Assembly (NCBI GenBank): GCA_007833815.1 | Contig: CP033464.1 | Location: 110,001 to 174,000 of the forward strand | DNA from: Brevibacillus laterosporus | Lineage (GTDB): Bacteria; Bacillota; Bacilli; Brevibacillales; Brevibacillaceae | Direction of reading: 5' to 3' | Length of the DNA: 64,000 nucleotides | Notes under the pieces: generated by a model | The model's input: only the letters and a program-made list of their open reading frames with translations | What the model was told of the DNA's origin: nothing | Database searches by the model: none | Shown: positions 1-64,000 of the stretch, piece after piece | How positions within the stretch are numbered: the stretch's first letter is position 1 | Layout: each line of letters starts with the position of its first letter | Translations under genes and position numbers: made by a program

Positions 1-33
1 AGTCAGCTCGGTCAATCGTTTAAAAGTAACCAT
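1..33 (-). CDS. 5' end of an unidentified gene running off the left edge
   Basis: On the minus strand an ATG at 31-33 follows a strong GGGGG ribosome binding site and opens a frame reading MVTFKRLTELT to the window edge. The start MxTFKRLT resembles some Bacillales GNAT acetyltransferases from memory, but eleven residues cannot support a family call. An alternative ATG lies six bases upstream but sits against the Shine-Dalgarno sequence. Confidence 0.45.
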   Translation of the reverse strand, partial: MVTFKRLTELT

Positions 34-269
34 TTTCATCCCCCTTTAATAAATACTAAGCAAATTCAAACGAAACGATGCTTTTAAATTTGACATTAAC
101 GTACAAAACAATTTTATTCTCTCATTTGATTGTTCTTTGTTCAACTAAATCGGATGAAAAAACTTATTTATCAAAAAAATCTGAACAATAATTTTGTTTC
201 AGCTACTGCGGATTAGAAGCATGCTGGGAACATAACTTTTACAAAATATCCAGCTCATTGAAATAAAAA

Positions 270-295
270 GGGGAATATGATTTCCCATATTTCCC
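270..295 (-). terminator. Rho-independent terminator behind the fadR relic
   Basis: The minus strand reads a hairpin of about ten base pairs with one mismatch (GGGAAATATG against CATATTCCCC), followed by TTTTTATTT. It lies just downstream of the restored stop of the fadR-like gene. Confidence 0.6.
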
Positions 296-317
296 TGCTT
301 TCTGACTATTCAACTGC

Positions 318-910
318 CTACACCTGCTGAACAACTCCGCAACCACGGCTTACAAATTGATAAACGCTATCCGTAAGCTCCATAATGTCATAGCTTTGGT
401 CGTTCATCACCCAATTAGTCATTAGTCATCCACAACGCCAAAAACCATTCTACGAGTTACTTTCATATTTAATTGAGAGTCAAATTCTCCGTTTTCAATA
501 CCCAATTTTAATATCTTATCAATCATCGAAAGATAATCTTTTAGGATCTTATTAATTGTGCGGCGTACTTCCTTGTCAGAATGCCTCAATTCTAATTGGG
601 TTACTACAGCAAAATGTGGATTGGTAGAAAATAGCGAAAAATGACCTTCTACAAATACTCGTAGCTTATCCGACGCCTTAACCTCACGATCTATATCAGG
701 TGACATCTCTTCTAGAAACTCTGTAATTTTATCTTCAAATAACGACAACAAAATGTCTTCCTTATTTTTAAAATATAAATAGACCGTACCGTCGGCAACA
801 CCAGCCCTTTTGGCAATCTTTGAAACGTGGGCTTGTTGAAACCCGTTTTCGGCAATAACCACTGTTGCAGCCTCTATAATTTTTTTATACTTCGGTTTTA
901 ATTTTCGCAA
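318..910 (-). pseudogene. fadR: FadR-type TetR regulator of fatty-acid degradation, frameshifted
   Basis: The intact part encodes 162 residues with an N-terminal TetR helix-turn-helix (SKIAKRAGVADGTVYLYFKNKEDIL), very close to B. subtilis FadR (YsiA), a repressor of beta-oxidation genes relieved by long-chain acyl-CoA. The frame stops at 422-424 after VFGVVDD, short of the usual ~194 residues. Supplying one missing base near 425-430 (GATGAC to GATGAAC) restores ELMTNWVMNDQSYDIMELTD and a stop at 318, giving about 197 residues. The loss removes part of the ligand-binding/dimer domain. It is either a real single-base deletion or a sequence error. The family call is secure; whether it is broken in the living strain is not. 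Confidence 0.85.
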
Positions 911-1013
911 ATTGAATCCCTCACCTATTGATTGAGCTGTATATCAATCTCCCATTATTTTAGACTATCACAACAAATCTATCCCAACAATGTTTATTAA
1001 AAGAAAAACAAAG

Positions 1014-1037
1014 TACGCTGTCCCGAGGACCAGCGTA
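1014..1037 (-). terminator. Rho-independent terminator of the downstream secreted-protein gene
   Basis: The minus strand folds TACGCTGGTCC against GGACAGCGTA around a TCG loop, followed by a T-rich run (CTTTGTTTTTC). It sits about 40 bases after the stop of the leftward gene ending at 1080. Confidence 0.6.
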
Positions 1038-1079
1038 TCTCTATCAAACATATAGGATGTTATAGAAAAAGTCGACAGG

Positions 1080-2276
1080 TTATCCTAAAAGAAGTAATCC
1101 CTTTTTTAAACGCAACTCATCTACCACGTATAATAAAAAGATACCGGCCATATTAACATACGTATTTTTACTGTCGATATCATCAGCAATACCACCATTA
1201 CTTTGTTGAAGTGTAAATAAAAAACTAGAGGCTCTATCTACTTTCTCTCTGTCTATTCGTTTCACTCCTTTTACACCAAGTAAAAAGGAAAGACTGGATA
1301 GAGCATAGGTACCATCTGCAAGTTTAAAGGAACCGTCCTCTTTCATCTTATCACCTAAAGAGATCAAGGCTTCTGTGAACAGATCCGGTTCTTGCATAAG
1401 GTATGCAGACCAACCAGTAGCAAAATACTCTGCATAAGGAGGATTCATCTTTCGTTTCCCCTCTTTATCCAGCATCACAGCAAAGCGCTTTTCTTTATCA
1501 TCATAAAAAAGGGAAAAATTCTCTTTTAGTTCCTTTGCATACACACTGGCACTACTCATCGGATATAGCTTAGCATAAGCTCGTAGACCAATATATGTTT
1601 CAGCATTATCTGCTGCAAATTTTATGTACAGCTTGTCATACTCGGTCAGGCTGAGCTCAGTTGGATTTGTATTCTTCTCTGTCTTTTTCTTTTGGTAGGA
1701 GCTCCAAAATAGTCCGTCTTTGGTATCACGATTATGGCGAATCAGGAATGTATAGGCGCGACTGGAAGCAATTTTGGTTTTTTGTATCAACCACTTATTT
1801 GATGATCGTTCCTTTAACTCAGAGGTAACATGAATAAACAGTGCCATTGTAGTATCTACTCCACGGATAGCAGCAAACTCAGAATAACTTACGGGCAAAG
1901 TGGGCAGATAGCGTTTCCCCACTTTTTTATAAGATAAATACCAATCCCCCTCCCGATTTTGTACCTCAACAAGCCATTGCATACCTCGCTCGACCGTTTC
2001 AAGATATTCCTTCTTTCCTGTCAGATCATATGCAGCTAAAAGTCCCATCATGGCATACAGCATATTGGAATCTGTATTGATGTAGCCAGATTCGTTCATT
2101 GCTCCTTGCTCATCTTGTTGTTGTCTAATAAAAGTAGCTGCCTTCTCCATCGCTTGTTTTAGCTGCTGATTTGTTTGTTTTTGTTGAGCGTAAATAGTTG
2201 GCACGTGAACCTGTTGTATTAGAAAAACATTTAGTACACAAAACATACACATGCTTTTTCGTAGAAATTCCTTCAC
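1080..2276 (-). CDS. Secreted protein with alpha/alpha-toroid-like repeats, function unknown
   Basis: About 398 residues with an N-terminal signal peptide (basic start, hydrophobic core, cleavage probably near YAQQ). The mature part holds repeated helical units with patterns such as YLETVERGMQWLVEVQNREGDWY and ASSFLFTLQQSNGGIADD, like the alpha/alpha barrels of prenyltransferases, squalene cyclases and some polysaccharide lyases. I do not see catalytic motifs that name an enzyme, so the role is open. GTG at 2276 is chosen because an AGAGGTGG ribosome binding site precedes it; a GTG at 2285 falls inside that site. It stands alone between two terminator-like regions. Confidence 0.65.
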   Translation of the reverse strand: MKEFLRKSMCMFCVLNVFLIQQVHVPTIYAQQKQTNQQLKQAMEKAATFIRQQQDEQGAMNESGYINTDSNMLYAMMGLLAAYDLTGKKEYLETVERGMQWLVEVQNREGDWYLSYKKVGKRYLPTLPVSYSEFAAIRGVDTTMALFIHVTSELKERSSNKWLIQKTKIASSRAYTFLIRHNRDTKDGLFWSSYQKKKTEKNTNPTELSLTEYDKLYIKFAADNAETYIGLRAYAKLYPMSSASVYAKELKENFSLFYDDKEKRFAVMLDKEGKRKMNPPYAEYFATGWSAYLMQEPDLFTEALISLGDKMKEDGSFKLADGTYALSSLSFLLGVKGVKRIDREKVDRASSFLFTLQQSNGGIADDIDSKNTYVNMAGIFLLYVVDELRLKKGLLLLG

Positions 2277-2406
2277 CGATACCACCTCTATACTTAGACT
2301 TTCCGTTGACTTCGAAAAATTTGCCTGTGAAGTACAGGAAAATCTGGGAAGGAATTTTTACAAACAAAAAGCCTTCCCCTTGATGTCAGAGAAGACTTTT
2401 GTATGA

Positions 2407-2547
2407 CTATAGTAAAATAATATAAATTACCCCAAAAATACTGATAATACCTAAACCAAATACGAAAGTAATTCCTTGTACGTCTAGATCACTTTCTCTC
2501 CACCAAAGTTGCACATACCGCTGACACTGGGTGCGTAGCCACTCCAT
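2407..2547 (-). CDS. Small single-pass membrane protein (46 aa)
   Basis: ATG at 2545-2547 is preceded by GAAGGGGG at a spacing of about eight bases. The peptide begins MEWLRTQCQRYVQLWWRESD and continues into a hydrophobic segment (FVFGLGIISIFGVIYIILL) that fills the C-terminus, so it should sit in the membrane with a short polar N-terminus. No family is recognised. It lies 87 bases downstream of the acyl-CoA ligase gene on the same strand and may be co-transcribed. Confidence 0.6.
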   Translation of the reverse strand: MEWLRTQCQRYVQLWWRESDLDVQGITFVFGLGIISIFGVIYIILL

Positions 2548-2633
2548 AGAAAGTCCCCCTTCTTCTCAACATATGTACCAGAGAAAAGGAAGGGCTGGAC
2601 GTTTAACAGATAAGGCACACTTATCTTTGTCTG

Positions 2634-4256
2634 TTACGCTTGCGGTTCCTTAGAGTAATGATCAACCACCTGTTCACGCAAAGCTCGTTTTAGGAATTTG
2701 CCTACAGATGTTTTAGGAATCTCCGCCACGAACAGTATATCGTCTGGTAACCACCACTTAGCAAATTTCGGTTCCAAAAAGGCAAGAATCTCTTCCTTAG
2801 AAACGCTCTGTCCTTCTTTTACTACCACGCACGCTATTGGGCGTTCTCCCCATTGCGGATGAGGTACACCTACGCATGAAGCTTCAAGTATGGACTCATG
2901 TCCCATTAAAGCATTTTCCACATCTACAGAAGAAATCCACTCCCCACCGCTCTTAATCAAATCCTTTGTCCGGTCAACTAGTTTCACAAAACCTTCTGCA
3001 TCCACGGTCGCTACGTCCCCCGTATGTAACCAGCCATCTTGGAATGTCTCTTCACTCCGCTCATCTTTATAATAGCTATCCGCAATCCAAGGCCCTCGGA
3101 TCAACAACTCTCCCATCTCTTCCCCATCTGCCTTCACTTCACCATTTGGACCTACTATCTTCATCTGAAGTCCAGGAACCAACGTTCCCTGTTTACTGAG
3201 GTAACCCAATTTTTCTTCCTCGGATAGTTCTGCTTCCTGGTAACTTTTTAGCTTAGAGCATGTTACCAATGGGCTAGTTTCGGTCATTCCATATGCAACA
3301 TAGAAGGGAATGTTAAACTTGTTGCGGTACGTTTCTATGAGACTGCGTGGGGAAGCAGATCCGCCACAGACAACCGCTCGTAAGCTGGATGTTTCGTATC
3401 GACCATGCTCTAATTCTTGTAAAAGCCCTAGCCAAATCGTGGGTACCCCGGCTGTGATACTTATTTTTTCTGTTTCAATCAGATTAGCTAAGATTTGAGG
3501 GGTAAAACGTGGGCCAGGCAATACTTGCGTACACCCAAACCATGTAGCAGCAAAAGGGAAACCCCATGCATTCACGTGAAACATGGGCACTACCGGCATC
3601 GTGATATCTTGTTCAGATAAAGCTAATGTATCTGCTAGCCCTATGGACATGGAGTGTAACACAATTCCTCGATGGGTATAGATAACACCTTTTGGATTCC
3701 CTGTAGTAGCAGATGTGTAACACATACCGGCCGGATCGTTCTCTTGGATGTCAGTTGGATATTGATAGGAAGGATCTGCTTGGTTTAGCAGCTGTTCATA
3801 GGAATATAGAGGTTCTAGGGATGAGGCAGGCAATTGATCATGATCTGTCATCAGTACATAGGCCTTTACACTGTGTAAATGATCTTTTATTTGCTCGAGT
3901 AAAGGAAGGATATCATCGTCCACCAACAATACCTGATCTTCTGCGTGATTAATGATGTAGATAATGTGTTCAGGAGATAATCGGATATTGATGGTATGCA
4001 AAACCGCCCCCATACTAGGAATGGCAAAGTAAGCTTCCAAATGTCGGTGATGATTCCATGCAAGAGTCCCTACTCGTTCTCCACGTTTAATGCCTAGCGA
4101 TTCAAGCGCACTAGCCAAACGTCGTGTTCTCTCTCCAATCTCTCGGTAAGTAAATCGATAGATACCTGTAGACGTACGTGATATTACCTGTTTTTTACCA
4201 AACATTTTTTCTGCTCTTTCCATCATAGGCGCAAGTGTTAACTGTGCATTCATCAT
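2634..4256 (-). CDS. Medium/long-chain fatty-acid--CoA ligase (AMP-forming)
   Basis: A 540-residue ANL-superfamily adenylate-forming enzyme that activates fatty acids to acyl-CoA in the cytosol. The AMP-binding P-loop reads YTSATTGNPKG (Ala where Gly is usual), followed by AYGMTETSP, the adenylation motif GWLHTGDVA, the hinge VDRTKDLIKSGGEWIS and the C-terminal catalytic lysine in KTSVGKFLKR. Overall it resembles AlkK-type ligases. Start: ATG at 4256 with GGGGGAG six bases upstream. It lies about 1.7 kb from the fadR-like gene, which fits fatty-acid degradation under FadR, though an operator is only partly visible. Exact chain-length preference cannot be read from sequence. Confidence 0.85.
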   Translation of the reverse strand: MMNAQLTLAPMMERAEKMFGKKQVISRTSTGIYRFTYREIGERTRRLASALESLGIKRGERVGTLAWNHHRHLEAYFAIPSMGAVLHTINIRLSPEHIIYIINHAEDQVLLVDDDILPLLEQIKDHLHSVKAYVLMTDHDQLPASSLEPLYSYEQLLNQADPSYQYPTDIQENDPAGMCYTSATTGNPKGVIYTHRGIVLHSMSIGLADTLALSEQDITMPVVPMFHVNAWGFPFAATWFGCTQVLPGPRFTPQILANLIETEKISITAGVPTIWLGLLQELEHGRYETSSLRAVVCGGSASPRSLIETYRNKFNIPFYVAYGMTETSPLVTCSKLKSYQEAELSEEEKLGYLSKQGTLVPGLQMKIVGPNGEVKADGEEMGELLIRGPWIADSYYKDERSEETFQDGWLHTGDVATVDAEGFVKLVDRTKDLIKSGGEWISSVDVENALMGHESILEASCVGVPHPQWGERPIACVVVKEGQSVSKEEILAFLEPKFAKWWLPDDILFVAEIPKTSVGKFLKRALREQVVDHYSKEPQA

Positions 4257-4321
4257 TGCAAACTCCCCCTCTTTTTTTTCAATATTTTGGGACCGGAGCT
4301 ATTCTAGTTGCACGAACCGCC

Positions 4322-4351
4322 TGAAAACGTTTGCTTCTGAATATTCATTCT
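4322..4351. promoter_or_regulatory. Possible cre-like and FadR-box-like sites before the acyl-CoA ligase
   Basis: TGAAAACGTTTGCT at 4322-4335 matches 12 of 14 positions of the CcpA cre consensus. The adjoining CTTCTGAATATTCATTCT at 4334-4351 has a good right half of the B. subtilis FadR box (TATTCATTC) but a poor left half. Their position upstream of a fatty-acid activation gene makes sense, yet both matches are imperfect. Confidence 0.3.
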
Positions 4352-4452
4352 TGCTAATTCTTGTATTTCCTTTCCCAAGCCCCAAAGAAAGTTGTAAAAT
4401 AGTACAAATAAACAATTGTATATTTCTGTCTTAATAAAGGAGAATATCATAT

Positions 4453-4800
4453 ATGGTAATTATTGTAAAAATATCTACAGAACAGCAATGGAATACTGCC
4501 AAGGAACAAGGTATATATCTACATCCATCCCTAGAGACAGAAGGATTTATTCACTGCTCAACGCCAGATCAATTTGAAGGCGTTGCTAATCGCATATACA
4601 AAGGACAAAACAATTTACTACTCTTAGTGATTGATCCTACTCGACTTAGCGCGGAATTAAAATATGATCCAGCCAAAGACGGACAATTGTATCCTCATAT
4701 TTATGGCCCCCTCAATGTAGATGCCGTCATTCGAGTAATATCGTTTTCATCTGACAAAAAAGGATATTTTTCCCTACCTGCCGAACTTTCTTCCTTGTAA
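4453..4800 (+). CDS. DUF952 family protein
   Basis: A 115-residue cytosolic protein with the DUF952 pattern: an N-terminal W/AKEQGIYLHPSLETEGFIHCST segment, then QFEGVANRIYKG, a beta-rich LLLLVIDPTRL core and YPHIYGPLNVDAVI near the end. Biochemical function of the family is not established. ATG at 4453 has AAAGGAG about ten bases upstream. It is followed 34 bases later by a hot-dog thioesterase and probably shares its transcript. Confidence 0.85.
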   Translation: MVIIVKISTEQQWNTAKEQGIYLHPSLETEGFIHCSTPDQFEGVANRIYKGQNNLLLLVIDPTRLSAELKYDPAKDGQLYPHIYGPLNVDAVIRVISFSSDKKGYFSLPAELSSL

Positions 4801-4834
4801 CGAAAGTCTAGTTATAAAGAAGGGAAGTGTCAGG

Positions 4835-5296
4835 ATGAACCCCGTTCAACAATTTTTTGTCAAGCAAGTCCCATTTGCCCAAACAATTGGAGTTACCATC
4901 ACACACACATCATCTGGAGAAGCATGTGCCAAGCTCCCTTTTTCTCCTTCTAATGTAAATCATGTTGGCACCATTCATGCTGGTGCCCTATTTACATTAG
5001 CTGAATCAGCCGCTGCTGCTTCCATTTTATCTACCTTTTCTGACTTAGTTCCTCATATTTTGCTACTGGTTACCAAAAGTTCTGTCGAATACACCGCACC
5101 AGCTCAAGGTAATATTGTAGCGATCGCTTCCATTTCCAAAGAGACTGAGCAATTGGTTCGCAACACACTTTTGCAGCCCAACGATCGGATACGTTTTACC
5201 ATACACACTGAAATCAAGCAGGAGGGAGCCGATGAAATAAGTGCATTGGCTCAATTTGAGATGTATATGAAGCGTAACGAAGAAGGTAAACAATAG
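4835..5296 (+). CDS. Hot-dog-fold thioesterase-like protein (YiiD C-terminal/DUF4442 type)
   Basis: A 153-residue single hot-dog domain. Segments HVGTIHAGALFTLAESAAAASIL (central helix) and VEYTAPAQGNIVAIASI match the PaaI/DUF4442 group, which act as or resemble acyl-CoA thioesterases. The conserved region NHVGTIHAGALFTLAE would line the active site. The start is supported by GAAGGGAAG upstream. Whether it hydrolyses an acyl-CoA here is inferred from fold only. It lies 24 bases before a large sensor kinase gene. Confidence 0.75.
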   Translation: MNPVQQFFVKQVPFAQTIGVTITHTSSGEACAKLPFSPSNVNHVGTIHAGALFTLAESAAAASILSTFSDLVPHILLLVTKSSVEYTAPAQGNIVAIASISKETEQLVRNTLLQPNDRIRFTIHTEIKQEGADEISALAQFEMYMKRNEEGKQ

Positions 5297-5320
5297 CGTT
5301 ATCAACGTTACTAACACTGG

Positions 5321-7483
5321 ATGAGACAGGTCGTGAATGATATGAATTTATTTTCTTCCGGTAACGATACGTTATTTCAGTCCATTATTGCCGAAGCTCC
5401 GTTAGGCATCATTAGCGTGGCGGATACTGGTCACATCCTTAGCTGCAATCATGCAGCCAGTAGCACATTTGGCTACCGGGAAGAAGAGATCATCGGCAAA
5501 TCCTTTCCTATCTTATTTCCAACCATTCATGGATCTACCTTTCATTCTTTATTTCAACAAGGAAACCAATCCATTCCTTTATATAATCAGGAATGGATTG
5601 GTTTACACAAGAATGGAGCTAGCTTTTCCATAGATGTACACACAACAATCATTACAAACAGTACTCCTCGAATTCTTGCCATCTATGTCAAACAAAATCA
5701 GAGTCAAAAATCGGACCTTTACCAGTCCCTGTTTGAGCAGAATCCTTTCCTTGTATATTCTACGGACTTACAAGGCAGAATTTTCAGTTTAAACCATGCA
5801 AGCGAACAGATTCTAGGCTACTCCGCACATGAGTTAATTGGCCGTTCTTATCAAGATTTGATGATGTTTGAGGAAGATCGAACTGCCGAAAGTATACGAT
5901 TCCGTCGTGTTCTTCAAGGAGGGCATTATAAGCTAGAAATCCCCTTTTGCAATAAACGTGGGCACCTGATCTACATTTGCCTGATCAGTTTTCCTAAAGT
6001 ATTTGAGTCACAGGTAGTAGGCGTGTATTTTATGGGGTTTGATATTACGGCTCGAAAACAAACAGAGCGTGCTCTCATGATGGCTCAGGAAGATTTGAAA
6101 AACACGCTTCAAATGCAAAAAGGCATGACCTTTAAGTTTATCAAATCAGGTAAAGAATTTATCTATACAATGGCAGATGGAGAACTGTTGTATCGTCTTG
6201 GTCTCACACCAGAATATGTGGTAGGTCGACGTATGCAAGATGTGCTCCCTTATCTACAAAGTAAACGCAGTTACTACGAAAAAGCCTGGCAAGGAGAGAC
6301 TGTCAGCTATGAAGAAAATGTGATAGGAGTCTGCTATGTAGCCTCCTTGCGTCCTATTATGCGTAATGATCGTGTGGTAGAGGTTATTGCTTCATGTATC
6401 GACATTACAGAACGAAAAAAAGCAGAAGAAGAACTGCGGTCAACCAAGGATTTACTCGAATCTCTATTTACCAACTCAACCGATGCGATCTATGTCTTGG
6501 ATCTAGACGGTACTGTATTACGTATTAATCATGCCTTTGAAAAAATGTATGGCTGGAGTAGCGATGAAGTAGTTGGTCGCCCATTGCATGATTTTGTGCC
6601 AAATGATTCACAGCAGATGATTTTCGTATGCCGTGATAAGCAGGAGAATGACTACATCACCAGCTATGAAACACTTCAGGAGCGAAGAGATGGTAGCAAA
6701 ATCTATGTCAGCTTGAGCCTATCTCCAATTCATGATGCAACAGGAAGAATTGTGGGAACAGCGACTATTTCTCGAGATATTACGGAGCGAAAAGCAACAG
6801 AGCAACTATTGCTTAACTCTGAAAAATTATCTGCTATAGGTGAATTAGCTGCTGGGGTAGCCCATGAAATTCGCAATCCCTTAGCAGCTTTGCGCGGGTT
6901 CGTTCAATTGCTACGCTCATCCGTAAAAGACTACCAGCCATATTTTCAAATTATGCTGACCGAATTAGATCGTATTAACATGATTGTTAGCGAACTATTA
7001 GTTCTCTCAAAACCACAAGTATTACGTTTACAGCGAAAAAGCCTACATCAATTGTTGACCAGCGTTGTTTTGCTTTTACAGACGCAAGCTATTATTAGTA
7101 ATGTACAAGTACTACTTGAATTTGGTGAAGATGATCCTTATGTAGAATGCGAGGAAAACCAATTAAAGCAGGTTTTTATCAATTTACTTAAAAACTCTTT
7201 GGAAGCAATGGATAGTGGTGGCATTATACAAATTACAGTAAGCACAAAAGAAGAAAGTACTTATATTCAAGTAGTTGACCAGGGGTGCGGTATTCCTGAT
7301 GAGCTTATCTCTCAATTAGGGCAACCATTCATCTCCACAAAAGAAAAAGGAACTGGTCTGGGCCTAATGATCACTCAAAAAATCATTAAAGAGCATCGTG
7401 GTAATTTATCTATTACTAGCGAAGTAGGCAAAGGAACAACAATTACAATCCGACTGCCACTCGCTCACCCCCCTGTTATATAA
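5321..7483 (+). CDS. Multi-PAS sensor histidine kinase (orphan, Kin-type)
   Basis: 720 residues without transmembrane segments. Four PAS-like modules can be seen at about 18-125, 130-250, 270-370 and 375-490, the last with NSTDAIYVLDLDGTVLRINH and three ending in DITxRKxxE linkers. A HisKA domain follows with the phospho-acceptor in GVAHEIRNPLAALRG (His515), then a HATPase with N box NLLKNSLEAM and G boxes DQGCGIP and GTGLGLMI. It resembles B. subtilis KinA/KinE sporulation kinases, and no response regulator is adjacent. That suggests it feeds the Spo0F/Spo0A phosphorelay; this is inference. No clear ribosome binding site precedes 5321; GTG at 5333 or ATG at 5342 are alternatives. Confidence 0.85.
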   Translation: MRQVVNDMNLFSSGNDTLFQSIIAEAPLGIISVADTGHILSCNHAASSTFGYREEEIIGKSFPILFPTIHGSTFHSLFQQGNQSIPLYNQEWIGLHKNGASFSIDVHTTIITNSTPRILAIYVKQNQSQKSDLYQSLFEQNPFLVYSTDLQGRIFSLNHASEQILGYSAHELIGRSYQDLMMFEEDRTAESIRFRRVLQGGHYKLEIPFCNKRGHLIYICLISFPKVFESQVVGVYFMGFDITARKQTERALMMAQEDLKNTLQMQKGMTFKFIKSGKEFIYTMADGELLYRLGLTPEYVVGRRMQDVLPYLQSKRSYYEKAWQGETVSYEENVIGVCYVASLRPIMRNDRVVEVIASCIDITERKKAEEELRSTKDLLESLFTNSTDAIYVLDLDGTVLRINHAFEKMYGWSSDEVVGRPLHDFVPNDSQQMIFVCRDKQENDYITSYETLQERRDGSKIYVSLSLSPIHDATGRIVGTATISRDITERKATEQLLLNSEKLSAIGELAAGVAHEIRNPLAALRGFVQLLRSSVKDYQPYFQIMLTELDRINMIVSELLVLSKPQVLRLQRKSLHQLLTSVVLLLQTQAIISNVQVLLEFGEDDPYVECEENQLKQVFINLLKNSLEAMDSGGIIQITVSTKEESTYIQVVDQGCGIPDELISQLGQPFISTKEKGTGLGLMITQKIIKEHRGNLSITSEVGKGTTITIRLPLAHPPVI

Positions 7484-7527
7484 GAAACACATTCTCCTGA
7501 GGTGTTTTCCTCTACAATCAATTCATT

Positions 7528-7571
7528 AGAGCCGGCTTCGCCAACCTTGTAAGAGTAAGAGAAACGGCTCT
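7528..7571 (+). terminator. Rho-independent terminator after the first sensor kinase
   Basis: AGAGCCG pairs with CGGCTCT across a loop of about 30 bases that holds its own small GGCTTCGCC hairpin, followed by TTATTTTTTA on the plus strand. It separates the two kinase genes into distinct transcripts. Confidence 0.6.
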
Positions 7572-7717
7572 TATTTTTTATCACCCTTCATAAGTAAAGT
7601 ACGAAGAAGTATTGAACAAAAAGCTTTCATGACTTAAAGTAAAGATAATGTTTTCCTTTTTCTGATTTAATTGGAAGAATGTCCTCCAGTTTTTGAGAAG
7701 GTAGGGTGGTTTTTTGA

Positions 7718-9532
7718 ATGAGTAACATGAAAGCTCTCCCGTTCTTTTCCTCTGTATCGCATCAGGATATCCTTGATCATCTACCAACAGGGGTCATTCA
7801 AATTGATAGTAGAGGAATCATCGTTTATATGAACAACGTTTTTCTCCAATGGATCGGGTATGCAGATGCAGACACAGAATTGATTGGTAGGCCATTGCAA
7901 GAATTTTTTCTTACTTTTACACTGGCAGATTGTGAAGAAGAGACATCTCCTATTGAACGTCATTATGAAATCAACACGATAGATAACGGCTTCCTATATG
8001 TGAAAACATTGATTCAACCCTACATGAAACAGGGACAAACTGCTCATCTCCTTCTCATAAGAAAGTTGGGCAAAAAAACCAAATGGCGCAGAATATTCGA
8101 AAAGTTCAAACAAAATCACTCACATCTGTTTCATTCACCTGACGATGGTTACATGACCTTGGATGTTACAGGTGCTTTTCGGGCTGTAAATGAGACATGC
8201 AGTGTGTTATCCGGTTACTCTGAATCGGAATTATTACAAAAAAACATCTACGATTTATTACAACCAGATTATTGGAATGAAGCAAAGTATATCTATGAAC
8301 GCCTCCGAACAGGGACACCTTTTTCCACTACTCTTTCAATCCGACATAAAAAGGGGCATCCCTTATGGATACAAGTTATGTTTCTACCCTTGCTTGCCTT
8401 AAATCAAATGATTGGTATGTATGGAATCGCAAAAGAGATTACACACGAACATTTGTTAGAAGAAGCCTTATGGGAAAGTCAGCTCAAGTATCGAATTTTA
8501 GCTGACTATTCGTCTGATCTAATCACTTTTCTAGATTCACGTGGTAAAGTAGTCTTTGTTTCACCCTCTCATGAAAGTGTATTTGGACATCCGCTGCAAG
8601 ACTACTATCAGCATCATCCATTTGACTATCTCCATCCTGACGATATCCCTCATTTGCGCAAATGGTTTTATAACTCCTATAAATCAAAACAACCTAATGC
8701 TGATCCCGCAGAATTTAGAGCCAGACATATTGATGGACACTATCTGTATATTCGAGTCTCCTGTGTTCCTATGCTTAGTAAAGATGGAGATATTCTGGGC
8801 TTTGCCATTATCGGAGAGAACATTCATGATCAAAAGCAAACAGAGAACCTCTTGCGCCAATCTGAAAAACTATCCCTCATCGGAGAATTGGCTGCGGGTA
8901 TTGCTCATGAAATTCGCAATCCACTTACGGCCTTGCGCGGATTTACTCAGCTTTTGCAAACTCATCCCGAAGACAGTAGTAAATATACTGACATCATGTT
9001 AAATGAATTAGATCGTATCCATTTTATTGCAAACGAGTTATTACTGTTAGCAAAACCGCAGGGATACCAATTAGCTGTAAATGATATCTGCTCCTTGTTG
9101 CAGGATGTTATTACGCTACTAGAATCACAAGCTATATTAGCTAATGTCACCATCTCTACTCACTGGGAAACGGATATTCCCTTCCTTCTCTGTGAGGCAC
9201 GTCAGTTAAAACAAGTATTTATCAATATTATTAAGAATAGTGTAGAAGCCATGCCAACAGGAGGCTGCATCCATATTGAGGTAAAAAAGCAAGAACAACA
9301 TGTCCTGCTCCGTTTTTCAGATGAAGGCTGCGGTATTCCTATGTCTACTCTTGAAAAAATCGGAAAACCCTTCTACACAACCAAAGAAACTGGAACAGGA
9401 CTAGGGCTCATGATCAGTTCCAAAATTATTCGTGAACACAATGGCACCTTACAGTTGCTAAGTGAAATGAATCAGGGAACAACCATTGAGATTACGTTAC
9501 CCTACATGTTGTCATTGATAAAAGAAATCTAG
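7718..9532 (+). CDS. PAS-domain sensor histidine kinase (orphan, Kin-type)
   Basis: 604 residues, soluble, with three PAS-like modules at about 10-120, 130-250 and 257-370. Then come a HisKA domain (IAHEIRNPLTALRGFTQLL, phospho-acceptor His397) and a HATPase (NIIKNSVEAMPTGG, DEGCGIPM, GTGLGLMISSKII). The catalytic half is clearly paralogous to the kinase ending at 7483 (same ELAAGxAHEIRNPL and LDRIxxIxxELLxLxKPQ patterns), so the pair probably arose by tandem duplication followed by sensor-domain change. ATG at 7718 follows a GGTAGGGTGG ribosome binding site. Again no response regulator is adjacent. Confidence 0.88.
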   Translation: MSNMKALPFFSSVSHQDILDHLPTGVIQIDSRGIIVYMNNVFLQWIGYADADTELIGRPLQEFFLTFTLADCEEETSPIERHYEINTIDNGFLYVKTLIQPYMKQGQTAHLLLIRKLGKKTKWRRIFEKFKQNHSHLFHSPDDGYMTLDVTGAFRAVNETCSVLSGYSESELLQKNIYDLLQPDYWNEAKYIYERLRTGTPFSTTLSIRHKKGHPLWIQVMFLPLLALNQMIGMYGIAKEITHEHLLEEALWESQLKYRILADYSSDLITFLDSRGKVVFVSPSHESVFGHPLQDYYQHHPFDYLHPDDIPHLRKWFYNSYKSKQPNADPAEFRARHIDGHYLYIRVSCVPMLSKDGDILGFAIIGENIHDQKQTENLLRQSEKLSLIGELAAGIAHEIRNPLTALRGFTQLLQTHPEDSSKYTDIMLNELDRIHFIANELLLLAKPQGYQLAVNDICSLLQDVITLLESQAILANVTISTHWETDIPFLLCEARQLKQVFINIIKNSVEAMPTGGCIHIEVKKQEQHVLLRFSDEGCGIPMSTLEKIGKPFYTTKETGTGLGLMISSKIIREHNGTLQLLSEMNQGTTIEITLPYMLSLIKEI

Positions 9533-9606
9533 AGAATATGAGGCTCTTTCACCAATAAAAATAGGGACCTCTCTCTACCCTTCCCATGTATATTTGTTAC
9601 ACAAAA

Positions 9607-9642
9607 AATCACTCCCTATATCATTATTAATAGGGAGTGATT
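9607..9642 (-). terminator. Strong terminator for the SurA-like gene
   Basis: A perfect 13-bp stem (AATCACTCCCTAT / ATAGGGAGTGATT) with a ten-base loop. On the minus strand it runs into TTTTTTG, 18 bases after the stop at 9660. It may also stop reading from the kinase on the plus strand. Confidence 0.8.
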
Positions 9643-9659
9643 AAGCTTAGTGCAATCAA

Positions 9660-10289
9660 CTATTCTGCTTCCTGCTCTTCGAAAGTAGGTTGTTCAATCT
9701 TACTGATGTATTTAATATCTGCGTTTTTCACTAGCGTATGAATCCATTGATCAAAGTATTCTTTTTTGTGCTGGAGCATCGCTTTCTCTTTCACTTTATC
9801 TTTTACATTCTCATAAACCGCATTGGTACCAAATTCGGTCTTATGCTGGTCAAAGTATTTCTTAATTTCTTCGTCTTTGAGCGGAATGGATTTAGCAAAG
9901 GCTTGCTCAGAAAGCTCGCTCATTTCTAAATCTCTGCGCATATCCTCTTCAGTAATTTTCTTGCGTTTTAAGAAATCTTCAAACTCTTCTTTGGTACCCC
10001 AACTCTTTTTAATCTGTTCTACTTCAGCATCTATTGTCTTCAGGTCAGCTTGTACGCCTAGCTTTTTTGCTTCTTGTCTGATAACTAACTCTTTAATTGC
10101 ATTTTCCATAACTTTTTGCTGAGCTTTAGGGGTAATGCCATTAATCACACGATCCTTAGTTACTGCTTCACCATTTACAATAGCTACTGCTGGTTCTTTT
10201 GTTTCTTGCTTTCCTGTCGCGCCTAGTATCACTAAACCCACTACTAGGATTGCAATAGTAAGCATAGTTGCGTCAAATTTTTTCATCAT
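9660..10289 (-). CDS. Membrane-anchored SurA-N-type chaperone-like protein
   Basis: 209 residues. Residues about 8-25 form one hydrophobic N-terminal anchor without a lipobox cysteine. The rest matches the SurA N-terminal chaperone domain: AVAIVNGEAVTKDRVINGI, KELVIRQEAKKLGV, a charged helical stretch and the closing IPLKDEEIKKYFDQHKTEFG. The parvulin prolyl-isomerase domain that follows in PrsA/SurA is absent, so it probably binds unfolded exported proteins on the outer face of the membrane without isomerase activity. Start ATG 10289 has AAAGGAG upstream. It forms a single-gene unit closed by a strong terminator. Confidence 0.8.
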   Translation of the reverse strand: MMKKFDATMLTIAILVVGLVILGATGKQETKEPAVAIVNGEAVTKDRVINGITPKAQQKVMENAIKELVIRQEAKKLGVQADLKTIDAEVEQIKKSWGTKEEFEDFLKRKKITEEDMRRDLEMSELSEQAFAKSIPLKDEEIKKYFDQHKTEFGTNAVYENVKDKVKEKAMLQHKKEYFDQWIHTLVKNADIKYISKIEQPTFEEQEAE

Positions 10290-10450
10290 TCTACTCCTTT
10301 TGCCATTCTATGCTTTCTTTCATATTCTTCACCTAGTTTAACATAAAAGAAGCTAGAACTTGTGTAAAAAATATGGAATCGATGTAAGAAACTCAAACAA
10401 AAAACAACCTAACCATGTCAGGTTGTGTAAACTTCTCCATGTATGTTTTC

Positions 10451-10630
10451 TTAGGAAATACTGTAATCCTGCGAGTGGCGACGTAGCAATTGAAGTTGAA
10501 CAATGTAGGTATCTAGCTGTTGGCTGATATCTACTACCCGTGAATCGACAAAATTACCTTTTTCTTTATAAGCCCGAATCATATCTGATCTTAGTATTTC
10601 AATTGTTGATTGTAACGTTACCTCTTCCAT
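10451..10630 (-). CDS. Spo0E-family aspartyl-phosphate phosphatase
   Basis: 59 residues from ATG 10630, which follows GGAGGG. The longer upstream reading would begin in the ribosome binding site region and adds no family similarity. The protein has the two-helix Spo0E layout with the signature SQQLD (family S-Q-E-L-D) in VVDISQQLDTYIVQLQLL. Family members dephosphorylate Spo0A~P and delay sporulation. Its location about 1 kb from two PAS kinases of the sporulation type is suggestive, but the genes are on opposite strands and this link is inferred. Confidence 0.85.
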   Translation of the reverse strand: MEEVTLQSTIEILRSDMIRAYKEKGNFVDSRVVDISQQLDTYIVQLQLLRRHSQDYSIS

Positions 10631-10879
10631 AACACCCTCCACACATATGCTTTCCCTAATAAGTATAGGTAAAATTCCCATTGTTTACTAGTAAAACCTT
10701 TCGACTTTCCGTGTAAAAACATGCGTAAGCTTGTCATAATTACTCGTATTCCTTTAATCAAAAAAAGTTTATTGTAATGCCTTACCTATTTTCGAGAGAA
10801 AGCGCCAGCATTTCTAATAAACAGACACTTTTGACACTTTCTCTCTTGTCGATTTATCACCAAATAAATCCCAAATCAA

Positions 10880-11890
10880 TTATTCTAACCATTGTTTTAG
10901 ATGCTCGCTGCGATCCCACTCTTTTTGTAAAAGGGCTTCCATCTCACCAACAGAACCCTTTTTATAAAGTCCGTGTCGAATCAGTCTTCGTACCCCATGA
11001 GGAAAAGCTAGATCATGATACAGTACCCATTGGTCGGCTTGCGATAAAGCGTTTTGGGACAAATACTGATCTAATAAGGTAGTATACGCTTTTTCACTCC
11101 ATTTGCTCTGTTTTTTTACCAGTAAATTAACCAAACGTTCCAAATCTTTAGAAGGAAAATCATGACGGGTAAATTCCCAATCAATCACCCAAAATTTATT
11201 TCTCCGCTGAAAAACATTTCCTCGATGAAAATCACCGTGGCAAATCCATTGTTCGTCAACTGGTCGTTGTTTCAAACTAGCATAATGGCTAGATTTTTGT
11301 AATGCTTGGTAAATCTGTTGACCAACCTTCTGAAAATACGGGATATACTTACACACCATTTTTTTTCGTTGTGAAGAGCTATGCCTGCTTTTTTCATACC
11401 ATCGTTTCAAATAATGAAGTCCTGATTGATAATGTTCATCCCAATGGTTCAATCCCATGTATTTTTGGCTCATTGGTGTGGTAAAGCCATAAGAAGCACT
11501 ATGCAATTGGCCTAGTAAAGCACCACGCTCCCATATGTTATCCACACTGGTATCACCCATGTGCGGATCATTAGACGGATCTCCCAAAATGTATTGTTGT
11601 ATTAGATAGTATTGATTGCCCCAGCTAAAATAGCGTTTTCCATCTGCTGTAGGTAAAATAATTGGAATATGAATACCAGTGCTCCGAATTCGATCCTCTA
11701 CTGCCAAAATAAACAGCAAACGTTCCTCTTCCAAAATAATCCTCTTAAGGACGTAGTCTCCCTTTGTCGTCTTCAAATGGATTACGATCGTTCTCCCCGT
11801 ATCATGCAAAGTGTCCGTTTCTAAGATTTGCAAACAATACGTAAGTTCCACGGCATTCCTTAACTCCGTGTTCAAAAGAATCACATCCAA
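10880..11890 (-). CDS. CotS/YsxE/YutH-family kinase-like protein (spore-coat associated)
   Basis: 336 residues of the aminoglycoside-phosphotransferase (APH) fold. Visible are an N-lobe beta pattern with KGDYVLKRI (Lys for ATP), the catalytic loop ICHGDFHRGNVF and the metal motif VIDWEFTRHD, followed by a helical tail. CotS-type relatives in Bacillus are made in the mother cell and deposited in the spore coat. The substrate is unknown. The start ATG 11890 is the first in frame. No partner gene is adjacent. Confidence 0.8.
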   Translation of the reverse strand: MDVILLNTELRNAVELTYCLQILETDTLHDTGRTIVIHLKTTKGDYVLKRIILEEERLLFILAVEDRIRSTGIHIPIILPTADGKRYFSWGNQYYLIQQYILGDPSNDPHMGDTSVDNIWERGALLGQLHSASYGFTTPMSQKYMGLNHWDEHYQSGLHYLKRWYEKSRHSSSQRKKMVCKYIPYFQKVGQQIYQALQKSSHYASLKQRPVDEQWICHGDFHRGNVFQRRNKFWVIDWEFTRHDFPSKDLERLVNLLVKKQSKWSEKAYTTLLDQYLSQNALSQADQWVLYHDLAFPHGVRRLIRHGLYKKGSVGEMEALLQKEWDRSEHLKQWLE

Positions 11891-11978
11891 TCTGTCAATT
11901 CTCCTTCATCATACGCCAGGGGAATTGGAACGGATGGTAAAAACGGACAGAAAAATACACCCATTTTTTTAGAAAAAA

Positions 11979-12009
11979 ACTCTCCGTCAATTATCGTGAC
12001 AGAGAGTTT
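11979..12009 (-). terminator. Terminator whose stem includes the end of the deacetylase gene
   Basis: AACTCTC/GAGAGTT with inner GTCA/TGAC pairing forms a stem with the stop codon at 11991-11993 near its loop. On the minus strand it is followed by TTTTTTTC. Confidence 0.7.
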
Positions 12010-12767
12010 AGAAATGTAATGTGAGTAGTTGGTTTTGGCTTTGGTTGAAACATAGCTTGTAGAGAAGCTTTAGGATGAACCTCCATGCGATGAAGGGTAT
12101 ACATGCCTTGTTTTTGAGTTGTCATGCTAGGTACGGTCGTGAACGCCATTTTGTATCCTACCTCTCTAACCGTTGGCAACATAGCACGATTAAATCCCCC
12201 ATATGGATAAGCAAGGATATCTACATTTTTATGTAACTTAGCTTCCAACAATGCTTTGGAAAGAGCTAATTCCTGATAAATAACATCAGGTGGCAATTTA
12301 TCGAGATGAGCATGCGTCATCGTGTGGGATTGAAAATCAATCAGCCCACTGTCCTGCATTTCTTTCAAATGATCCCAGTTCATAAAGGAAGGTCTTCCTA
12401 TCGAGCCAGCCGTAACAAAGATGGTGGCCTTTTGCTTATAGGCCTTAAAAATTGGATAGGCAATTAGATAATTGTCATCATACCCATCATCAATGGTTAT
12501 CACTACAGCCTTGTCTGGAACAGGCTCTCCTGTATGATAGTACTGCAGTAGTTCAGTTGCTGTCAGTGTTTGATATCCTTCATCATGTAGCCATTTCATT
12601 TGTTCCTCAAACTCTTTTGGGGGTACACAGTATGGATTATCCGGCTTATCTGCGATCGAGTGATAAATCAGTACGGGAACTCCCTTCATTGAGTATACAG
12701 CTCCCACAGAAGCAGGAAGCATCACAATTACCGCAAACACTTGCAGAAACAAAATCATTCTTTTCAT
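11991..12767 (-). CDS. Secreted polysaccharide deacetylase (NodB homology)
   Basis: 258 residues from ATG 12767, chosen because GGGAGAGG lies six bases upstream and covers the earlier ATG at 12782. A signal peptide (MKRMILFLQVFAVIVMLPAS) precedes the catalytic domain. NodB motifs are present: VPVLIYHSI, VITIDDGYDDNY (catalytic Asp and metal Asp), SHTMTHAHL (metal His pair) and LAYPYGGFN. The family removes acetyl groups from peptidoglycan or chitin-like sugars outside the cell. The target polymer is not defined by sequence. It lies 28 bases behind the aromatic-acid-exporter-like gene and may share its promoter. Confidence 0.88.
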   Translation of the reverse strand: MKRMILFLQVFAVIVMLPASVGAVYSMKGVPVLIYHSIADKPDNPYCVPPKEFEEQMKWLHDEGYQTLTATELLQYYHTGEPVPDKAVVITIDDGYDDNYLIAYPIFKAYKQKATIFVTAGSIGRPSFMNWDHLKEMQDSGLIDFQSHTMTHAHLDKLPPDVIYQELALSKALLEAKLHKNVDILAYPYGGFNRAMLPTVREVGYKMAFTTVPSMTTQKQGMYTLHRMEVHPKASLQAMFQPKPKPTTHITFLNSLSR

Positions 12768-12794
12768 TAGAACCTCTCCCATATGGTCAAAAAA

Positions 12795-13814
12795 TTAATC
12801 TTTTTGTTTTGCCTTGGCTTTGTCTTTCCCCAATTTTAAACGTGCATGCATTCGCTCTTCTTCCCGCTCTGAACGAATGTAATTATGTTTGAGCAGCAAA
12901 TATTGCTCAATTTCACTCAATAGATAAAAAAGCGATGCCCTCACTTCAAATTCTTCACGTGTAACAGGCAAGGATTCTTGACGAACGCGTTCCCTTATCT
13001 CTCTAATGCCATCCAAATATACATATGAGGTGTTGCCCGGATGGATTTTTGCACTCAACTCATCAAGAAAGTCAGCAATCTGTTTTCCCTGAGGAACCTG
13101 TAAGGAAAGGCTAGAAACAATAGGTAGCATGCGCTCTAAGATATCAAATTGTTTCTCACGAATTCCAAAATATCGATAGATGGTCGACTCCGGTCGCAAC
13201 AAATTATTCTCAACAATCAGCAAGGAGAGTTCCTTTGCTTGTTTTATAAGGACAGGTGTTTCCACCATTTCTGATCCAGACCAACCATCTTCACCATGCC
13301 GTAAGTAGCCTGCCAACTCCTTTAAAATTACAGAGAAGTTTTTTTCCACTTTTTGCTGAAGCTCCCACAAATCCTTATCTTTGTTAGGCATATATAAATT
13401 CATAAGGAGCCCCATTCCTATCCCGATCGTAACCAATTGAATCTCGTTCCATAAGAAGCCCCAGCTTAAATCCTGCTTCAAATAAATATGTAGCATGATG
13501 ACGCAACTGGAAATAAATCCCTCTATCACACCTAAGCGTACCAGTGTCGGAATAAATATCAACATCATCATGGTAATGGTGAGTGCATGAAATCCAACCA
13601 GCTTAAAAAAGAGAAAGCTGAAAATCATTGCGAGTAAACATGCTATAAATCGATCGATGGAGACGCTTAGCGAACGTTTCCGAGTAATTTGAATACATAG
13701 GATGGTTAATGTACCGGCTGAAGCATAGAACTCTAGTTCAAGTAATTGAGCGAGAAAAATGGATAGTCCAGCGCCAATCGCTGTTTTCAGTGTTCGGTAC
13801 CCAATATGTGGCAT
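12795..13814 (-). CDS. ArAE_1-family (aromatic acid exporter-like) membrane protein
   Basis: 339 residues. The N-terminal ~150 hold about five hydrophobic segments (GAGLSIFLAQLL, TLTILCIQI, ACLLAMIFSFLFFKLVG, ALTITMMMLIFIPTL, IGIGMGLLMNLYMP), followed by a ~190-residue cytoplasmic helical domain. This is the layout of the Bacillales ArAE_1/ArAE_1_C proteins (YqjA-like). Export of an aromatic acid is only a family-level guess. The basic tail (KLGKDKAKAKQKD) is unremarkable. It is the first gene of a probable two-gene unit with the deacetylase. Confidence 0.8.
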   Translation of the reverse strand: MPHIGYRTLKTAIGAGLSIFLAQLLELEFYASAGTLTILCIQITRKRSLSVSIDRFIACLLAMIFSFLFFKLVGFHALTITMMMLIFIPTLVRLGVIEGFISSCVIMLHIYLKQDLSWGFLWNEIQLVTIGIGMGLLMNLYMPNKDKDLWELQQKVEKNFSVILKELAGYLRHGEDGWSGSEMVETPVLIKQAKELSLLIVENNLLRPESTIYRYFGIREKQFDILERMLPIVSSLSLQVPQGKQIADFLDELSAKIHPGNTSYVYLDGIREIRERVRQESLPVTREEFEVRASLFYLLSEIEQYLLLKHNYIRSEREEERMHARLKLGKDKAKAKQKD

Positions 13815-13907
13815 CTATTGCCTCCTTTCTTCCCCTTCTCCTCACTATACTATAAGCTTTCTATCTTTGATTTGAAAAAGAACAGAAAAATCGTTTTATT
13901 TCATCCC

Positions 13908-13990
13908 GTTATGTCCTTTACGTACCTTGGTGTCAGATCAAAAGCCACTTCTTACATATTTTAGATACTGTTATGTACTTTACGTACCTT
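13908..13990. repeat. Direct repeat of 21 bp, copies 62 bp apart
   Basis: GTTATGTCCTTTACGTACCTT at 13908-13928 recurs as GTTATGTACTTTACGTACCTT at 13970-13990, 20 of 21 identical. The stretch 13815-14084 holds no gene that I can support; these repeats lie at the left boundary of the accessory patch. Confidence 0.6.
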
Positions 13991-14084
13991 TGCGTAACTT
14001 GAAGTTGGTTTGCAAAATGGTTTGCAATGTTTGCGAAAGAATAAGTCGTTTCCTGAATTTAAGGAGACGACTTTCTTAATTAAA

Positions 14085-14429
14085 TTACATATCAACCTTC
14101 ACTACATCCTCAACAGGTATCCACCAGAAATCCTCATCGTTCTTTAACTTAATCTGTTTAAACGTTGAATCAAATTTGTCTACCCATCCCCAAGTAGATT
14201 CAATTACTCCTTTACCTTCTTTTGTCTCTTTCTACCAGCTAATGGTCAAGGTGTAATCATACTGACGCGAGTCAGATATCCTGTAACAAAACTCGGCTAG
14301 TTCATCCTCTTCAATGATCGGCTTCTCGATCAGTTTCTTATCCTCGTGAAGTTGTCGTAACATCTCGGCATGCTCAGGCAAAACAAATTTCGTTATAAGT
14401 GTCAAGAATTTTAGAAGCCATCGAAACAT
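14085..14429 (-). pseudogene. YolD-like protein gene interrupted by an in-frame TAG
   Basis: The frame from 14429 reads 65 residues (LPEHAEMLRQLHEDKKLIEKPIIEEDELAEF, RISDSRQYDYTLTISW) and stops at TAG 14232-14234. The same frame then continues KETKEGKGVIESTWGWVDKF to WWIPVEDVVKVDM and TAA at 14085. The joined 113-residue product has the YolD pattern: LPEH near the N-terminus, a DELAE helix and a C-terminal beta-rich half ending in IPxEDIVxV. YolD proteins often accompany a UvrX/Y-family polymerase; none is present here. A single nonsense change has probably inactivated it. Confidence 0.75.
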
Positions 14430-14575
14430 CTCCTCAAATACGAATATGTGTTCTTGTTTTATTTGATGATAAGGAGATTATGCAATGGATAAAAATGGTT
14501 CTTTAGTCCGTTGTATAAATTTATCCATATATTGTAAAATATTCTTGAATTTAGAATATTTAATATGGAGGTAAT

Positions 14576-15328
14576 ATGTTTATGAAGAAGTTTGCAACTA
14601 CTGTAGTTACAGCTATGAGTGTGCTTAGTCTTCTCTCTATTTCACTTCCTACTAGTGCTTATGCAGAATCCAACTCCGCAGTAGAATTGAAAGGGGAAAA
14701 TAATCAAGACATTCGTGTGAATATCCCCGATAGCCTCCGTGGTAAAGTCTCTGAAGAAGAAATTAATGCGATTGTAAAGCAAGCAGGTGATGCTTCTGAA
14801 ATTACCATTCATGATGCGTTTGAAGCTGAAAATTCTACTCCTCGGTCTACTCCCAAAAGCAACACCAACCAAAGCAATGTTGCTCCTCAAGGGGTGTTTA
14901 CTTATTATGATTCTCCTGTGTTAAGAACGACCCGAAGCGATCAACCAACCCAAGCAATACAAATTATTTCGGTGGCGAGAGGACAAACAATAACCCTTAC
15001 TTCAAAAGAGGCAAGTAAGGTAAGTTCTCAAACTAGAATAAAGTCAAGCGCTTCAGCAGGAGGGAATACTTCAGCATCAGTAGCTAGCGAAGTTGAATCA
15101 CAAATTGCAGTAGAAGTTTCCAAAGAGTTCACTGTACAAGAAGAATTCAAAGGACCTTCAGAAGGCTCCGCATATAACACTCGTGTCTTTTACTGGACTG
15201 GCTTCTATGACGAAGGCACGTGGACAATGGACGAGAGAAATCGCTTTACTGATAATCTAGTTGCTACTCACAAAGGTAATTATAAGAAGCCCACAAGATG
15301 GTTACAATGGTCGCAAGACTATAAATAA
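14576..15328 (+). CDS. Unrecognised secreted protein with an alternating Ser/Thr-rich segment
   Basis: 250 residues (or 248 from ATG 14582; GGAGG precedes both). A signal peptide ends near SAYAES. A charged propeptide-like region follows (ESNSAVELKGENNQDIRV, VSEEEINAIVKQAGD), then a Ser/Pro/Asn linker around residues 85-105. The C-terminal ~140 residues are beta-rich, with an alternating polar/nonpolar stretch (SSASAGGNTSASVASEVESQ) and an aromatic tail (VFYWTGFYDEGTW, RWLQWSQDYK). No family is recognised. The alternating segment recalls membrane-inserting hairpins of beta-pore proteins, but that is speculation. It has its own terminator. Confidence 0.65.
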   Translation: MFMKKFATTVVTAMSVLSLLSISLPTSAYAESNSAVELKGENNQDIRVNIPDSLRGKVSEEEINAIVKQAGDASEITIHDAFEAENSTPRSTPKSNTNQSNVAPQGVFTYYDSPVLRTTRSDQPTQAIQIISVARGQTITLTSKEASKVSSQTRIKSSASAGGNTSASVASEVESQIAVEVSKEFTVQEEFKGPSEGSAYNTRVFYWTGFYDEGTWTMDERNRFTDNLVATHKGNYKKPTRWLQWSQDYK

Positions 15329-15335
15329 TAAAGAG

Positions 15336-15355
15336 AATGCGCCTTCTGGCGCATT
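15336..15355 (+). terminator. Terminator of the secreted-protein gene
   Basis: AATGCGCC-TTCT-GGCGCATT followed by TTTGTTTTTC, eight bases after the stop codon. Confidence 0.85.
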
Positions 15356-15415
15356 TTTGTTTTTCTTAATTTTGTTATTATGGAATCAATTAACTAATTA
15401 GGGAGGGCGATACAT

Positions 15416-15694
15416 ATGGAGAAAAAACCAACACTTTATTCTCTACTTGGCTTGGTATTGTTAGCATATTTAGCATTGATTGCCACTTGGTATTTATTTT
15501 TACACGTTAACCCAGTAGATAAAACGGTTTATGTTAAGGATTCTAAGGAATCACGAGTCCACGTTTCAACAACACAATCTGGGGATATATGGATATATAA
15601 CGAGTATGATGCGACTATTAGTTTTATTGAAAATCCAAAAACAAGCAAAAAAATTAATGTAATCAACTATGATTTCCGCAACCCAAGCAGATAA
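15416..15694 (+). CDS. Small protein with one N-terminal transmembrane segment
   Basis: 92 residues: a short polar start, one hydrophobic helix (LLGLVLLAYLALIATWYLFL, residues about 9-28) and a ~60-residue extracytoplasmic part rich in beta-type residues (KTVYVKDSKESRVHVS, GDIWIYNEYDATISFI). GGGAGGG precedes the ATG. No family recognised. It lies between two clean terminators, so it is a single-gene unit, possibly functionally linked to the preceding secreted protein. Confidence 0.6.
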   Translation: MEKKPTLYSLLGLVLLAYLALIATWYLFLHVNPVDKTVYVKDSKESRVHVSTTQSGDIWIYNEYDATISFIENPKTSKKINVINYDFRNPSR

Positions 15695-15720
15695 AAGGGC
15701 AGAATCTTCTCTGCCCTTTT
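15693..15720 (+). terminator. Terminator of the small membrane protein gene
   Basis: AAAAGGGCAGA-ATCT-TCTCTGCCCTTTT followed by TTATTTTG on the plus strand. Confidence 0.85.
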
Positions 15721-15868
15721 TTATTTTGATACGGATATTATATTTTTCTTGGTGAATTATTTCATATTTTTTAGATTAACCACTTGTAACAGATAACGGT
15801 CAAAAGCCCCTATACAGGAGGCTGTGTTGTTCTATTGCTTGCTAAATTAAAATAAAAGGGTGGTTGCT

Positions 15869-16123
15869 ATGAAGTTTGGAATGCGTAAACCAAGTTTCAA
15901 AAAGCGTGTAGCAGCTAGGACAAGCTTAAAAAGACAGCTAGTGCATCGGATGCCAAGAGGTTGGGGATGGCTCAGAAATCCTAAGAAGTATGCTTATAAT
16001 AGGGGTAGCGTCAGGAAAATGCGGATTTACAACGTTAAGGAAATTACAATCGAAGTATGTTTAGTTCTGATTCGTAGGTTTTCGAAAGTATTTCAACAAC
16101 CATCTACAGAGCATCTTAAATAG
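15869..16123 (+). CDS. Phage-type small basic protein
   Basis: 84 residues from ATG 15869, which has AAAGGGTGG upstream; a GTG at 15860 lies inside that site. The N-terminal half (MKFGMRKPSFKKRVAARTS, LVHRMPRGWGWLRNPKKYAYN) is very basic and matches short basic proteins found in Bacillales phages and genomes, which share the KKRVAARTS and GWxxNPKKAAYN patterns; their role is unknown. The last ~35 residues do not fit that pattern and may be an altered or shifted tail. A related promoter/start segment recurs near 18119-18145. Confidence 0.5.
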   Translation: MKFGMRKPSFKKRVAARTSLKRQLVHRMPRGWGWLRNPKKYAYNRGSVRKMRIYNVKEITIEVCLVLIRRFSKVFQQPSTEHLK

Positions 16124-16235
16124 ATCTTTTGCCATACTGTTACACTCCTTATCCTTGTGCAAGAGTGCTAAGCAGACGTTTTTTCATCATCTTTAAATTT
16201 TATTTTTTGTCAAGCATTATTGATGGCGAAAAGCC

Positions 16236-16910
16236 CTAAATAGCAAATAAAAACATCCCCAAAAATGATAAACCTAAATAAAAGATTGCTTCGTGTTTGA
16301 TGACAACTGAAGATGATGTTATTTCATCTTTTTCGTTGCTATTTTTTTTCAAGAAGACGTGAAAGAATGCTTTAAAGATGAAATATCCAATAATAGCGCC
16401 TAGTGTGTTCATAATTAAATCATCTGTCGTTGTGTTTCGACTTTGAGTAAACAACTGACTTAATTCAATACATAAAGATAACAAAAATCCCGACAAGGCA
16501 ACCTTTTTTATTGTTCGAAATTGTTTCCAAATCAATGGTAACAAGAATCCTAATGGTATCGTCATTATAATATTTAAAACATACGGCATAGTTACCTCAG
16601 AACTAGAGAATGGAACTAAATAAATTCGATTAAATTCAGATGTAGATGCGGTAACAAACCTTTGCACATCCCAAATTGTTCCTATACCTGTTACACCATA
16701 AACAACTGCCAGATACACTAAAAAAATAAATACCCCTAAAAAATGCTTGCGGGAAACTCTTCCTTCCTTCTTTTTAGCCCTTAGAAAAAATATTTTTTGA
16801 AATATAATACATAAAATACATGTGCAAATAATGTTAATTAATAAATCCGTATGAACAACATACATAATACATATACGAGTATAAACATATAAATACTGAA
16901 ATAGTGACAT
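16236..16910 (-). CDS. VanZ-family membrane protein
   Basis: 224 residues with about five hydrophobic segments. The VanZ core is visible: NRIYLVPFSSSEV, YVLNIIMTIPLGFLLPLIW, GFLLSLCIELSQLFTQSRNTTTDDLIMNTLGAIIGYF. VanZ proteins give low-level teicoplanin resistance by an unclear route, and many relatives are unrelated to resistance. It lies 68 bases downstream of vanY on the same strand, the arrangement found in vancomycin-resistance clusters. No vanHAX ligase genes are in the window, so a complete resistance operon is absent here. Confidence 0.8.
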   Translation of the reverse strand: MSLFQYLYVYTRICIMYVVHTDLLINIICTCILCIIFQKIFFLRAKKKEGRVSRKHFLGVFIFLVYLAVVYGVTGIGTIWDVQRFVTASTSEFNRIYLVPFSSSEVTMPYVLNIIMTIPLGFLLPLIWKQFRTIKKVALSGFLLSLCIELSQLFTQSRNTTTDDLIMNTLGAIIGYFIFKAFFHVFLKKNSNEKDEITSSSVVIKHEAIFYLGLSFLGMFLFAI

Positions 16911-16978
16911 AATAATCCCCCTTGCTGAATCTCCTAACTTTACATTAAACCTATGACTTTATCATTTTAGAACCTAAT

Positions 16979-17839
16979 TCAAGAAAATGTGGTCACAATC
17001 ACTCCATCTATATTATTACCAGATATTTCATATTGTTCATTCGCTGGTACTTCAACTTCAATTGTCTCATTTTGAGAAATGGGATAATATGAAATTGTAT
17101 ATTTTTTCCCATCAACACTAACAGAAATACTCTTTTCTCCTTTTGAATAATCCAAATATTCCAAAGCTAAATTCATTTCCCGTATAATCGCACTGTGAGG
17201 CAAGCCGACATAGCGAATATGCCAAGGTTCATATTGAATTCCTGTAACATCCGTTTTATCCAAGGGATAGCGTAATATAAAGCCGTATTTCCAAGAATTT
17301 TCTTCTATCCACTCTCCTTCAGGTGCTTTATCCATCTTCATTTGAGTAGATCCTACATCAAGTGCTAATCCTAAATTATGTTCGCTATGACCAGCTGGCA
17401 AAGCATAGTCAGCTCCCATCTCTTCGTATAATCTGCTTTGCTCATCCAAGTCTCGATAACCACTACTAATTAAAAAATTACTAACCCCATCCTCTTCGGC
17501 AGCAGCTATCATCTCCGAAAATTCTTCAGCTATTTCTTCTGACAATTTAATTTCGTTATCAAGTAACCCATACCCCTTCGTCAATTCTTTGTGCGTAAAT
17601 AAATTTACAATATCCGATTTTATACCTGCTTGTTGAACAGCATATTCACTGTTAACCAAAAGCAGATTCCCTTGATAGATCTGCTCTTCTGTAATCTCAA
17701 TCTTTTGGGTATTTTCAGTAGCTGTATTATCATTTTGTTCATATATTTGATCCTCTACTTTATCTTGGGATATCGGTAATATATTAAAAATAAATACTAG
17801 AAATAATGCAAAAACCAATAAAAATCCCCACTTTTTCAT
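16979..17839 (-). CDS. VanY-type D,D-carboxypeptidase
   Basis: 286 residues with an N-terminal membrane anchor (residues 5-22), a ~35-residue linker and an M15B peptidase domain. The zinc ligands are present: His154 and Asp161 in SEHNLGLALD and His207 in EPWHIRYVG, with SSGYRDLDEQ upstream. The enzyme removes the terminal D-Ala from peptidoglycan precursors outside the membrane, which lowers vancomycin targets. The C-terminal ~60 residues form an extra beta-rich domain (SISVSVDGKKYTISYY). It sits between a histidine-kinase stump and vanZ, as in vanS-vanY-vanZ clusters. Confidence 0.85.
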   Translation of the reverse strand: MKKWGFLLVFALFLVFIFNILPISQDKVEDQIYEQNDNTATENTQKIEITEEQIYQGNLLLVNSEYAVQQAGIKSDIVNLFTHKELTKGYGLLDNEIKLSEEIAEEFSEMIAAAEEDGVSNFLISSGYRDLDEQSRLYEEMGADYALPAGHSEHNLGLALDVGSTQMKMDKAPEGEWIEENSWKYGFILRYPLDKTDVTGIQYEPWHIRYVGLPHSAIIREMNLALEYLDYSKGEKSISVSVDGKKYTISYYPISQNETIEVEVPANEQYEISGNNIDGVIVTTFS

Positions 17840-17948
17840 TTTTAGTCTCCTCCTTGATGTAACTTGTTTATAGGATAGGAAAAACTTTTAAAATAAAAAG
17901 TGGGGTAAATATAAAATTTTTCTTAAATTTTTTACTTGGATTTTACAC

Positions 17949-18075
17949 TTAATCTCTTTGGGAATCCTCCATTGGTAAACGGACTTCAAATATAGTGCGT
18001 ATTAAATTACTTTCAGGAGTAATCGTCCCATTGTGTTGCTCTACTATATTCTTCGCAATGAATAAGCCGAACCGT
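17949..18075 (-). pseudogene. C-terminal stump of a sensor histidine kinase (VanS-like by context)
   Basis: The minus strand reads RFGLFIAKNIVEQHNG, then TITPESNLIRTIFEVRLPMED and a stop at 17949. This is the last part of a HATPase domain (G2 box and final strand) with nothing upstream: the frame meets a TAG about 15 bases beyond 18075. Only ~40 residues remain, so the gene is 5'-deleted. Its position immediately upstream of vanY and vanZ suggests the remnant of a VanS sensor; the sequence alone only shows a histidine kinase. Confidence 0.75.
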
Positions 18076-18206
18076 TTGAAAGGCTATGACTACTAAGAAG
18101 CAATGGGTAAAATCACAGAATAAAAAGGGGATTACTATGAAGTTTGGTTGCAAAATTTCATGAAAATAAGCAAAATGGTTGCAGAGATGATTGTCAAGAA
18201 AAAGAA

Positions 18207-18236
18207 TGAAAACCCTCCCGATTAAGGAGAGTTTTC
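18207..18236 (-). terminator. Hairpin, possible terminator of the small genes at 18.3-18.8 kb
   Basis: GAAAACCCTCCC pairs with GGAGAGTTTTC with one bulge. On the minus strand it is followed by ATTCTTTTTC. The surrounding 18076-18296 has no other supported gene, only a segment resembling the start of the phage-type gene at 15869. Confidence 0.45.
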
Positions 18237-18296
18237 ATATACAAATCAATTACTTCTAGTGGCCCCAATAAGTTCTGCACTTATAGACCTACTTTA

Positions 18297-18479
18297 TTAA
18301 TCTGTAGATTTATTGGTTTTTTGTTGAGAGAAAAGTCTATTGTGGCTTTCTTCAATGCGTCTTCGCTTCCTGTCTCCATCTTTACTGTTTAGAAGTTTAT
18401 CAAGAAATTCTTCTACAGTTTTAGAACCGTCATGATACATATCATGAAGTGTTTTCCTCTTTTTGGCTGCTATCCCCAT
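18297..18479 (-). CDS. Small charged protein overlapping the GAF fragment
   Basis: 60 residues from ATG 18479 (MGIAAKKRKTLHDMYHDGSK), preceded by GAAAGGTGG inside the end of the GAF reading frame, so the two overlap by 38 bases and could be translationally coupled. It is rich in Lys/Arg and Asp/Glu, with helical stretches and no hydrophobic segment. No family recognised. Since the upstream gene is truncated, this may itself be a leftover. Confidence 0.45.
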   Translation of the reverse strand: MGIAAKKRKTLHDMYHDGSKTVEEFLDKLLNSKDGDRKRRRIEESHNRLFSQQKTNKSTD

Positions 18480-18828
18480 TGATTTCACCACCTTTCTCTC
18501 GTTGACACAAGGCATCCATCATCTGTTCGTCTTGCAGAAGACCAAATAATGAATTCGCAAAATATTCTAGATAGTCCTGATCATCTTTAACAAATGAATT
18601 TGGTTCCTCACCATCAATACTAAGGACTCCTATAACTATTTTATCACATTTTATAGGTACACAAATCAATGAATGGTAAGTCTTTTTAGCCTTTGGATGT
18701 CTCCTAAATCGATCCCCAGCAGCTGTTACATCACCCGAGAAATAACTTTCTCCATTTTTAAAAGCAAAGCCAGCAGCAGTTTCTAAACTTAATCGTAAAA
18801 TCTTTTTTTGAGTAAAATAAAAAAACGG
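18442..18828 (-). pseudogene. 5'-truncated GAF-domain protein
   Basis: The frame reads KILRLSLETAAGFAFKNGES, YFSGDVTAAGDRFRRHPKAKKT and ICVPIKCDKIVIGVLSIDG down to the stop at 18442, the C-terminal two thirds of a GAF domain. No start codon with a ribosome binding site is seen upstream, and the frame runs back into the terminator of the SIMPL gene at 18826-18852. The N-terminal part has therefore probably been lost by a deletion joining it to that terminator. Ligand unknown. Confidence 0.7.
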
Positions 18829-18852
18829 AGTGACTGTTAAAAGTCTCCTCCG
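18826..18852 (-). terminator. Terminator of the SIMPL-domain gene
   Basis: On the minus strand CGGAGGAGACT-TTTAAC-AGTCACTCCG (one mismatch) is followed by TTTTTTTATTTT, 22 bases after the stop at 18874. Confidence 0.8.
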
Positions 18853-18873
18853 ATTTTCATTTCTTATGGGATT

Positions 18874-19611
18874 CTACTCAATTTCAAACTGCACAGTAAC
18901 AGTAGTTTCTACTTTAATCTGTCCGGTAGAAATAGAACTTCCTCTCGGTGAATCCTGTAGAGACATTTCGCTCTTCGCCAGCATATATGGACGCTCTACA
19001 GCATTGCTTTCAGAAATGGTCAGTACTTTTTTCACTGTCACACCAGCTGCCTTTGCTAAAGCTTCTGCTTTAGCTTTTGCATTTTGCACCGCTAGCGTTA
19101 AGGCTTGCCCTTCATATTGTGCTTGTTTATCTGTACTCAACTGAACCGTATCAATTCGATTCGCTCCCGCTTCCGATAACTTATCAAGTAAATTACCAAT
19201 CTTATTTAGATTACGATACGTTACTTTTACGATATGTTGACTTTTGTAACCAGTCAAAACAGGGCCTGCTTTATCATCATAATTGTATTGTGGGTTGGTT
19301 GAAAATTGGATGGTTTGAACTTCCTTTTCAGATAATCCATCCTGTTTCAACACCTTTTCCACTGCAGCAAAAATCTTTGCGTTCTTCTCTTGAGCTTCCT
19401 TTGCCGTTTTAGCGTCTGTCTCTACTCCTACTTGGAGATAGGCCACATCTGGATCAATGGATATACTACCTATCCCTGTAACACTAATGTTACGGGTTAC
19501 CTGTACCTCTTGAGCATGTGCGGCAGGTACAGAAGCGAATAAACTCCCCCCTGTTAATAATCCAACCGTCAGAAAGGACGCCACTACTTTATTCATTGCC
19601 TTTTTTCTCAT
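18874..19611 (-). CDS. Secreted SIMPL-domain (DUF541) protein
   Basis: About 245 residues from ATG 19611, which has GAAAGGTGG at good spacing; GTG 19623 and ATG 19617 are alternatives. A signal peptide (NKVVASFLTVGLLTGGSLF) ends near AHAQE. The mature protein matches the SIMPL/YggE family: ISVTGIGSISIDPDVAYLQVGV, TNPQYNYDDKAGPVLTGYKSQH, ALTLAVQNAKAKAEALAKAAGV and a closing EVETTVTVQFEIE-type strand. E. coli YggE lowers oxidative stress; the mechanism is poorly known. It is a single-gene unit. Confidence 0.85.
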   Translation of the reverse strand: MRKKAMNKVVASFLTVGLLTGGSLFASVPAAHAQEVQVTRNISVTGIGSISIDPDVAYLQVGVETDAKTAKEAQEKNAKIFAAVEKVLKQDGLSEKEVQTIQFSTNPQYNYDDKAGPVLTGYKSQHIVKVTYRNLNKIGNLLDKLSEAGANRIDTVQLSTDKQAQYEGQALTLAVQNAKAKAEALAKAAGVTVKKVLTISESNAVERPYMLAKSEMSLQDSPRGSSISTGQIKVETTVTVQFEIE

Positions 19612-19725
19612 AATCATTGCCACCTTTCACTCCTCCGCTCTCTTTTTCAGCATTCTGCTAATCTACGTATTAACTAAATCACTGCTTTGACGAACCTTTT
19701 GTTTCATTCGTTTCAGCAGAAATGA

Positions 19726-20724
19726 TCACGCACTGCCTCGTGTGATAAATTTCAACGGTAGCTCTACCTTTTTAGGGACTACTGGGCTATCTGTTGGCTC
19801 TTGTCCACGCATAGGAATTTGCTCGATAAATAGCTGAAAAGCAACCTTTCCTGCTTCAAAACTGGGTACACTCATGGTGGTTAAATCAAGAATACTAGCC
19901 AATGGCAAATTATCGAAGCCAATGATAGCCAAATCTTCCGGAATGCGCCATCCTAGCTTTTTTGCTTCTGTTATCATACCTGCTGCTGGCAAATCTCCTG
20001 CAACTAATATCGCTTGTGGACGTTCTTTTAGTTGAGCTAATTGTTGCACCACCTGCGAACCATCCTCCATCTGATAGCAATTTTCAAAAACCCATTCCGG
20101 ACGAACGCGTTCCCCCAAATCTGTTACACCTTCTATATAAGCCTGCATACGCTTTTGGCCATTATGCGTGCCACTAGTACCCAGAGAAAAACCAATATGT
20201 CGATAACCTTTCTCTACTAAATAACGAAAGCATTCCTTCGTGCCTTTATACCGATCAACATGCACATAAGAAATGACTTCGCTATCTACCTTCTCACAAG
20301 CAACAATAGGACCATACGATGCATACGGCTCCACCATCTCCCACTCGCCTTTTCTAGAAACGATTATCACTCCGTCAATTTGTTTGGATTTCAGCATATC
20401 CAACACACGTTTTTCTTCGGTTTGAACATAATTTGTTTGGCATAAAATTAATCGGTAGTTATTCAATAATGCCTGCTCAGCGATTCCTTCCAACACCATT
20501 CCAGAAAAGGGATGATTTACAAACGGTAATAGTACCGCTACCATTCCTGTTTTTCCTTTTACCAAATGAACAGCATTACTATTAGGCGAGTAATTTAGCT
20601 TATGCACAGCATCCCAGACAGATTGACGCTTGGCTTCCTGTACATAGGGGTGATTGTTAAGAACCCGTGAAACGGTTGTGATTGATACACCTGCAAGCTC
20701 GGCTATCTGTTTTATATTAGCCAT
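19726..20724 (-). CDS. LacI/GalR-family transcriptional regulator
   Basis: 332 residues. The N-terminal helix-turn-helix reads MANIKQIAELAGVSITTVSRVLNNHPYV, with the hinge-helix region NSNAVHLVKGKTG. It is followed by a periplasmic-binding-protein-like effector domain (MVAVLLPFVNHPFSGMVLEGI, DGVIIVSRKGEWE, AIIGFDNLPLA). It stands alone and is divergent from the HAD phosphatase gene at 20938, a possible target. The effector, presumably a sugar or sugar phosphate, cannot be named from the sequence. Confidence 0.88.
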   Translation of the reverse strand: MANIKQIAELAGVSITTVSRVLNNHPYVQEAKRQSVWDAVHKLNYSPNSNAVHLVKGKTGMVAVLLPFVNHPFSGMVLEGIAEQALLNNYRLILCQTNYVQTEEKRVLDMLKSKQIDGVIIVSRKGEWEMVEPYASYGPIVACEKVDSEVISYVHVDRYKGTKECFRYLVEKGYRHIGFSLGTSGTHNGQKRMQAYIEGVTDLGERVRPEWVFENCYQMEDGSQVVQQLAQLKERPQAILVAGDLPAAGMITEAKKLGWRIPEDLAIIGFDNLPLASILDLTTMSVPSFEAGKVAFQLFIEQIPMRGQEPTDSPVVPKKVELPLKFITRGSA

Positions 20725-20853
20725 GTGTCATCCCCCCTCTCTCCATTGTAAAATAAGCCTTTTCTAGATGCCAACATTCTCTCTGTTATAAAAAATGTAA
20801 AGAATTCTCTTGACCTGAAATGCTTTTCATACTGTATGGTTAGTCTTGTCAGT

Positions 20854-20898
20854 ACCACTTGACGTCGGCGTGACCTTTGGGCGTTACGGCGTAGTGGT
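20854..20898 (+). other. GC-rich hairpin in the leader of the HAD phosphatase gene
   Basis: ACCACT at 20854-20859 pairs with AGTGGT at 20893-20898, enclosing CGTGAC and GTTACG that pair around CTTTGGGC. It is richer in G+C than its surroundings, lies 40 bases before the start codon and matches no riboswitch that I recognise. Confidence 0.4.
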
Positions 20899-20937
20899 TT
20901 CACCTACGACCAACTAGAAAAAGCGGAGGAAAAACAA

Positions 20938-21714
20938 GTGGAGAGAAAAATCGTATTTTTTGATGTCGATGGAACCTTACTAACAGAAGATAAGCAATTG
21001 CTAGCAAGCACCCGTGACGCTGTACGTCGATTACGTGAAAATGGAATCTATACAGCTATCGCTTCAGGTCGCATGCCCAAGCAATTAGAAGAGATATGTA
21101 GCCAATTGGATATTCATTCTTATGTTTCCATAAATGGTCAATATGTTGTATTTGAAGGGGAAGAAATCTATAGCAACCCGATTCCACTTGAACAATTAAC
21201 TGATTTAACCACACTTGCTAACGACCACGGACATGTTCTTACTTATGTAAATCATGAAATACTATGTGCCAATCATCTTGATGATCCTCGTTTGGATGAA
21301 ATTTACGGGGAATTACAATTGGCTAAACCCTTACTTGACCCTGACTACTACAAACAAAACCCGATTTATCAAAGCATCATCTTCTGCTCACCAGAGCCTG
21401 CCAAAGAGTATCTAGAGCGCTTTCCGCAATTGGGCTTTATTCACTGGCATGATTATGCGCTAGATATTATTCCATTGGGTTGTTCTAAAGCAGTCGGAAT
21501 TCAAAAAATGCTGGAACACGGGCAATTTTCTCTAGAGCACACCTATGCCTTTGGTGACGGTTTAAATGATTTAGAAATGCTTGAAACCGTAGGACATGGT
21601 GTAGCTATGGGTAATGCCGTCCCAGAAGCCAAGCAAAAAGCACGTTACGTAACAGCAAGCTGCAATGAAGATGGAATTGCCCAAGGGTTAACCATGCTTG
21701 GATTACTAGATTAA
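20938..21714 (+). CDS. Cof-type HAD-IIB phosphatase
   Basis: 258 residues from GTG 20938, which has GGAGG eight bases upstream. HAD motifs: I FFDVDGTLL (nucleophile Asp, acid/base Asp), II IASGR, III lysine in LGCSKAVGIQ, IV FGDGLNDLEML. The C2B-type cap lies between motifs II and III. Such enzymes dephosphorylate sugar phosphates or flavin/pyridoxal intermediates in the cytosol; the substrate is not predictable here. The gene is divergent from a LacI regulator with a 213-bp shared upstream region containing TTGACC and a GC-rich hairpin. Confidence 0.88.
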   Translation: MERKIVFFDVDGTLLTEDKQLLASTRDAVRRLRENGIYTAIASGRMPKQLEEICSQLDIHSYVSINGQYVVFEGEEIYSNPIPLEQLTDLTTLANDHGHVLTYVNHEILCANHLDDPRLDEIYGELQLAKPLLDPDYYKQNPIYQSIIFCSPEPAKEYLERFPQLGFIHWHDYALDIIPLGCSKAVGIQKMLEHGQFSLEHTYAFGDGLNDLEMLETVGHGVAMGNAVPEAKQKARYVTASCNEDGIAQGLTMLGLLD

Positions 21715-21735
21715 TTATTAAATAGAAGCTTGCTC

Positions 21736-21775
21736 AAAAAAGCCGTTTTCTCTGCATACAGAAAACGGCTTTTTC
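21736..21775. terminator. Bidirectional terminator between convergent genes
   Basis: AAAAAGCCGTTTTCT pairs with AGAAAACGGCTTTTT. T-runs flank both sides, serving the HAD gene (+) and the secreted-protein gene ending at 21778 (-). Confidence 0.88.
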
Positions 21776-21777
21776 TT

Positions 21778-22338
21778 CTATTGTCTTGTTACCTGTTTCA
21801 CTTTATCAATCATCTGATTCGGTGTTAATCCGTTTAATTCAGCAATCCCATACCCCTCTAGGGCTACCGTTCTCCCCTCAAACACAGGATAGATTCCTTG
21901 CCAAATATCCACGGTGGTGAAGTTGTTAGAATCTATTTTTTTTAAAAACAAAAAATACTCACCATCCCCAAGTGCCCCTGGATACTGTAAATTTAGTGGG
22001 TCACGAGCCTCAGGTTTAGGTTCCAATCCATAAAATACAATCTTAACTTGTTTCGCAACGCTCCCCTTCACTGCCGTCTTCACTTGAAAGGTTTGTATAT
22101 ATTTGACAACCTTTCTTCCTTGTACAGAACGATCGGTAGCTTGTTCATTCACATTTTCCAGAGGTGTTGCGTAAATAATAGCCTGAGACAGACTGGTTAG
22201 TTCTTTGACAGAACGGATATTTCCTTCGTTCTGGATAACCTGCGTGTGATGTGCATGATGAAGGGTGTTCCCTACAGCTTCCCCCCATTCTGAATTTCCA
22301 AGCATCAATACTGCTAGTATCCAACTGCTATACCACAT
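21778..22338 (-). CDS. Secreted protein of unknown function
   Basis: 186 residues. The first ~20 (MWYSSWILAVLMLGNSEWGEA) look like a short signal peptide. The mature part has ELTSLSQAIIYATPLENVNE, then beta-rich KYIQTFQVKTAVKGSVAKQVKIVFYG, and GALGDGEYFLFLKKIDSNNF, a layout seen in various Bacillales exported proteins that I cannot name. Start ATG 22338 is preceded by CAGGAGG. A cre-type palindrome lies about 71-85 bases upstream, so expression may respond to CcpA or a LacI-family regulator. Confidence 0.6.
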   Translation of the reverse strand: MWYSSWILAVLMLGNSEWGEAVGNTLHHAHHTQVIQNEGNIRSVKELTSLSQAIIYATPLENVNEQATDRSVQGRKVVKYIQTFQVKTAVKGSVAKQVKIVFYGLEPKPEARDPLNLQYPGALGDGEYFLFLKKIDSNNFTTVDIWQGIYPVFEGRTVALEGYGIAELNGLTPNQMIDKVKQVTRQ

Positions 22339-22409
22339 GTTGTGCCTCCTGAACTCTCATGTTGCTGTTATTATGTTCCAGCACATTAAAAATATGTACA
22401 AAAGAGCTG

Positions 22410-22423
22410 TGTAACCGGTTACA
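22410..22423. promoter_or_regulatory. Perfect cre-type palindrome at the end of the DeoR gene
   Basis: TGTAACCGGTTACA fits every defined position of the CcpA cre consensus (TGWAANCGNTNWCA) and extends to a perfect 16-bp palindrome at 22409-22424. It overlaps the DeoR stop codon and lies upstream of the leftward gene starting at 22338. RbsR or another LacI-family protein could also use it. Confidence 0.6.
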
Positions 22424-23210
22424 CCTGGGAAGCAACCAACCACTTCACTTGCCATTCTTGACATTTATCTGCCCAATCCTCTGGTATTTCTCTATCACAA
22501 ATAATCGTTTGGATGTCTTTTATGTCTGTAATTTTAATAAAACTTTGTACGTCTAATTTGGACTGATCACACAACACAATACACTCATTTGAATTCTCCA
22601 AAAATTTGCGAACTAAAAAGGCTCGTTCAGCATCATGATGACTCATGCCCTTTTGTAAGGATAGCCCATCTACACACAAGAAAGCTTTATCTGCATGAAA
22701 ATAGTCCATCATTTTCTCGGTCATTAGTCCACATACACGAGCATGCTTCGGATGTACCTTTCCACCTAAAAAATATATATCTCCTGTAAAATCATCCTTC
22801 TTTTCATGAATAAAAAAGGCTTGCAATAATCGAACGGAACTGGTGATTATCGTCACGTTTTGTTTTTCTAATAAATAGGGCAACATATATAGTGAAATGA
22901 TTCCATCATCTAGTATTACGTTCTCACCATGTTGAACCATTTGCGCTGCTGCTTGCGCTATTCCTTTTACACTACTGAGGCAAATTTCTGGGTCATCTTT
23001 ATAAGAAAGTAACTCAACGTCTCCCCCCATTTTTACGGCTCCTCCATAGACACGCTTGAGCCTCTGTTCCTGTTCTAGCTCTTCTAAATACCGACGTACT
23101 GATTCTGAGGATACTTGTAGCTTTTCTACTAACTCTATTGTTTTTACTTTTCCTTCTTGTTGTAGTAATGCTAAGATGAGCTCCTTTCGTTCCTCTCCTA
23201 TTAAAGACAC
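22419..23210 (-). CDS. DeoR-family regulator, divergent from psuK
   Basis: 263 residues. The N-terminal DeoR helix-turn-helix reads RKELILALLQQEGKVKTIELVEKLQVSSESVRRYLEELE, followed by RVYGGAV and a sugar-phosphate sensing domain (ILDDGIISLYMLPYL, TIITSSVRLL, IYFLGGKVHPKHARVCGLMT, DKAFLCVDGLSLQKG, CIVLCDQSKLD). Its position head-to-head with psuK-psuG and the two pairs of direct repeats between them suggest it represses those genes and itself, with a phosphorylated sugar such as pseudouridine 5'-phosphate or ribose 5-phosphate as possible signal. The effector is inferred. Confidence 0.85.
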   Translation of the reverse strand: MSLIGEERKELILALLQQEGKVKTIELVEKLQVSSESVRRYLEELEQEQRLKRVYGGAVKMGGDVELLSYKDDPEICLSSVKGIAQAAAQMVQHGENVILDDGIISLYMLPYLLEKQNVTIITSSVRLLQAFFIHEKKDDFTGDIYFLGGKVHPKHARVCGLMTEKMMDYFHADKAFLCVDGLSLQKGMSHHDAERAFLVRKFLENSNECIVLCDQSKLDVQSFIKITDIKDIQTIICDREIPEDWADKCQEWQVKWLVASQV

Positions 23211-23251
23211 ACCAAACCGCCCCTTTTCGCCTCTTTTTGTTATTGTAACTC

Positions 23252-23280
23252 AACTTTTGTTTTTCTGATAGACTTTTGCT
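23252..23280. promoter_or_regulatory. Operator-like direct repeat pair, DeoR-proximal
   Basis: AACTTTTGTT (23252-23261) and GACTTTTGCT (23271-23280) are spaced 19 bases start to start, two helical turns, and separated by TTTCTGATA. The same arrangement recurs at 23372-23400. Confidence 0.6.
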
Positions 23281-23371
23281 TAGATAGTAGAGCGTCTCCT
23301 ACTGTAAGGAGCCAGCAGATCATCGTTATGATGTTTTTTTCCTATCATACTTCATAAATAATCGCTTTACA

Positions 23372-23400
23372 AACTTTTGTTTAAATGATAAACTTTTGTT
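23372..23400. promoter_or_regulatory. Operator-like direct repeat pair, psuK-proximal
   Basis: AACTTTTGTT occurs twice (23372-23381 and 23391-23400), again 19 bases apart with TGATA before the second copy. The second repeat ends just before the psuK ribosome binding site, so a bound protein would block transcription or translation initiation of psuK. Confidence 0.65.
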
Positions 23401-23417
23401 GAAAGGAGGAGTGTCAC

Positions 23418-24512
23418 ATGGATAAAGAACAAAAAATCTTGCACTATATCCGTTTGAATCCCTTCATCAGTCAACAAGATTTAGCGAATAAAATGGGCAT
23501 TTCCCGTTCAGCGGTAGCAGGGTATATTGCCACAATGATGAAACAAGGCCAGATTAAAGGAAGAGCCTACGTTTTAAAAGAAGAAGCTTCCATCACTTGC
23601 CTTGGGGGAGCCAATCTGGATCGCAAGGCTCGCAGTAAACAACACGTCAAACTGCACTCTTCCAATCCAGTCAGCATCTCTTCATCATGTGGAGGGGTTG
23701 CCAGAAACATTGCCGAAAATTTGGGTCGCCTTGGTTGTGTCACCTCACTTATTACAAGCGTAGGTAACGACAAGGAGGGCGAATGGGTTCTTGCCGAAAC
23801 CAAACAACACGGCGTAGACGTTAGTCAATCCTGGATGCTCTCTGCTGAACAAACAGGTACTTACACAGCTCTACTTGATGTAGATGGTGAAATGTTCGTC
23901 TCCCTTGCCAACATGGATATTTATGAAAAAGTAACAACCGAGATGATTGCAGAGAAATGGACTCATATCGTTGCTTCCGACATTGTGCTTCTAGATACGA
24001 ACTTACCTGAGGAAGTTTTGGCATACATGATTACACGTTGCCATGATGAGAACATCACTTTGTATATCGATCCCGTCTCTTCAGCCAAAGCAATGAAACT
24101 ACCAGATTCTCTCAAGGGTGTCACAAGCATTTTACCTAATCAGGAAGAAGCTGAGATTCTATCTGGTATGAAAATTAACAATGTAGAAGATGTCAAAACA
24201 GCATGCCAGTTGATTCGAAAACGTGGTGTTCTCCATGTCATCGTAACCATGGGTGAACAAGGTATTTTTGTCTCATCCGCTGAACATGAAGTTTTACTTC
24301 CACCATATCCAGTTGATGTAGTTGATGTAACCGGTGCTGGTGATGCCTTCGCCTCGGGTCTGTTGCATGGTGTTCTACATGGTGAAGAAATATTAGACGC
24401 TTGCCGCTTAGGTCTTGCTGCATCAGCTCTTACGTTAGTAACAGAACAATCGGTCTCTCCCGAATTACAACCGGAAAAACTATATCAGTTCGTAAAGGAG
24501 AATGCACAATGA
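23418..24512 (+). CDS. psuK: Pseudouridine kinase with N-terminal winged helix
   Basis: 364 residues. The first ~55 form a winged helix ([23 protein letters not shown]), then a PfkB/ribokinase-type kinase: [15 protein letters not shown], the glycine motif [16 protein letters not shown], and the anion-hole/catalytic motif [16 protein letters not shown]. PsuK phosphorylates pseudouridine to its 5'-phosphate; the HTH-kinase fusion is usual in this family. AAAGGAGGAG precedes the ATG. The stop overlaps the psuG start (ATGA), so the two are translationally coupled. The fused HTH could let the kinase bind DNA, possibly at the repeats upstream. Confidence 0.92.
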
Positions 24513-25429
24513 AAAACTACCTAACTTTTACTGAAGAGGTTGCACACGCCCTAGAAAATAAATTACCGATCGTCGCTTTGGAAACAACTATTATCTCTCA
24601 CGGAATGCCTTACCCACAAAACATTGAAATGGCTAAAAAAGTAGAGCAAATCATCCGCGATAATGGTGCCGTACCAGCTACTATTGGTATCATGGATGGT
24701 AAAATTAAAATTGGTCTAAACGATCAAGAATTAGAAGAATTCGCTACTAACAAATCCGTTGAAAAAGTAAGTCGTCGTGACTTCCCTTACGTCTTGGCAA
24801 CAGGTAAAATTGGAGCGACAACTGTTGCAGGAACTATGATTGCTGCTGAACTAGCTGGTATCGAAATGTTTGCTACAGGTGGTATTGGTGGGGTTCACCG
24901 CGATGGAGAAGTTACGTGGGACGTATCTGCTGACCTAACAGAGCTAGCTAATACTAGCGTAGCCGTGGTTTGCGCAGGTTGCAAATCCATCCTAGATATC
25001 GGACGTACATTAGAATACCTAGAAACGCAAGGGGTACCAGTTGTTGGTTACAAAACAGACGAGTTCCCTTCCTTCTACTCCCGTAAGAGTGGCTACGGCG
25101 TAGACTACAAATTGGACACGCCAGATTCAGTAGCTGCAGTGATGGACATGAAATGGAAGCTAGGCATGCATGGTGGAATGGTAATCTCCAACCCTGTACC
25201 AGAAGAATCTGCTCTTCCATATGATCAGATTGAATCTGTAATCCTGCAAGCTTTAGCTGAAGCCAAAGAAAATAACATCGCTGGTAAAAAAGTAACACCG
25301 TTTTTGCTTTCAAAAGTAAAAGAACTAACAGCAGGCAAAAGCTTGGAAACCAACATTGCACTTGTATATCACAACGCAGAAGTAGCGGCTAAAGTCGCGG
25401 TTGCATTCAAAAATAAACAAAATCAATAA
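24509..25429 (+). CDS. psuG: Pseudouridine-5'-phosphate glycosidase
   Basis: 306 residues from ATG 24509, with AAAGGAG upstream inside the psuK end; an earlier in-frame ATG at 24401 would lie deep in psuK. Family motifs include [65 protein letters not shown] and the catalytic-lysine segment [11 protein letters not shown]. The Mn-dependent enzyme splits pseudouridine 5'-phosphate into uracil and ribose 5-phosphate, the second step after PsuK. The ribose 5-phosphate enters the pentose phosphate pathway. Confidence 0.95.
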
Positions 25430-25458
25430 GATAGTGTTTCATTCACTAATCTTAAAAA

Positions 25459-25498
25459 GGGCAGTTCCAAAAGTGACTTTCTCACTTTGGAACTGCCC
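25459..25498. terminator. Long hairpin terminator after psuG
   Basis: GGGCAGTTCC-AAAAGTGA pairs with TCACTTT-GGAACTGCCC in a stem of about 17 bp. It is followed by TCATTTCTGTTTT on the plus strand and preceded by AAAAA, so it can also serve the convergent transporter gene. Confidence 0.82.
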
Positions 25499-25529
25499 TC
25501 ATTTCTGTTTTAGCTACCTTTTTTGTTCG

Positions 25530-27002
25530 TTAGTAAGGTCCGTATCCAATCACCTGTGCAATGATGATAGCAATACCCCCAATACATATTTGCAATCCAA
25601 TTAGAGGCATGATCCACTTAAACCAGCGAACCCACGGAATTTTTGCCAAGGCTAGCCCAGCCATGAAATAGCCAGAAGTAGGAGTCACAATATTAGTAAA
25701 ACCGTCTCCCAACTGAAACGCTAATACTGCTGTTTGACGAGTAACGCCCACCAAGTCAGCTAATGGTGTCATGATCGGCATTGTTAGTGCAGCTTGCCCA
25801 CTACCAGACGGAACAATGACATTTAAGAAACATTGAAGGATAAACATGCCCATAGCAGTTAAAGAGGACGGTATATGCTGAATCGCTTGAGCTGAATAGA
25901 ACAAAATCGTATCCATTACTTGTCCTTCTGTCAGAATCAGCAATATAGCCCGAGCCATCCCAATGATTAAAGCTCCCTCTAATAAATCAGCCGCACCTCT
26001 GATAAAGCAAGTAACAAACTTGCTCCCACTCATACGACAAATCAAACCGGATACCAGCGCCAGACATAAAAAGATGGTGGCAATCTCAGAAATAAACCAC
26101 CCATGCTTCATAACACCAAAGGCAATCGTACCTAACGTAAGCATGAAGCTAAGGAGAACAAGCTTGTGCTGGATTAGAAATACTTTGTTTTTGTTATCCA
26201 TTACGTTTTGTGTCGTAACAGCTTGCAAATCGAATGCGGGGGCACTACTATGAGATAGTTCCTTGCCGAAGCCATTTTCTACAAAAAACCCCTTAGATGG
26301 GTCTTTCTTAACTTTCATCGCATAGCGATACACAAAGGTAACACTAACTACATATAGAACCGCAAACAGCCCAATTCGAAAGCTCATACCAGAAAACAGA
26401 GGAAGTTCTGCTATCTTCTGAGCTACACCAATAGTAAAAGGATTAATAAGAGCAGTACTAAAACCAATTTGGGCTCCTACGAGTACAATTGCTGCACCTG
26501 TAATCACATCAAAACCTAATGCTAAAGCTAGAGGAATAAGTAACGCTAGATATGGCAATGTCTCCTCAGCCATTGCCATCAAAGAACCGCAGACACCAAA
26601 AAATAACATCATTATTGGAATCAGCCACTTCTCTTGATTCCCCAGCCTACGTGCCATGGCCAGCACCAAAGCTTCCATTGCTCCGGAATATGTAATGATT
26701 CCGTATGTTCCCCCTACTATGAGGACAAAGAAAATAATGTCGGCTGTCTCCACCATTCCTTTATGAATGCTAATCAGCATATCAAATGGATGAACAGGCT
26801 CAGATGGGAGAAAATGAAAGCTAGTTGGATTGACAACATTACGCCCATCCACCTCAACTCGACCATATTCTCCCGCAGGTACTACATAAGTAAGAGCGGT
26901 TGCCAAAAGTAGAATGCCTAGCAACAAGACGAAGACGTTCAGTTCTCTTGGATGTTTGTTTCCTCTTTTCATCTTGGAAAATAGTGCATTCATGTAAAAC
27001 AT
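25530..27002 (-). CDS. YfcC/DcuC-like multi-spanning transporter
   Basis: 490 residues with about 12 hydrophobic segments. It begins with a charged N-terminus and the family-typical TALTYVVPAGEYGR segment, with SLMAMAEETLPYLALLIPLALALGFD and PSGSGQAALTMPIMTPLADLVGV as re-entrant/substrate motifs. The SGQA and TNIVTPTSGYFMAGLA motifs fit YfcC-type basic amino-acid/dicarboxylate carriers. The substrate is not defined. ATG 27002 lies close to GGGGG; ATG 26993 is possible. The two small leftward genes upstream (27430 and cutC) may belong to the same transcript. Confidence 0.8.
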   Translation of the reverse strand: MFYMNALFSKMKRGNKHPRELNVFVLLLGILLLATALTYVVPAGEYGRVEVDGRNVVNPTSFHFLPSEPVHPFDMLISIHKGMVETADIIFFVLIVGGTYGIITYSGAMEALVLAMARRLGNQEKWLIPIMMLFFGVCGSLMAMAEETLPYLALLIPLALALGFDVITGAAIVLVGAQIGFSTALINPFTIGVAQKIAELPLFSGMSFRIGLFAVLYVVSVTFVYRYAMKVKKDPSKGFFVENGFGKELSHSSAPAFDLQAVTTQNVMDNKNKVFLIQHKLVLLSFMLTLGTIAFGVMKHGWFISEIATIFLCLALVSGLICRMSGSKFVTCFIRGAADLLEGALIIGMARAILLILTEGQVMDTILFYSAQAIQHIPSSLTAMGMFILQCFLNVIVPSGSGQAALTMPIMTPLADLVGVTRQTAVLAFQLGDGFTNIVTPTSGYFMAGLALAKIPWVRWFKWIMPLIGLQICIGGIAIIIAQVIGYGPY

Positions 27003-27097
27003 AATCCCCCTTTCGCATCCGTCTATTATAACGTGAAAAAATGAACAAACTTTTTTCAGTTCTATGACAGTTGAAAGAAGGGGGTAAAAATACTCGA

Positions 27098-27430
27098 TTA
27101 CCTTTCTTCTCCAAAAAGCTCTTTACGCATCGCTTCACGAGTTGTTTCCACTGCCAGCATGATTTCTTCCTTGCTAGCCTGATCGATATGAATTCCTACA
27201 ATAGTGGTCACGGTACATTTTTTATGCTCACAAGCTAAGCTCGCACATTCAATCGCCAGTTGATCTTCCTTATGGCCAGGTAATGTTATAAGCTCTACTT
27301 TGACTTTCTCATCCTGCCAGTAAGCTGTAGCTACTGCACCAATATGTACCACGCCTCCACCGATCAGATAGACGATATCATCCCCCATCATCTGTCGTCT
27401 TACTTCTATGTTATACGGTCGTTCCTTCAT
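27098..27430 (-). CDS. Small LpdD-like protein
   Basis: 110 residues with VYLIGGGVVHIGAVATAYW, ITLPGHKEDQLAIECASLACEHKKCTVTTIVGIHIDQASKEEI. The motifs GGxxHIGAVA, LPGHKEDxLA and VGIHIDxA(S/T)KEEI match my memory of small proteins annotated as LpdD-like (prenylated-flavin chaperone domain). The function of stand-alone members is not settled. GGGAGGG precedes the ATG. It is 95 bases upstream of the YfcC transporter and follows cutC, all leftward. Confidence 0.6.
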   Translation of the reverse strand: MKERPYNIEVRRQMMGDDIVYLIGGGVVHIGAVATAYWQDEKVKVELITLPGHKEDQLAIECASLACEHKKCTVTTIVGIHIDQASKEEIMLAVETTREAMRKELFGEER

Positions 27431-27464
27431 TACGTATCCCTCCCTCTTTTCTCATGAAGTGCTA

Positions 27465-28145
27465 TTATAATCTGCTTTTCAATAAAGTAACAAATTCTGT
27501 ATCCACTGGTTTCAATGCTTGTCCATTCTCCCTCACACCAGTACCAAAATGGACTTCCCTCACACCCGTTTCTTTCGCAAAAGTAGGCACGGTATCTATC
27601 GTTAAACCAGCCCCTGCCAAAATGGTTAGGTGTGTAGAAGTAGTTCGCTCTACCAATGTTTTAATCTGATCCACCGCATGTAGCGCACTTGACTGGCCAC
27701 CAGATGTTAAGATGTGATCAATCTGTTTATAACCAAGTAATTGTTCAAGCGCTTCTAGTTGGTTTTCTACCTCATCAAAAGCTCGATGGAATGTAACATG
27801 CATGTCACCAGTTTCTTCTAATAAAGTCTCTAATGCCCGGAAATCAATTTGATTATCTCGTGTTAAAGTCCCAAGAACCACACCTGTCGCACCTAATTCG
27901 CGGATGATTTGTATATCTTGTTGCATCACTTTTATATCATCTGACGTATATACAAAGGATTGGCTATGAGGACGCACCATCACATGTACAGGGATTTTCA
28001 CCTGATTGACCACATTTTTTATAAGACCATAGCTAGGAGTAAGCCCTCCTTCCACAATACCTGTAATTAATTCCAATCGATCTGCTCCACCTGCTTCTGC
28101 TCGTTTCGCATCATCTAATGTTGTTGCAATTACTTCGAGTATCAT
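27465..28145 (-). CDS. cutC: CutC family protein
   Basis: 226 residues from ATG 28145; an earlier ATG at 28175 lacks a good ribosome binding site while AAGGAG lies within its frame. CutC TIM-barrel motifs: MILEVIATTLDDAKRAEAGGADRLELI, GGLTPSYGLIKNV, IPVHVMVRPHSQSFVY, VVLGTLTRDNQID, HRAFDEV, ILTSGGQSS and ILAGAGLT. The name reflects a copper-tolerance phenotype in E. coli, but a direct copper role is disputed and the reaction is unknown. It lies 34 bases before the LpdD-like gene. Confidence 0.9.
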   Translation of the reverse strand: MILEVIATTLDDAKRAEAGGADRLELITGIVEGGLTPSYGLIKNVVNQVKIPVHVMVRPHSQSFVYTSDDIKVMQQDIQIIRELGATGVVLGTLTRDNQIDFRALETLLEETGDMHVTFHRAFDEVENQLEALEQLLGYKQIDHILTSGGQSSALHAVDQIKTLVERTTSTHLTILAGAGLTIDTVPTFAKETGVREVHFGTGVRENGQALKPVDTEFVTLLKSRL

Positions 28146-28222
28146 GCTGCCTTCGCTCCTTTTGGTACATTCCATTCATTATTACTTTTACTTTAGCATG
28201 TGTAATGACTGGATGCATCAAA

Positions 28223-28251
28223 AACGGTAAGGCATCTCAGGCCTTACCGTT
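28223..28251 (-). terminator. Terminator closing the GlcNAc PTS block
   Basis: AACGGTAAGGC pairs perfectly with GCCTTACCGTT. The minus strand continues TTTTTGATG. It lies about 50 bases after the stop of the second EIICB gene. Confidence 0.82.
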
Positions 28252-28298
28252 CTCGTTCTTATGGATATAAACGCTATCTTAGATGTTTTTTTGGATGC

Positions 28299-29771
28299 TT
28301 ACAGCTTCTCAATCTCATCCTTTAACGCTTCGGATTGAGTACCAAACACAATTTGCACACTGCCTTGCCCCAGACGCATCATACCTACTGCACCTAATTG
28401 TTTTAAAGCCGTTTCGTTGACCTTCTGATCATCTACCAGTACCAGACGCAATCGGGTAATGCAAGCATCTAGGCTCTTGATATTTTCTTTACCACCAATG
28501 TTTTCCAAAACCTTCTCTGCTTTTTCTCGCATCGAAGAGATTGTTCCTACGGCTCCTTCACTACCAGCCGCCACCTCTGTTTCAGCTGAAAGGAAGGATT
28601 CCTCTTCACGACCCGGTGTTTTCAAATTAAATTTTACAATAACAAAGCGGAATAAGAAGTAATATACTATCCCAAACGCTAAACCAATTGGAATTAACAA
28701 TAAGGGATTCTGTGACCATTTATAGTTTAGTGCATAATCAATAAAACCAGCTGAGAAACCAAAACCCAATCGCATGCCTAACAAAATGGTTATAACTCCG
28801 GCAATCCCCGTTAAAATCGCATGGATGAAATATAACACGGGAGCAGCAAACATAAAGGCAAATTCTACTGGTTCTGTTATCCCTGTCAAAAAGGCTGTAA
28901 TAGCCGTACTCAAAAAGATAGAGGCAATAGTCTTACGATTCTCAGGTTTAGCCGTATGCACGATAGCAAGCGCGATTGCAGGTACAGCAAACATCATAAT
29001 AGGGAAGAATCCGGTCATGAATAGCCCCGCCGATTTATCACCTGCAAAGAAACGATGCAAATCACCTTTTACCACATCGCCTGCCGCATTGGTAAAAGTA
29101 CCAATTTCAAACCAAGCAATCGTATTTATAATATGATGCAAGCCAGTTGGAATCAACAGACGGTTAAAGAAACCAAACAGACCAGAGCCCACAGCTCCTA
29201 GACTAACAATCCAGTTGCCAAACGTGCTAAGTGCTTCTTGTACAGGACCCCAAATCATTCCAAGCACTAAACCTAAAATCACCATAGAAAGAGAAGTAAC
29301 AATTGGTACAAAACGTTTCCCACTAAAGAACCCTAACCAATCTGGTAGCTTAATATTATGATACTTCTTGTAAAAATAAGCAGCGACTAAGCCTGCTGTT
29401 ATCCCCCCAAGCACGCCCATATCTAGCTTCATGTCATCTGGGATGTACAAAAATATGATAGGAACAACAGCTAATACCTTTTTTAATACCAAATAAGCAA
29501 TAACTGCAGCTAATGCTGCTACCGCGTCACCGGCCAAGCCTATTCCCACACCAACAGCGAAAATCAACGGGAGGTTCTCCTTATGAAAAATAGCATCCCC
29601 ACCAGCCGCGAGAAGCGGCTTAATGTACTGATTTAAAAATTCTCCAAACCCACCTAGATGAAAATCAGTCACATAGTTGATATCCCCTAAGCGAAGCATG
29701 ATAGCTGCAGCCGGCAATACAGCTACCGGAAGCATTAAAGCTTTCCCAATCTTTTGTAAAAAAGCAAGCAT
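28299..29771 (-). CDS. nagP: PTS N-acetylglucosamine-type EIICB (first tandem paralogue)
   Basis: 490 residues. The EIIC membrane domain (residues 1-~370) starts LQKIGKALMLPVAVLPAAA and has the GITEPVEFAFMF sugar-binding motif. A ~40-residue linker leads to a C-terminal EIIB domain with the phospho-cysteine in LDACITRLRL. It takes up and phosphorylates a glucose-family sugar, most probably GlcNAc given nagB in the same block (NagP-like). It lacks its own EIIA, which the gene at 32471 can supply. It shares long identical stretches with the EIICB at 30095, so the pair is a tandem duplication. The 323-bp gap between them and a possible terminator allow separate expression. Confidence 0.88.
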   Translation of the reverse strand: MLAFLQKIGKALMLPVAVLPAAAIMLRLGDINYVTDFHLGGFGEFLNQYIKPLLAAGGDAIFHKENLPLIFAVGVGIGLAGDAVAALAAVIAYLVLKKVLAVVPIIFLYIPDDMKLDMGVLGGITAGLVAAYFYKKYHNIKLPDWLGFFSGKRFVPIVTSLSMVILGLVLGMIWGPVQEALSTFGNWIVSLGAVGSGLFGFFNRLLIPTGLHHIINTIAWFEIGTFTNAAGDVVKGDLHRFFAGDKSAGLFMTGFFPIMMFAVPAIALAIVHTAKPENRKTIASIFLSTAITAFLTGITEPVEFAFMFAAPVLYFIHAILTGIAGVITILLGMRLGFGFSAGFIDYALNYKWSQNPLLLIPIGLAFGIVYYFLFRFVIVKFNLKTPGREEESFLSAETEVAAGSEGAVGTISSMREKAEKVLENIGGKENIKSLDACITRLRLVLVDDQKVNETALKQLGAVGMMRLGQGSVQIVFGTQSEALKDEIEKL

Positions 29772-30030
29772 GATGATTCCCCCTTACACATGAATGATAT
29801 GTGAACGTAGGTTTCCTCTAGGTTGCCTGACTTGTTGCTCCTACTGAACTACCAATAAAAAGATTACAAAAAGAAAAACCTTTTCTACAAGCTATTACCG
29901 TACTACACGATCAGACCATCGTTCTTTCTATCTTTCTAGTAGGTCTAGTTGTGAGTAGCATTTGCAAGTAGATAAGGTTATCAGTGTTTACTTATTTTAT
30001 ATAATTGAATATTATGATAAATATTACGAA

Positions 30031-30067
30031 AGGATAAGGCAGGACCCTCATCGGATCATGCCATCCT
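30031..30067 (-). terminator. Possible weak terminator between the EIICB genes
   Basis: AGGAT-GGCA pairs with TGCC-TT-ATCCT on the minus strand with a small bulge, but only a short T-run (TTTCG) follows. The rest of 29772-30094 shows AT-rich promoter-like sequence (TATAAA near 30000) and no gene. Confidence 0.4.
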
Positions 30068-30094
30068 TGTCGTGCTATGTTCATTTACGATTTG

Positions 30095-31540
30095 TTACAG
30101 TTTTTTAATCTCATCTTTTAGAATTTCAGATTGTGTACCAAAGACTACCTGCACACTACCTTGACCCAGACGCATAACACCTGCTGCACCTAGTTGCTTC
30201 AGGGCTGCATCATTTATTTTTTGATCATCGTTTACTACCAAGCGCAAACGAGTAATACACGCGTCAATGTTCTTGATATTTTCTTTACCACCGATGTTTG
30301 CTAAAACTTTTTCCGCTTTTTCCTTCATAGCATCGTTACCTTTAGCAGTACCACCATCTGTTGCCGCTACGAAATCATCTTCACGACCTGGAGTTTTCAG
30401 GTTAAGCTTCGTAATCATAATACGGAACAAGAAGTAGTAAATCACGAAGGTAGCAAGACCGATCGGCCAAAGCAGAAGTGGTTTTTGCGACCATTTAAAG
30501 TTAACAAGATAATCAATAAGACCAGCAGAGAACCCAAAGCCTAGACGTACGCCCAATTCAACAATGATAAATCCAATAACACCTGTTAAAACAGCATGGA
30601 TACCATATAGTAATGGAGCAGCGAACATGAATGCGAATTCTACTGGCTCAGTAATACCTGTCAAGAACGCTGCGATTGCTGTACTTAAGAAGATGGATGC
30701 AACCGTTTTACGATTTTCAGGCTTCGCTGTGTGTACGATAGCGAGTGCGATCGCTGGCATTGCGAACATCATGATTGGGAAGAATCCTGTCATGAATAGT
30801 CCAGCAGATGGATCGCCCGCGAAGAAGCGGTTTAAGTCACCTTTTACAATCTCACCAGCTACATTTGTAAAGGTTCCAATTTCAAACCAAGCTATCGCGT
30901 TAATTACATGGTGCAAACCGAATGGAATGAGTACACGGTTAGCGATACCAAAGATACCAGTACCTACAGCCCCCATGCTTACAATCGTATTACCAAATGA
31001 ATTAAGCGCCTCTTGTACAGGACCCCATATTAGACCACATAATAGACCTAGAATTACCATGGAAGAGGATGTAACGATTGGAACAAAACGTTTACCACTA
31101 AAGAATCCTAACCAATCTGGAAGCTTGATATTGTGGTATTTGTTGTAGAAGAAAGCTGCCAATGCACCAGACATGATACCACCAAGTACACCCATATCCA
31201 ATTTCATTGCATCATCAATGAAAGAGAATGCACCTGGAACCGCTTTCAACACATTAAGTAAAACCAATTGTGCGATTACAGCTGCTAGAGCTGCAACTGC
31301 GTCTCCTGCCAAACCAATGGCTACCCCGACAGCAAAGATTAAAGGTAAGTTATCAAAAATGGCAGAACCACCTGCTGCTAGGAATGGAGCAATGTAATTA
31401 TTTAAGAATTCGCCTGTTGTGCCCATGTTAAAATCTTTAACATAGTCAATTGCTCCAAAACGTAGCAATAGGGCTGCAGCTGGCAACGTTGCGACTGGAA
31501 GCATCAAAGCTTTACCAATCTTTTGAAGAAAAGCCAACAT
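30095..31540 (-). CDS. nagP: PTS N-acetylglucosamine-type EIICB (second tandem paralogue)
   Basis: 481 residues from ATG 31540, which has AGAGGAGG upstream; longer readings start in non-conserved sequence. Same architecture as its neighbour at 28299: EIIC with LQKIGKALMLPVATLPAAA and GITEPVEFAFMF, linker around residues 380-400, EIIB with IDACITRLRL (phospho-Cys). It directly follows nagB, so this copy is likely the principal transporter of the operon. Regulation by the GlcT-type antiterminator through the RAT upstream of the EIIA gene is inferred from the order EIIA-nagB-EIICB on one strand. Confidence 0.9.
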   Translation of the reverse strand: MLAFLQKIGKALMLPVATLPAAALLLRFGAIDYVKDFNMGTTGEFLNNYIAPFLAAGGSAIFDNLPLIFAVGVAIGLAGDAVAALAAVIAQLVLLNVLKAVPGAFSFIDDAMKLDMGVLGGIMSGALAAFFYNKYHNIKLPDWLGFFSGKRFVPIVTSSSMVILGLLCGLIWGPVQEALNSFGNTIVSMGAVGTGIFGIANRVLIPFGLHHVINAIAWFEIGTFTNVAGEIVKGDLNRFFAGDPSAGLFMTGFFPIMMFAMPAIALAIVHTAKPENRKTVASIFLSTAIAAFLTGITEPVEFAFMFAAPLLYGIHAVLTGVIGFIIVELGVRLGFGFSAGLIDYLVNFKWSQKPLLLWPIGLATFVIYYFLFRIMITKLNLKTPGREDDFVAATDGGTAKGNDAMKEKAEKVLANIGGKENIKNIDACITRLRLVVNDDQKINDAALKQLGAAGVMRLGQGSVQVVFGTQSEILKDEIKKL

Positions 31541-31635
31541 ATCGTTTCCTCCTCTGATGTTATATATGAGTAGTGAAACCTCATGGCATGCATAAGGTTT
31601 CACATCATATCGCTTGTTGTACTTGCACAAAGGTT

Positions 31636-32400
31636 TTAGCCTTGAAGAACGGCTTTTCTTGATTCAGTTTGCAATGGCAATAAGTCAGCCGTTGCGCGAT
31701 CGACCAATAAGGTCAAATTGGGATGTAGCTGTAAGATTGATACAGGTACTTGGGGATCTACCGTGCCTGTGAACAAATGACGTACAGCTTCAGCTTTACT
31801 CTTGTCGTTTACGATCAACAGGACATGGCGAGCTTTCATGATGCCACCAATACCCATAGTCACCGCTTGTTTAGGTACCTCGGATTTATTGTTAAAGAAG
31901 CGAGCATTTGCTTCGATGGTTTCAGGTGCTAGTTCCACCACATGAGTAGATAGCGTGAACGCTTGATCTGGTTCATTAAAACCAATGTGTCCATTATGAC
32001 CAATACCCAAAATTTGGATATCTATGCCACCTGCTTCTTTCATTGCCTTCTCGTAACGGGTACATTCTACCTTTGCATCAGAAAACATACCTGATGGGAT
32101 ATTCGTTTGCTCTTTTTTAATATCTACATGAGAGAACAAGTTATCCCACATAAAGTAACTATAGCTTTGATCATGATCAGCTGTCAGTCCTACGTATTCA
32201 TCCAGGTTAAACGTTGAGATTTTGCTAAAATCAATGTTTCCTGCTTGGTACATACTGATTAACTCTTTATACATGCCTATCGGCGTGCTTCCTGTAGCCA
32301 AGCCAAGTACGGATGTCGGCTTTTGTTTTAGCTGCTCCGCCATTATTTCAGCAGCTTTTTTACTTAGTTCCTGATAATTTTCAGATACGATTACTCTCAT
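31636..32400 (-). CDS. nagB: Glucosamine-6-phosphate deaminase
   Basis: 254 residues. Family motifs: VLGLATGSTPIGMYKEL (phosphate loop), FNLDEYVGL (catalytic Asp), ILGIGHNGHIGFNEP (catalytic Asp/His pair region), and VTMGIGGIMKARHVLLIV. The enzyme converts glucosamine 6-phosphate to fructose 6-phosphate and ammonia. No nagA deacetylase is in the window, so if GlcNAc is the substrate nagA must lie elsewhere; glucosamine itself would need only NagB. It sits between the EIIA and EIICB genes. Confidence 0.95.
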   Translation of the reverse strand: MRVIVSENYQELSKKAAEIMAEQLKQKPTSVLGLATGSTPIGMYKELISMYQAGNIDFSKISTFNLDEYVGLTADHDQSYSYFMWDNLFSHVDIKKEQTNIPSGMFSDAKVECTRYEKAMKEAGGIDIQILGIGHNGHIGFNEPDQAFTLSTHVVELAPETIEANARFFNNKSEVPKQAVTMGIGGIMKARHVLLIVNDKSKAEAVRHLFTGTVDPQVPVSILQLHPNLTLLVDRATADLLPLQTESRKAVLQG

Positions 32401-32470
32401 GTCTTATCCCTCACTATCCACTAGATGTGATTGTTTCTCTCTTCATGATGTATAGTTGCTCTTGATAGGA

Positions 32471-32971
32471 TTAGGCTTTAAGGGTTACTTCAAGAACTTT
32501 GTCCTGACCACGCGATACTGAAGCACCTACAAAGTGTTTCATGCTTTCTACGGCATCGCTGTTTGTAATAATGATTGGTGTGATCGCAGGATAGCCCGCT
32601 TTTTTAATGATATCTAGATCAAATTCAATCAGAGTATCGCCCGCTTTGACATTTTGGCCCGTCGTTACTTTCGCAGAGAACCCTTCGCCGTTTAAGTTAA
32701 CGGTATCGATACCAATATGCATCAAGATTTCAGCTCCATCAGCTGTCTGCAAACCGATTGCGTGTCCTGTGTTAAACAAATGAACTACTTCCGCGTCAAC
32801 AGGTGCTACCAACACGCCTTCAGTTGGTTCGATAGCCAAACCGTCACCAGCAATTTTTTGAGAGAATACAGGATCTGGTACTTCTTCTAAGTTAACTGCC
32901 TTACCTGTTAGGGGTGCTAGCAGTAGAGTTGGTTGAACTTCTTTTTTACGAGAAAATAATTTACTAAACAT
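32471..32971 (-). CDS. PTS glucose-family EIIA (Crr-type)
   Basis: 166 residues, the full length of a free EIIA-Glc. The phospho-accepting His85 is in EILMHIGIDTV and its partner His70 in HLFNTGHAIG. The core motifs PLTGKAVNLEEVPDPVFSQK and GDGLAIEPTEGVLVAPVDA are present. It receives phosphate from HPr and passes it to the EIIB domains of the two EIICB proteins. A RAT/terminator switch lies between it and glcT, making it the first structural gene of the GlcT-controlled operon. Confidence 0.93.
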   Translation of the reverse strand: MFSKLFSRKKEVQPTLLLAPLTGKAVNLEEVPDPVFSQKIAGDGLAIEPTEGVLVAPVDAEVVHLFNTGHAIGLQTADGAEILMHIGIDTVNLNGEGFSAKVTTGQNVKAGDTLIEFDLDIIKKAGYPAITPIIITNSDAVESMKHFVGASVSRGQDKVLEVTLKA

Positions 32972-33012
32972 GTTGATCCTCCTTAGGTGTTCACTGACTT
33001 TATCAATAGAAA

Positions 33013-33106
33013 AGGCATGAGCATAGAAAACGGATGCCTAAACAAATTGATATCGTTTAGGATGCTCCATCTTCCACTGCTCATGCCTAGTCGAACTAGT
33101 AACACG
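33013..33106 (-). promoter_or_regulatory. RAT antiterminator/terminator switch before the EIIA gene
   Basis: The minus strand carries CGTGTTACTAGTTCGACTAG then GCATG at 33082-33106, matching the GlcT-recognised ptsG RAT of B. subtilis as I remember it. Its 3' end overlaps a terminator whose outer stem is a perfect AGGCATGAGCA/TGCTCATGCCT (33013-33023 with 33078-33088) followed by TTTTCT. The two folds are mutually exclusive: bound GlcT would favour the RAT and read-through into EIIA-nagB-EIICB. Confidence 0.85.
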
Positions 33107-33120
33107 CTGTGAAAAGATAA

Positions 33121-33987
33121 TCATTCTTTTTTGTCTTTTACTAATTGAAACAAACGGAACAAATGCATAGCCATGTATCCGACCTCGTCATCTGGCACTT
33201 TAACCTCTAACTTTAGTGAGATAAGCTCTCCTAATTGTGAGGCCAGTTCATACGCCTCTGGAAGCATCGTTTTTACGCGATCCAACAAGGGATTTTCTAT
33301 TGTTTTGCCTTCCTTCAATCGTTCCAGAACGAAGCGGAAATGCGTAATCATTCGAGTATAGTGTAAGCTTTCCTTTGTTACCTTCAAGGTTAAACTCTCT
33401 TCCACCATTTGGATCATCTCAAGGATGAGGTTGGTATGCTTCACTGTCTGCGCTACTGGGATGTAGCTAACAGCCGAGTGAATATGCAACGCCAAGAATC
33501 CAATTTCACTTTCTGGAACAGAAATAGTGAATGCATCTTCGATTAGGGCTGCCGCTCGTTCAGCGAGGACGAACTCTTGCGGATACAACGCCTGAATCTC
33601 GAACAGGAAAGGGTTTACAATTTCCATACCACTTGACAAGCGATGCACAGCAAACTGGATATGGTCAGGTAAAGCAACATGAATCAATTCATTAATATCA
33701 GGCGTCATTTCATCGCAAACCCATGAAATGATCTCTTCAGCAATATCAATAACCAACTGGTCAATTTGAGTCAAAAGGGATTGAAACTGATTTAAATGAA
33801 GCTCATTTTCCATTCGAAAGCGCTTCTCAATACGTTCATCATTCTTCGCAATCGTATAGCCTGCTTTTTGCCCAAACCCAAGACCTTTGCCAAGCAAGAT
33901 CACTTCTGTATTCACAGTTGGATCGCTTACCAAGACGACGTTATTACTTAAAATTCGACTTATGTTATAATCTTGGCTTTTGTACAC
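33121..33987 (-). CDS. glcT: GlcT-type transcriptional antiterminator
   Basis: 288 residues: N-terminal CAT RNA-binding domain (residues 1-~58, ISRILSNNVVLVSDPTVNTEVILLGKGLGFGQKAG), then two PRD domains with conserved histidines (HVALPDHIQFAVHRL, FLALHIHSA; HYTRMITHFRFVLERL, GYMAMHLFRLF). Phosphorylation of the PRDs by EIIB and HPr controls dimerisation; the active protein binds RAT hairpins and prevents termination. It has RATs both in its own leader and in the next intergenic gap, so it should be autoregulated and control the PTS/nagB operon. Confidence 0.9.
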   Translation of the reverse strand: MYKSQDYNISRILSNNVVLVSDPTVNTEVILLGKGLGFGQKAGYTIAKNDERIEKRFRMENELHLNQFQSLLTQIDQLVIDIAEEIISWVCDEMTPDINELIHVALPDHIQFAVHRLSSGMEIVNPFLFEIQALYPQEFVLAERAAALIEDAFTISVPESEIGFLALHIHSAVSYIPVAQTVKHTNLILEMIQMVEESLTLKVTKESLHYTRMITHFRFVLERLKEGKTIENPLLDRVKTMLPEAYELASQLGELISLKLEVKVPDDEVGYMAMHLFRLFQLVKDKKE

Positions 33988-34061
33988 GCAGACACCACCA
34001 TAGGTCAGAATTACGAACTTGTAATGAGAATCCCTGCGTATCCTGCAACAGATAAAAAGTC

Positions 34062-34148
34062 AAAAAAGAGCCAACATCAGATTTTCTCCACGAAAAAACA
34101 AGAAAGAAAAATCCTTTGTGGCTCATGCCTGTTTATAACAGTAACACG
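34062..34148 (-). promoter_or_regulatory. RAT antiterminator/terminator switch in the glcT leader
   Basis: CGTGTTACTGTTATAAACAG then GCATG at 34124-34148 (minus strand) is a second RAT, alignable over 25 bases with the one at 33082. It runs into a terminator: GAGCC/GGCTC outer stem at 34068-34124, an inner AGGATTTTTC/GAGAAAATCT stem, and a TTTTTT tract at 34062-34067. Confidence 0.8.
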
Positions 34149-34177
34149 CCTGTAAACGCATTATTCGCTTCATGTAC

Positions 34178-34205
34178 ATTTTACTATAAAGTTGATAAAA
34201 GTCAA
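34178..34205 (-). promoter_or_regulatory. Sigma-A promoter of glcT
   Basis: On the minus strand TTGACT (34200-34205) and TAAAAT (34178-34183) are separated by 16 bases, about 30 bases upstream of the RAT, a fit for transcription starting at the RAT leader. Confidence 0.65.
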
Positions 34206-34232
34206 TCATAACTTATCATTTTTATGAATTAG

Positions 34233-34593
34233 CCGAGAACACTCGTGATTTTAATCATGAGATGAATCTCGGACAAAGCGTGTCTTCTGACACGTTACTT
34301 GTCCGACTACTTCTTTGAATAACTAACAAGAACAGGTATACTAATCTTGTACAGATTGCTCATTGAAAACTGAATGTATGGGGTTGCCATAAGGAATGCT
34401 TTGTGGCGTAAAACATTCAAGCACCTTCGTCCTCTCTGACCGAAAAGCGAAAACCAAGCAGTAGGTCAGAGAGAAGAGTCCAACGTACACTTTTTTTCAA
34501 TAACCGTAGGGACTACGGGGATAGCCTGCTAATTCTCACTTCGTTGGATGTGATAGCGCAGGAATCTCGTGGCTTTAGCCATGAGAGGTTCAA
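34233..34593 (+). mobile_element. IS200/IS605-type non-autonomous element with omega-RNA-like right end
   Basis: Left end: nested hairpins CCGAGA/TCTCGG around CTCGTGATT/AATCATGAG (34233-34272), then a 36-base hairpin CGGACAA...TTGTCCG (34270-34305) that recurs upstream of the tnpA relic near 43.65 kb. Middle: GCCATAAG/CTTTGTGGC within GAATGT/ACATTC, then CTCTCTGACC/GGTCAGAGAG. Right end: CCGTAGGGACTACGG, a CCTGC/GCAGG arm and the terminal CTCGTGGCTTTAGCCATGAG hairpin followed by AGGTTCAA. This right-end order is typical of IS605 elements where the 3' end of tnpB encodes the omega-RNA scaffold. No tnpA or tnpB is present. Exact ends are estimates. Confidence 0.65.
34370..34593 (+). ncRNA. Candidate orphan omega-RNA-like transcript
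   Basis: Within the element above, 34370-34593 folds into four consecutive hairpins and ends in the GGTTCAA that precedes the guide in TnpB omega-RNAs. The bases after 34593 (AGGACCTTCTATCTAACC) would then be the guide. Expression is not shown by the sequence. Confidence 0.4.
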
Positions 34594-34618
34594 AGGACCT
34601 TCTATCTAACCATATGCC

Positions 34619-35113
34619 TTAGTGAAGCCTCACTCGTTTGTTTCCCCATTTTCTATCCCAATAAGGCAAGACAAACCGATCTAAGCCAAAGTAGCCAGCA
34701 TTACGGCCTGCTACTAAGATAAAGGTGGTTAATAAAACCAAATAAGGATTAACACTTACCGTACCACTAAATAAAAATGCATAATTCATGATAATTCCCA
34801 TGAGTCCAGAGAATGTAGTTAATAGTCCTAATAGTAGAGCAAGCCCTACCAACACTTCTGCCCAAGGGATTAAGAAGTTGAAAAAGGAAGCACCGGGTAA
34901 CGCTATATTTTCAAGAAAGGCAGCCCACCAGCCTTGTACAGCAGGGTGGTCACCACCAGCTTTTGCAATTGCACCTTTTAAGAAGCCTTCTGTTGCAAAT
35001 CCCCCACCACTTAGCTTACCCCAACCAGAAACAAGCCACGTATAGCCTAAATAAAGACGAACTAACAACAAAACAACGGAAGCACTCTGAGATTGTCGTA
35101 GCCAAGTTACCAT
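34619..35113 (-). CDS. DoxX-family membrane protein
   Basis: 164 residues from ATG 35113 with AAAGGAGTGG upstream; the longer reading from 35188 adds 25 unconserved residues. Four hydrophobic segments, with LLLVRLYLGYTWLVSGWGKLSGG, FLIPWAEVLVGLALLLGLLTTFSGLMGIIMNYAFLFSGTVSVNP as in DoxX/thiosulfate:quinone-oxidoreductase DoxD-like proteins. Its substrate or partner is not known here. The IS605-like element ends 25 bases after its stop codon. Confidence 0.82.
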   Translation of the reverse strand: MVTWLRQSQSASVVLLLVRLYLGYTWLVSGWGKLSGGGFATEGFLKGAIAKAGGDHPAVQGWWAAFLENIALPGASFFNFLIPWAEVLVGLALLLGLLTTFSGLMGIIMNYAFLFSGTVSVNPYLVLLTTFILVAGRNAGYFGLDRFVLPYWDRKWGNKRVRLH

Positions 35114-35194
35114 ACACACCACTCCTTTTTTCTCTATAAAAAATCTGGTTACTGCTGAAATAATTTTTTCGTCATTACCGATAAGCACTATTTA

Positions 35195-35746
35195 CTAATA
35201 ATCTTTTAGACTCACGTCTTCCGCACCAATCAGTTCTCTTTTCCTACTGTTAAGCTTAGCTGCTCGCTGACTTAACTCCGTCAACTGTAACAAAATATTG
35301 GTTTTAATGGTTATATTCTGCACAGATAGAAATATTCCCTCTATTTCCCAATAGGCTTCTCGTAGCATTTCATGTATCAAGTGAATTGTAATTCCATGAT
35401 GAAAGCTTGGATTCGTACTATCATTTCCGTTCAGATACATCGGTTCTACTTGATCGCTTACTTTTTGTATTTCCAGCTGAATCATTCTAAAGGACTGGTC
35501 GCACTCATGCCAGATGGTGGCAGATTGCTCCATCAATTGCTTCACAGTTTCCTTCATAGCCAAGGAAGCTCCATCGTTGTGTTTTATTATCTGCTCACTG
35601 TTCAACACAGTCTCCTTGGCCAATCGCTGTGTTTCTTTTGTTATTTTAGAAATGTCTAGCATGATTTTTTCTAATGCCTGAAAATCATAATCACATTTTT
35701 GACTATTCGCATCATTCAATAGATTATTCCTCGTTTGACACTCCAT
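35195..35746 (-). CDS. Unrecognised helical protein
   Basis: 183 residues, soluble, almost entirely predicted helix: LEKIMLDISKITKETQRLAKETVLNSEQIIK, LAMKETVKQLMEQSATIWHECDQSF, and IFLSVQNITIKTNILLQLTELSQRAAKLNSRKREL. Heptad-like spacing suggests coiled coils, and the later segment faintly recalls chemoreceptor signalling helices without their hallmark E-A-A-R motif. No family assigned. Probably followed by the doxX gene 82 bases downstream on the same strand. Confidence 0.55.
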   Translation of the reverse strand: MECQTRNNLLNDANSQKCDYDFQALEKIMLDISKITKETQRLAKETVLNSEQIIKHNDGASLAMKETVKQLMEQSATIWHECDQSFRMIQLEIQKVSDQVEPMYLNGNDSTNPSFHHGITIHLIHEMLREAYWEIEGIFLSVQNITIKTNILLQLTELSQRAAKLNSRKRELIGAEDVSLKDY

Positions 35747-35842
35747 TCGTATAATAGTTTCTCCCTTCCTAACTTCTTGTATATACGTTATGTATCGAAT
35801 TTTCTGCCGAACAAAAATAGGGTCATTTTACACAAAAATAAA

Positions 35843-35870
35843 AAACACCAGGTGCATTCACCTGGTGTTT
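35843..35870 (-). terminator. Terminator of the ribose operon
   Basis: AAACACCAGGTG-CATT-CACCTGGTGTTT is a perfect 12-bp stem. On the minus strand it is followed by TTTTATTTTTG, 43 bases after the rbsB stop. Confidence 0.88.
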
Positions 35871-35912
35871 CGTCTTTATTCATCGCTGTAAGCTTCAAGG
35901 ATCATGTGTTTT

Positions 35913-36848
35913 CTATTTTTTGATTAATTCCAGATCAACCGGAATAAATTCATCTACCTTTTCACCCTTGGCTACCTTAATAGCAGTCTCTACAGCTTTT
36001 TTACCGATTTCTGCTGGTTTTTGAGCAACAGTTGCTGTCAATTTTCCATCTTTAACAGCTGCCACTGCATCCTCGGTAGCATCAAATCCTACGACTTTCA
36101 CTTCTTTCAAACCAGCTGCTTCTAAAGCTTGTAGGGCTCCCAAAGCCATTTCATCATTGTGGGCAAAAACAGCTTGGATGTCCTTGTTGCCTTGCAAAAT
36201 ATTTTCCATAACACTCATGCCTTTTGCACGATTGAAATCTGCTGGCTGAGTAGCTGTTACTTTTAGACCATCTTTATTGTCTACCGCATTGTGGAACCCT
36301 TTGCCTCGATCACGTGCTGCAGAGGAGCCCGGAATACCTTCCAACTCAATCAGGTTTCCTTTACCACCAAGAGAATCCATGATGAACTGGCCAGCCATTT
36401 CTCCGCCTTTTACGTTGTCGGAAGCAATGTGTGACGTTACTTTACCACCTTCTGCAGCACGGTCGACAGTAACGACTGGGATGTTTGCTGCGTTTGCTGA
36501 TTCAACCGCTGTGGAAATGGCTGCACTATCGGTTGGGTTAACCAAAATGACATCTACTTTTTTCTGAATGAGATCCTCAACCCCGCTAATTTGTTTAGCC
36601 GTATCATCTTGGGAATCCACGACGATCAGATTAACCCCAGCCTCTTTGGCTGCCTTTTCTGCTCCTTCTTTTAGCGTGACAAAGAATGGGTTATTTAATG
36701 TAGAGATAGAGAGTCCAATGGTGACTCCTTCTTTCTTCGCATCAGATGCTGGCGTCTTGCTATCCTCTAAGCTGGATTGAGTCGAACAGCCTGCTAGTAC
36801 AGATAAAAGCATTGTGGATGCCAAAGCTACTTTCACGTACTTCTTCAT
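35913..36848 (-). CDS. rbsB: Ribose ABC transporter, substrate-binding lipoprotein
   Basis: 311 residues from ATG 36848, with AAAGGGGAG upstream. The lipobox LSVLAGC puts the mature lipoprotein on the outer membrane face. The periplasmic-binding fold shows TIGLSISTLNNPFFVTLKEGAEKAAKEAG, LVNPTDSAAISTAVESANAANIPVVTVDR and VFAHNDEMALGALQAL. It delivers ribose to RbsC/RbsA. Last gene of rbsR-K-D-A-C-B. Confidence 0.95.
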   Translation of the reverse strand: MKKYVKVALASTMLLSVLAGCSTQSSLEDSKTPASDAKKEGVTIGLSISTLNNPFFVTLKEGAEKAAKEAGVNLIVVDSQDDTAKQISGVEDLIQKKVDVILVNPTDSAAISTAVESANAANIPVVTVDRAAEGGKVTSHIASDNVKGGEMAGQFIMDSLGGKGNLIELEGIPGSSAARDRGKGFHNAVDNKDGLKVTATQPADFNRAKGMSVMENILQGNKDIQAVFAHNDEMALGALQALEAAGLKEVKVVGFDATEDAVAAVKDGKLTATVAQKPAEIGKKAVETAIKVAKGEKVDEFIPVDLELIKK

Positions 36849-36874
36849 GATGAAATCTCCCCTTTTACTCATTA

Positions 36875-37825
36875 TTATTTTTTAGAACGGTCCAACAAAA
36901 CGGCAATCAGGATGACTGCCCCTTTAGCCACCAGTTGATAGAAAGATGATACATTCAACAGGTTAAGACCGTTATTCAACACACCGATAATCATGGCACC
37001 GATCAAGGTACCAACAATCCAGCCTTTACCACCAGAGAGACTGGTTCCCCCCAGAACGACTGCCGCGATGGCATCTAGCTCATAGGACGTACCTGCCGTT
37101 GGTTGGGCAGAGTTAAGACGTGAGGTCAAAATAATACCTGCTAAGGATGCAAACAACCCGCTGATAGAATACACCCAGATTTTTACCTTAGTGGTGGAAA
37201 TTCCTGATAATCTGGTTGCCTCTTCATTGCTCCCTAAAGCGTATACATGACGACCAAATGTCGTATGTTTTAAGATGAAATACAACACGATAAAGGAAAG
37301 TAACATCCAGATAACCGGCATCGGAATTTGTAAAAAGAAGCTTTTCCCTACCATTCCGAAGCTATCTGGTAAACCTGTAATTGGTTTTCCCTCTGTATAA
37401 ACAAGCGTCAATCCTCGGAACACGGTCATGGTTGCCAGTGTTGCGATAAATGGAGCTACATTGCCCTTTGCTACTAAAAATCCATTGAAAGCACCCATTA
37501 CTAGACCTGCCAACAGTCCAACCACGATTGCTAAGAACGGATCGCTACCGCTGGCCATCATCCCCGCTGACAACGCGCTTGATAAAGCCAAAGTAGAACC
37601 TACTGATAAGTCAATCCCACCTGTTAAAATAACGAAGGTCATTCCAAAGGCAATCAGAGCATTAATTGACACTTGGCGTAATACATTAAAAATGTTACTT
37701 ACCGTTAGAAAATCGGAGCTGACGATAGACAATATGATGACCAGCAGCAACAGACCTAATAACGGACCCATCTGTTGCAAAAAATTCCCTTTTAATTTAA
37801 GCGCTGGTTTCGCTTGTGCTTGCAT
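36875..37825 (-). CDS. rbsC: Ribose ABC transporter permease
   Basis: 316 residues from ATG 37825, with GGGGGAGG upstream; the first 23 codons of the longer frame lie in rbsA. About ten hydrophobic segments, with the BPD_transp_2 signature (FGMTFVILTGGIDLSVGSTLALSSALSAGMM and AAVVLGGTSLSGGKGWIVGTLIGA). It overlaps rbsA by 29 bases, indicating translational coupling. It forms the membrane pore of the ribose importer. Confidence 0.95.
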   Translation of the reverse strand: MQAQAKPALKLKGNFLQQMGPLLGLLLLVIILSIVSSDFLTVSNIFNVLRQVSINALIAFGMTFVILTGGIDLSVGSTLALSSALSAGMMASGSDPFLAIVVGLLAGLVMGAFNGFLVAKGNVAPFIATLATMTVFRGLTLVYTEGKPITGLPDSFGMVGKSFFLQIPMPVIWMLLSFIVLYFILKHTTFGRHVYALGSNEEATRLSGISTTKVKIWVYSISGLFASLAGIILTSRLNSAQPTAGTSYELDAIAAVVLGGTSLSGGKGWIVGTLIGAMIIGVLNNGLNLLNVSSFYQLVAKGAVILIAVLLDRSKK

Positions 37826-39323
37826 GTGAATGACCTCCCCCTGTTGCCGCGTGCATAATGATTTCCTGAGTGGCTTCTTCTCGTGAGAACTCACCCGTCA
37901 TTTTCCCCTCATGCATAACGATAATTCGATCGCTCATTCCCAGTACCTCGGGCAATTCCGATGAGATCATGATGATCGCTACTCCTGCTTGTGCCAAACG
38001 GTTCATCAAGTCATAAATCTCTTTTTTTGCTCCTATATCCACTCCACGCGTCGGTTCGTCTAAAATTAAAATTTTAGGAGTAGCTGCCAGCCATTTTCCA
38101 ATGACAATTTTTTGCTGATTACCACCACTCAACGAACCAACTTTCTGCTCGCTGCTATGCGTTTTGACCAACAGCTTTTTAATCGTATCGTCTGCTAATT
38201 GCTGTTCCTTCTGCTTGTGAAGGACCCCCATAGATGAGAGGCTGGACAGATTAGGTAATGCTATATTTTCCCGAACGGATAAGGAAAGTACCAAGCCTTC
38301 TTCTTTTCGGTCTTCTGTTACGAAGGCAATTCCTGCCGCGATCGCATCTTTCGGCTTTTTTATGCTCACAGGCTTGCCTTCTACCTTAATACTTCCTGAA
38401 TCCAGTCGTTCGAGTCCAAAAATGGCTTTGGCCACTTCCGAGCGTCCCGCCCCCATTAATCCGGCAAATCCCAATATTTCGCCAGCTTGTACTGTAAAGG
38501 AGACATCAGTCAGTTTTCCTTTGATCGACAAATGATCTACTCGCAATTTTTCTTCACCGAGAGTCACTTCCACTTTTGGAAAGCGGTCCGTAATTTCCCG
38601 ACCTACCATCATTTTAACCAGCTCATCCATGTTAGTCTCAGCTGTTACTTTCGTGCCAACATACTGACCGTCACGAAGAACCGTGATACGATCGCTGACC
38701 TGAAAGATTTCCTCCATCCGATGCGAGATGTAAATCATACCTACTCCTTTGTTCTTGAGGGCAAAAATAACTTCAAACAATGCATCGATTTCACGATTGG
38801 TAAGAGCTGCGGTTGGTTCGTCCAGTACTAGGATGTCCGCTTGTAATGAAAGCGCTTTAGCGATTTCGATCATTTGTTGCTGACCAACAGATAAATCGCC
38901 CACTCTTGTATCGGGATCAACTTGAATACCCAATTGATCTAAATATATCTTTGCTTCCTGACGGAGCTTTTGCCAATTGATAAATTTCGTTTTTCCATAC
39001 GTAAATTCGCGTCCCAAAAAGATATTTTCGGCAACTGTTAAATGTGAAATTAAATTCAATTCTTGATGAATAATTCCAATTCCCAGCTCAGCTGCCAGTT
39101 TCGTGGTCATCTCTGGTACAAGCTGACCCTTTACTGTGACAGTGCCGCTATCTTTGGTATAAATACCGCCAAGGATTTTCATGAAAGTAGATTTACCTGC
39201 TCCATTCTCACCCATTAGCGCTACCAGTTCACCTGGGCGCACCGTCAATTCAACCTGATCGAGCACTTTGACACCGGGAAACGACTTGCAGATCCCCTTC
39301 ATTTCTAACAATAAATCTGTCAT
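37797..39323 (-). CDS. rbsA: Ribose ABC transporter, twin ATPase
   Basis: 508 residues with two ABC domains. Domain 1: Walker A GENGAGKST, signature LSVGQQQMIEIAKAL, Walker B ILVLDEPTAAL. Domain 2: degenerate Walker A (GLMGAGRSE), signature LSGGNQQKIVIGKWL, Walker B ILILDEPTRGVD, as usual for RbsA/MglA-type proteins where one site is degenerate. The last residues (GGGHSHASTSETSA) are a His/Ser-rich tail. Energises ribose uptake. Confidence 0.95.
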   Translation of the reverse strand: MTDLLLEMKGICKSFPGVKVLDQVELTVRPGELVALMGENGAGKSTFMKILGGIYTKDSGTVTVKGQLVPEMTTKLAAELGIGIIHQELNLISHLTVAENIFLGREFTYGKTKFINWQKLRQEAKIYLDQLGIQVDPDTRVGDLSVGQQQMIEIAKALSLQADILVLDEPTAALTNREIDALFEVIFALKNKGVGMIYISHRMEEIFQVSDRITVLRDGQYVGTKVTAETNMDELVKMMVGREITDRFPKVEVTLGEEKLRVDHLSIKGKLTDVSFTVQAGEILGFAGLMGAGRSEVAKAIFGLERLDSGSIKVEGKPVSIKKPKDAIAAGIAFVTEDRKEEGLVLSLSVRENIALPNLSSLSSMGVLHKQKEQQLADDTIKKLLVKTHSSEQKVGSLSGGNQQKIVIGKWLAATPKILILDEPTRGVDIGAKKEIYDLMNRLAQAGVAIIMISSELPEVLGMSDRIIVMHEGKMTGEFSREEATQEIIMHAATGGGHSHASTSETSA

Positions 39324-39338
39324 ACGTTCACACCGCCT

Positions 39339-39734
39339 TTAAAAAGTAACTCCAGCTTCTAAAATCACATTGGCATATGGCGTGCATTCTCCGGTACGTA
39401 TGATCGCTTTCGCTTCATTCGTCCGTTTTTTAAATTCTTCATGACTCACTACGCTTTCTTCTACATTTGGGAGCTCTTGCTTCATTTTTTCATAAAGAGC
39501 GGGGCTAACTTCGCTCATCTCTTTTGCATAATGGATACGCTCCACCTGCATTTCTGCTAAAATTACTTGCAATACATCCAGAAAGCTTGGAAGACCTGCT
39601 TTGAGAGCTAAGTCTATTCGTTGTACACCATCTGGGATCGGCAGGCCAGCATCGCAAATCACAATGCGGTCTGTGTGTCCCAGCTTACTGATAATAGCGG
39701 AAATGTCACTATTCATGATGCCAATTTTCTTCAT
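39339..39734 (-). CDS. rbsD: D-ribose pyranase
   Basis: 131 residues from ATG 39734, giving the standard RbsD length; AAAGGGTGAG precedes it, while ATG 39743 overlaps that site. Motifs: ISKLGHTDRIVICDAGLPIPDGVQRIDLAL (active-site His and Asp), ECTPYANVILEAGVTF at the C-terminus. It interconverts pyranose and furanose forms of ribose so that RbsK can act. Lies between rbsK and rbsA. Confidence 0.95.
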   Translation of the reverse strand: MKKIGIMNSDISAIISKLGHTDRIVICDAGLPIPDGVQRIDLALKAGLPSFLDVLQVILAEMQVERIHYAKEMSEVSPALYEKMKQELPNVEESVVSHEEFKKRTNEAKAIIRTGECTPYANVILEAGVTF

Positions 39735-39816
39735 GTTTCTCACCCTTTAGCTGTGCAGTAATTTTCTAAGCTGTAACTGTCACGGTCTTAAACTGTCGCG
39801 ACTTACTTGTAAGCTA

Positions 39817-40752
39817 TCACTTGGATTGAAAAGCTAGTACATCCTTCATTGTAGGCATTCCATTTTGTGCCCCCAATTTAGTCACGGCAAGCGCTGATAC
39901 AACACTTGCAAACGCAACTGCTTCTGGAATGGTTTGTCCAGAGGCTAGTGCATAGGCAAGACCTGCGTTATAAGAATCTCCGGCTCCTGTGGTATCTACG
40001 ACTTGCACTTTATGACTAGCGATCGTTCCAAATGTCTCACCATCCATTAAGTAGGCAGAACCTATGGACCCAAGTGTGGTAATGACGTGTTTAACTCCTT
40101 TTGCATGGAGTGCTTTCATGGCGACAGGTAGAGTAGCTACTTGGTCTGCTTTCGCTCCCTCATGTGCCGTCTCCGTTAATAGATACAATTCCGATTCGTT
40201 GGGCGTCATGACATCAACGTAACCAAATAATTCGTCAGGAAGCTGCTGCGCTGGCGCTGGATTTAAGATGACCATCTTGCCAGCTTCTTTTGCCAGCTTT
40301 GCCGCATAAACAACCGTCTCTATAGGAATCTCCAATTGCAACAACACGATATCTGCCGCCTTCACCGTATCAGCATGTAAGTCAACATCTGCTGGAGAGG
40401 TATGGGCATTGGCACCTGCTACCACAATAATTTGGTTATCCCCTTCTGCTAACAAGATAGATGCGATGCCAGTCGGCACATTTTCAACATGTTTTATCGT
40501 GTTGACTTGGATTCCTTCCTGTTGCATCGCCTTATCAAGCGAATCTCCAAACGCATCTCTTCCCAAAGAACCAATCATCGAAGTTTGGGCACCTAGACGC
40601 GCGGCGGCGACCGCTTGGTTGGCGCCTTTTCCACCGGGGATAAAATGAACGTTATCTCCACTAATCGTCTCTCCCATTTTGGGCTGACGCGGTGCTTCCA
40701 CTACAACATCCATGTTAAGGCTGCCAATGACAGCTACTCGCGGTTGTCTCAT
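39817..40752 (-). CDS. rbsK: Ribokinase
   Basis: 311 residues of the PfkB family: AVIGSLNMDVVVEAPRQPKMGET, GGKGANQAVAAARLGA, and DTTGAGDSYNAGLAYAL with the catalytic Asp. It makes ribose 5-phosphate from ribose and ATP. The start ATG overlaps the rbsR stop as ATGA, so translation is coupled. Product joins that of psuG in the pentose phosphate pool. Confidence 0.95.
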   Translation of the reverse strand: MRQPRVAVIGSLNMDVVVEAPRQPKMGETISGDNVHFIPGGKGANQAVAAARLGAQTSMIGSLGRDAFGDSLDKAMQQEGIQVNTIKHVENVPTGIASILLAEGDNQIIVVAGANAHTSPADVDLHADTVKAADIVLLQLEIPIETVVYAAKLAKEAGKMVILNPAPAQQLPDELFGYVDVMTPNESELYLLTETAHEGAKADQVATLPVAMKALHAKGVKHVITTLGSIGSAYLMDGETFGTIASHKVQVVDTTGAGDSYNAGLAYALASGQTIPEAVAFASVVSALAVTKLGAQNGMPTMKDVLAFQSK

Positions 40753-41753
40753 GCTAATGGCTCCCTCCTGGTTGAACTGCGCTCAATAAAAGTAGGTTCT
40801 AGTTCATATACTTTCGGTAAAGGTTTCGTATTTTCTATTTGCTGGGTTAAAGTAAGTGCTGCTAGCTCTCCCATCTCATAGATCGGTTGAGCTACCGTTG
40901 TTAATTCTGGGATAGTCATGGAAGCTAGTGCAATGCCATCAAAACCACATACCACTACATCTTCTGGCACCCTTCTCCCTAGTTGGTTTAATCCTTTTAA
41001 CACCCCAATGGCCATCAAATCATTTCCAACAAAAATGCCATCAATATCTGGATGTCTTCTCAGTAGTTCTTTAACCGCTTCCTGTCCCCCATTTAATTGG
41101 AAGTAGCCAGGCTCCATTAAGCTTGGCGAATACCAGGATAATCCTTGGACGCTTTCTTCATAAGCAAGCATTCTCTCTCTGGCAGTTATTAATTCTTGTG
41201 GGCCATAGATATGTCCAATTTTACGACACCCCTGCTCAACTAAATGAGCAACAGCTTCCTTCGCTCCCGCATAATTGTTACATCTGATTACAGAGCAATG
41301 TTGATTCTCTGGAGCGCGATCCATGACCACTAAGGGAATCTGATCCTGTTGCATCTTTTGGATATCTTCACTGCTTAAGGTTTGCGAAGCAATGATGATA
41401 CCATCAATATATTTTCTCTTAAGAACCTCTATATATGTTTTTTCCTTTTGCCCCTGATCATCAGAGTTACATAGGATGACCGTATAGCCCAATTCTCTAG
41501 CTTTATCTTCTACGCCACGCGCCATTTCTGAAAAAAAAGGGTTCGTAATGTCCGGCAAGATAAACGCAATCGTACTGGTCCGTTTACCCGCCAATCCTCG
41601 CGCTACCGAGTTGGGTTCATACTGAAGCTGTTGAATTGCCTTTTCAACTTTGCGAGCTGTTTCCACATTCACATAGCCCGTTTTGTTGAGCACACGTGAA
41701 ACAGTTGCTACAGAAACACCTGCCAGCTTTGCTACATCGCGAATCGTTGCCAT
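40749..41753 (-). CDS. rbsR: Ribose operon repressor, LacI family
   Basis: About 334 residues. HTH: ATIRDVAKLAGVSVATVSRVLNKTGYVNVETARKV, hinge NSVARGLAGKRTSTIAF, effector domain with DGIIIASQTLSSEDIQ, GCRKIGHIYGPQEL, GIFVGNDLMAIGVLKGL and VVCGFDGIALASMT. First gene of the rbs operon, as in B. subtilis, so probably autoregulatory. Two palindromic sites of the TGTAACCGGTTTCA type lie upstream. Start at 41753 or 41756 (ATGATG). Confidence 0.92.
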   Translation of the reverse strand: MATIRDVAKLAGVSVATVSRVLNKTGYVNVETARKVEKAIQQLQYEPNSVARGLAGKRTSTIAFILPDITNPFFSEMARGVEDKARELGYTVILCNSDDQGQKEKTYIEVLKRKYIDGIIIASQTLSSEDIQKMQQDQIPLVVMDRAPENQHCSVIRCNNYAGAKEAVAHLVEQGCRKIGHIYGPQELITARERMLAYEESVQGLSWYSPSLMEPGYFQLNGGQEAVKELLRRHPDIDGIFVGNDLMAIGVLKGLNQLGRRVPEDVVVCGFDGIALASMTIPELTTVAQPIYEMGELAALTLTQQIENTKPLPKVYELEPTFIERSSTRREPLA

Positions 41754-41786
41754 CATGCGTCACTCCACATTCGTAACCATCTAATG

Positions 41787-41800
41787 TGTAACCGGTTTCA
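41787..41800. promoter_or_regulatory. cre/RbsR-type operator, rbsR-proximal
   Basis: TGTAACCGGTTTCA fits every defined position of the CcpA cre consensus and lies in an 18-base imperfect palindrome (41786-41803), 34 bases upstream of rbsR. RbsR itself may bind it. Confidence 0.7.
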
Positions 41801-41874
41801 CACTAAATACATAAAATCATATAAATATTGGAAACAAAAGCATAAAATCTCGTATTGTTCAGTTTATTCAAAAC

Positions 41875-41888
41875 TGTAACCGGTTTCA
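41875..41888. promoter_or_regulatory. cre/RbsR-type operator, distal
   Basis: A second exact copy of TGTAACCGGTTTCA lies 88 bases from the first. The two could be bridged by a LacI-family tetramer or occupied separately by CcpA and RbsR. The rest of 41804-42030 is AT-rich, with promoter-like TTGTTT/TTATGT spaced 17 bases, and has no supported gene. Confidence 0.65.
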
Positions 41889-42032
41889 TAACCTTACAAC
41901 ACAAATATACTCGCTCATGGATAGGGTGTCAAGAGAAAGTGAATAATGGTAGAAACTGCTTTCAGTAGCTACCATCTATCCAATAAAATATCGAATGATA
42001 AAAATACAGTTACATATAAAACAAACAAAAAA

Positions 42033-42048
42033 GGAGCGTACCCGCTCC
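42033..42048 (-). terminator. Terminator of degV
   Basis: On the minus strand GGAGCG-GGTA-CGCTCC is followed by TTTTTTG, 32 bases after the stop of degV. Confidence 0.85.
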
Positions 42049-42079
42049 CTATATTACTCATGAAAATGCTTTATTCAGA

Positions 42080-42925
42080 CTATTCATTAATCCAAGATAG
42101 AGCTACTGTACCTTGCCCAGCATGTGCACCAATCGTTGAACTAATTGGCCCAATAATAACTTCTAAATCGTGATATTTCTCGTTGATTCGCTTTTTTAGA
42201 GCTTGTGCTTTTTCTAATACGTTCCCATGCAAAATCTGTACATCCTTAATGGTTTGTTTCTGCATCGCTTGATCGAGTTGGTCTAGCATGCGAACAATAG
42301 CTTTATTTTCTGTTCGGATTTTTTCATACACTTCAAATATGCCGTCTCTAATACGAATAATTGGTTTGATCTGAAGGAGATTGCCTACAAAGAACTGTAC
42401 TCCATTCATTCGTCCTCCACGATAAAATTGATCAAGACTCCCAAGTAAGATATAGCTTTCTGCTTTATCAGCTACGTGACGCAACGATTTAGCGATTTCC
42501 ACGGGTGAAGTCCCCTTCTTCGCCATTTCCATTCCTTGTAAAATCATATGTGTAATCGGATAGGACATGGTTTTCGAATCTACTACTTCTACTGGAAACT
42601 CCGCCATCGTTGCAGCGCTATGGCTAGCATTAAGTGTACCACTTAGTTTACTAGATACGTGAACAGCGATCGCACAATCATATTTTTGTTTTAGGGTCTC
42701 ATATAGCTCCACAAATTTGCCTAGCGAAGGTTGTGAGGTCTTCGGAACTTCTCGTGTGTTCTCTATTTTTTCGTACATTTGCTCCGGCGTCATATCGATG
42801 CCATCGCGGTAGGTTCCGTCGGTGAAAATAATTTCGAGTGGCACGACGTAAATATCGTGCTTCTCCCGAAGGTCAGCCGGTATATAAGCCGTACTGTCAG
42901 TTACCCAGGCAATTTGTTTTTTCAC
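42080..42925 (-). CDS. DegV family fatty-acid-binding protein
   Basis: 281 residues with the DegV pattern: IAWVTDSTAYIPADLREKHDIYVVPLEI, a TSQPSLGKFVELYE segment (the Thr-Ser that bind the fatty-acid carboxylate), HVSSKLSGTLNASHSAA, YILLGSLDQFYRGGRMNGVQ and IGPISSTIGAHAGQGTVAL. Related FakB proteins present fatty acids to the kinase FakA; whether this member does so is inferred, and no fakA is in the window. Single-gene unit with its own terminator. Confidence 0.9.
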   Translation of the reverse strand: MKKQIAWVTDSTAYIPADLREKHDIYVVPLEIIFTDGTYRDGIDMTPEQMYEKIENTREVPKTSQPSLGKFVELYETLKQKYDCAIAVHVSSKLSGTLNASHSAATMAEFPVEVVDSKTMSYPITHMILQGMEMAKKGTSPVEIAKSLRHVADKAESYILLGSLDQFYRGGRMNGVQFFVGNLLQIKPIIRIRDGIFEVYEKIRTENKAIVRMLDQLDQAMQKQTIKDVQILHGNVLEKAQALKKRINEKYHDLEVIIGPISSTIGAHAGQGTVALSWINE

Positions 42926-43125
42926 TGAAACGCTCCTTTATGTTCAAGAGATATAAGTAAGATTATATATCCTTCTCTCGCAGTTTCCTATTACCTATTT
43001 CTTATAGGAGTGAACACTTTCGTTCATAATGTTCACAATTTGAAAATGGATTTTTATTAGGTGTTTTGTTAAGTTCATTTGAATTTATTAAAAGCCCTAT
43101 GAAAGATGAGCTCTGTCTTCTTACA

Positions 43126-43553
43126 TTAGTTCATTGTTCCAATTTTTGCGAACTTGCCATTGTTATGCACCTGATTTTGAATGTATTGTCGTATTTATGC
43201 TTCTGTGTGTTCGCTAACCGTTGCCACAAAATAAGAAGGATTCCAAAGATTCCCTCCCCATAGCTTCTTTTTAAGCTGGGGAAACTCTTTAAATAGCAAC
43301 CTTGCCGAAACGCCTTTTAACGCTTTGATGATACTCGGAATTGAATGTTGCGGACTACAATCAATCATGAGATGAACATGATCACAATCACTTTCGATTT
43401 CTGAAATCGTGAAATCATTGTCTGTAGCAAGCTGATTCAGTATTTCTTTTAATCTTGTATCTACATCTCCAAGCAACACTTTATGGCAATATTTTACACA
43501 CCATACAATATGGTATTGGATAGAGTACACATTTCCCCTGCCATGTTATTCAC
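43126..43553 (-). pseudogene. IS200-type TnpA (Y1 transposase), decayed
   Basis: The core frame (43530-43195) reads VYSIQYHIVWCVKYCHKVLLGD, SDCDHVHLMIDCSPQHS (the H-x-H-type HUH metal motif, here HVH) and GGNLWNPSYFVATVSEHTEA. At the 5' end one base seems missing: GTGAATAACATGGC would need AATAAAC to give the usual N-K-H-G-R-G-N lead-in. At the 3' end a TAA replaces the CAA of EAQIRQYIQNQ, and the frame continues to a second stop at 43126. The catalytic tyrosine of IS200 proteins lies in this C-terminal part, so the protein should be inactive. Confidence 0.8.
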
Positions 43554-43636
43554 CTCAATGATAGGATAGCACATGTCAAAATAAATTATTCTGTCTAAAT
43601 ATCAGCGTTTTTATTGATCACCAAGTCAACATATGT

Positions 43637-43672
43637 CGGACAATTAACATGTCAGAAGACACGCTTTGCCCG
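43637..43672 (-). repeat. IS200/IS605 left-end hairpin, copy of the one at 34.27 kb
   Basis: Read on the minus strand, CGGGCAAAGCGTGTCTTCTG then ACATGTTAATTGTCCG matches 34270-34305 at most positions, preceded in both by GATGAATC. It lies about 85 bases upstream of the tnpA relic. A second hairpin CATGTGAGAAAAT/ATTTTCACATG follows at about 43717-43747. No other gene is seen in 43554-43850. Confidence 0.7.
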
Positions 43673-43850
43673 AAGCCGATTCATCTCAACCTGCTGGGGA
43701 AGTAGTTGTATTAGCGCATGTGAAAATCCCACATTTTCTCACATGAAAAACCTCATGAGTTTATCATTTAGTACTGTCCTGCACAAACACCTGATAGTCC
43801 GGTTTTTTCATATCCTTTTCCTAGTGATCATTATTGGCTTCTCTCATGCA

Positions 43851-43889
43851 AAAAGACATCAATCCTCTTTTTGAGAATTGACGTCTTTT
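43851..43889. terminator. Terminator of hutI
   Basis: AAAAGACATCAATCCTC pairs with GAGAATTGACGTCTTTT (two mismatches) around TTTTT. The minus strand continues TTTTTGC, 25 bases after the hutI stop. Confidence 0.75.
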
Positions 43890-43913
43890 ATCCGGACTTG
43901 TTGTTACTATTTT

Positions 43914-45194
43914 TTACTCATACATCACTTTTCCATCTTGTACCACAATCTGCCCGTTTTTCACAACCGTTTTGACATGATTAATGCCAAAGTGGTAAGG
44001 CAAATAGTTGAGGTTATCCGCATCATAGATAACCAAGTCCGCTTGTTTACCTACCTCTAGACTACCAACCTGCTCTGCACGTCCAATGGCATGGGCGGCA
44101 TTTATCGTCATGGCCGTCAGTACTTCCTCCGGCGTTAGTCCAAGATTTAGGCACCCCAGTGTCATGACGAGTTGTAAAGACTCTGTAGGTGAACTGCCCG
44201 GATTGTAATCAGTGGAGAGTGCAACAGGTACACCTAGCTCGATCATTTTTCTTGCACGAGCATGTTTCGTCAGTCGAAGATTAAAGGAAGTAGCTGGCAA
44301 GCAAACTGCTACAACACCTGCTTCTTTCATCGCCTGCAAGCCTTCATCACTTGCGGCTAACAAATGTTCAGCGGAAATGCAGCCTAGCTCTGCGGCTAAT
44401 TCTGCTCCACCCAACGGCTCAATTTCATCTGCATGCAGCTTCAGTCCAAAACCGAGCTTACGGGCTGCCTGCATAATGGCTCTGGATTGTTCAACACTGA
44501 ACACCCCATGCTCACAAAAAACGTCACAGAACTCAGCCAATCCAGCACGTTTTACTTCAGGTAGCATCTCGTTAATGACCAAAGCAACATATTCATCTGT
44601 TCGGCCCTTATATTCCGTTGGTACTGCATGCGCTCCCATAAAAGTAGAAACCAAATCGACCGGATGCGCTTCCTGTAATGTACGGGTTACGCGGAGCTGC
44701 TTTAGTTCTTCTTCTACACTAAGTCCATAACCGCTTTTTGCTTCTACTGTAGTTGCCCCGAATTGTAGCATTTGATCCAGACTCTTTTTCGCCTTCAGAA
44801 AAAGCTCCTGCTCCGTAGCCGCACGAGTAGCACGCACAGTACTTAAAATGCCCCCACCCTGTTCTAAAATTTCCAGATAGCTTGCTCCGTTTAATTTGAG
44901 AGACAATTCATGTTCCCGTGAGCCACCATGGACAAGATGCGTATGCGGATCGACTAGGCCAGGTGTAACGAGTTTGCCGTCAGCATCCCACTCATTTCGA
45001 ATGACAGAACCTTGGATTTGTTGCCAAACGTCCTGTTCCCTTCCGACAGCCACGATTCGTCCATCTGCTATGGCTATCGCCCCATCTTGAACCAATCCGA
45101 TTTCTTTCATCTCAGCTCCACAACGTGCCTGAGCTGGCCCAGCCATAGTAACGAGCGTTTTGATGTTATGAACGAGCAAGTCGATTTGCGACAT
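43914..45194 (-). CDS. hutI: Imidazolonepropionase
   Basis: 426 residues from ATG 45194, with GGAGGGG seven bases upstream; ATG 45218 overlaps the site. Amidohydrolase fold: metal motif VDPHTHLVHGGSRE (HxH), ATTVEAKSGYGLS, TFMGAHAVP, LKLHADEIEPLGGAELAAELG, SAEHLLA and ALSTDYNPGSSP. It opens imidazolone propionate to N-formimino-L-glutamate, third step of histidine degradation. Follows hutU by 43 bases. Confidence 0.96.
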   Translation of the reverse strand: MSQIDLLVHNIKTLVTMAGPAQARCGAEMKEIGLVQDGAIAIADGRIVAVGREQDVWQQIQGSVIRNEWDADGKLVTPGLVDPHTHLVHGGSREHELSLKLNGASYLEILEQGGGILSTVRATRAATEQELFLKAKKSLDQMLQFGATTVEAKSGYGLSVEEELKQLRVTRTLQEAHPVDLVSTFMGAHAVPTEYKGRTDEYVALVINEMLPEVKRAGLAEFCDVFCEHGVFSVEQSRAIMQAARKLGFGLKLHADEIEPLGGAELAAELGCISAEHLLAASDEGLQAMKEAGVVAVCLPATSFNLRLTKHARARKMIELGVPVALSTDYNPGSSPTESLQLVMTLGCLNLGLTPEEVLTAMTINAAHAIGRAEQVGSLEVGKQADLVIYDADNLNYLPYHFGINHVKTVVKNGQIVVQDGKVMYE

Positions 45195-45237
45195 CCTGCT
45201 TCCCCTCCTATTTACCAATTGCTCCTTTTTGCCTTTA

Positions 45238-46902
45238 TTAAATGTCTAGCATTGGTACTCGTACTCCGCGCTCTTTTGCAGTTTCAACTGCCAAATCATA
45301 ACCTGCATCAGCGTGGCGGATAACTCCCATACCCGGATCGGTTGTAAGTACACGTTTCAGTCGTTCTTCTGCTTCCAGGGAACCATCTGCCACAACTACC
45401 ATTCCAGCATGCAAGGAATAACCCATGCCTACACCGCCGCCATGATGCACGGATACCCAACTAGCTCCCGCTGAAGTATTTACCAACGCATTTAAAATCG
45501 CCCAGTCTGCTACCGCATCACTGCCATCCTTCATGGCTTCCGTCTCACGATTAGGAGAAGCAACCGAACCGCAATCTAAATGATCTCGTCCAATAACAAT
45601 TGGTGCAGAAATCTCTCCGCTTCGCACCATTTCATTAATGGCAAGCCCCATTTTGACACGTTCTCCATATCCCAGCCAGCAGATACGGGCTGGCAAGCCT
45701 TGGAATACTACTTTTTCTTGAGCCATGGTAATCCAGCGACGGAGATGTTCATTCTCTGGGAATAGCTTTAACACAAGTTCATCTGTTTTATAGATATCTT
45801 CTGGGTCACCTGACAAAGCTGCCCAACGGAAAGGCCCTTTTCCCTCGCAAAATAATTGGCGAATATAGGCTGGTACAAAGCCTGGGAAGTTGAAAGCATC
45901 TTTTACTCCTTCATCAAAAGCAACCTGACGAATATTATTGCCGTAATCGAAAACGATCGAACCTGCCTTTTGCAAATCAAGCATTGCCTGTACATGGGTG
46001 GCCATTGAGCTTTTTGCCAATCGGATGTATTGATCTGGGTCACTCGCTCTCAATGCTAACGCATCATCTAATTCATAACCAGTTGGTACATATCCATTCA
46101 ATGGATCATGTGCAGAAGTCTGATCAGTGACGAATTCAGGGGTTAAGCCACGTGTAGCCATCTCTGTGAAAATCTCTGCGGCATTGCCGACCAAACCGAT
46201 GGACAGTGCTCTGCCTTCGTTCTTCGCTTCTGTCGCCATCTCCCATGCTGCATCTAAGTCACGTACCATTACATCGCAGTAGCGAGTATCAATGCGCCGT
46301 TGAATGCGAGTAGCGTCAACATCAACTGCGATGACCACCCCTTCGTTCATTGTGACAGCTAACGGTTGAGCTCCACCCATTCCACCCAAACCTGCTGTTA
46401 GTGTTATCGTACCTTTCAGTGTGCCGTTATTATGCTGGCGTGCGGCTTCTGCGAAAGTCTCGTATGTCCCTTGCAGAATTCCTTGTGTTCCAATATAAAT
46501 CCAGCTACCTGCTGTCATTTGTCCGTACATCATTAAGCCTTTTTGATCTAATTCTCGGAATGTCTCCCAATTTGCAAATGCAGGAACCAGCATAGAGTTA
46601 GACAACAACACACGTGGAGCTTGAGTATGTGTACGGAATATTCCCACCGGTTTACCCGATTGAATTAACAACGTTTCGTCTGCTTCCAATTCTTTTAAGC
46701 ATTCAACGATTTTGTCAAAACTAGCCCAGTTACGTGCTGCTTTGCCAATGCCACCATATACAACCAAATCTTCGGGACGCTCTGCAACCTCTGGATCCAA
46801 ATTGTTCATGAGCATGCGTAAAGCCGCTTCCTGTTCCCAGCCTTTCGCACTTAACTCATTGCCACGTGGAGCTCGCACTACTCTTTTGTTGGTTGATGTC
46901 AT
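45238..46902 (-). CDS. hutU: Urocanate hydratase
   Basis: 554 residues from ATG 46902 (GGGGAATG upstream). NAD-binding and active-site motifs: [57 protein letters not shown], and [19 protein letters not shown] with the family's conserved Cys; also [19 protein letters not shown]. Converts urocanate to imidazolone propionate. Precedes hutI. No hutH is in the window, so histidine ammonia-lyase must be elsewhere. Confidence 0.96.
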
Positions 46903-46955
46903 CTTACATTCCCCTTTCGTATAGGCAAACATTTCTTACAAACACAATGGGATCT

Positions 46956-47229
46956 CTAGTTGTGAATTCGATTGGCATATCCTGCTAAAAAAGTCAAAAT
47001 CGTATATAAAGAAGCTCGTACCGTTGCTCGCCGCAGATCCTGCAACGTGTCAACACAGACGATATCAAAGCCTTTTACCTTAGGATGAATCCTTAGTAAA
47101 TAGACGGCATAACAATTGCCACGTGGTCATTCCAGCGGGTACCATCGCGGGCACTCCTGGCGCATAGAATTGATCTAGCACATCCATATCGACAGTCACA
47201 TAGATGGCTTCTGTTCCATTACCAAGATG
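46956..47229 (-). pseudogene. hutG: Relic of an arginase-family formimidoylglutamase (HutG-type)
   Basis: The minus strand reads HLGNGTEAIYVTVDMDVLDQ, FYAPGVPAMVPAGMTTWQLL (metal-binding D-M-D of the ureohydrolase family), then after a frameshift near CTATTTACTAAGG continues PKVKGFDIVCVDTLQDLRR, ATVRASLYTILTFLAG to a stop at 46956. Only the C-terminal ~90 residues of a ~310-residue enzyme remain; the 5' part meets stops at 47230. Its position between hutU and the AraC gene fits the last enzyme of histidine degradation, now lost from this locus. Confidence 0.8.
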
Positions 47230-47327
47230 TTACTCTCTATAACTACGTGATTTTTCCCAAAAAACTGTTTATTTTCTTCATTTTAACGGAAAGTGCTTAC
47301 GATTCATCTAGTGTAATTTGCGAAAAA

Positions 47328-48542
47328 CTAGCACAATCTTGCTGTGCGATATTCACGTGGACTCATATTCATTTGCTTTTTGAACAAACGACTAAAGTAA
47401 TTAGCATCTTCAAATCCTAATTCAAAAGCAATTTCTTGGATAGATAAATCTGTTGTTTCTAAATAGATAACAGCTTTTTTCAGCTTAATTCGATGAACAT
47501 ACTCAATAAAGCTGTATCCCGTCTCTCGTTGAAAAAGATGGCTAAAATAATAAACACTCAAACAGCAATTTTGTGCTACTTCTTGCAGTCTTACTTTTTT
47601 GCTAACATGTTCCTTCAAATAAGTAATCGCCTTGCGAATCACTGGTGAATATCTTTTCATGTCCAGTTGTTCCACTTGTTGAACTAAGCTTATGCTATAC
47701 CGCTCCACTTTTTGTAAGAAGGTATCGTAGCGAATCGTTTTATAGAGGTCCTGAATGAATCTCGCATTCTCGGCTAAAATGGTCGAAGCATCTGCACCGA
47801 GCTCCAGCACCGTCCTCGCCATAGCTGTTATTACTTCTACCACTTCCGATTGAAAGCTCTCCACATCCTGATGCTCCATAATCGTCATGTTATGTAGTAA
47901 TGTATGCAAGGCTTCGATGGTAGCTCGTTCATCACCAATTCTCACACTGGCAATGACATCTGCGCGATTCTTGCTCGGTATGGAGGGATTTTTTCCACTT
48001 TTGCTTGCCCTATCTTGCTTCGCCGTTGTTGGTAATATCAACTGATTCCCTTGGAAAAAACGATCTTTTAAAGCCATCTGTGCTTCTTCATAAGAATGTT
48101 GCATGAAAAGCGGATTCTCATAAGCGCTCCCAATACCAATGGAGACCGATATCCCTTTTTCATCGGCATGTTGAACAATCTCAGAAGCTATCTGACGAGC
48201 CTTTTGATCAGCAGTAGCCTGTAGTTTGCACCCATCATCTAACAACTCAATCAGAACCACAATAACCCCTTCTGAAACCCAGCACCACACAAATGGAACA
48301 GACAAAGCTTGATTCAACACCTCAAGTAATTGCTGTCCAATCTTTTGCCGCCAGACGAAAGGATAGCTTGTAGCCAAATCAGGATAACGATCGAGAGATA
48401 CCACCAGTGCAAGCTCAGGATGAATTGTCATCTGTAACTGCTGCTGTCTCATCGTAAACTCTGCTTCATGTACTATTGTCCCTGCTATTAATTCATGGGC
48501 AAATGTTGCCTGTATAGCTGCTACTTGTTGCTGAGTTAGCAT
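47328..48542 (-). CDS. AraC-family regulator with a CdaR/GGDEF-like central domain
   Basis: 404 residues from ATG 48542, with AAAGGAGG upstream. Residues ~50-170 resemble the degenerate GGDEF-like domain of CdaR/YesN-type proteins (GISVSIGIGSAYENPLFMQHSYEEAQMAL). The C-terminal ~100 form two AraC helix-turn-helices: LQEVAQNCCLSVYYFSHLFQRETGYSF and IQEIAFELGFEDANYFSRLFKKQMNMSPREYR. It lies upstream of the hut genes on the same strand, after aspA, so control of amino-acid catabolism is a plausible guess. Confidence 0.82.
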   Translation of the reverse strand: MLTQQQVAAIQATFAHELIAGTIVHEAEFTMRQQQLQMTIHPELALVVSLDRYPDLATSYPFVWRQKIGQQLLEVLNQALSVPFVWCWVSEGVIVVLIELLDDGCKLQATADQKARQIASEIVQHADEKGISVSIGIGSAYENPLFMQHSYEEAQMALKDRFFQGNQLILPTTAKQDRASKSGKNPSIPSKNRADVIASVRIGDERATIEALHTLLHNMTIMEHQDVESFQSEVVEVITAMARTVLELGADASTILAENARFIQDLYKTIRYDTFLQKVERYSISLVQQVEQLDMKRYSPVIRKAITYLKEHVSKKVRLQEVAQNCCLSVYYFSHLFQRETGYSFIEYVHRIKLKKAVIYLETTDLSIQEIAFELGFEDANYFSRLFKKQMNMSPREYRTARLC

Positions 48543-48587
48543 TGAGTTCCTCCTTTTATCCCTGTGTTTCAAACAGGTAGAAAAATA

Positions 48588-48624
48588 GGCGATCATTCCG
48601 TATATGCTATCGGAATTGACCGCC
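48588..48624 (-). terminator. Terminator of aspA
   Basis: On the minus strand GGCGGTCAATTCCG pairs with CGGAATGATCGCC (one mismatch), followed by TATTTTTC. It isolates aspA from the AraC gene. Confidence 0.75.
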
Positions 48625-48671
48625 CATCCTTTTATTACGTTGTTTTTTCTATGACGTTTCTCTACTGTCGT

Positions 48672-50099
48672 TTACTCTCGATCCAATAGGGATGCACCAG
48701 CAATTCCCGGATGCGTCATTTCATAAGGATCTAAAATAATATCGAGTTCTTCTTCTGTTAACACATTATAATCCAAGCAAAGCTCACGTACTGATCTGCC
48801 AGTTAGTGTCGCCTCTCTTGCAATACGTGCTGCTGGTTCATAACCCAAATGCGGATTTAGTGCAGTAATAATTCCCACGCTATTTTCTACATATTGGCGG
48901 CAACGCTCTATATTTGCTTCAATACCTTCCAGACAATTCTTCTGGAACGCTGTAAATACATTATTCATAATAGTCAAGGACTGAATCAGGTTAAATACTA
49001 GCACAGGCCCCATCACATTTAACTCCAATTGACCTGCTTCAGACGCCAGACAGATCGTGTGGTCGTTCCCGATTACTTGGAATGCCACTTGATTAACCAC
49101 CTCTGCCATCACTGGGTTTACTTTGCCTGGCATAATCGAAGACCCCGGCTGACGAGCAGGTAAGCTAATCTCACCCAATCCAGCACGTGGGCCGGATGCT
49201 AGTAAGCGTAGATCATTAGCAATTTTAGACATATTGATCATGCAAACTTTTAGAGACGCAGACACCTCTGTATAAGCATCAGTGTTTTGCGTAGCATCCA
49301 CCAGATTCTCTGCACTAACCAGTGGTAATTCGGTCAACTCCGCAAGAATTTTAACTACGCGATCAATATAGATTGGATCGGCATTTAGACCCGTTCCTAC
49401 TGCTGTTGCTCCCATGTTTACTTCATAAAGGTGCTGACGTGTTTGCCCAATTCGTTTAATATCTCGATCCAAAACACGGCTATATGCTTCAAATTCTTGG
49501 CCCATACGAATAGGAACGGCATCCTGCAAATGAGTGCGGCCCATCTTAATAATATGGTCAAATTGCTTTGCTTTATCTGAGAAGGCATCCCGCAATGACT
49601 CCATGGTGCCTAGCAACTGATTGATTAAACGCAGAACGGCAATATGAACGGCAGTTGGAATTGCATCATTCGTTGATTGCGCTTTGTTTACATGCGTATT
49701 TGGGCTAAGTGTAAAATAATCGCCCTTCACGGCACCCATAATCTCCAACGCACGATTGGCAATCACTTCATTTGCATTCATATTAATAGAAGTGCCCGCA
49801 CCACCCTGGATGGGATCGACAATAAATTGCTCATGCCATTTGCCATCAATCAATTCTTGAGAAGCTTGTACGATTGGATCACCTAATTTGGAATGAAGCT
49901 GTTTTACTTCCATATTGGCTAGAGCGGCTGCTTTTTTTACATAACCTAGCGCTTTAATTAGTTCACCATCGATACGATATCCTGTGATCGGAAAATTCTC
50001 TACAGCACGCAATGTTTGAATGCCATAGTAAGCATGCAATTGTACCTCTTTTGTTCCAAGAAAATCTTTCTCCTGACGTGTTTCTTGAATGATACTCAT
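48672..50099 (-). CDS. aspA: Aspartate ammonia-lyase
   Basis: 475 residues of the fumarase/aspartase superfamily. Signature GSSIMPGKVNPVMAEVVNQVAF (flexible catalytic SS loop), with QGGAGTSINMNANEVIANRA, SPNTHVNKAQSTNDAIPTA and MGRTHLQDAVPI (catalytic Thr-His). The motif wording fits aspartase rather than fumarase. Deaminates aspartate to fumarate and ammonia. Monocistronic, with its own terminator. Confidence 0.92.
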   Translation of the reverse strand: MSIIQETRQEKDFLGTKEVQLHAYYGIQTLRAVENFPITGYRIDGELIKALGYVKKAAALANMEVKQLHSKLGDPIVQASQELIDGKWHEQFIVDPIQGGAGTSINMNANEVIANRALEIMGAVKGDYFTLSPNTHVNKAQSTNDAIPTAVHIAVLRLINQLLGTMESLRDAFSDKAKQFDHIIKMGRTHLQDAVPIRMGQEFEAYSRVLDRDIKRIGQTRQHLYEVNMGATAVGTGLNADPIYIDRVVKILAELTELPLVSAENLVDATQNTDAYTEVSASLKVCMINMSKIANDLRLLASGPRAGLGEISLPARQPGSSIMPGKVNPVMAEVVNQVAFQVIGNDHTICLASEAGQLELNVMGPVLVFNLIQSLTIMNNVFTAFQKNCLEGIEANIERCRQYVENSVGIITALNPHLGYEPAARIAREATLTGRSVRELCLDYNVLTEEELDIILDPYEMTHPGIAGASLLDRE

Positions 50100-50235
50100 C
50101 GTTAGTCCCCCGTCTATGATCGCTCATACAGAGCCGTATTCATTGTCAGTTCACTCTTGTATCTATCATATACCAGTTTGCCTCATTCCAACAGGTCTGA
50201 CCATCTGAAATTGTGCAAAAAGGTAAAAAAGCAAA

Positions 50236-50263
50236 AAACCGATAAGCCATTGCTCACCGGTTT
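50236..50263 (-). terminator. Terminator of hemQ
   Basis: AAACCGGTGAGC pairs with GCTTATCGGTTT around AATG (one mismatch) on the minus strand, followed by TTTTG, 24 bases beyond the stop. Confidence 0.75.
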
Positions 50264-50286
50264 CTCTCAAGACTCATTTATTTCTG

Positions 50287-51039
50287 TTACAGCGCAAACA
50301 TCTTCTGTAGCGCTTCTTCATTTACATAGTTACCAACCAAGAAGATACCGAACTCACCATAACGAGCACTTACTTCATCGAACCTCATTTCATATACAAT
50401 GTGTTTCAATTCAATTGGATCATGAGCAAACAAAGTAACGCCCCATTCCCAATCGTCATAACCCACAGAACCACCAATAATTTGTTTAATCTTACCGGCA
50501 TACTTGCGACCAGTCAAACCGTGAGTTTGCATCAATTCGCGACGCTCGTCCATCGTCATTGAATACCAGTTATCTTTTTCTCCACGTTTCTTGTTCATAG
50601 GGTAGAAGCAGAAGTGATCCCATTTTGGCAAAATTGGATATAAACGCTCACGCACATGCGGATTCGCTTTAGGATCTTGACCAGGGTTGTTCACATAGTT
50701 GCTTAACTCTACCACGGAAATATAAGAGTAATCCGTCTTTGTATAATCGGCAAAACGGGTTTTGTTTATCGCTGTTTTTAACTCATCCAACTCACCCATT
50801 GTTGGGCGTAGGAAGATAAAGCATAAATCAGCTTTATGTCCAAGCACAGAATACACAGCCGTGCTACCATCAGTCTCGGATTCTGCATCATTCCATACGC
50901 GCATTAAGGAAGTTAGTTCGTCAAGGGCTGCTTGGCGATCCTCGATAGATGCTTTTTTCCATTTTTCCCAGTTGATCTTACGGAAGTCATGATAGGTAAA
51001 CCATCCTTCCAACGTGAGCAATGCTTCATTGGCTGACAT
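50287..51039 (-). CDS. hemQ: Coproheme decarboxylase (H2O2-dependent heme synthase)
   Basis: 250 residues from ATG 51039, which follows AGAAGGAG; the first 12 codons of the longer frame are excluded for this reason. Chlorite-dismutase-like fold. FCFYPMNKKRGEKDNWYSM holds the family's catalytic tyrosine (FYPM) and the propionate-binding Lys/Arg; the heme-ligand histidine is in ELMQTHGLTGRKYAGK. It converts coproheme III to heme b in the Gram-positive coproporphyrin-dependent route. No other heme genes are near. Confidence 0.93.
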   Translation of the reverse strand: MSANEALLTLEGWFTYHDFRKINWEKWKKASIEDRQAALDELTSLMRVWNDAESETDGSTAVYSVLGHKADLCFIFLRPTMGELDELKTAINKTRFADYTKTDYSYISVVELSNYVNNPGQDPKANPHVRERLYPILPKWDHFCFYPMNKKRGEKDNWYSMTMDERRELMQTHGLTGRKYAGKIKQIIGGSVGYDDWEWGVTLFAHDPIELKHIVYEMRFDEVSARYGEFGIFLVGNYVNEEALQKMFAL

Positions 51040-51224
51040 GTGACACAACTCCTTCTTATGGTTTAGCGTGAGCATTTGCTCCGCCTATGTACATACGCGA
51101 AAAGCCTCTTTTTTCGTTCAGGAGACTTGTCCTTCTTTATCTTACTGATAACTTTTGGAAAAGACAATGATTTGCTAGTCTTCGGTATACAGTTGTATTC
51201 TCTGTGACAAATCTTTACGTCAGC

Positions 51225-52178
51225 CTATAACTTCCGTAGCATTACCTCTTCAATAGCATGTTGATTACCCTTAGTCAAAATCAAATCAGCTCGATAGCGT
51301 GTAGGTGAAATATTTTTATGTAAGTTAACAGCATTTATTTCCCGCCAGATGTTTTGCGCTACCTCCAACGCCTCACGATCGGATAGCTTTGCATATCGGT
51401 GGAAATAGGAGGCTGGTTTCTGGAAAGCCGTCTGTCTTAACAACAGAAAGCGATTTAAATACCATTCCTGTATGTCTTTTTCATTTGCATCTACATAGAT
51501 AGAGAAGTCAAAGAAATCGGAAACGAACACCTGTGGCATATTATCCATCGTTCGTCCCACCTGCAAGACATTTAACCCTTCCACAATCAAGATATCAGGT
51601 TGGGAAACGATTTGTTCTTGGTCATGCAAAATATTGTAGGTCAAGTGGGAGTAGAGTGGACAACTCACTTCTTTAACGCCCGATTTTACATCTGCTAAAA
51701 AATTTATCAACCTTGTTGTATCATAACTTTCAGGAAAGCCTTTTCGCTGCATCAGACCACGTTCTTCCAATACCTCATTGGGATAAAGGAAGCCATCCGT
51801 AGTAACCAGCTCCACCTTAGGATGATTAGGCCAGCGTTTCAACAAGGATAACAGAACGCGTGCCGTGGTGCTTTTTCCAACGGCTACACTGCCAGCGATA
51901 CCAATGATAAATGGAACCTTTTCTGAGCGATTTCCAAGAAAGGTATCGGCAGCCTTATACAACTCCTGTGATTCTGCTACATATAAATTTAACAGCCTGG
52001 AGAGAGGCAGATAGATTTCACTTATTTCTTGTAGTGACAGTTTCTCATTAAGCCCTGCTAGTTCGGCTAAATCCTCTTCACAGATGGATAAAGGCGTCTC
52101 ATTTCGTAGCCCTCTCCACTCATCCCTAGAAAAAATCATATAAGGGGAATAAATTCGTCTTTCGGCAAAATTCGCCAC
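51225..52178 (-). CDS. coaA: Pantothenate kinase, type I
   Basis: 317 residues, the typical length. P-loop [27 protein letters not shown] (catalytic Asp region), [40 protein letters not shown] and the C-terminal RADLILTKG. Phosphorylates pantothenate, the first step to coenzyme A, and is usually inhibited by CoA. Monocistronic, divergent from the small membrane-protein gene at 52365. Confidence 0.95.
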
Positions 52179-52364
52179 GGTAAGTCCTCCTTCTCAGGCA
52201 TCAGGCACTGCATCAATAACAATGTCCATTCCATCATACCTTCCTAGCACCCGTGCTTCCACTTCGAATTCTACAAAAAATGATCTTTTTTGCATGTTTC
52301 TACGAGTTATGAGGAAAAAACTGTTAAAATAACAGTGGAAAAAATAGGGCTAGGAGGCTCACTT

Positions 52365-52676
52365 ATGGAAAATAAGTTGGTCAAAAGTGCAAAATACGGC
52401 TTTCTTGTTGGTTTAGCCATCATGATTCTATTTGTGCCAGAGAAACGTGAAATCCATCTTTTTTCAGGTGGATTTGCTACCCAAGAGCTTAGTTGGATGG
52501 AATACATTTTACGTGTGGCGAGATATACCATTATCTTTACCATTGCTGTCGTTCTCATGACATTTCTACAAGAGAAAAGGGGATTACAAGCTTTTTTATC
52601 TTGCCCCTGTTCTCTTAACCCAAATCCTTGTACCACAATGTACGATAATCTACGTGCCCTTGACGATTTATTCTGA
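52365..52676 (+). CDS. Small membrane protein with Cys-containing tail
   Basis: 103 residues from ATG 52365, with CTAGGAGG upstream; the 25 extra codons from 52290 have no ribosome binding site. Two hydrophobic segments (YGFLVGLAIMILFVP and YTIIFTIAVVLMTFL) flank a polar loop. The tail (FLSCPCSLNPNPCTTMYDN) has three cysteines. No family recognised. Its last 62 bases overlap the 3' end of the convergent SgrR-type gene, so the tail is antisense to coding sequence. Confidence 0.55.
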   Translation: MENKLVKSAKYGFLVGLAIMILFVPEKREIHLFSGGFATQELSWMEYILRVARYTIIFTIAVVLMTFLQEKRGLQAFLSCPCSLNPNPCTTMYDNLRALDDLF

Positions 52677-54456
52677 TTCCTTGTAACCGCGGGTCAAACA
52701 CTAGTCCTATCCGATTACGGTAAAGGGGTAGATAAGTTGTATTTTGTTGCAACATTTGTTCTATTTTGGTGATCGCTTGCTGTCTATCTACTGGTGAGGA
52801 AAGGCTTTGTAGTTGAGTGATAGCTATGTCAACTTTTTGCCGATCCTCATCCTTTAAATGAGCATAGACAAAACTGTTATGTGATAAAAACAATTCTAGT
52901 AAAGATAGCTCTGTATCATCCCCTACCGTGGCGCTATCATGAATTAAATCCGCTTGCTCAATAGTGGCTGGTTGAAGTAGCTCACCCACGTGATAATAAT
53001 GGATTTCAATAACGATGCCGTACATCCCACACTGCTCTCTAATCCATTCGCTATCTTCCACATGATCTCGATCTGTAAAGGTATGCAAGCGTATGACCTC
53101 TCCTTGATAGTTGCTCTGTTGGAGTAAAAGCCGTACACGTTCATAAAGATGTAGATCAGATTTTCTCTGCCTCTCTTCAAAAAATAAGCTATCTCGCTTC
53201 CACGGAGCAAAACACATAGCTATCTCATGACGTGCCCCTCCCAAATCATATACCATCTGTTCAGGCGACAAGATCAATTGCAAAGCTTGGCGAAATGAAA
53301 GTGATGTAATCGGACCTATTTTTCGTTGATTGCAGCTCAAGTATTGGACACACCAATCATTGCTGATTAACCGTTGCCAATTGCCTACGTGATTTTTTGA
53401 CTGCTCCTCTGGCTCATCCAGCTCGTACCACATACCGTATGTTGTTATCTTCTCTGGCTCTATTTCAACTACTTTCCTCGGCATAGAAATGAATTGCACA
53501 CGGTCGAGATGAGGTCTCACTCCGAAATAGTTTTCAAATGCTTCAAGTATTACTAGTCCATCATCGTTACGGATAAGTTTAAATGGCCCAGTCCCTATAG
53601 GCATTCTAGCAAAGTCCTCAGCCACTTGCTCTACGTAATCCTTTGGTACAATTGCTAGATGTTCATTTCCTAAATAATGTCCAAATAAATGTTGAGGACC
53701 TGAGAGTTTTATCTCAATAACACGTTCATTATGATGAATAATCTCTACTATCTCTCGCATTAGCCACTGATAAGGGGAATTTTCCCTAGCTAACCGATTG
53801 AGACTGAAGATTACATCACTTGCTACCATTTCCCGCCCATGGTGAAATAGGACCCCTTTGCGTAAATAAATCAACCAACGATCCCCAAGCTCATTTTTTT
53901 CGATATGATATGCCAAATGTGGTTCCATACTGCCCGATGTTTTATTATAGCGAAGCAACGTTTCACAAATATGCTGACTGATATGGCATTCTGTCCGTAA
54001 ATATGCATGGATAGGATCGACTATAGCTAATGGTTCGCCTAGGGGAAGGCGCAACGTCTCTATTCTTTTATCCTGTTCCCTTTCCCACTGTAATCCAAAT
54101 TGTCCTCGAAACCAGCGCTGAAATCGCTCGCTAGCTTTTGGAAGAGTAGCCGTAAATTTTTGCATGAGTGACAAGGCATCTGCTACCTGCCCTGAATAAA
54201 TCATCTGTTGTGCGTGGCTAACTAATACTTCATCTGGCTCGACTAGAAAAGTAAGCTTGGAACGGTTTCCCCTTCCTCTGCCAGGTATCCATGTAATCCA
54301 TTGAAGAGCAATCCATTTTTGCAAAATAAACTTGCTATTACGAGTTGTACAGCATAATAGAGTAGAAATTTGTTCAAGGGAAATTGAAACAGGCTCTTTC
54401 AATGGAATATGAACCAGTTCAGTTCGAAACCTAATATAATCATCTATAATATACAT
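52615..54456 (-). CDS. SgrR-family regulator with a solute-binding domain
   Basis: 613 residues: N-terminal winged HTH (ISLEQISTLLCCTTRNSKFILQKWIALQWITWIPGRGRGNRSKLTF) followed by an ABC-type family 5 solute-binding domain (AIVDPIHAYLRTECHISQHICETLLRY, WLIYLRKGVLFHHGREMVASDVIFSLNRL, GTGPFKLI). In E. coli SgrR senses sugar-phosphate stress; Bacillales homologues often lie next to an MFS exporter, as here. The two genes diverge with about 190 bases between starts. It probably regulates that exporter; the ligand is unknown. Confidence 0.85.
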   Translation of the reverse strand: MYIIDDYIRFRTELVHIPLKEPVSISLEQISTLLCCTTRNSKFILQKWIALQWITWIPGRGRGNRSKLTFLVEPDEVLVSHAQQMIYSGQVADALSLMQKFTATLPKASERFQRWFRGQFGLQWEREQDKRIETLRLPLGEPLAIVDPIHAYLRTECHISQHICETLLRYNKTSGSMEPHLAYHIEKNELGDRWLIYLRKGVLFHHGREMVASDVIFSLNRLARENSPYQWLMREIVEIIHHNERVIEIKLSGPQHLFGHYLGNEHLAIVPKDYVEQVAEDFARMPIGTGPFKLIRNDDGLVILEAFENYFGVRPHLDRVQFISMPRKVVEIEPEKITTYGMWYELDEPEEQSKNHVGNWQRLISNDWCVQYLSCNQRKIGPITSLSFRQALQLILSPEQMVYDLGGARHEIAMCFAPWKRDSLFFEERQRKSDLHLYERVRLLLQQSNYQGEVIRLHTFTDRDHVEDSEWIREQCGMYGIVIEIHYYHVGELLQPATIEQADLIHDSATVGDDTELSLLELFLSHNSFVYAHLKDEDRQKVDIAITQLQSLSSPVDRQQAITKIEQMLQQNTTYLPLYRNRIGLVFDPRLQGIRINRQGHVDYRTLWYKDLG

Positions 54457-54648
54457 ATTTCTTCTTCCTTTTCATGCACTCTCTATTACTATATCAATAT
54501 TTTTTTACTATCTATTGAGTTACCCCCACAAGTTATTTCTCCTCAGATGTGCCCCTTTATAAAAGAGGAAAAAATAGAGCTTCCTCTTCTTCTCTTTTTC
54601 TTGTTCCCCGCATGCCATACAATCAGCAAAACAAAGGGGGATCAAGTC

Positions 54649-56001
54649 ATGAAATTTACTAACCCAATGAAAAAAAATTGGACTCAACGTTATCATATCA
54701 CCATCTGGATCAGAATGTTTGGAGCATTCATCACCAGCCTATCGAGCTCGATGCTTGCCCCATTTTTCTTATTATACTTACACGACAAATTAGACGGGGC
54801 TGTGCTAGTACCCATGCTTATCGTCGGATTACAACCGTTGACTGACATCATTGTTACATTGCTCGGAGGCGGTATTACCGATCGTTTAGGTCGCAAACCC
54901 GTGATGTTACTTGCCCTAACCATGCAAAGTATAGCAATGTCTGGATTTATGTTGGCCGACTCTGTTCTTAGTTTTGCCCTGCTTTACATGTTACATGGGG
55001 CAGGTCAATCTCTATTTGTTCCTGCTCAACGTGCTCAAATCGCTGATGTAACGACAGATAGCCAACGTGTGGAAGTGTTCGGATTGCTCAATACCATTAG
55101 CTATATTGGTCTTGCATTAGGTCCTGTAGGCGGAATGCTATTATTCCACTATGATCCTAGTTGGCTGTTTGGTATAGAAGCCTTTTCATTATTTATTTAC
55201 ATGCTTGTTTGCTGGTGGAAATTACCCGAAACAGCTCCTGTCTCCTCTGCTTTTCGTTCATCATCTGATCAAGCTGAGGCGTTGGAAACGAAAAACAAAG
55301 AAACACGATCTTCCCAGCGTTCAGGTGCATCAAGCCATGTCCCTCCTGTACCGGCGGGTAAGCATCGCTTCTTTTCGTCTCATCGAATTACTGCACTAAT
55401 CACTAGATATAAACACGTCCTAATCCTAATGGTCTACACGCTACCGATCAGCTTTTTTTATGCTCAAACCGAGACTACCTTTCGGATATATTTACAAGAA
55501 AGCTTTGTTAACTATGTGTCCATTATTGCGACTCTCTCAACAATTAAAGCAATTTTAGCCGTGGCATTACAACTCCCATTAGTCAAATTAACTGAGCATA
55601 TTTCCTTTCAACGAGTAATGTTGTTATCCTGCTCTTGCTTTATGGTAACCGCTCTTGCCTATGGTTTTTCTAAAAGTATCGTTGTACTTATCGTGGTGCA
55701 ATTATTTTGGACCGTAGGAGAAACAATCGGGTTAACGCGTTTGCATACGTACATTTCAGAGATAGCTCCGCCAGAGGAACGTGGCCGTTACTTTTCTTTG
55801 CACGGAATTCACTGGGATATCTCTCGCACATTTGGCCCTTTCTTAGGCGGTGTCGTCCTGCTTACTTTTGGTGGGCAAACTTTATTTGGTATTTGCCTCA
55901 TTTTGCTGCTCTTATCTGGATTTCTATTTTTCCGATCACCAAATCTTCACAAGTTGACTGGACAACACGTGGACTTTCTAAAGAAAACTGTAATAAAATA
56001 G
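54649..56001 (+). CDS. MFS transporter
   Basis: 450 residues from ATG 54649, with AAAGGGGG upstream; upstream in-frame codons overlap sgrR-like coding sequence and are rejected. Twelve hydrophobic segments in two halves, with the MFS motif GGGITDRLGRKPVMLL between helices 2 and 3 and a ~60-residue Ser-rich cytoplasmic loop in the middle (SAFRSSSDQAEALETKNKE). Divergent from the SgrR-type gene, which suggests efflux of a sugar or toxic metabolite. The substrate cannot be named. Confidence 0.88.
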   Translation: MKFTNPMKKNWTQRYHITIWIRMFGAFITSLSSSMLAPFFLLYLHDKLDGAVLVPMLIVGLQPLTDIIVTLLGGGITDRLGRKPVMLLALTMQSIAMSGFMLADSVLSFALLYMLHGAGQSLFVPAQRAQIADVTTDSQRVEVFGLLNTISYIGLALGPVGGMLLFHYDPSWLFGIEAFSLFIYMLVCWWKLPETAPVSSAFRSSSDQAEALETKNKETRSSQRSGASSHVPPVPAGKHRFFSSHRITALITRYKHVLILMVYTLPISFFYAQTETTFRIYLQESFVNYVSIIATLSTIKAILAVALQLPLVKLTEHISFQRVMLLSCSCFMVTALAYGFSKSIVVLIVVQLFWTVGETIGLTRLHTYISEIAPPEERGRYFSLHGIHWDISRTFGPFLGGVVLLTFGGQTLFGICLILLLLSGFLFFRSPNLHKLTGQHVDFLKKTVIK

Positions 56002-56061
56002 TGTTAACTATCTTAACTAATAAACATTTGTTTATATTGAAAGAGAGGGTCGAATCAATCT

Positions 56062-56352
56062 ATGTTAAAAACTCCCTTGGAACGTGTTCGTGTGATTGGT
56101 TTTTTAGAAGGTCTTTCCTTCTTACTCCTGCTGTTTATCGCGATGCCATTAAAATATTATGCTGACTTGCCAATTGGAGTACAAGTGATTGGTCCCTTGC
56201 ATGGTGTTCTGTTTGTTCTCTATTTATTTGTTGTGGCACATGCTACTTTTGCTCTAAGATGGTCGTTCATACGTGTGATTGGCGCTGTGCTTGCATCCGT
56301 TATTCCATTTGGAACCTTTGTTTTGGATGCAAGATTAAAGAAGGATGTTTAG
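56062..56352 (+). CDS. DUF3817 (YdzA-like) membrane protein
   Basis: 96 residues with three hydrophobic segments and the DUF3817 pattern: TPLERVRVIGFLEGLSFLLLLFIAMPLKYYADLPIGV, GPLHGVLFVLYLFVV, VLASVIPFGTFVLDARL. Function of the family is unknown. AAAGAGAGG precedes the ATG. Lies 60 bases behind the MFS gene and may be co-transcribed; a terminator follows. Confidence 0.85.
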   Translation: MLKTPLERVRVIGFLEGLSFLLLLFIAMPLKYYADLPIGVQVIGPLHGVLFVLYLFVVAHATFALRWSFIRVIGAVLASVIPFGTFVLDARLKKDV

Positions 56353-56369
56353 AAAACCATATGAAAAAT

Positions 56370-56410
56370 GCATGATAAAATCATGCAAGGGAGAGGCTAC
56401 CCATAGCCTC
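56370..56410 (+). terminator. Tandem hairpin terminator after the DUF3817 gene
   Basis: GCATGAT-AAA-ATCATGC at 56370-56386, then GAGGCTA-CCCA-TAGCCTC at 56393-56410 followed by TTTTTATG. The remaining 56411-56668 shows no gene or clear motif. Confidence 0.8.
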
Positions 56411-56668
56411 TTTTTATGTTTTTCTATATTATATACAGGCATTTTGTAAGGTATTTGTAACCTTTCGGGACACATTTTTTCTTAGAATAAATAGGTAACC
56501 CAAAATGCTTCTACATTTATGTTGAGTTATTAAATGTTCCAATCAACTGATTATTCTGTTCATTTATTTTTTCCTCTGAGTACTCTTGACTCCACCCCTT
56601 AATTTGTCACTTTTTCTTATCTTTACCGTCTTATATGTAGACAAAGAATCTAGTTCCTGAGGTGAATA

Positions 56669-57826
56669 ATGGATCAACAAAAACTGAGTCGTCTTCAAAT
56701 CAAACGTAACAAAAAAAAGCAAGAGCAACGGAAGCGACTCCGCCTAATTATATTGATAAACACCATCCTGTTAACAGTAGGTCTGCTCGTCGTCGCTTGT
56801 ATCTATCTACCGGGAAAAATTGACAAATTCTTCTCCTTTCAAAACAATGCTTCTTCGGATTCAACAGATGCTACTTCCAAGAATGTTCGTCTTACCTTTG
56901 TAGGCGATATTATGATGTCTGGACATGTAGAGACTTTATTAAAAGATAAAGGCTACGATTATGCTTTCAAGCATGTAAAAGATCTATTTTTAGCAGATGA
57001 CTACACAATCGGTAATCTGGAGACCCCTATTACTGAAAAAGGTACTCCAGCAGCTAACAAGCAGTTTGTGTATAAATCATCACCAGAAGCAGTTACTGCT
57101 ATGAAAGCATCAGGAATTGATCTAGTGAATCTAGCCAACAATCACTCTATGGATCAGGGAGAAGACGGGTTATTAGACACCATGTACACGTTAGACAAGG
57201 AGAAAATGGAGTATGTAGGAGCTGGCGTAAACGCAGACCGCGCCTATTCCCCTGTTTTTGTGGAACGGAATGGTGTAAAAATGGCATTCTTCGGATTCAG
57301 TCGTGTCGTTCCTGAAACCAGTTGGTACGCAGGAAAAAATAAGGTAGGACTAGCGGTCATGTATGATTCCAAACGTGCAGTGGAAGCCGTACAAGCTGCT
57401 AAGAAAAAAGCTGATCTAGTCATTGTCATCGCTCATTGGGGAAAGGAAAAAGTAGATTTTCCTGTGGAGCACCAAAAAGAATTAGCCCAAGCTCTCGTGA
57501 ACGCAGGCGCTGATCTAATCGTCGGTGGTCATCCTCATGTGTTACAAGGATTTGAGCAGCTGAATGGGAAATGGATCGCATATAGCATGGGGAATTTCAT
57601 CTTTACCCGCGCAACACAGCCTAAAACCTGGGAGACCATGGTTCTACAAGCTACCCTTACCAAGGAAGGCGTGAAAGAGCTTAAAATGGTGCCATATCAC
57701 GCTGAACTAGGGCAGGCTGTACCAATGAATGAGCAAAATTCCCTGGATCTGATCAAACGAATCGAATCGATCTCTTCTGGAGTTAAGATTGCTGAAGATG
57801 GTACGATTACAGCTACTGAAGAATAG
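56669..57826 (+). CDS. CapA-family protein (poly-gamma-glutamate capsule type)
   Basis: 385 residues. A basic N-terminus leads into one membrane anchor (LIILINTILLTVGLLVVACIYLP, residues ~26-48), then a metallophosphatase-like CapA domain: LTFVGDIMMSGHV, IGNLETPIT, VNLANNHSMDQGEDGLLDT, VIVIAHWGKE and VGGHPHVLQGFE. PgsA/CapA helps export poly-gamma-glutamate, but capB/capC are absent, so a phosphoesterase-like or other envelope role is equally possible. CTGAGGTG precedes the ATG. Confidence 0.88.
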   Translation: MDQQKLSRLQIKRNKKKQEQRKRLRLIILINTILLTVGLLVVACIYLPGKIDKFFSFQNNASSDSTDATSKNVRLTFVGDIMMSGHVETLLKDKGYDYAFKHVKDLFLADDYTIGNLETPITEKGTPAANKQFVYKSSPEAVTAMKASGIDLVNLANNHSMDQGEDGLLDTMYTLDKEKMEYVGAGVNADRAYSPVFVERNGVKMAFFGFSRVVPETSWYAGKNKVGLAVMYDSKRAVEAVQAAKKKADLVIVIAHWGKEKVDFPVEHQKELAQALVNAGADLIVGGHPHVLQGFEQLNGKWIAYSMGNFIFTRATQPKTWETMVLQATLTKEGVKELKMVPYHAELGQAVPMNEQNSLDLIKRIESISSGVKIAEDGTITATEE

Positions 57827-57917
57827 ATGAAGCCTATTGACTGTTTAGCTAGTCTCAATTACTAAACATACATTTTATGGAAATAACCATCAATTGAAAT
57901 ACTGTTTCCAAATAGAA

Positions 57918-57964
57918 AAAAGGGCTACTCCTCAATTGACCACTTGAGCGAGCGATGCCCTTTT
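57918..57964 (+). terminator. Terminator of the CapA gene
   Basis: AAAAGGGC pairs with GCCCTTTT around an inner CTCAA-TTGACCA-CTTGAG hairpin, followed by CCTTTTC. Confidence 0.6.
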
Positions 57965-58014
57965 CCTTTTCATTAAAAACATATAAATTACGCTTCCATC
58001 ACTTCATACAGGTG

Positions 58015-58494
58015 CTACACAAGCTTTTCTGATACTTTTCTTTTCCCGCATTTTTTTTGTACCAAAGCAATAAGCGGAGAGCCGATGATCGTTGGCAATA
58101 GCCATACCAAAAGTGATGGCCACTGATTAAGAACAGGCATCTTGGTTTGGTTCACGACCAAAACCGCTGTAATAACACCAATATAAGAACCCAGCATTCC
58201 ATTAATATGCTTTCCTAACCATTCAGTCCATCTACGTTTTCGAGCTAGATACCCATATAGTGCTAATCCATACGAAAACAACGCAATAAAAAATAAATAC
58301 GCACTTTGCTCCCAATGCCAAATAGCCGTTACAATGGATGTAAGAAAAATCACAACGTACGACCCATGATAAATCTCCCCGTAAATCGTATGGGGGCCTC
58401 TTTTTTTCCTCATCATGATTGCCAATAATCCTGTGATTAAACATACTATACCTGCAACGATATGCAATGCAATAATCATCTGAAAAACGCCCAA
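58015..58494 (-). CDS. DUF2306-like multi-spanning membrane protein
   Basis: 159 residues with about five hydrophobic segments: LHIVAGIVCLITGLLAIMM, IYHGSYVVIFLTSIVTAIWHW, YLFFIALFSYGLALYGYLA, NGMLGSYIGVITAVLVVN and LVWLLPTIIGSPLIALV. The HIVAG...RKRGPHTIYGEIYH pattern resembles DUF2306-type proteins of unknown function. Start is uncertain: TTG 58494 has AAAGGTG at good spacing, while ATG 58479 lacks a ribosome binding site. Confidence 0.65.
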   Translation of the reverse strand: MGVFQMIIALHIVAGIVCLITGLLAIMMRKKRGPHTIYGEIYHGSYVVIFLTSIVTAIWHWEQSAYLFFIALFSYGLALYGYLARKRRWTEWLGKHINGMLGSYIGVITAVLVVNQTKMPVLNQWPSLLVWLLPTIIGSPLIALVQKKCGKRKVSEKLV

Positions 58495-58571
58495 CTGCCA
58501 TCACCTTTCTTTATGTATCCAGTTCTTGATGAAGTCCTTACTCATAATGGCTTTACACAATTGGAAAGTCT

Positions 58572-58715
58572 TTATTGATTTTTTAACTGATTAATAGCAT
58601 AAGTGGTAGTTATCGTAATGTTATCGGGTAGGAACCATTCCACTTTACAGCGTCTTCTATCGTCTCCAGGTAGGCTCCAGCACCCAGCTTTATTGGTTAC
58701 TTTTTTCGTTTGCAT
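58572..58715 (-). CDS. Tiny ORF of 47 residues, possible peptide
   Basis: ATG 58715 with GGGGAGGG eleven bases upstream encodes MQTKKVTNKAGCWSLPGDDR, RRCKVEWFLPDNITITTTYA, INQLKNQ. Two cysteines and a charged middle make it look like a real small protein or the remnant of one; no family is recognised. It lies 250 bases downstream of a LytTR/DUF3021 pair on the same strand. Confidence 0.4.
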   Translation of the reverse strand: MQTKKVTNKAGCWSLPGDDRRRCKVEWFLPDNITITTTYAINQLKNQ

Positions 58716-58719
58716 TAAT

Positions 58720-58830
58720 TTATTTACCCTCCCCTTTTTCTAGAACCTCGACAGCTCGTTTAATTACGTCTGGAACCGGTTTTGCAACAAGTTTGCTACA
58801 CTTGATTTCCTTTTACTGTTCTTTTGGCAT
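58720..58830 (-). pseudogene. Short broken frame before the 47-aa ORF
   Basis: ATG CCA AAA GAA CAG is followed in frame by TAA (58813-58815), then KEIKCSKLVAKPVPDVIKRA and VEVLEKGEGK to a stop at 58720, which overlaps the ribosome binding site of the next tiny ORF. It reads like the C-terminus of a protein but has no usable start. Confidence 0.3.
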
Positions 58831-58971
58831 TGTCTACATTATTTTCACACAAAAGAGAATAAATTGTGATTACTTATGGCGTATTTTGTTGAACTTTTTT
58901 GTGCATATCAATTTAATGAAACCGAACATGTTGAATGTTGATAATTTTTACCTCAATAAATAACATTTGGA

Positions 58972-59391
58972 TTATTTCCTCTTTAATCTCTCGTTAATTT
59001 TTTTCATTTCTTGTAAATTCATCCAATATACCACCGCCCAGACAAGGATATAAATAATTAATTGAATTCCAATAAACATAAGAAACCTGACTGGATTCTC
59101 AGCTGGATTTTCATACCAATCCCCAATTGCACCACAAATAAACACAAGTATTAAGACAACAACATAATGTATTGATAATTTAACCACAAATGGCCAACGA
59201 TCAAAGTAAAAAATAAGTGTGATAAGACCGCAACCCACTCCTAGAAATACAGCCAAAAGAAATTCCAACAAAAGCTCTTGCCCATTAATTACTCTGGTTT
59301 GATTTTGTAGTAAAACAATTGTAATAATGATATAAGAAGTACTTAAACCAATAAGGGCCCCTATTAGTGAATATTGGATTATTTTTTTCAT
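58972..59391 (-). CDS. DUF3021 membrane protein
   Basis: 139 residues with four hydrophobic segments (SLIGALIGLSTSYIIITIVLL, LLEFLLAVFLGVGCGLITLIFYF, VVLILVFICGAIGDWY, FLMFIGIQLIIYILVWAVVYW). DUF3021 proteins are almost always encoded directly after a LytTR regulator, as here: its ATG shares a base with the LytTR stop codon (TTAATG). The pair is thought to act as a membrane-bound regulator with its DNA-binding partner. Confidence 0.85.
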   Translation of the reverse strand: MKKIIQYSLIGALIGLSTSYIIITIVLLQNQTRVINGQELLLEFLLAVFLGVGCGLITLIFYFDRWPFVVKLSIHYVVVLILVFICGAIGDWYENPAENPVRFLMFIGIQLIIYILVWAVVYWMNLQEMKKINERLKRK

Positions 59392-59840
59392 TAAGCATCC
59401 CTCCCGATTCCTAGCCGCTTCTTCAGTACCTTTAAATACATACGACTAACATGAGCTGTTGATCCATTATCCATCACAAGCTGCATCATACCTATTTTCT
59501 CCATCTTCATAAAGGAAATTTTAGACACATTTACGAGCGTTGATTTATTGACACGGACAAAGTTCTTTTTTAATAAATCTTCCAGCTCATATAATTTACG
59601 CTTTGATTCATATTCATCCTCATCTGTTGAAAAATAAACCTTTGAACCTTCTGAATAAACAAAGTAAATATCTATAATTTTCAACATATAGATTTGCTGT
59701 TGTAAATAACCATCAATTACTTCTGTGTTAGAAGACTCAAAATACCTCATAACTTGTTCAATTTCATTTGTATACGCATTTGTATGAATATGGATTTCTG
59801 TTTCCTTTACATTCTCATCGATGATTAATTTGATTTGCAT
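59391..59840 (-). CDS. LytTR DNA-binding regulator
   Basis: 149 residues from ATG 59840, with GGAGGG upstream. The first ~45 residues are variable (IDENVKETEIHIHTN); the C-terminal ~100 form a LytTR domain: KIIDIYFVYSEGSKVYFSTD, LEDLLKKNFVRVNKSTLVNVSKI, and STAHVSRMYLKVLKKRLG. No receiver domain, so this is the short LytTR class coupled to DUF3021. Targets unknown; tiny ORFs lie downstream. Confidence 0.88.
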   Translation of the reverse strand: MQIKLIIDENVKETEIHIHTNAYTNEIEQVMRYFESSNTEVIDGYLQQQIYMLKIIDIYFVYSEGSKVYFSTDEDEYESKRKLYELEDLLKKNFVRVNKSTLVNVSKISFMKMEKIGMMQLVMDNGSTAHVSRMYLKVLKKRLGIGRDA

Positions 59841-59990
59841 ATGCACCCTCCACTCCATAAATAAAATATAACATGGAAACTATTAATATTTAATTTTCTT
59901 ATATAAGTGGTTCAATATGACAAATAAGTAGCAAAAAAGCGATGATGATATGTATATTCACCACCATTTTTTCTATGTTATTTGCTTCTA

Positions 59991-60366
59991 TTAGTTTAAG
60001 GAGGTTAGACTAATACAGTTTGAGTCTGTTTGATAGTCAATATTCTCAAGCTCTCTAGCTAGGTTAGGAGTGCGTTCAGCATCAATAACAATCTCTTCTA
60101 GATCATCCAACCATTTCTCACCATATTCAACCGAACCAGGTCCTTTCTTAGCTCCTTTTGATACGCAGATGATAATCACTTTTCATTTCATCTACTGACT
60201 TAGGCTCTGCGCTATCAGCAATGCTCATGGTAGTATCGTAGCCTTTTGCCTTGATCTTTTCGGCTACTTCTCTGTTGGAGTGTTTGACACCGTACACCTC
60301 ATCTAGTGCATATATCTTGCAAGCAATAGGGAGTGGTGTTGATCCGTTTGCCTTTGTTCGATGGCA
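59991..60366 (-). pseudogene. Phage terminase large-subunit fragment, frameshifted
   Basis: Minus strand 60366-60175 reads IACKIYALDEVYGVKHSNRE, VAEKIKAKGYDTTMSIADSAEPKSVDEM. After one surplus A (CAAAAGGAGC for CAAAGGAGC) the other frame continues GAKKGPGSVEYGEKWLDDLE, EIVIDAERTPNLARELENIDY. IADSAEPKS and GAKKG are hallmarks of the nuclease domain of PBSX/SPP1-type TerL. Both ends are missing: ~130 of ~430 residues remain. A prophage relic. Confidence 0.82.
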
Positions 60367-60456
60367 CTATGATAAGACAAGCAGGCTATAGGCGAAGCAT
60401 TGGGTGGACCAGGGAGACGGACTCAAATAGAAATAACTTCTTTTAAAGTAAATTAA

Positions 60457-60474
60457 GAGGCGGAAAACCGCCTC
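60457..60474 (+). terminator. Hairpin in the terminator cluster before the sigma gene
   Basis: GAGGCGG-AAAA-CCGCCTC is a perfect stem. A short frame ending at 60452 (QAIGEALGGPGRRTQIEITS plus FKVN) lies just before it and may be the tail of a lost gene. Confidence 0.6.
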
Positions 60475-60485
60475 AGATTGACGAG

Positions 60486-60508
60486 AAACCCCACATTTGT
60501 TGGGGTTT
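60486..60508 (+). terminator. Terminator, near-copy of the one split by the IS at 62.1/63.8 kb
   Basis: AAACCCCA-CATTTGT-TGGGGTTT followed by TTCTTAG. With its flanks (AGATTGACGAG on the left, CTTAGTAATAA on the right) it matches 62112-62140 joined to 63842-63860. Confidence 0.75.
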
Positions 60509-60662
60509 TTCTTAGTAATAAAGAGAGTAAATAAGTCGATGAATATGACATAATGAGACCGTGTAGTCTTTTATGCTAAATAAATTTGAAAATTACGCCA
60601 ATAAAAGAGGCATGTTAATACAATCTTCCTTTTCCCGTATTAACAATCGTAAGACTCATCAA

Positions 60663-60682
60663 AACAAATTGCGCAATTTGTT
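60663..60682. promoter_or_regulatory. Perfect 20-bp palindrome upstream of the sigma-factor gene
   Basis: AACAAATTGCGCAATTTGTT is symmetric over all 20 bases and ends 33 bases before the TTG start, a typical operator position. It is not followed by a T-run, so it is not a terminator. Confidence 0.5.
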
Positions 60683-60715
60683 AGGTAGTCATCAAGTGAA
60701 GGGAGGTGAAGTAGA

Positions 60716-61300
60716 TTGGAGATTGCTCGAATGAACACAGAAATCAGTCAGAACCCAACTAGCAAACTCAAGCATGAAATCCTGTCGACCGAGAGATTTG
60801 CGGAACTATACGATGCGTACTATATACGTGTCTATCACTATATTTGCTATCGGGTCAACAACCACTATACGGCTGAAGAAATATGCAGCCACGTATTTGA
60901 GATGGTAATTTCCAAATATAGTAGCTTCAATCCGGATAAATCCAACTTTGAGGTATGGTTGTTTGCCATCGCCAGAAATGCCGTGACGGATTACTTCCGC
61001 TCACAGAAGAAAAAAATGAGCTTTTCACTTGAATCTATCTTGGATATGGTCCTGCCCAAATCATCTCCCGAAGAAATTGTGATCCGAGGCGACAATAACC
61101 AAGCCTTATTCAAGGCGCTTGCTAAGCTGAGTGACAAGGAACGCAACATCATCGCAATGAAATACGGAGCTGGCTTGAAAAATACGGAAATCGCAGACTT
61201 GCTTGGTGTCAGTGGTTCAAATATAGGCGTCGTTCTCTACCGATGTTTAAAGAAATTACAGACCGAATTAGAAAGAGGGGGCTTTCAGTATGAGGAGTAA
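60716..61300 (+). CDS. ECF-type RNA polymerase sigma factor
   Basis: 194 residues starting at TTG 60716, chosen because AAGGGAGGTG stands at good spacing; ATG 60731 lacks a site. Region 2: FAELYDAYYIRVYHYICYRVNNHYTAEEICSHVFEMV and FEVWLFAIARNAVTDYFRSQ (-10 recognition). Region 4: LSDKERNIIAMKYGAGLKNTEIADLLGVSGSNIGVVLYRCLKKL. The downstream DUF4367 gene overlaps it by 11 bases, the usual sigma/partner arrangement. Signal and regulon unknown. Confidence 0.9.
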   Translation: MEIARMNTEISQNPTSKLKHEILSTERFAELYDAYYIRVYHYICYRVNNHYTAEEICSHVFEMVISKYSSFNPDKSNFEVWLFAIARNAVTDYFRSQKKKMSFSLESILDMVLPKSSPEEIVIRGDNNQALFKALAKLSDKERNIIAMKYGAGLKNTEIADLLGVSGSNIGVVLYRCLKKLQTELERGGFQYEE

Positions 61301-62051
61301 GCACAATTTGGAAGAATTTCGAGACCTAACAAACATACTGACAAATTTAGAGCTAGATGACTCCGCCTCGAAAGAGAGGATTTATAACCGCTTAGTCTTC
61401 AAAATGCAAACCAGAACGATCCAACCAAACCATACGAAAAAAGGAGAAATTCATATGAAAAATACTAAATGGAAGTCCCTTGCCGTAAGTGCCATTGCCA
61501 TAGTTTGTCTATGCGGTGCTTTCTCAACTACATCGTTTGCCCAAGGGATGATCCAATCGATATTGGCACGTTTCCAAGTTGGAAATATGGAGATTACTCA
61601 ATTTGATCGAGAGCTGCCTACGAAAGTAACCCCAGCGGAAGTGAAGAAACCAGGCAGTGAAGCAACAGCAATTCAGATGGAAACTCCTCCGCAAATAACA
61701 GTGGAAAAGGCGCGTGCCGCTACGGGAATTGACTTTCCGACACCCCAATGGCTGTCTGATCATTATCAGTTCGTAAACTGCGTGGTCCAAGGCAAACAAA
61801 TGATTGAGGTGCAGTATAAAAAGGAGGGAGACTTCATTTCCTTGTTAATTTCTCGTGGTGGAAAAAACGAAATCGGCACTACAGATGGGGTCAAAACAGA
61901 AACCATCGATGGTACAAAAGTCTATTTTGCAAATGGAATCGTCCTTTGGGAGCACCAAGGCTTTACTTATGAATTGTACCAAATGACAGAGAAGGATTTT
62001 GATACAAAGACGCTTGGCCAAATCATCAAATCGTTGTCCTCGAGCAAATAA
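61290..62051 (+). CDS. DUF4367 protein, candidate anti-sigma/partner of the sigma factor
   Basis: 253 residues from ATG 61290 (GAGGGGG upstream). Layout: ~58 cytoplasmic residues, one hydrophobic segment (SLAVSAIAIVCLCGAFSTTSFA), then an exported DUF4367-type domain (TGIDFPTPQWLSDHYQF, MIEVQYKKEGDFISLLISRGG, VYFANGIVLWEHQGFTYELY). A second start at ATG 61455 has an even better AAGGAG site and would give a secreted 198-residue form whose signal peptide is that same hydrophobic segment. Anti-sigma function is inferred from position. Confidence 0.8.
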   Translation: MRSKHNLEEFRDLTNILTNLELDDSASKERIYNRLVFKMQTRTIQPNHTKKGEIHMKNTKWKSLAVSAIAIVCLCGAFSTTSFAQGMIQSILARFQVGNMEITQFDRELPTKVTPAEVKKPGSEATAIQMETPPQITVEKARAATGIDFPTPQWLSDHYQFVNCVVQGKQMIEVQYKKEGDFISLLISRGGKNEIGTTDGVKTETIDGTKVYFANGIVLWEHQGFTYELYQMTEKDFDTKTLGQIIKSLSSSK

Positions 62052-62193
62052 GAGTTGAATCTATGACAAATACGTAAATTAGGTGTTTAGACTCTTCTAC
62101 ATAGGAGAGTCTAAGATTGAAGAGAAACCCCACATTTTTGGAGGGCACTGAAAATCTTACGATTTTCCGAAGGAATTATATAGCTTCATCAAA

Positions 62194-62240
62194 AAAAAGA
62201 CGGCTCAAATTCATTTCTTGAATGCAAGAGTCGTCTTTTT
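62194..62240 (-). terminator. Terminator of the IS1182 transposase
   Basis: AAAAAGACGACTC pairs with GGCTCGTC-type sequence: on the minus strand AAAAAGACGACTC...GAGCCGTCTTTTT (one G-T pair), followed by TTTG, about 30 bases after the stop. Confidence 0.7.
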
Positions 62241-62269
62241 ACCATTTTCATCGGTTTATTATTTTGTTT

Positions 62270-63721
62270 TTAATCCATTAATTTCAATATTCTTTTTAAG
62301 TTTACAGTGAATATAGCCATTGCCCCTTGTAACTCCATGCCAATAAGACCCGAAGATGATGCCACATCATACCCGTGTCTGTGTTTTAGCTCACTGTTTT
62401 TCGCTTCAATTTTATATCTTTCCTTTGATTTTTCTTTAAAGTACTCACTCTCTTGGAATTTTGCCTGTTCAGTATGTTCACTGGATTTAATACTCACTGA
62501 GTAACTTTTGCTTTTTGCTCCGTCTTTATAACAATCCTCTTTCAATGGACATTGCTTGCATTTCTCAATATCAAAGTAATACGTATCCGTTTGATTTTTC
62601 CCTACACCTTTTTTCCCTTGTCGAGCTTTACGGACTGCCATATGTCCTGCTTTACACACATACATCCCGGCATCCTTATTAAATTCAAATTCATCTTCCT
62701 TTTTACGATTCCCTTGCGTAACGAGAGGGTTTAATTTAGAAACTAGTTTGATTTCATTCTTTTTACTGTAAATAATATTATCTTTTTCCGAATAAGCTGT
62801 ATCACCGATAACTGTTTCAATCTCCATGCCAGCTTCTATACTTTTCTCAATCAACGTTTGTAATTGCTTTCCATCACTTTTTTCTCCAGAAGTAATTGTT
62901 GCGGCTGTGATTATCCTTTCTTCACTCATTGCCAAGTGTGTTTTGTAGCCAAAAAACGAGGAATCTGCACTTTTATGACCAAGTTTTGCATCAGGATCTT
63001 CTGAGATTTGCAACTGTTCGAGGTCATCAGTGACAGTTTCTTTCAGTAGATTTAACTGTTCTTTTACTTTTGGATACTCGGAGATATTGCCTTCTTTTTC
63101 GATTACGTCAATGAGCTTTTGACAGTAGTCTATTTCATCCTCTAATACATTGGATGTTGTTTTAGCAGGGAACTTCTGCTTCATATTTTCATCTATTGTG
63201 TAGACGGCTTTTCTTAATTTCTTTGATCGATCCGTGAGGATCTCCTTCGGAGATTTTTGATTATAGCGAGCTTTCGTATGAGTAGCATCAACAATAATAG
63301 CTTTACTTTTGATAATCCCCTTTTCAATAGCGATTTGAACTGTTTTATTAATAAGCATATCTAGAAGGTTAATGTCTTTTAAACGTAGCTTTCGAAATTT
63401 GGTTAAAGAACTCGCTTCTATCACTTTCTCCTCTGGTACCATATGGAGAAAATACTTAAATGACATGTCATATTTCGAACGTTCAACCAAATCTACATCA
63501 GACAAATCATAAATAGACTTCAACAATAAATATTTAAACATACGAATAGGATCAATAGCTTTACGACCATTATCTAGGCAGTATTTATCCTTAAGCTCGT
63601 CATACACAAAAGAGAAGTCCATAAGTTCGTTGATTTTTCGTAACAAATTATCCTTCGGAACGACTACATCATATATAGCTATAAATGGACTGAAGATCAT
63701 TGATTGTTGTTTTTGAATCAT
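62270..63721 (-). CDS. IS1182-family transposase (DDE)
   Basis: 483 residues from ATG 63721; the longer reading adds five residues (MWVGT). The N-terminal DUF772 region reads VVVPKDNLLRKINELMDFSFVYDELKDKYC, NGRKAIDPIRMFKYLLLKSIYDLSDVDLVERSKYDMSFKYFL. Catalytic segments: AIIVDATHTKAR (first Asp), ETVIGDTAYSEKDN (second Asp) and the late KERYKIEAKNSELKHRHGYD (Glu). A cysteine cluster (CKQCPLKEDC) sits before the last motif. Complete and apparently functional. Confidence 0.93.
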   Translation of the reverse strand: MIQKQQSMIFSPFIAIYDVVVPKDNLLRKINELMDFSFVYDELKDKYCLDNGRKAIDPIRMFKYLLLKSIYDLSDVDLVERSKYDMSFKYFLHMVPEEKVIEASSLTKFRKLRLKDINLLDMLINKTVQIAIEKGIIKSKAIIVDATHTKARYNQKSPKEILTDRSKKLRKAVYTIDENMKQKFPAKTTSNVLEDEIDYCQKLIDVIEKEGNISEYPKVKEQLNLLKETVTDDLEQLQISEDPDAKLGHKSADSSFFGYKTHLAMSEERIITAATITSGEKSDGKQLQTLIEKSIEAGMEIETVIGDTAYSEKDNIIYSKKNEIKLVSKLNPLVTQGNRKKEDEFEFNKDAGMYVCKAGHMAVRKARQGKKGVGKNQTDTYYFDIEKCKQCPLKEDCYKDGAKSKSYSVSIKSSEHTEQAKFQESEYFKEKSKERYKIEAKNSELKHRHGYDVASSSGLIGMELQGAMAIFTVNLKRILKLMD

Positions 63722-63909
63722 CGTACCCACCCACATAAATTGATACTTTTATTATACAGAAAAAAGGTACAATCACCTCGAAAAATGAGGGATTATACCT
63801 TTTTTTTGTTAAGTGGACTTTTTCAGTGCCCTCCATTTTTGTTGGGGTTTTTCTTTGTATTAATTTGTTATAATATTATAAAAACTATTTAGTTAGGATG
63901 GTGCTCGAG

Positions 63910-64000
63910 ATGCTTCGTACCAATGATAAGAATGTTCAAATGCAATATGAACTTGTATGTTTGGATGAGCTTGTACCCGAAGGGCACCTCCTACGAATAA
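63910..64000 (+). CDS. 5' part of a second IS1182-type transposase, cut by the window edge
   Basis: ATG 63910 opens MLRTNDKNVQMQYELVCLDE then LVPEGHLLRI to the edge. The pattern (Q)YExVxLDxLVPExHLLRKI is the N-terminal signature of IS1182-type transposases of another subgroup than the one at 62270. AGGATGG precedes it and TATAAT-like sequence lies at about 63869. Its right half is outside the window. Confidence 0.7.
   Translation, partial: MLRTNDKNVQMQYELVCLDELVPEGHLLRI

Follow-up and report, generated by a model that had tools for sequence, protein, structure and literature searches.

A short mobile element of the non-autonomous IS200/IS605 type, located in the 64,000-nt stretch of Brevibacillus laterosporus DNA analysed here (the window), probably carries an omega-RNA gene as its only cargo, which would be expressed from its own promoter behind a boxA leader and would act in trans with a TnpB protein resident in the same genome. 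The element is mobile, it has exact borders and a partner with matching ends, and it encloses a conserved RNA structure that is homologous to TnpB omega-RNA scaffolds in its 3' part and associated with TnpB across genomes.

Borders, target site and copies of the element

The sequence-only reading of this DNA had proposed an orphan IS605-type element at 34233..34593, mobile, with both ends preserved and without tnpA or tnpB. The element is real, neither frame lies within it, and all of the motifs named for it were found in the sequence: CCGTAGGGACTACGG at 34504-34518, CCTGC at 34525-34529 with GCAGG at 34558-34562, a terminal hairpin at 34566-34585 and AGGTTCAA, which closes the element at 34593. 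Its left edge had been placed 7 nt off, the start being set at 34226 by the empty sites described below, and the promoter match and the rrn-type boxA leader had been overlooked. The features of the locus are as follows:

34221..34225, plus strand: TTTAT target, outside the element; present at 16/16 copies with an intact left end and kept in three empty sites
34226..34593, plus strand: whole non-coding IS200/IS605-type element, 368 nt; exact empty sites in G003, G004 and G005, and 16 both-ended copies in the genome
34226..34305, plus strand: left end with subterminal hairpins; 91% identity to the left end of element L024 over 94 columns
34315..34342, plus strand: sigma-A-type promoter match; TTGAAT 34315-34320, 16-nt spacer, TATACT 34337-34342; 9/12 in a consensus scan
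34350..34593, plus strand: predicted RNA inside the element, about 244-245 nt followed by the guide; from alignment A1 and covariation, with a start suggested by the promoter match
34357..34372, plus strand: boxA-like leader TGCTCATTGAAAACTG; pattern also found upstream of 23S rRNA
34371..34419, plus strand: helix 1 enclosing helix 2, 5' domain; two-sided changes in 10 of 16 pairs
34431..34489, plus strand: helix 3 with conserved loop GCGAAAACCAAGC (34447-34459), then GAGTCCAACGTACA (34476-34489); near-invariant single strands
34503..34593, plus strand: TnpB omega-RNA-type 3' scaffold and right end; from nhmmer of the family against 34 tnpB 3' ends
34566..34593, plus strand: hairpin of the right end and the closing GGTTCAA; 94% identity with the L024 right end across the final 35 nt
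34594..34613, plus strand: putative guide from the flanking chromosome; placed by analogy with the ISDra2 reRNA (PMC8612924, in part), the flank being different in 18 copies read

The window insertion has an exact syntenic empty site in three of five sister species (G003, G004 and G005), in which the alignment breaks after window position 34225 and restarts at 34594 on adjacent bases, with a joint that consists of CTTTAT and directly the counterpart of the sequence beyond 34593. These empty sites define the element as 34226-34593, inserted 3' of TTTAT without duplication, and, with an empty site of another copy in a different genus (G227), they confirm its mobility. In sister species G002 nothing matching was found in the region, and in G001 there was a 68% match only, up to query position 1107. 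The neighbours of the insertion are a CAT_RBD/PRD antiterminator gene (window 33121-33987) and a DoxX gene (34619-35188), both on the minus strand, and a read-through RNA of the element would run antisense into the 3' end of DoxX.

Further copies, whose absence would have counted against the sequence-only reading, are present in the genome (5.76 Mb, 4 contigs), where 42 matches of any length were detected, 16 of them both-ended with the window copy included (97-100% identity, 368-373 nt). TTTAT is found directly before each of these 16, and the right flanks of the 18 copies read are all different. The window copy and L002 lack 4 left-end nt that the other full copies have, L017 has lost its left end, L019 carries an internal deletion, and L020 (85%) and L023 (76%) are older relatives. 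In L018 the left end and the promoter are lost; this copy (1501-1729) begins inside boxA, right after a hairpin-like stretch, and is possibly a dead or a co-transcribed omega-RNA. Two left ends overlap in opposite orientation in L028 (2431-2496), and right ends were matched on both strands in L033 and L034.

The L279 locus was rejected as a clean empty site, since a stretch of about 2.5 kb beside the element is missing. The orphan of this locus (L330/L279, G289:C1, about 980962-981382) is found at the junction of that stretch, missing in comparison with G218, G073 and G199, and is flanked by histidine-kinase-like and MFS-like genes, named from a reading of their frames; the junction could be a break beside the element. 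For the copy on the B. halotolerans plasmid and for the provirus copy, a search for empty sites yielded no record suited to the comparison.

Twelve TnpB matches and eight Y1 TnpA matches were detected in the genome. Among the corresponding loci, the L024 element (C4:507050-508841 by count, 1792 nt) begins after TTTAT, ends in TTCAA and carries tnpA and tnpB as open frames of 147 and 387 codons, respectively. Its transposase matches Y1_Tnp at 8e-45, and its TnpB matches the ISDra2 TnpB of the solved structures 8h1j (E 3e-104) and 8bf8 (1e-103), the best structure match being an AI-designed nuclease. With these frames, the same target and subterminal hairpins in common with the orphan, L024 is a candidate autonomous partner.

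A conserved RNA with a boxA-like leader

The inside of the element had been described from the sequence as a compact series of hairpins. The folding itself was upheld (z -6.4, with 0 of 100 shuffles as good), and the interior is better described as an RNA family conserved across Bacilli. Its structure was derived from the consensus of alignment A1, which comprises 21 sequences, the window's own included, and was not fitted to structure; L023, L088, L130, L147, L172, one of three L162 matches, L200 and L218 were left out of it. The 45 named pairs are paired in 95.4% of the cells and show two-sided changes in 30 of 45 cases, among them 6/6 pairs of helix 3, and the covariation score was 0.469 vs. 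0.170 for shuffled (sd 0.012, 0/500) and 0.077-0.109 for slid alignments. One rearrangement of the 5' domain was seen in L293 (from 1501), in which the GCGAAGACCAAGC motif stands inside the loop of helix 2 rather than after helix 2.

The RNA has no counterpart in Rfam that reaches threshold. One candidate, Ref70 (Enterococcus sRNA 70), was rejected at 23.8 bits against a gathering score of 115 (E 0.14, over 34498-34587 only), and a group I intron or IStron was rejected likewise, as no group I family is among the nine Rfam matches listed at E ≤10 for 33900-34900. In the loci of eight relatives, the families matched at E ≤0.1 were only BsrG, SAM riboswitches, tRNA and, below threshold, two miRNA matches, located on the minus strand of L205 at 6749-6819, over its left-end hairpins and before its RNA. 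A small protein was also considered and rejected, since no frame runs across all 21 relatives (the longest frames have 13 to 79 codons); a VASPTYK stretch common to several of them is, by eye, a consequence of the conserved DNA.

Upstream of the RNA, the promoter match is one of four promoter-type sites found in the stretch vs. 1.4 expected, which alone is weak evidence. By eye, most of the relatives printed have TATAAT or a near match at the same distance from the leader, and relatives from the G218 genus have no comparably clear promoter match. No terminator-like site was found on the element's strand from 34150 to 34750.

The first conserved stretch of the RNA, TGYTCWTTGAAAACTR, has 10 matches in the genome, nine of them in these elements and one before the 23S rRNA. 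The rRNA match of the leader pattern falls in the interval that separates the 5S from the 23S rRNA gene, by count some 140 nt ahead of the latter, and the reversed pattern, used as a control, has 0 matches in the genome; as the genome is partly masked, further rRNA copies of the pattern may be hidden. From the motif and from its position at the rRNA, we take the leader to be boxA, although 9/17 aligned copies differ from the pattern at a single base. BoxA is the site of NusB/S10. A predicted long-range pairing between TTGAA and TTCAA was rejected as a reading of the same bases, because it is nearly invariant, and hence uninformative, and TTGAA is missing from most of the printed tnpB ends; for these reasons TTTGAAAACT was treated as boxA. 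The element has, like an rrn-type leader, a boxA sequence near the 5' end of a predicted untranslated RNA. In L302 (1365-1430), the Rfam Bacillaceae-1 RNA was found directly before the 23S rRNA, between boxA and the gene.

The 3' scaffold and its association with TnpB

The family profile was compared with 34 tnpB 3' ends, 29 of 78 from the records of relatives and five of 12 from the own genome. The part of the profile from about position 150 to 264 has its counterpart in tnpB 3' ends and the DNA beyond them in 23/34 cases at E <0.01, with matches of at least 82 nt in 18 of the 23 and a best E of 2e-24 (E-values for this small set of 34 ends), whereas positions 1 to about 147 gave no significant nhmmer match in the same 34 ends. 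The RNA is like an omega-RNA in its 3' scaffold, which is homologous to tnpB 3' ends, and unlike one in its 5' part, which does not overlap tnpB coding sequence, another domain standing in that place. The stop codon of tnpB lies within the CCTAA/TTAGG stem of the scaffold in 8/14 printed tnpB ends, and 17-18 of 21 orphans have CCTGC/GCAGG at that stem. As the scaffold reaches the last base of the element, the flanking DNA would be the guide. TnpB genes with this kind of 3' end, whose absence would likewise have counted against the sequence-only reading, were found both in the own genome and in related genomes.

The relation between orphans and tnpB elements is also seen in the G218 genus, in which elements of about 1.37 kb with tnpB as their only gene have the left 79 nt and a 106-nt scaffold in common with the orphans. 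In G343, the two kinds of element are 86% identical over the left 79 nt and 85% over the 106-nt scaffold; elsewhere the identity of the scaffold reaches 93%. A swap of scaffolds was detected in L294, from a species of the same genus (G001), where boxA and helices 1-2 precede a scaffold that belongs to a different TnpB clade, its identity to the 3' end of the L048 tnpB being 96% along 127 nt. A more remote example is L290, with a match of 44 nt. Similarity to the scaffold of L041 was 72-78% in L283, L291 and L292, and in L286 the match to it was confined to a 30-nt stretch. When each orphan scaffold was ranked against the 34 tnpB ends, first place among 14 went to the own genome in 4/18 cases (mean rank 4.7, label-permutation p 0.0007), and the similarity is only partly genome-specific. 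Among the tnpB genes read, a matching end was not found for the relatives in Halalkalibacter (two of five read), Paenibacillus (two of six), Bacillus FJAT-27225 (its single tnpB) and a B. arachidis plasmid (also its single tnpB).

As the module formed by boxA and helices 1 and 2 occurs with different scaffolds, it could be argued that the 5' domain works for some other system, such as an RNA-binding protein of the host or of a phage, and that the scaffold is a hitchhiker. This is very improbable: in the relatives read, judged by eye, an IS605-type right end comes after the module in all but the truncated or decayed cases.

The distribution of the RNA was analysed with a model of the 5' domain only (R1, built from 20 sequences), which detected it at E ≤1e-6 in 40/399 Bacilli genomes and 24/145 genera; up to seven candidates per genome were scored under strict filters, so the copy numbers are lower bounds. 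All 40 RNA-bearing genomes have a TnpB match (PF07282, E ≤0.001; the weakest, in G097, at 1e-5), compared with 172/359 genomes without the RNA and 212/399 overall (Fisher p 1.5e-12, uncorrected for relatedness and IS richness, with genome handles matched by eye). Counted by genus, and equally uncorrected for both, TnpB is present in 24/24 with the RNA vs. 75/121 without it (p 4e-5). Y1 TnpA was found in 32/40 RNA-bearing genomes and in 218/399 overall (Fisher 4e-4, relatedness and IS richness again uncorrected). In a partly overlapping, locus-derived set, 12/13 whole genomes have TnpB, Virgibacillus (G009) being a case of the RNA without a TnpB match, and so does one of three plasmid or viral records.

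These data bear on whether the element is an ordinary PATE or MITE, that is, a deletion derivative of a tnpA plus tnpB element in which the scaffold is kept as DNA for TnpA and the interior is passive filler. Such a derivative would likewise be mobile and coding-free and have its ends in common with an autonomous partner, and PMC7290912 (in part) describes an element resembling a PATE in which a remnant of the tnpB 3' end is present. Nevertheless, the interior has no match to tnpB among the ends compared, it is conserved across genera (24 of 145) with compensatory changes and it carries a boxA-like leader. TnpA is not known to require more than the end hairpins, and yet the upstream stems of the scaffold covary. 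We consider a simple deletion derivative unlikely, if still worth some weight, and favour an element with an omega-RNA gene.

Proposed route in trans and relation to known systems

That the element supplies a guide in trans is what we infer from the covariation of the RNA, the homology of the scaffold, the scaffold swap and the co-occurrence with TnpB, which together support it. A partner TnpA, such as that of L024, would move the element as a single strand to a position 3' of TTTAT, as its ends and the empty sites suggest. Its own promoter would then start an RNA that opens with the rRNA-type boxA, and boxA would recruit NusB/S10, with which the polymerase could continue through the structured untranslated element and past the right end into the flank. 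The 5' domain, from its position, may replace tnpB coding sequence as the 5' part of the omega-RNA, and a TnpB could load the RNA in trans through its scaffold, which is of the tnpB 3'-end kind. After excision, this TnpB would cut TTTAT plus the guide, that is, the empty donor site, and repair would restore the element, by analogy with the ISDra2 model (PMC8612924, in part); the TTTAT at 34221..34225 would act as TAM at the donor joint. In this manner the element would keep mobility and retention without the cost of a nuclease gene.

An RNA that loads TnpB could also have a role other than homing, acting as a regulator or decoy by which resident TnpB or tnpA is titrated or silenced, or targeting other DNA. 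It is multi-copy, has a promoter match and an omega-type scaffold, and this evidence does not separate binding from cleavage. However, the conserved end abuts the flank exactly at the expected start of the guide, every both-ended copy lies 3' of TTTAT and no common guide exists among the 18 read. A function of this sort appears to us quite improbable, and homing through TnpB is the preferred reading.

In comparison with known systems, the RNA resembles the reRNA or omega-RNA of ISDra2 TnpB (Karvelis 2021, PMC8612924, in part), which has a scaffold from the tnpB 3' end and the right end, a guide from the flank and a target equal to the target motif of the transposon, and the candidate partner TnpB is a relative of ISDra2 TnpB. 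In contrast to ISDra2, the RNA would not come from a tnpB mRNA: it has a promoter match, a boxA leader and an unrelated 5' domain, with no tnpB inside, and the target is TTTAT instead of TTGAT. Whereas the example described among PATEs (palindrome-associated transposable elements), in the available part of PMC7290912, consists of ends and a tnpB remnant, the present element has a conserved RNA gene. It is similar to the bcr1-bcr18 repeats of the Bacillus cereus group (PMC6542083, PMC3446304, both in part) in that these are short repeats of Bacilli, several multi-copy, with TTTAT-linked mobility and in some cases transcribed; compared by description only, it differs in that bcr1 is described as restricted to the B. 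cereus group and that the available parts of those papers describe no guide-RNA role. The available part of PMC12691694, which cites Stringer 2020, describes what boxA does for rRNA and CRISPR arrays, and the element shares with them this type of leader on a long untranslated RNA, CRISPR arrays also yielding guide RNAs.

A guide RNA without an adjacent nuclease gene has a parallel in a different nuclease family: stand-alone omega-RNA loci act in trans for IscB. PATE-like elements, TTTAT-linked bcr repeats and omega-RNAs are already known. No TnpB guide RNA led by boxA and driven by a promoter, on an element free of coding sequence, was found in the open-access literature searched, most subscription papers being outside its scope.

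TnpB guide RNAs are normally cut from the tnpB message, and here the element appears to have a guide-RNA gene of its own, promoter-driven and antiterminated, and to have given up the nuclease. This makes testable how guide RNAs became separated from the genes of their nucleases, by what means a non-autonomous element outlasts its excision and whether one TnpB serves many elements, and the natural 5' domain may suggest ways of expressing omega-RNAs apart from tnpB. There is about an even chance that the elements form a widespread, undescribed class of stand-alone guide-RNA transposons of Bacilli, in which a reusable boxA-led module captures the scaffold of a resident TnpB and makes any TnpB a shared homing nuclease for protein-free elements. 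If this is true, such a class would live with TnpB as an RNA-only parasite or partner, and it would offer a natural way in which guide RNAs acting in trans came to be encoded separately, as in CRISPR systems.

Relatives were retrieved through pattern, plasmid and viral searches from Aneurinibacillus, Domibacillus, Niallia, Oceanobacillus, Sporosarcina, Trichococcus and others; nhmmer E <1e-10 was reached by 19 of the first 120 pattern loci in one search and by 2/25 in a second, and the rest were taken as chance. The plasmid record closest to the element is from Brevibacillus halotolerans. Two viral contigs with one dataset number, L217 (3106-3362) and L218 (7916-8174), hold near-identical copies, so the element may also occur in proviruses. 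Of 382 plasmid records in which a match was detected, 379 are from Enterococcus; 18 of them were listed, each aligning with the left 51 nt of the element at 88.5% identity, and these are probably TTTAT-type IS605 relatives.
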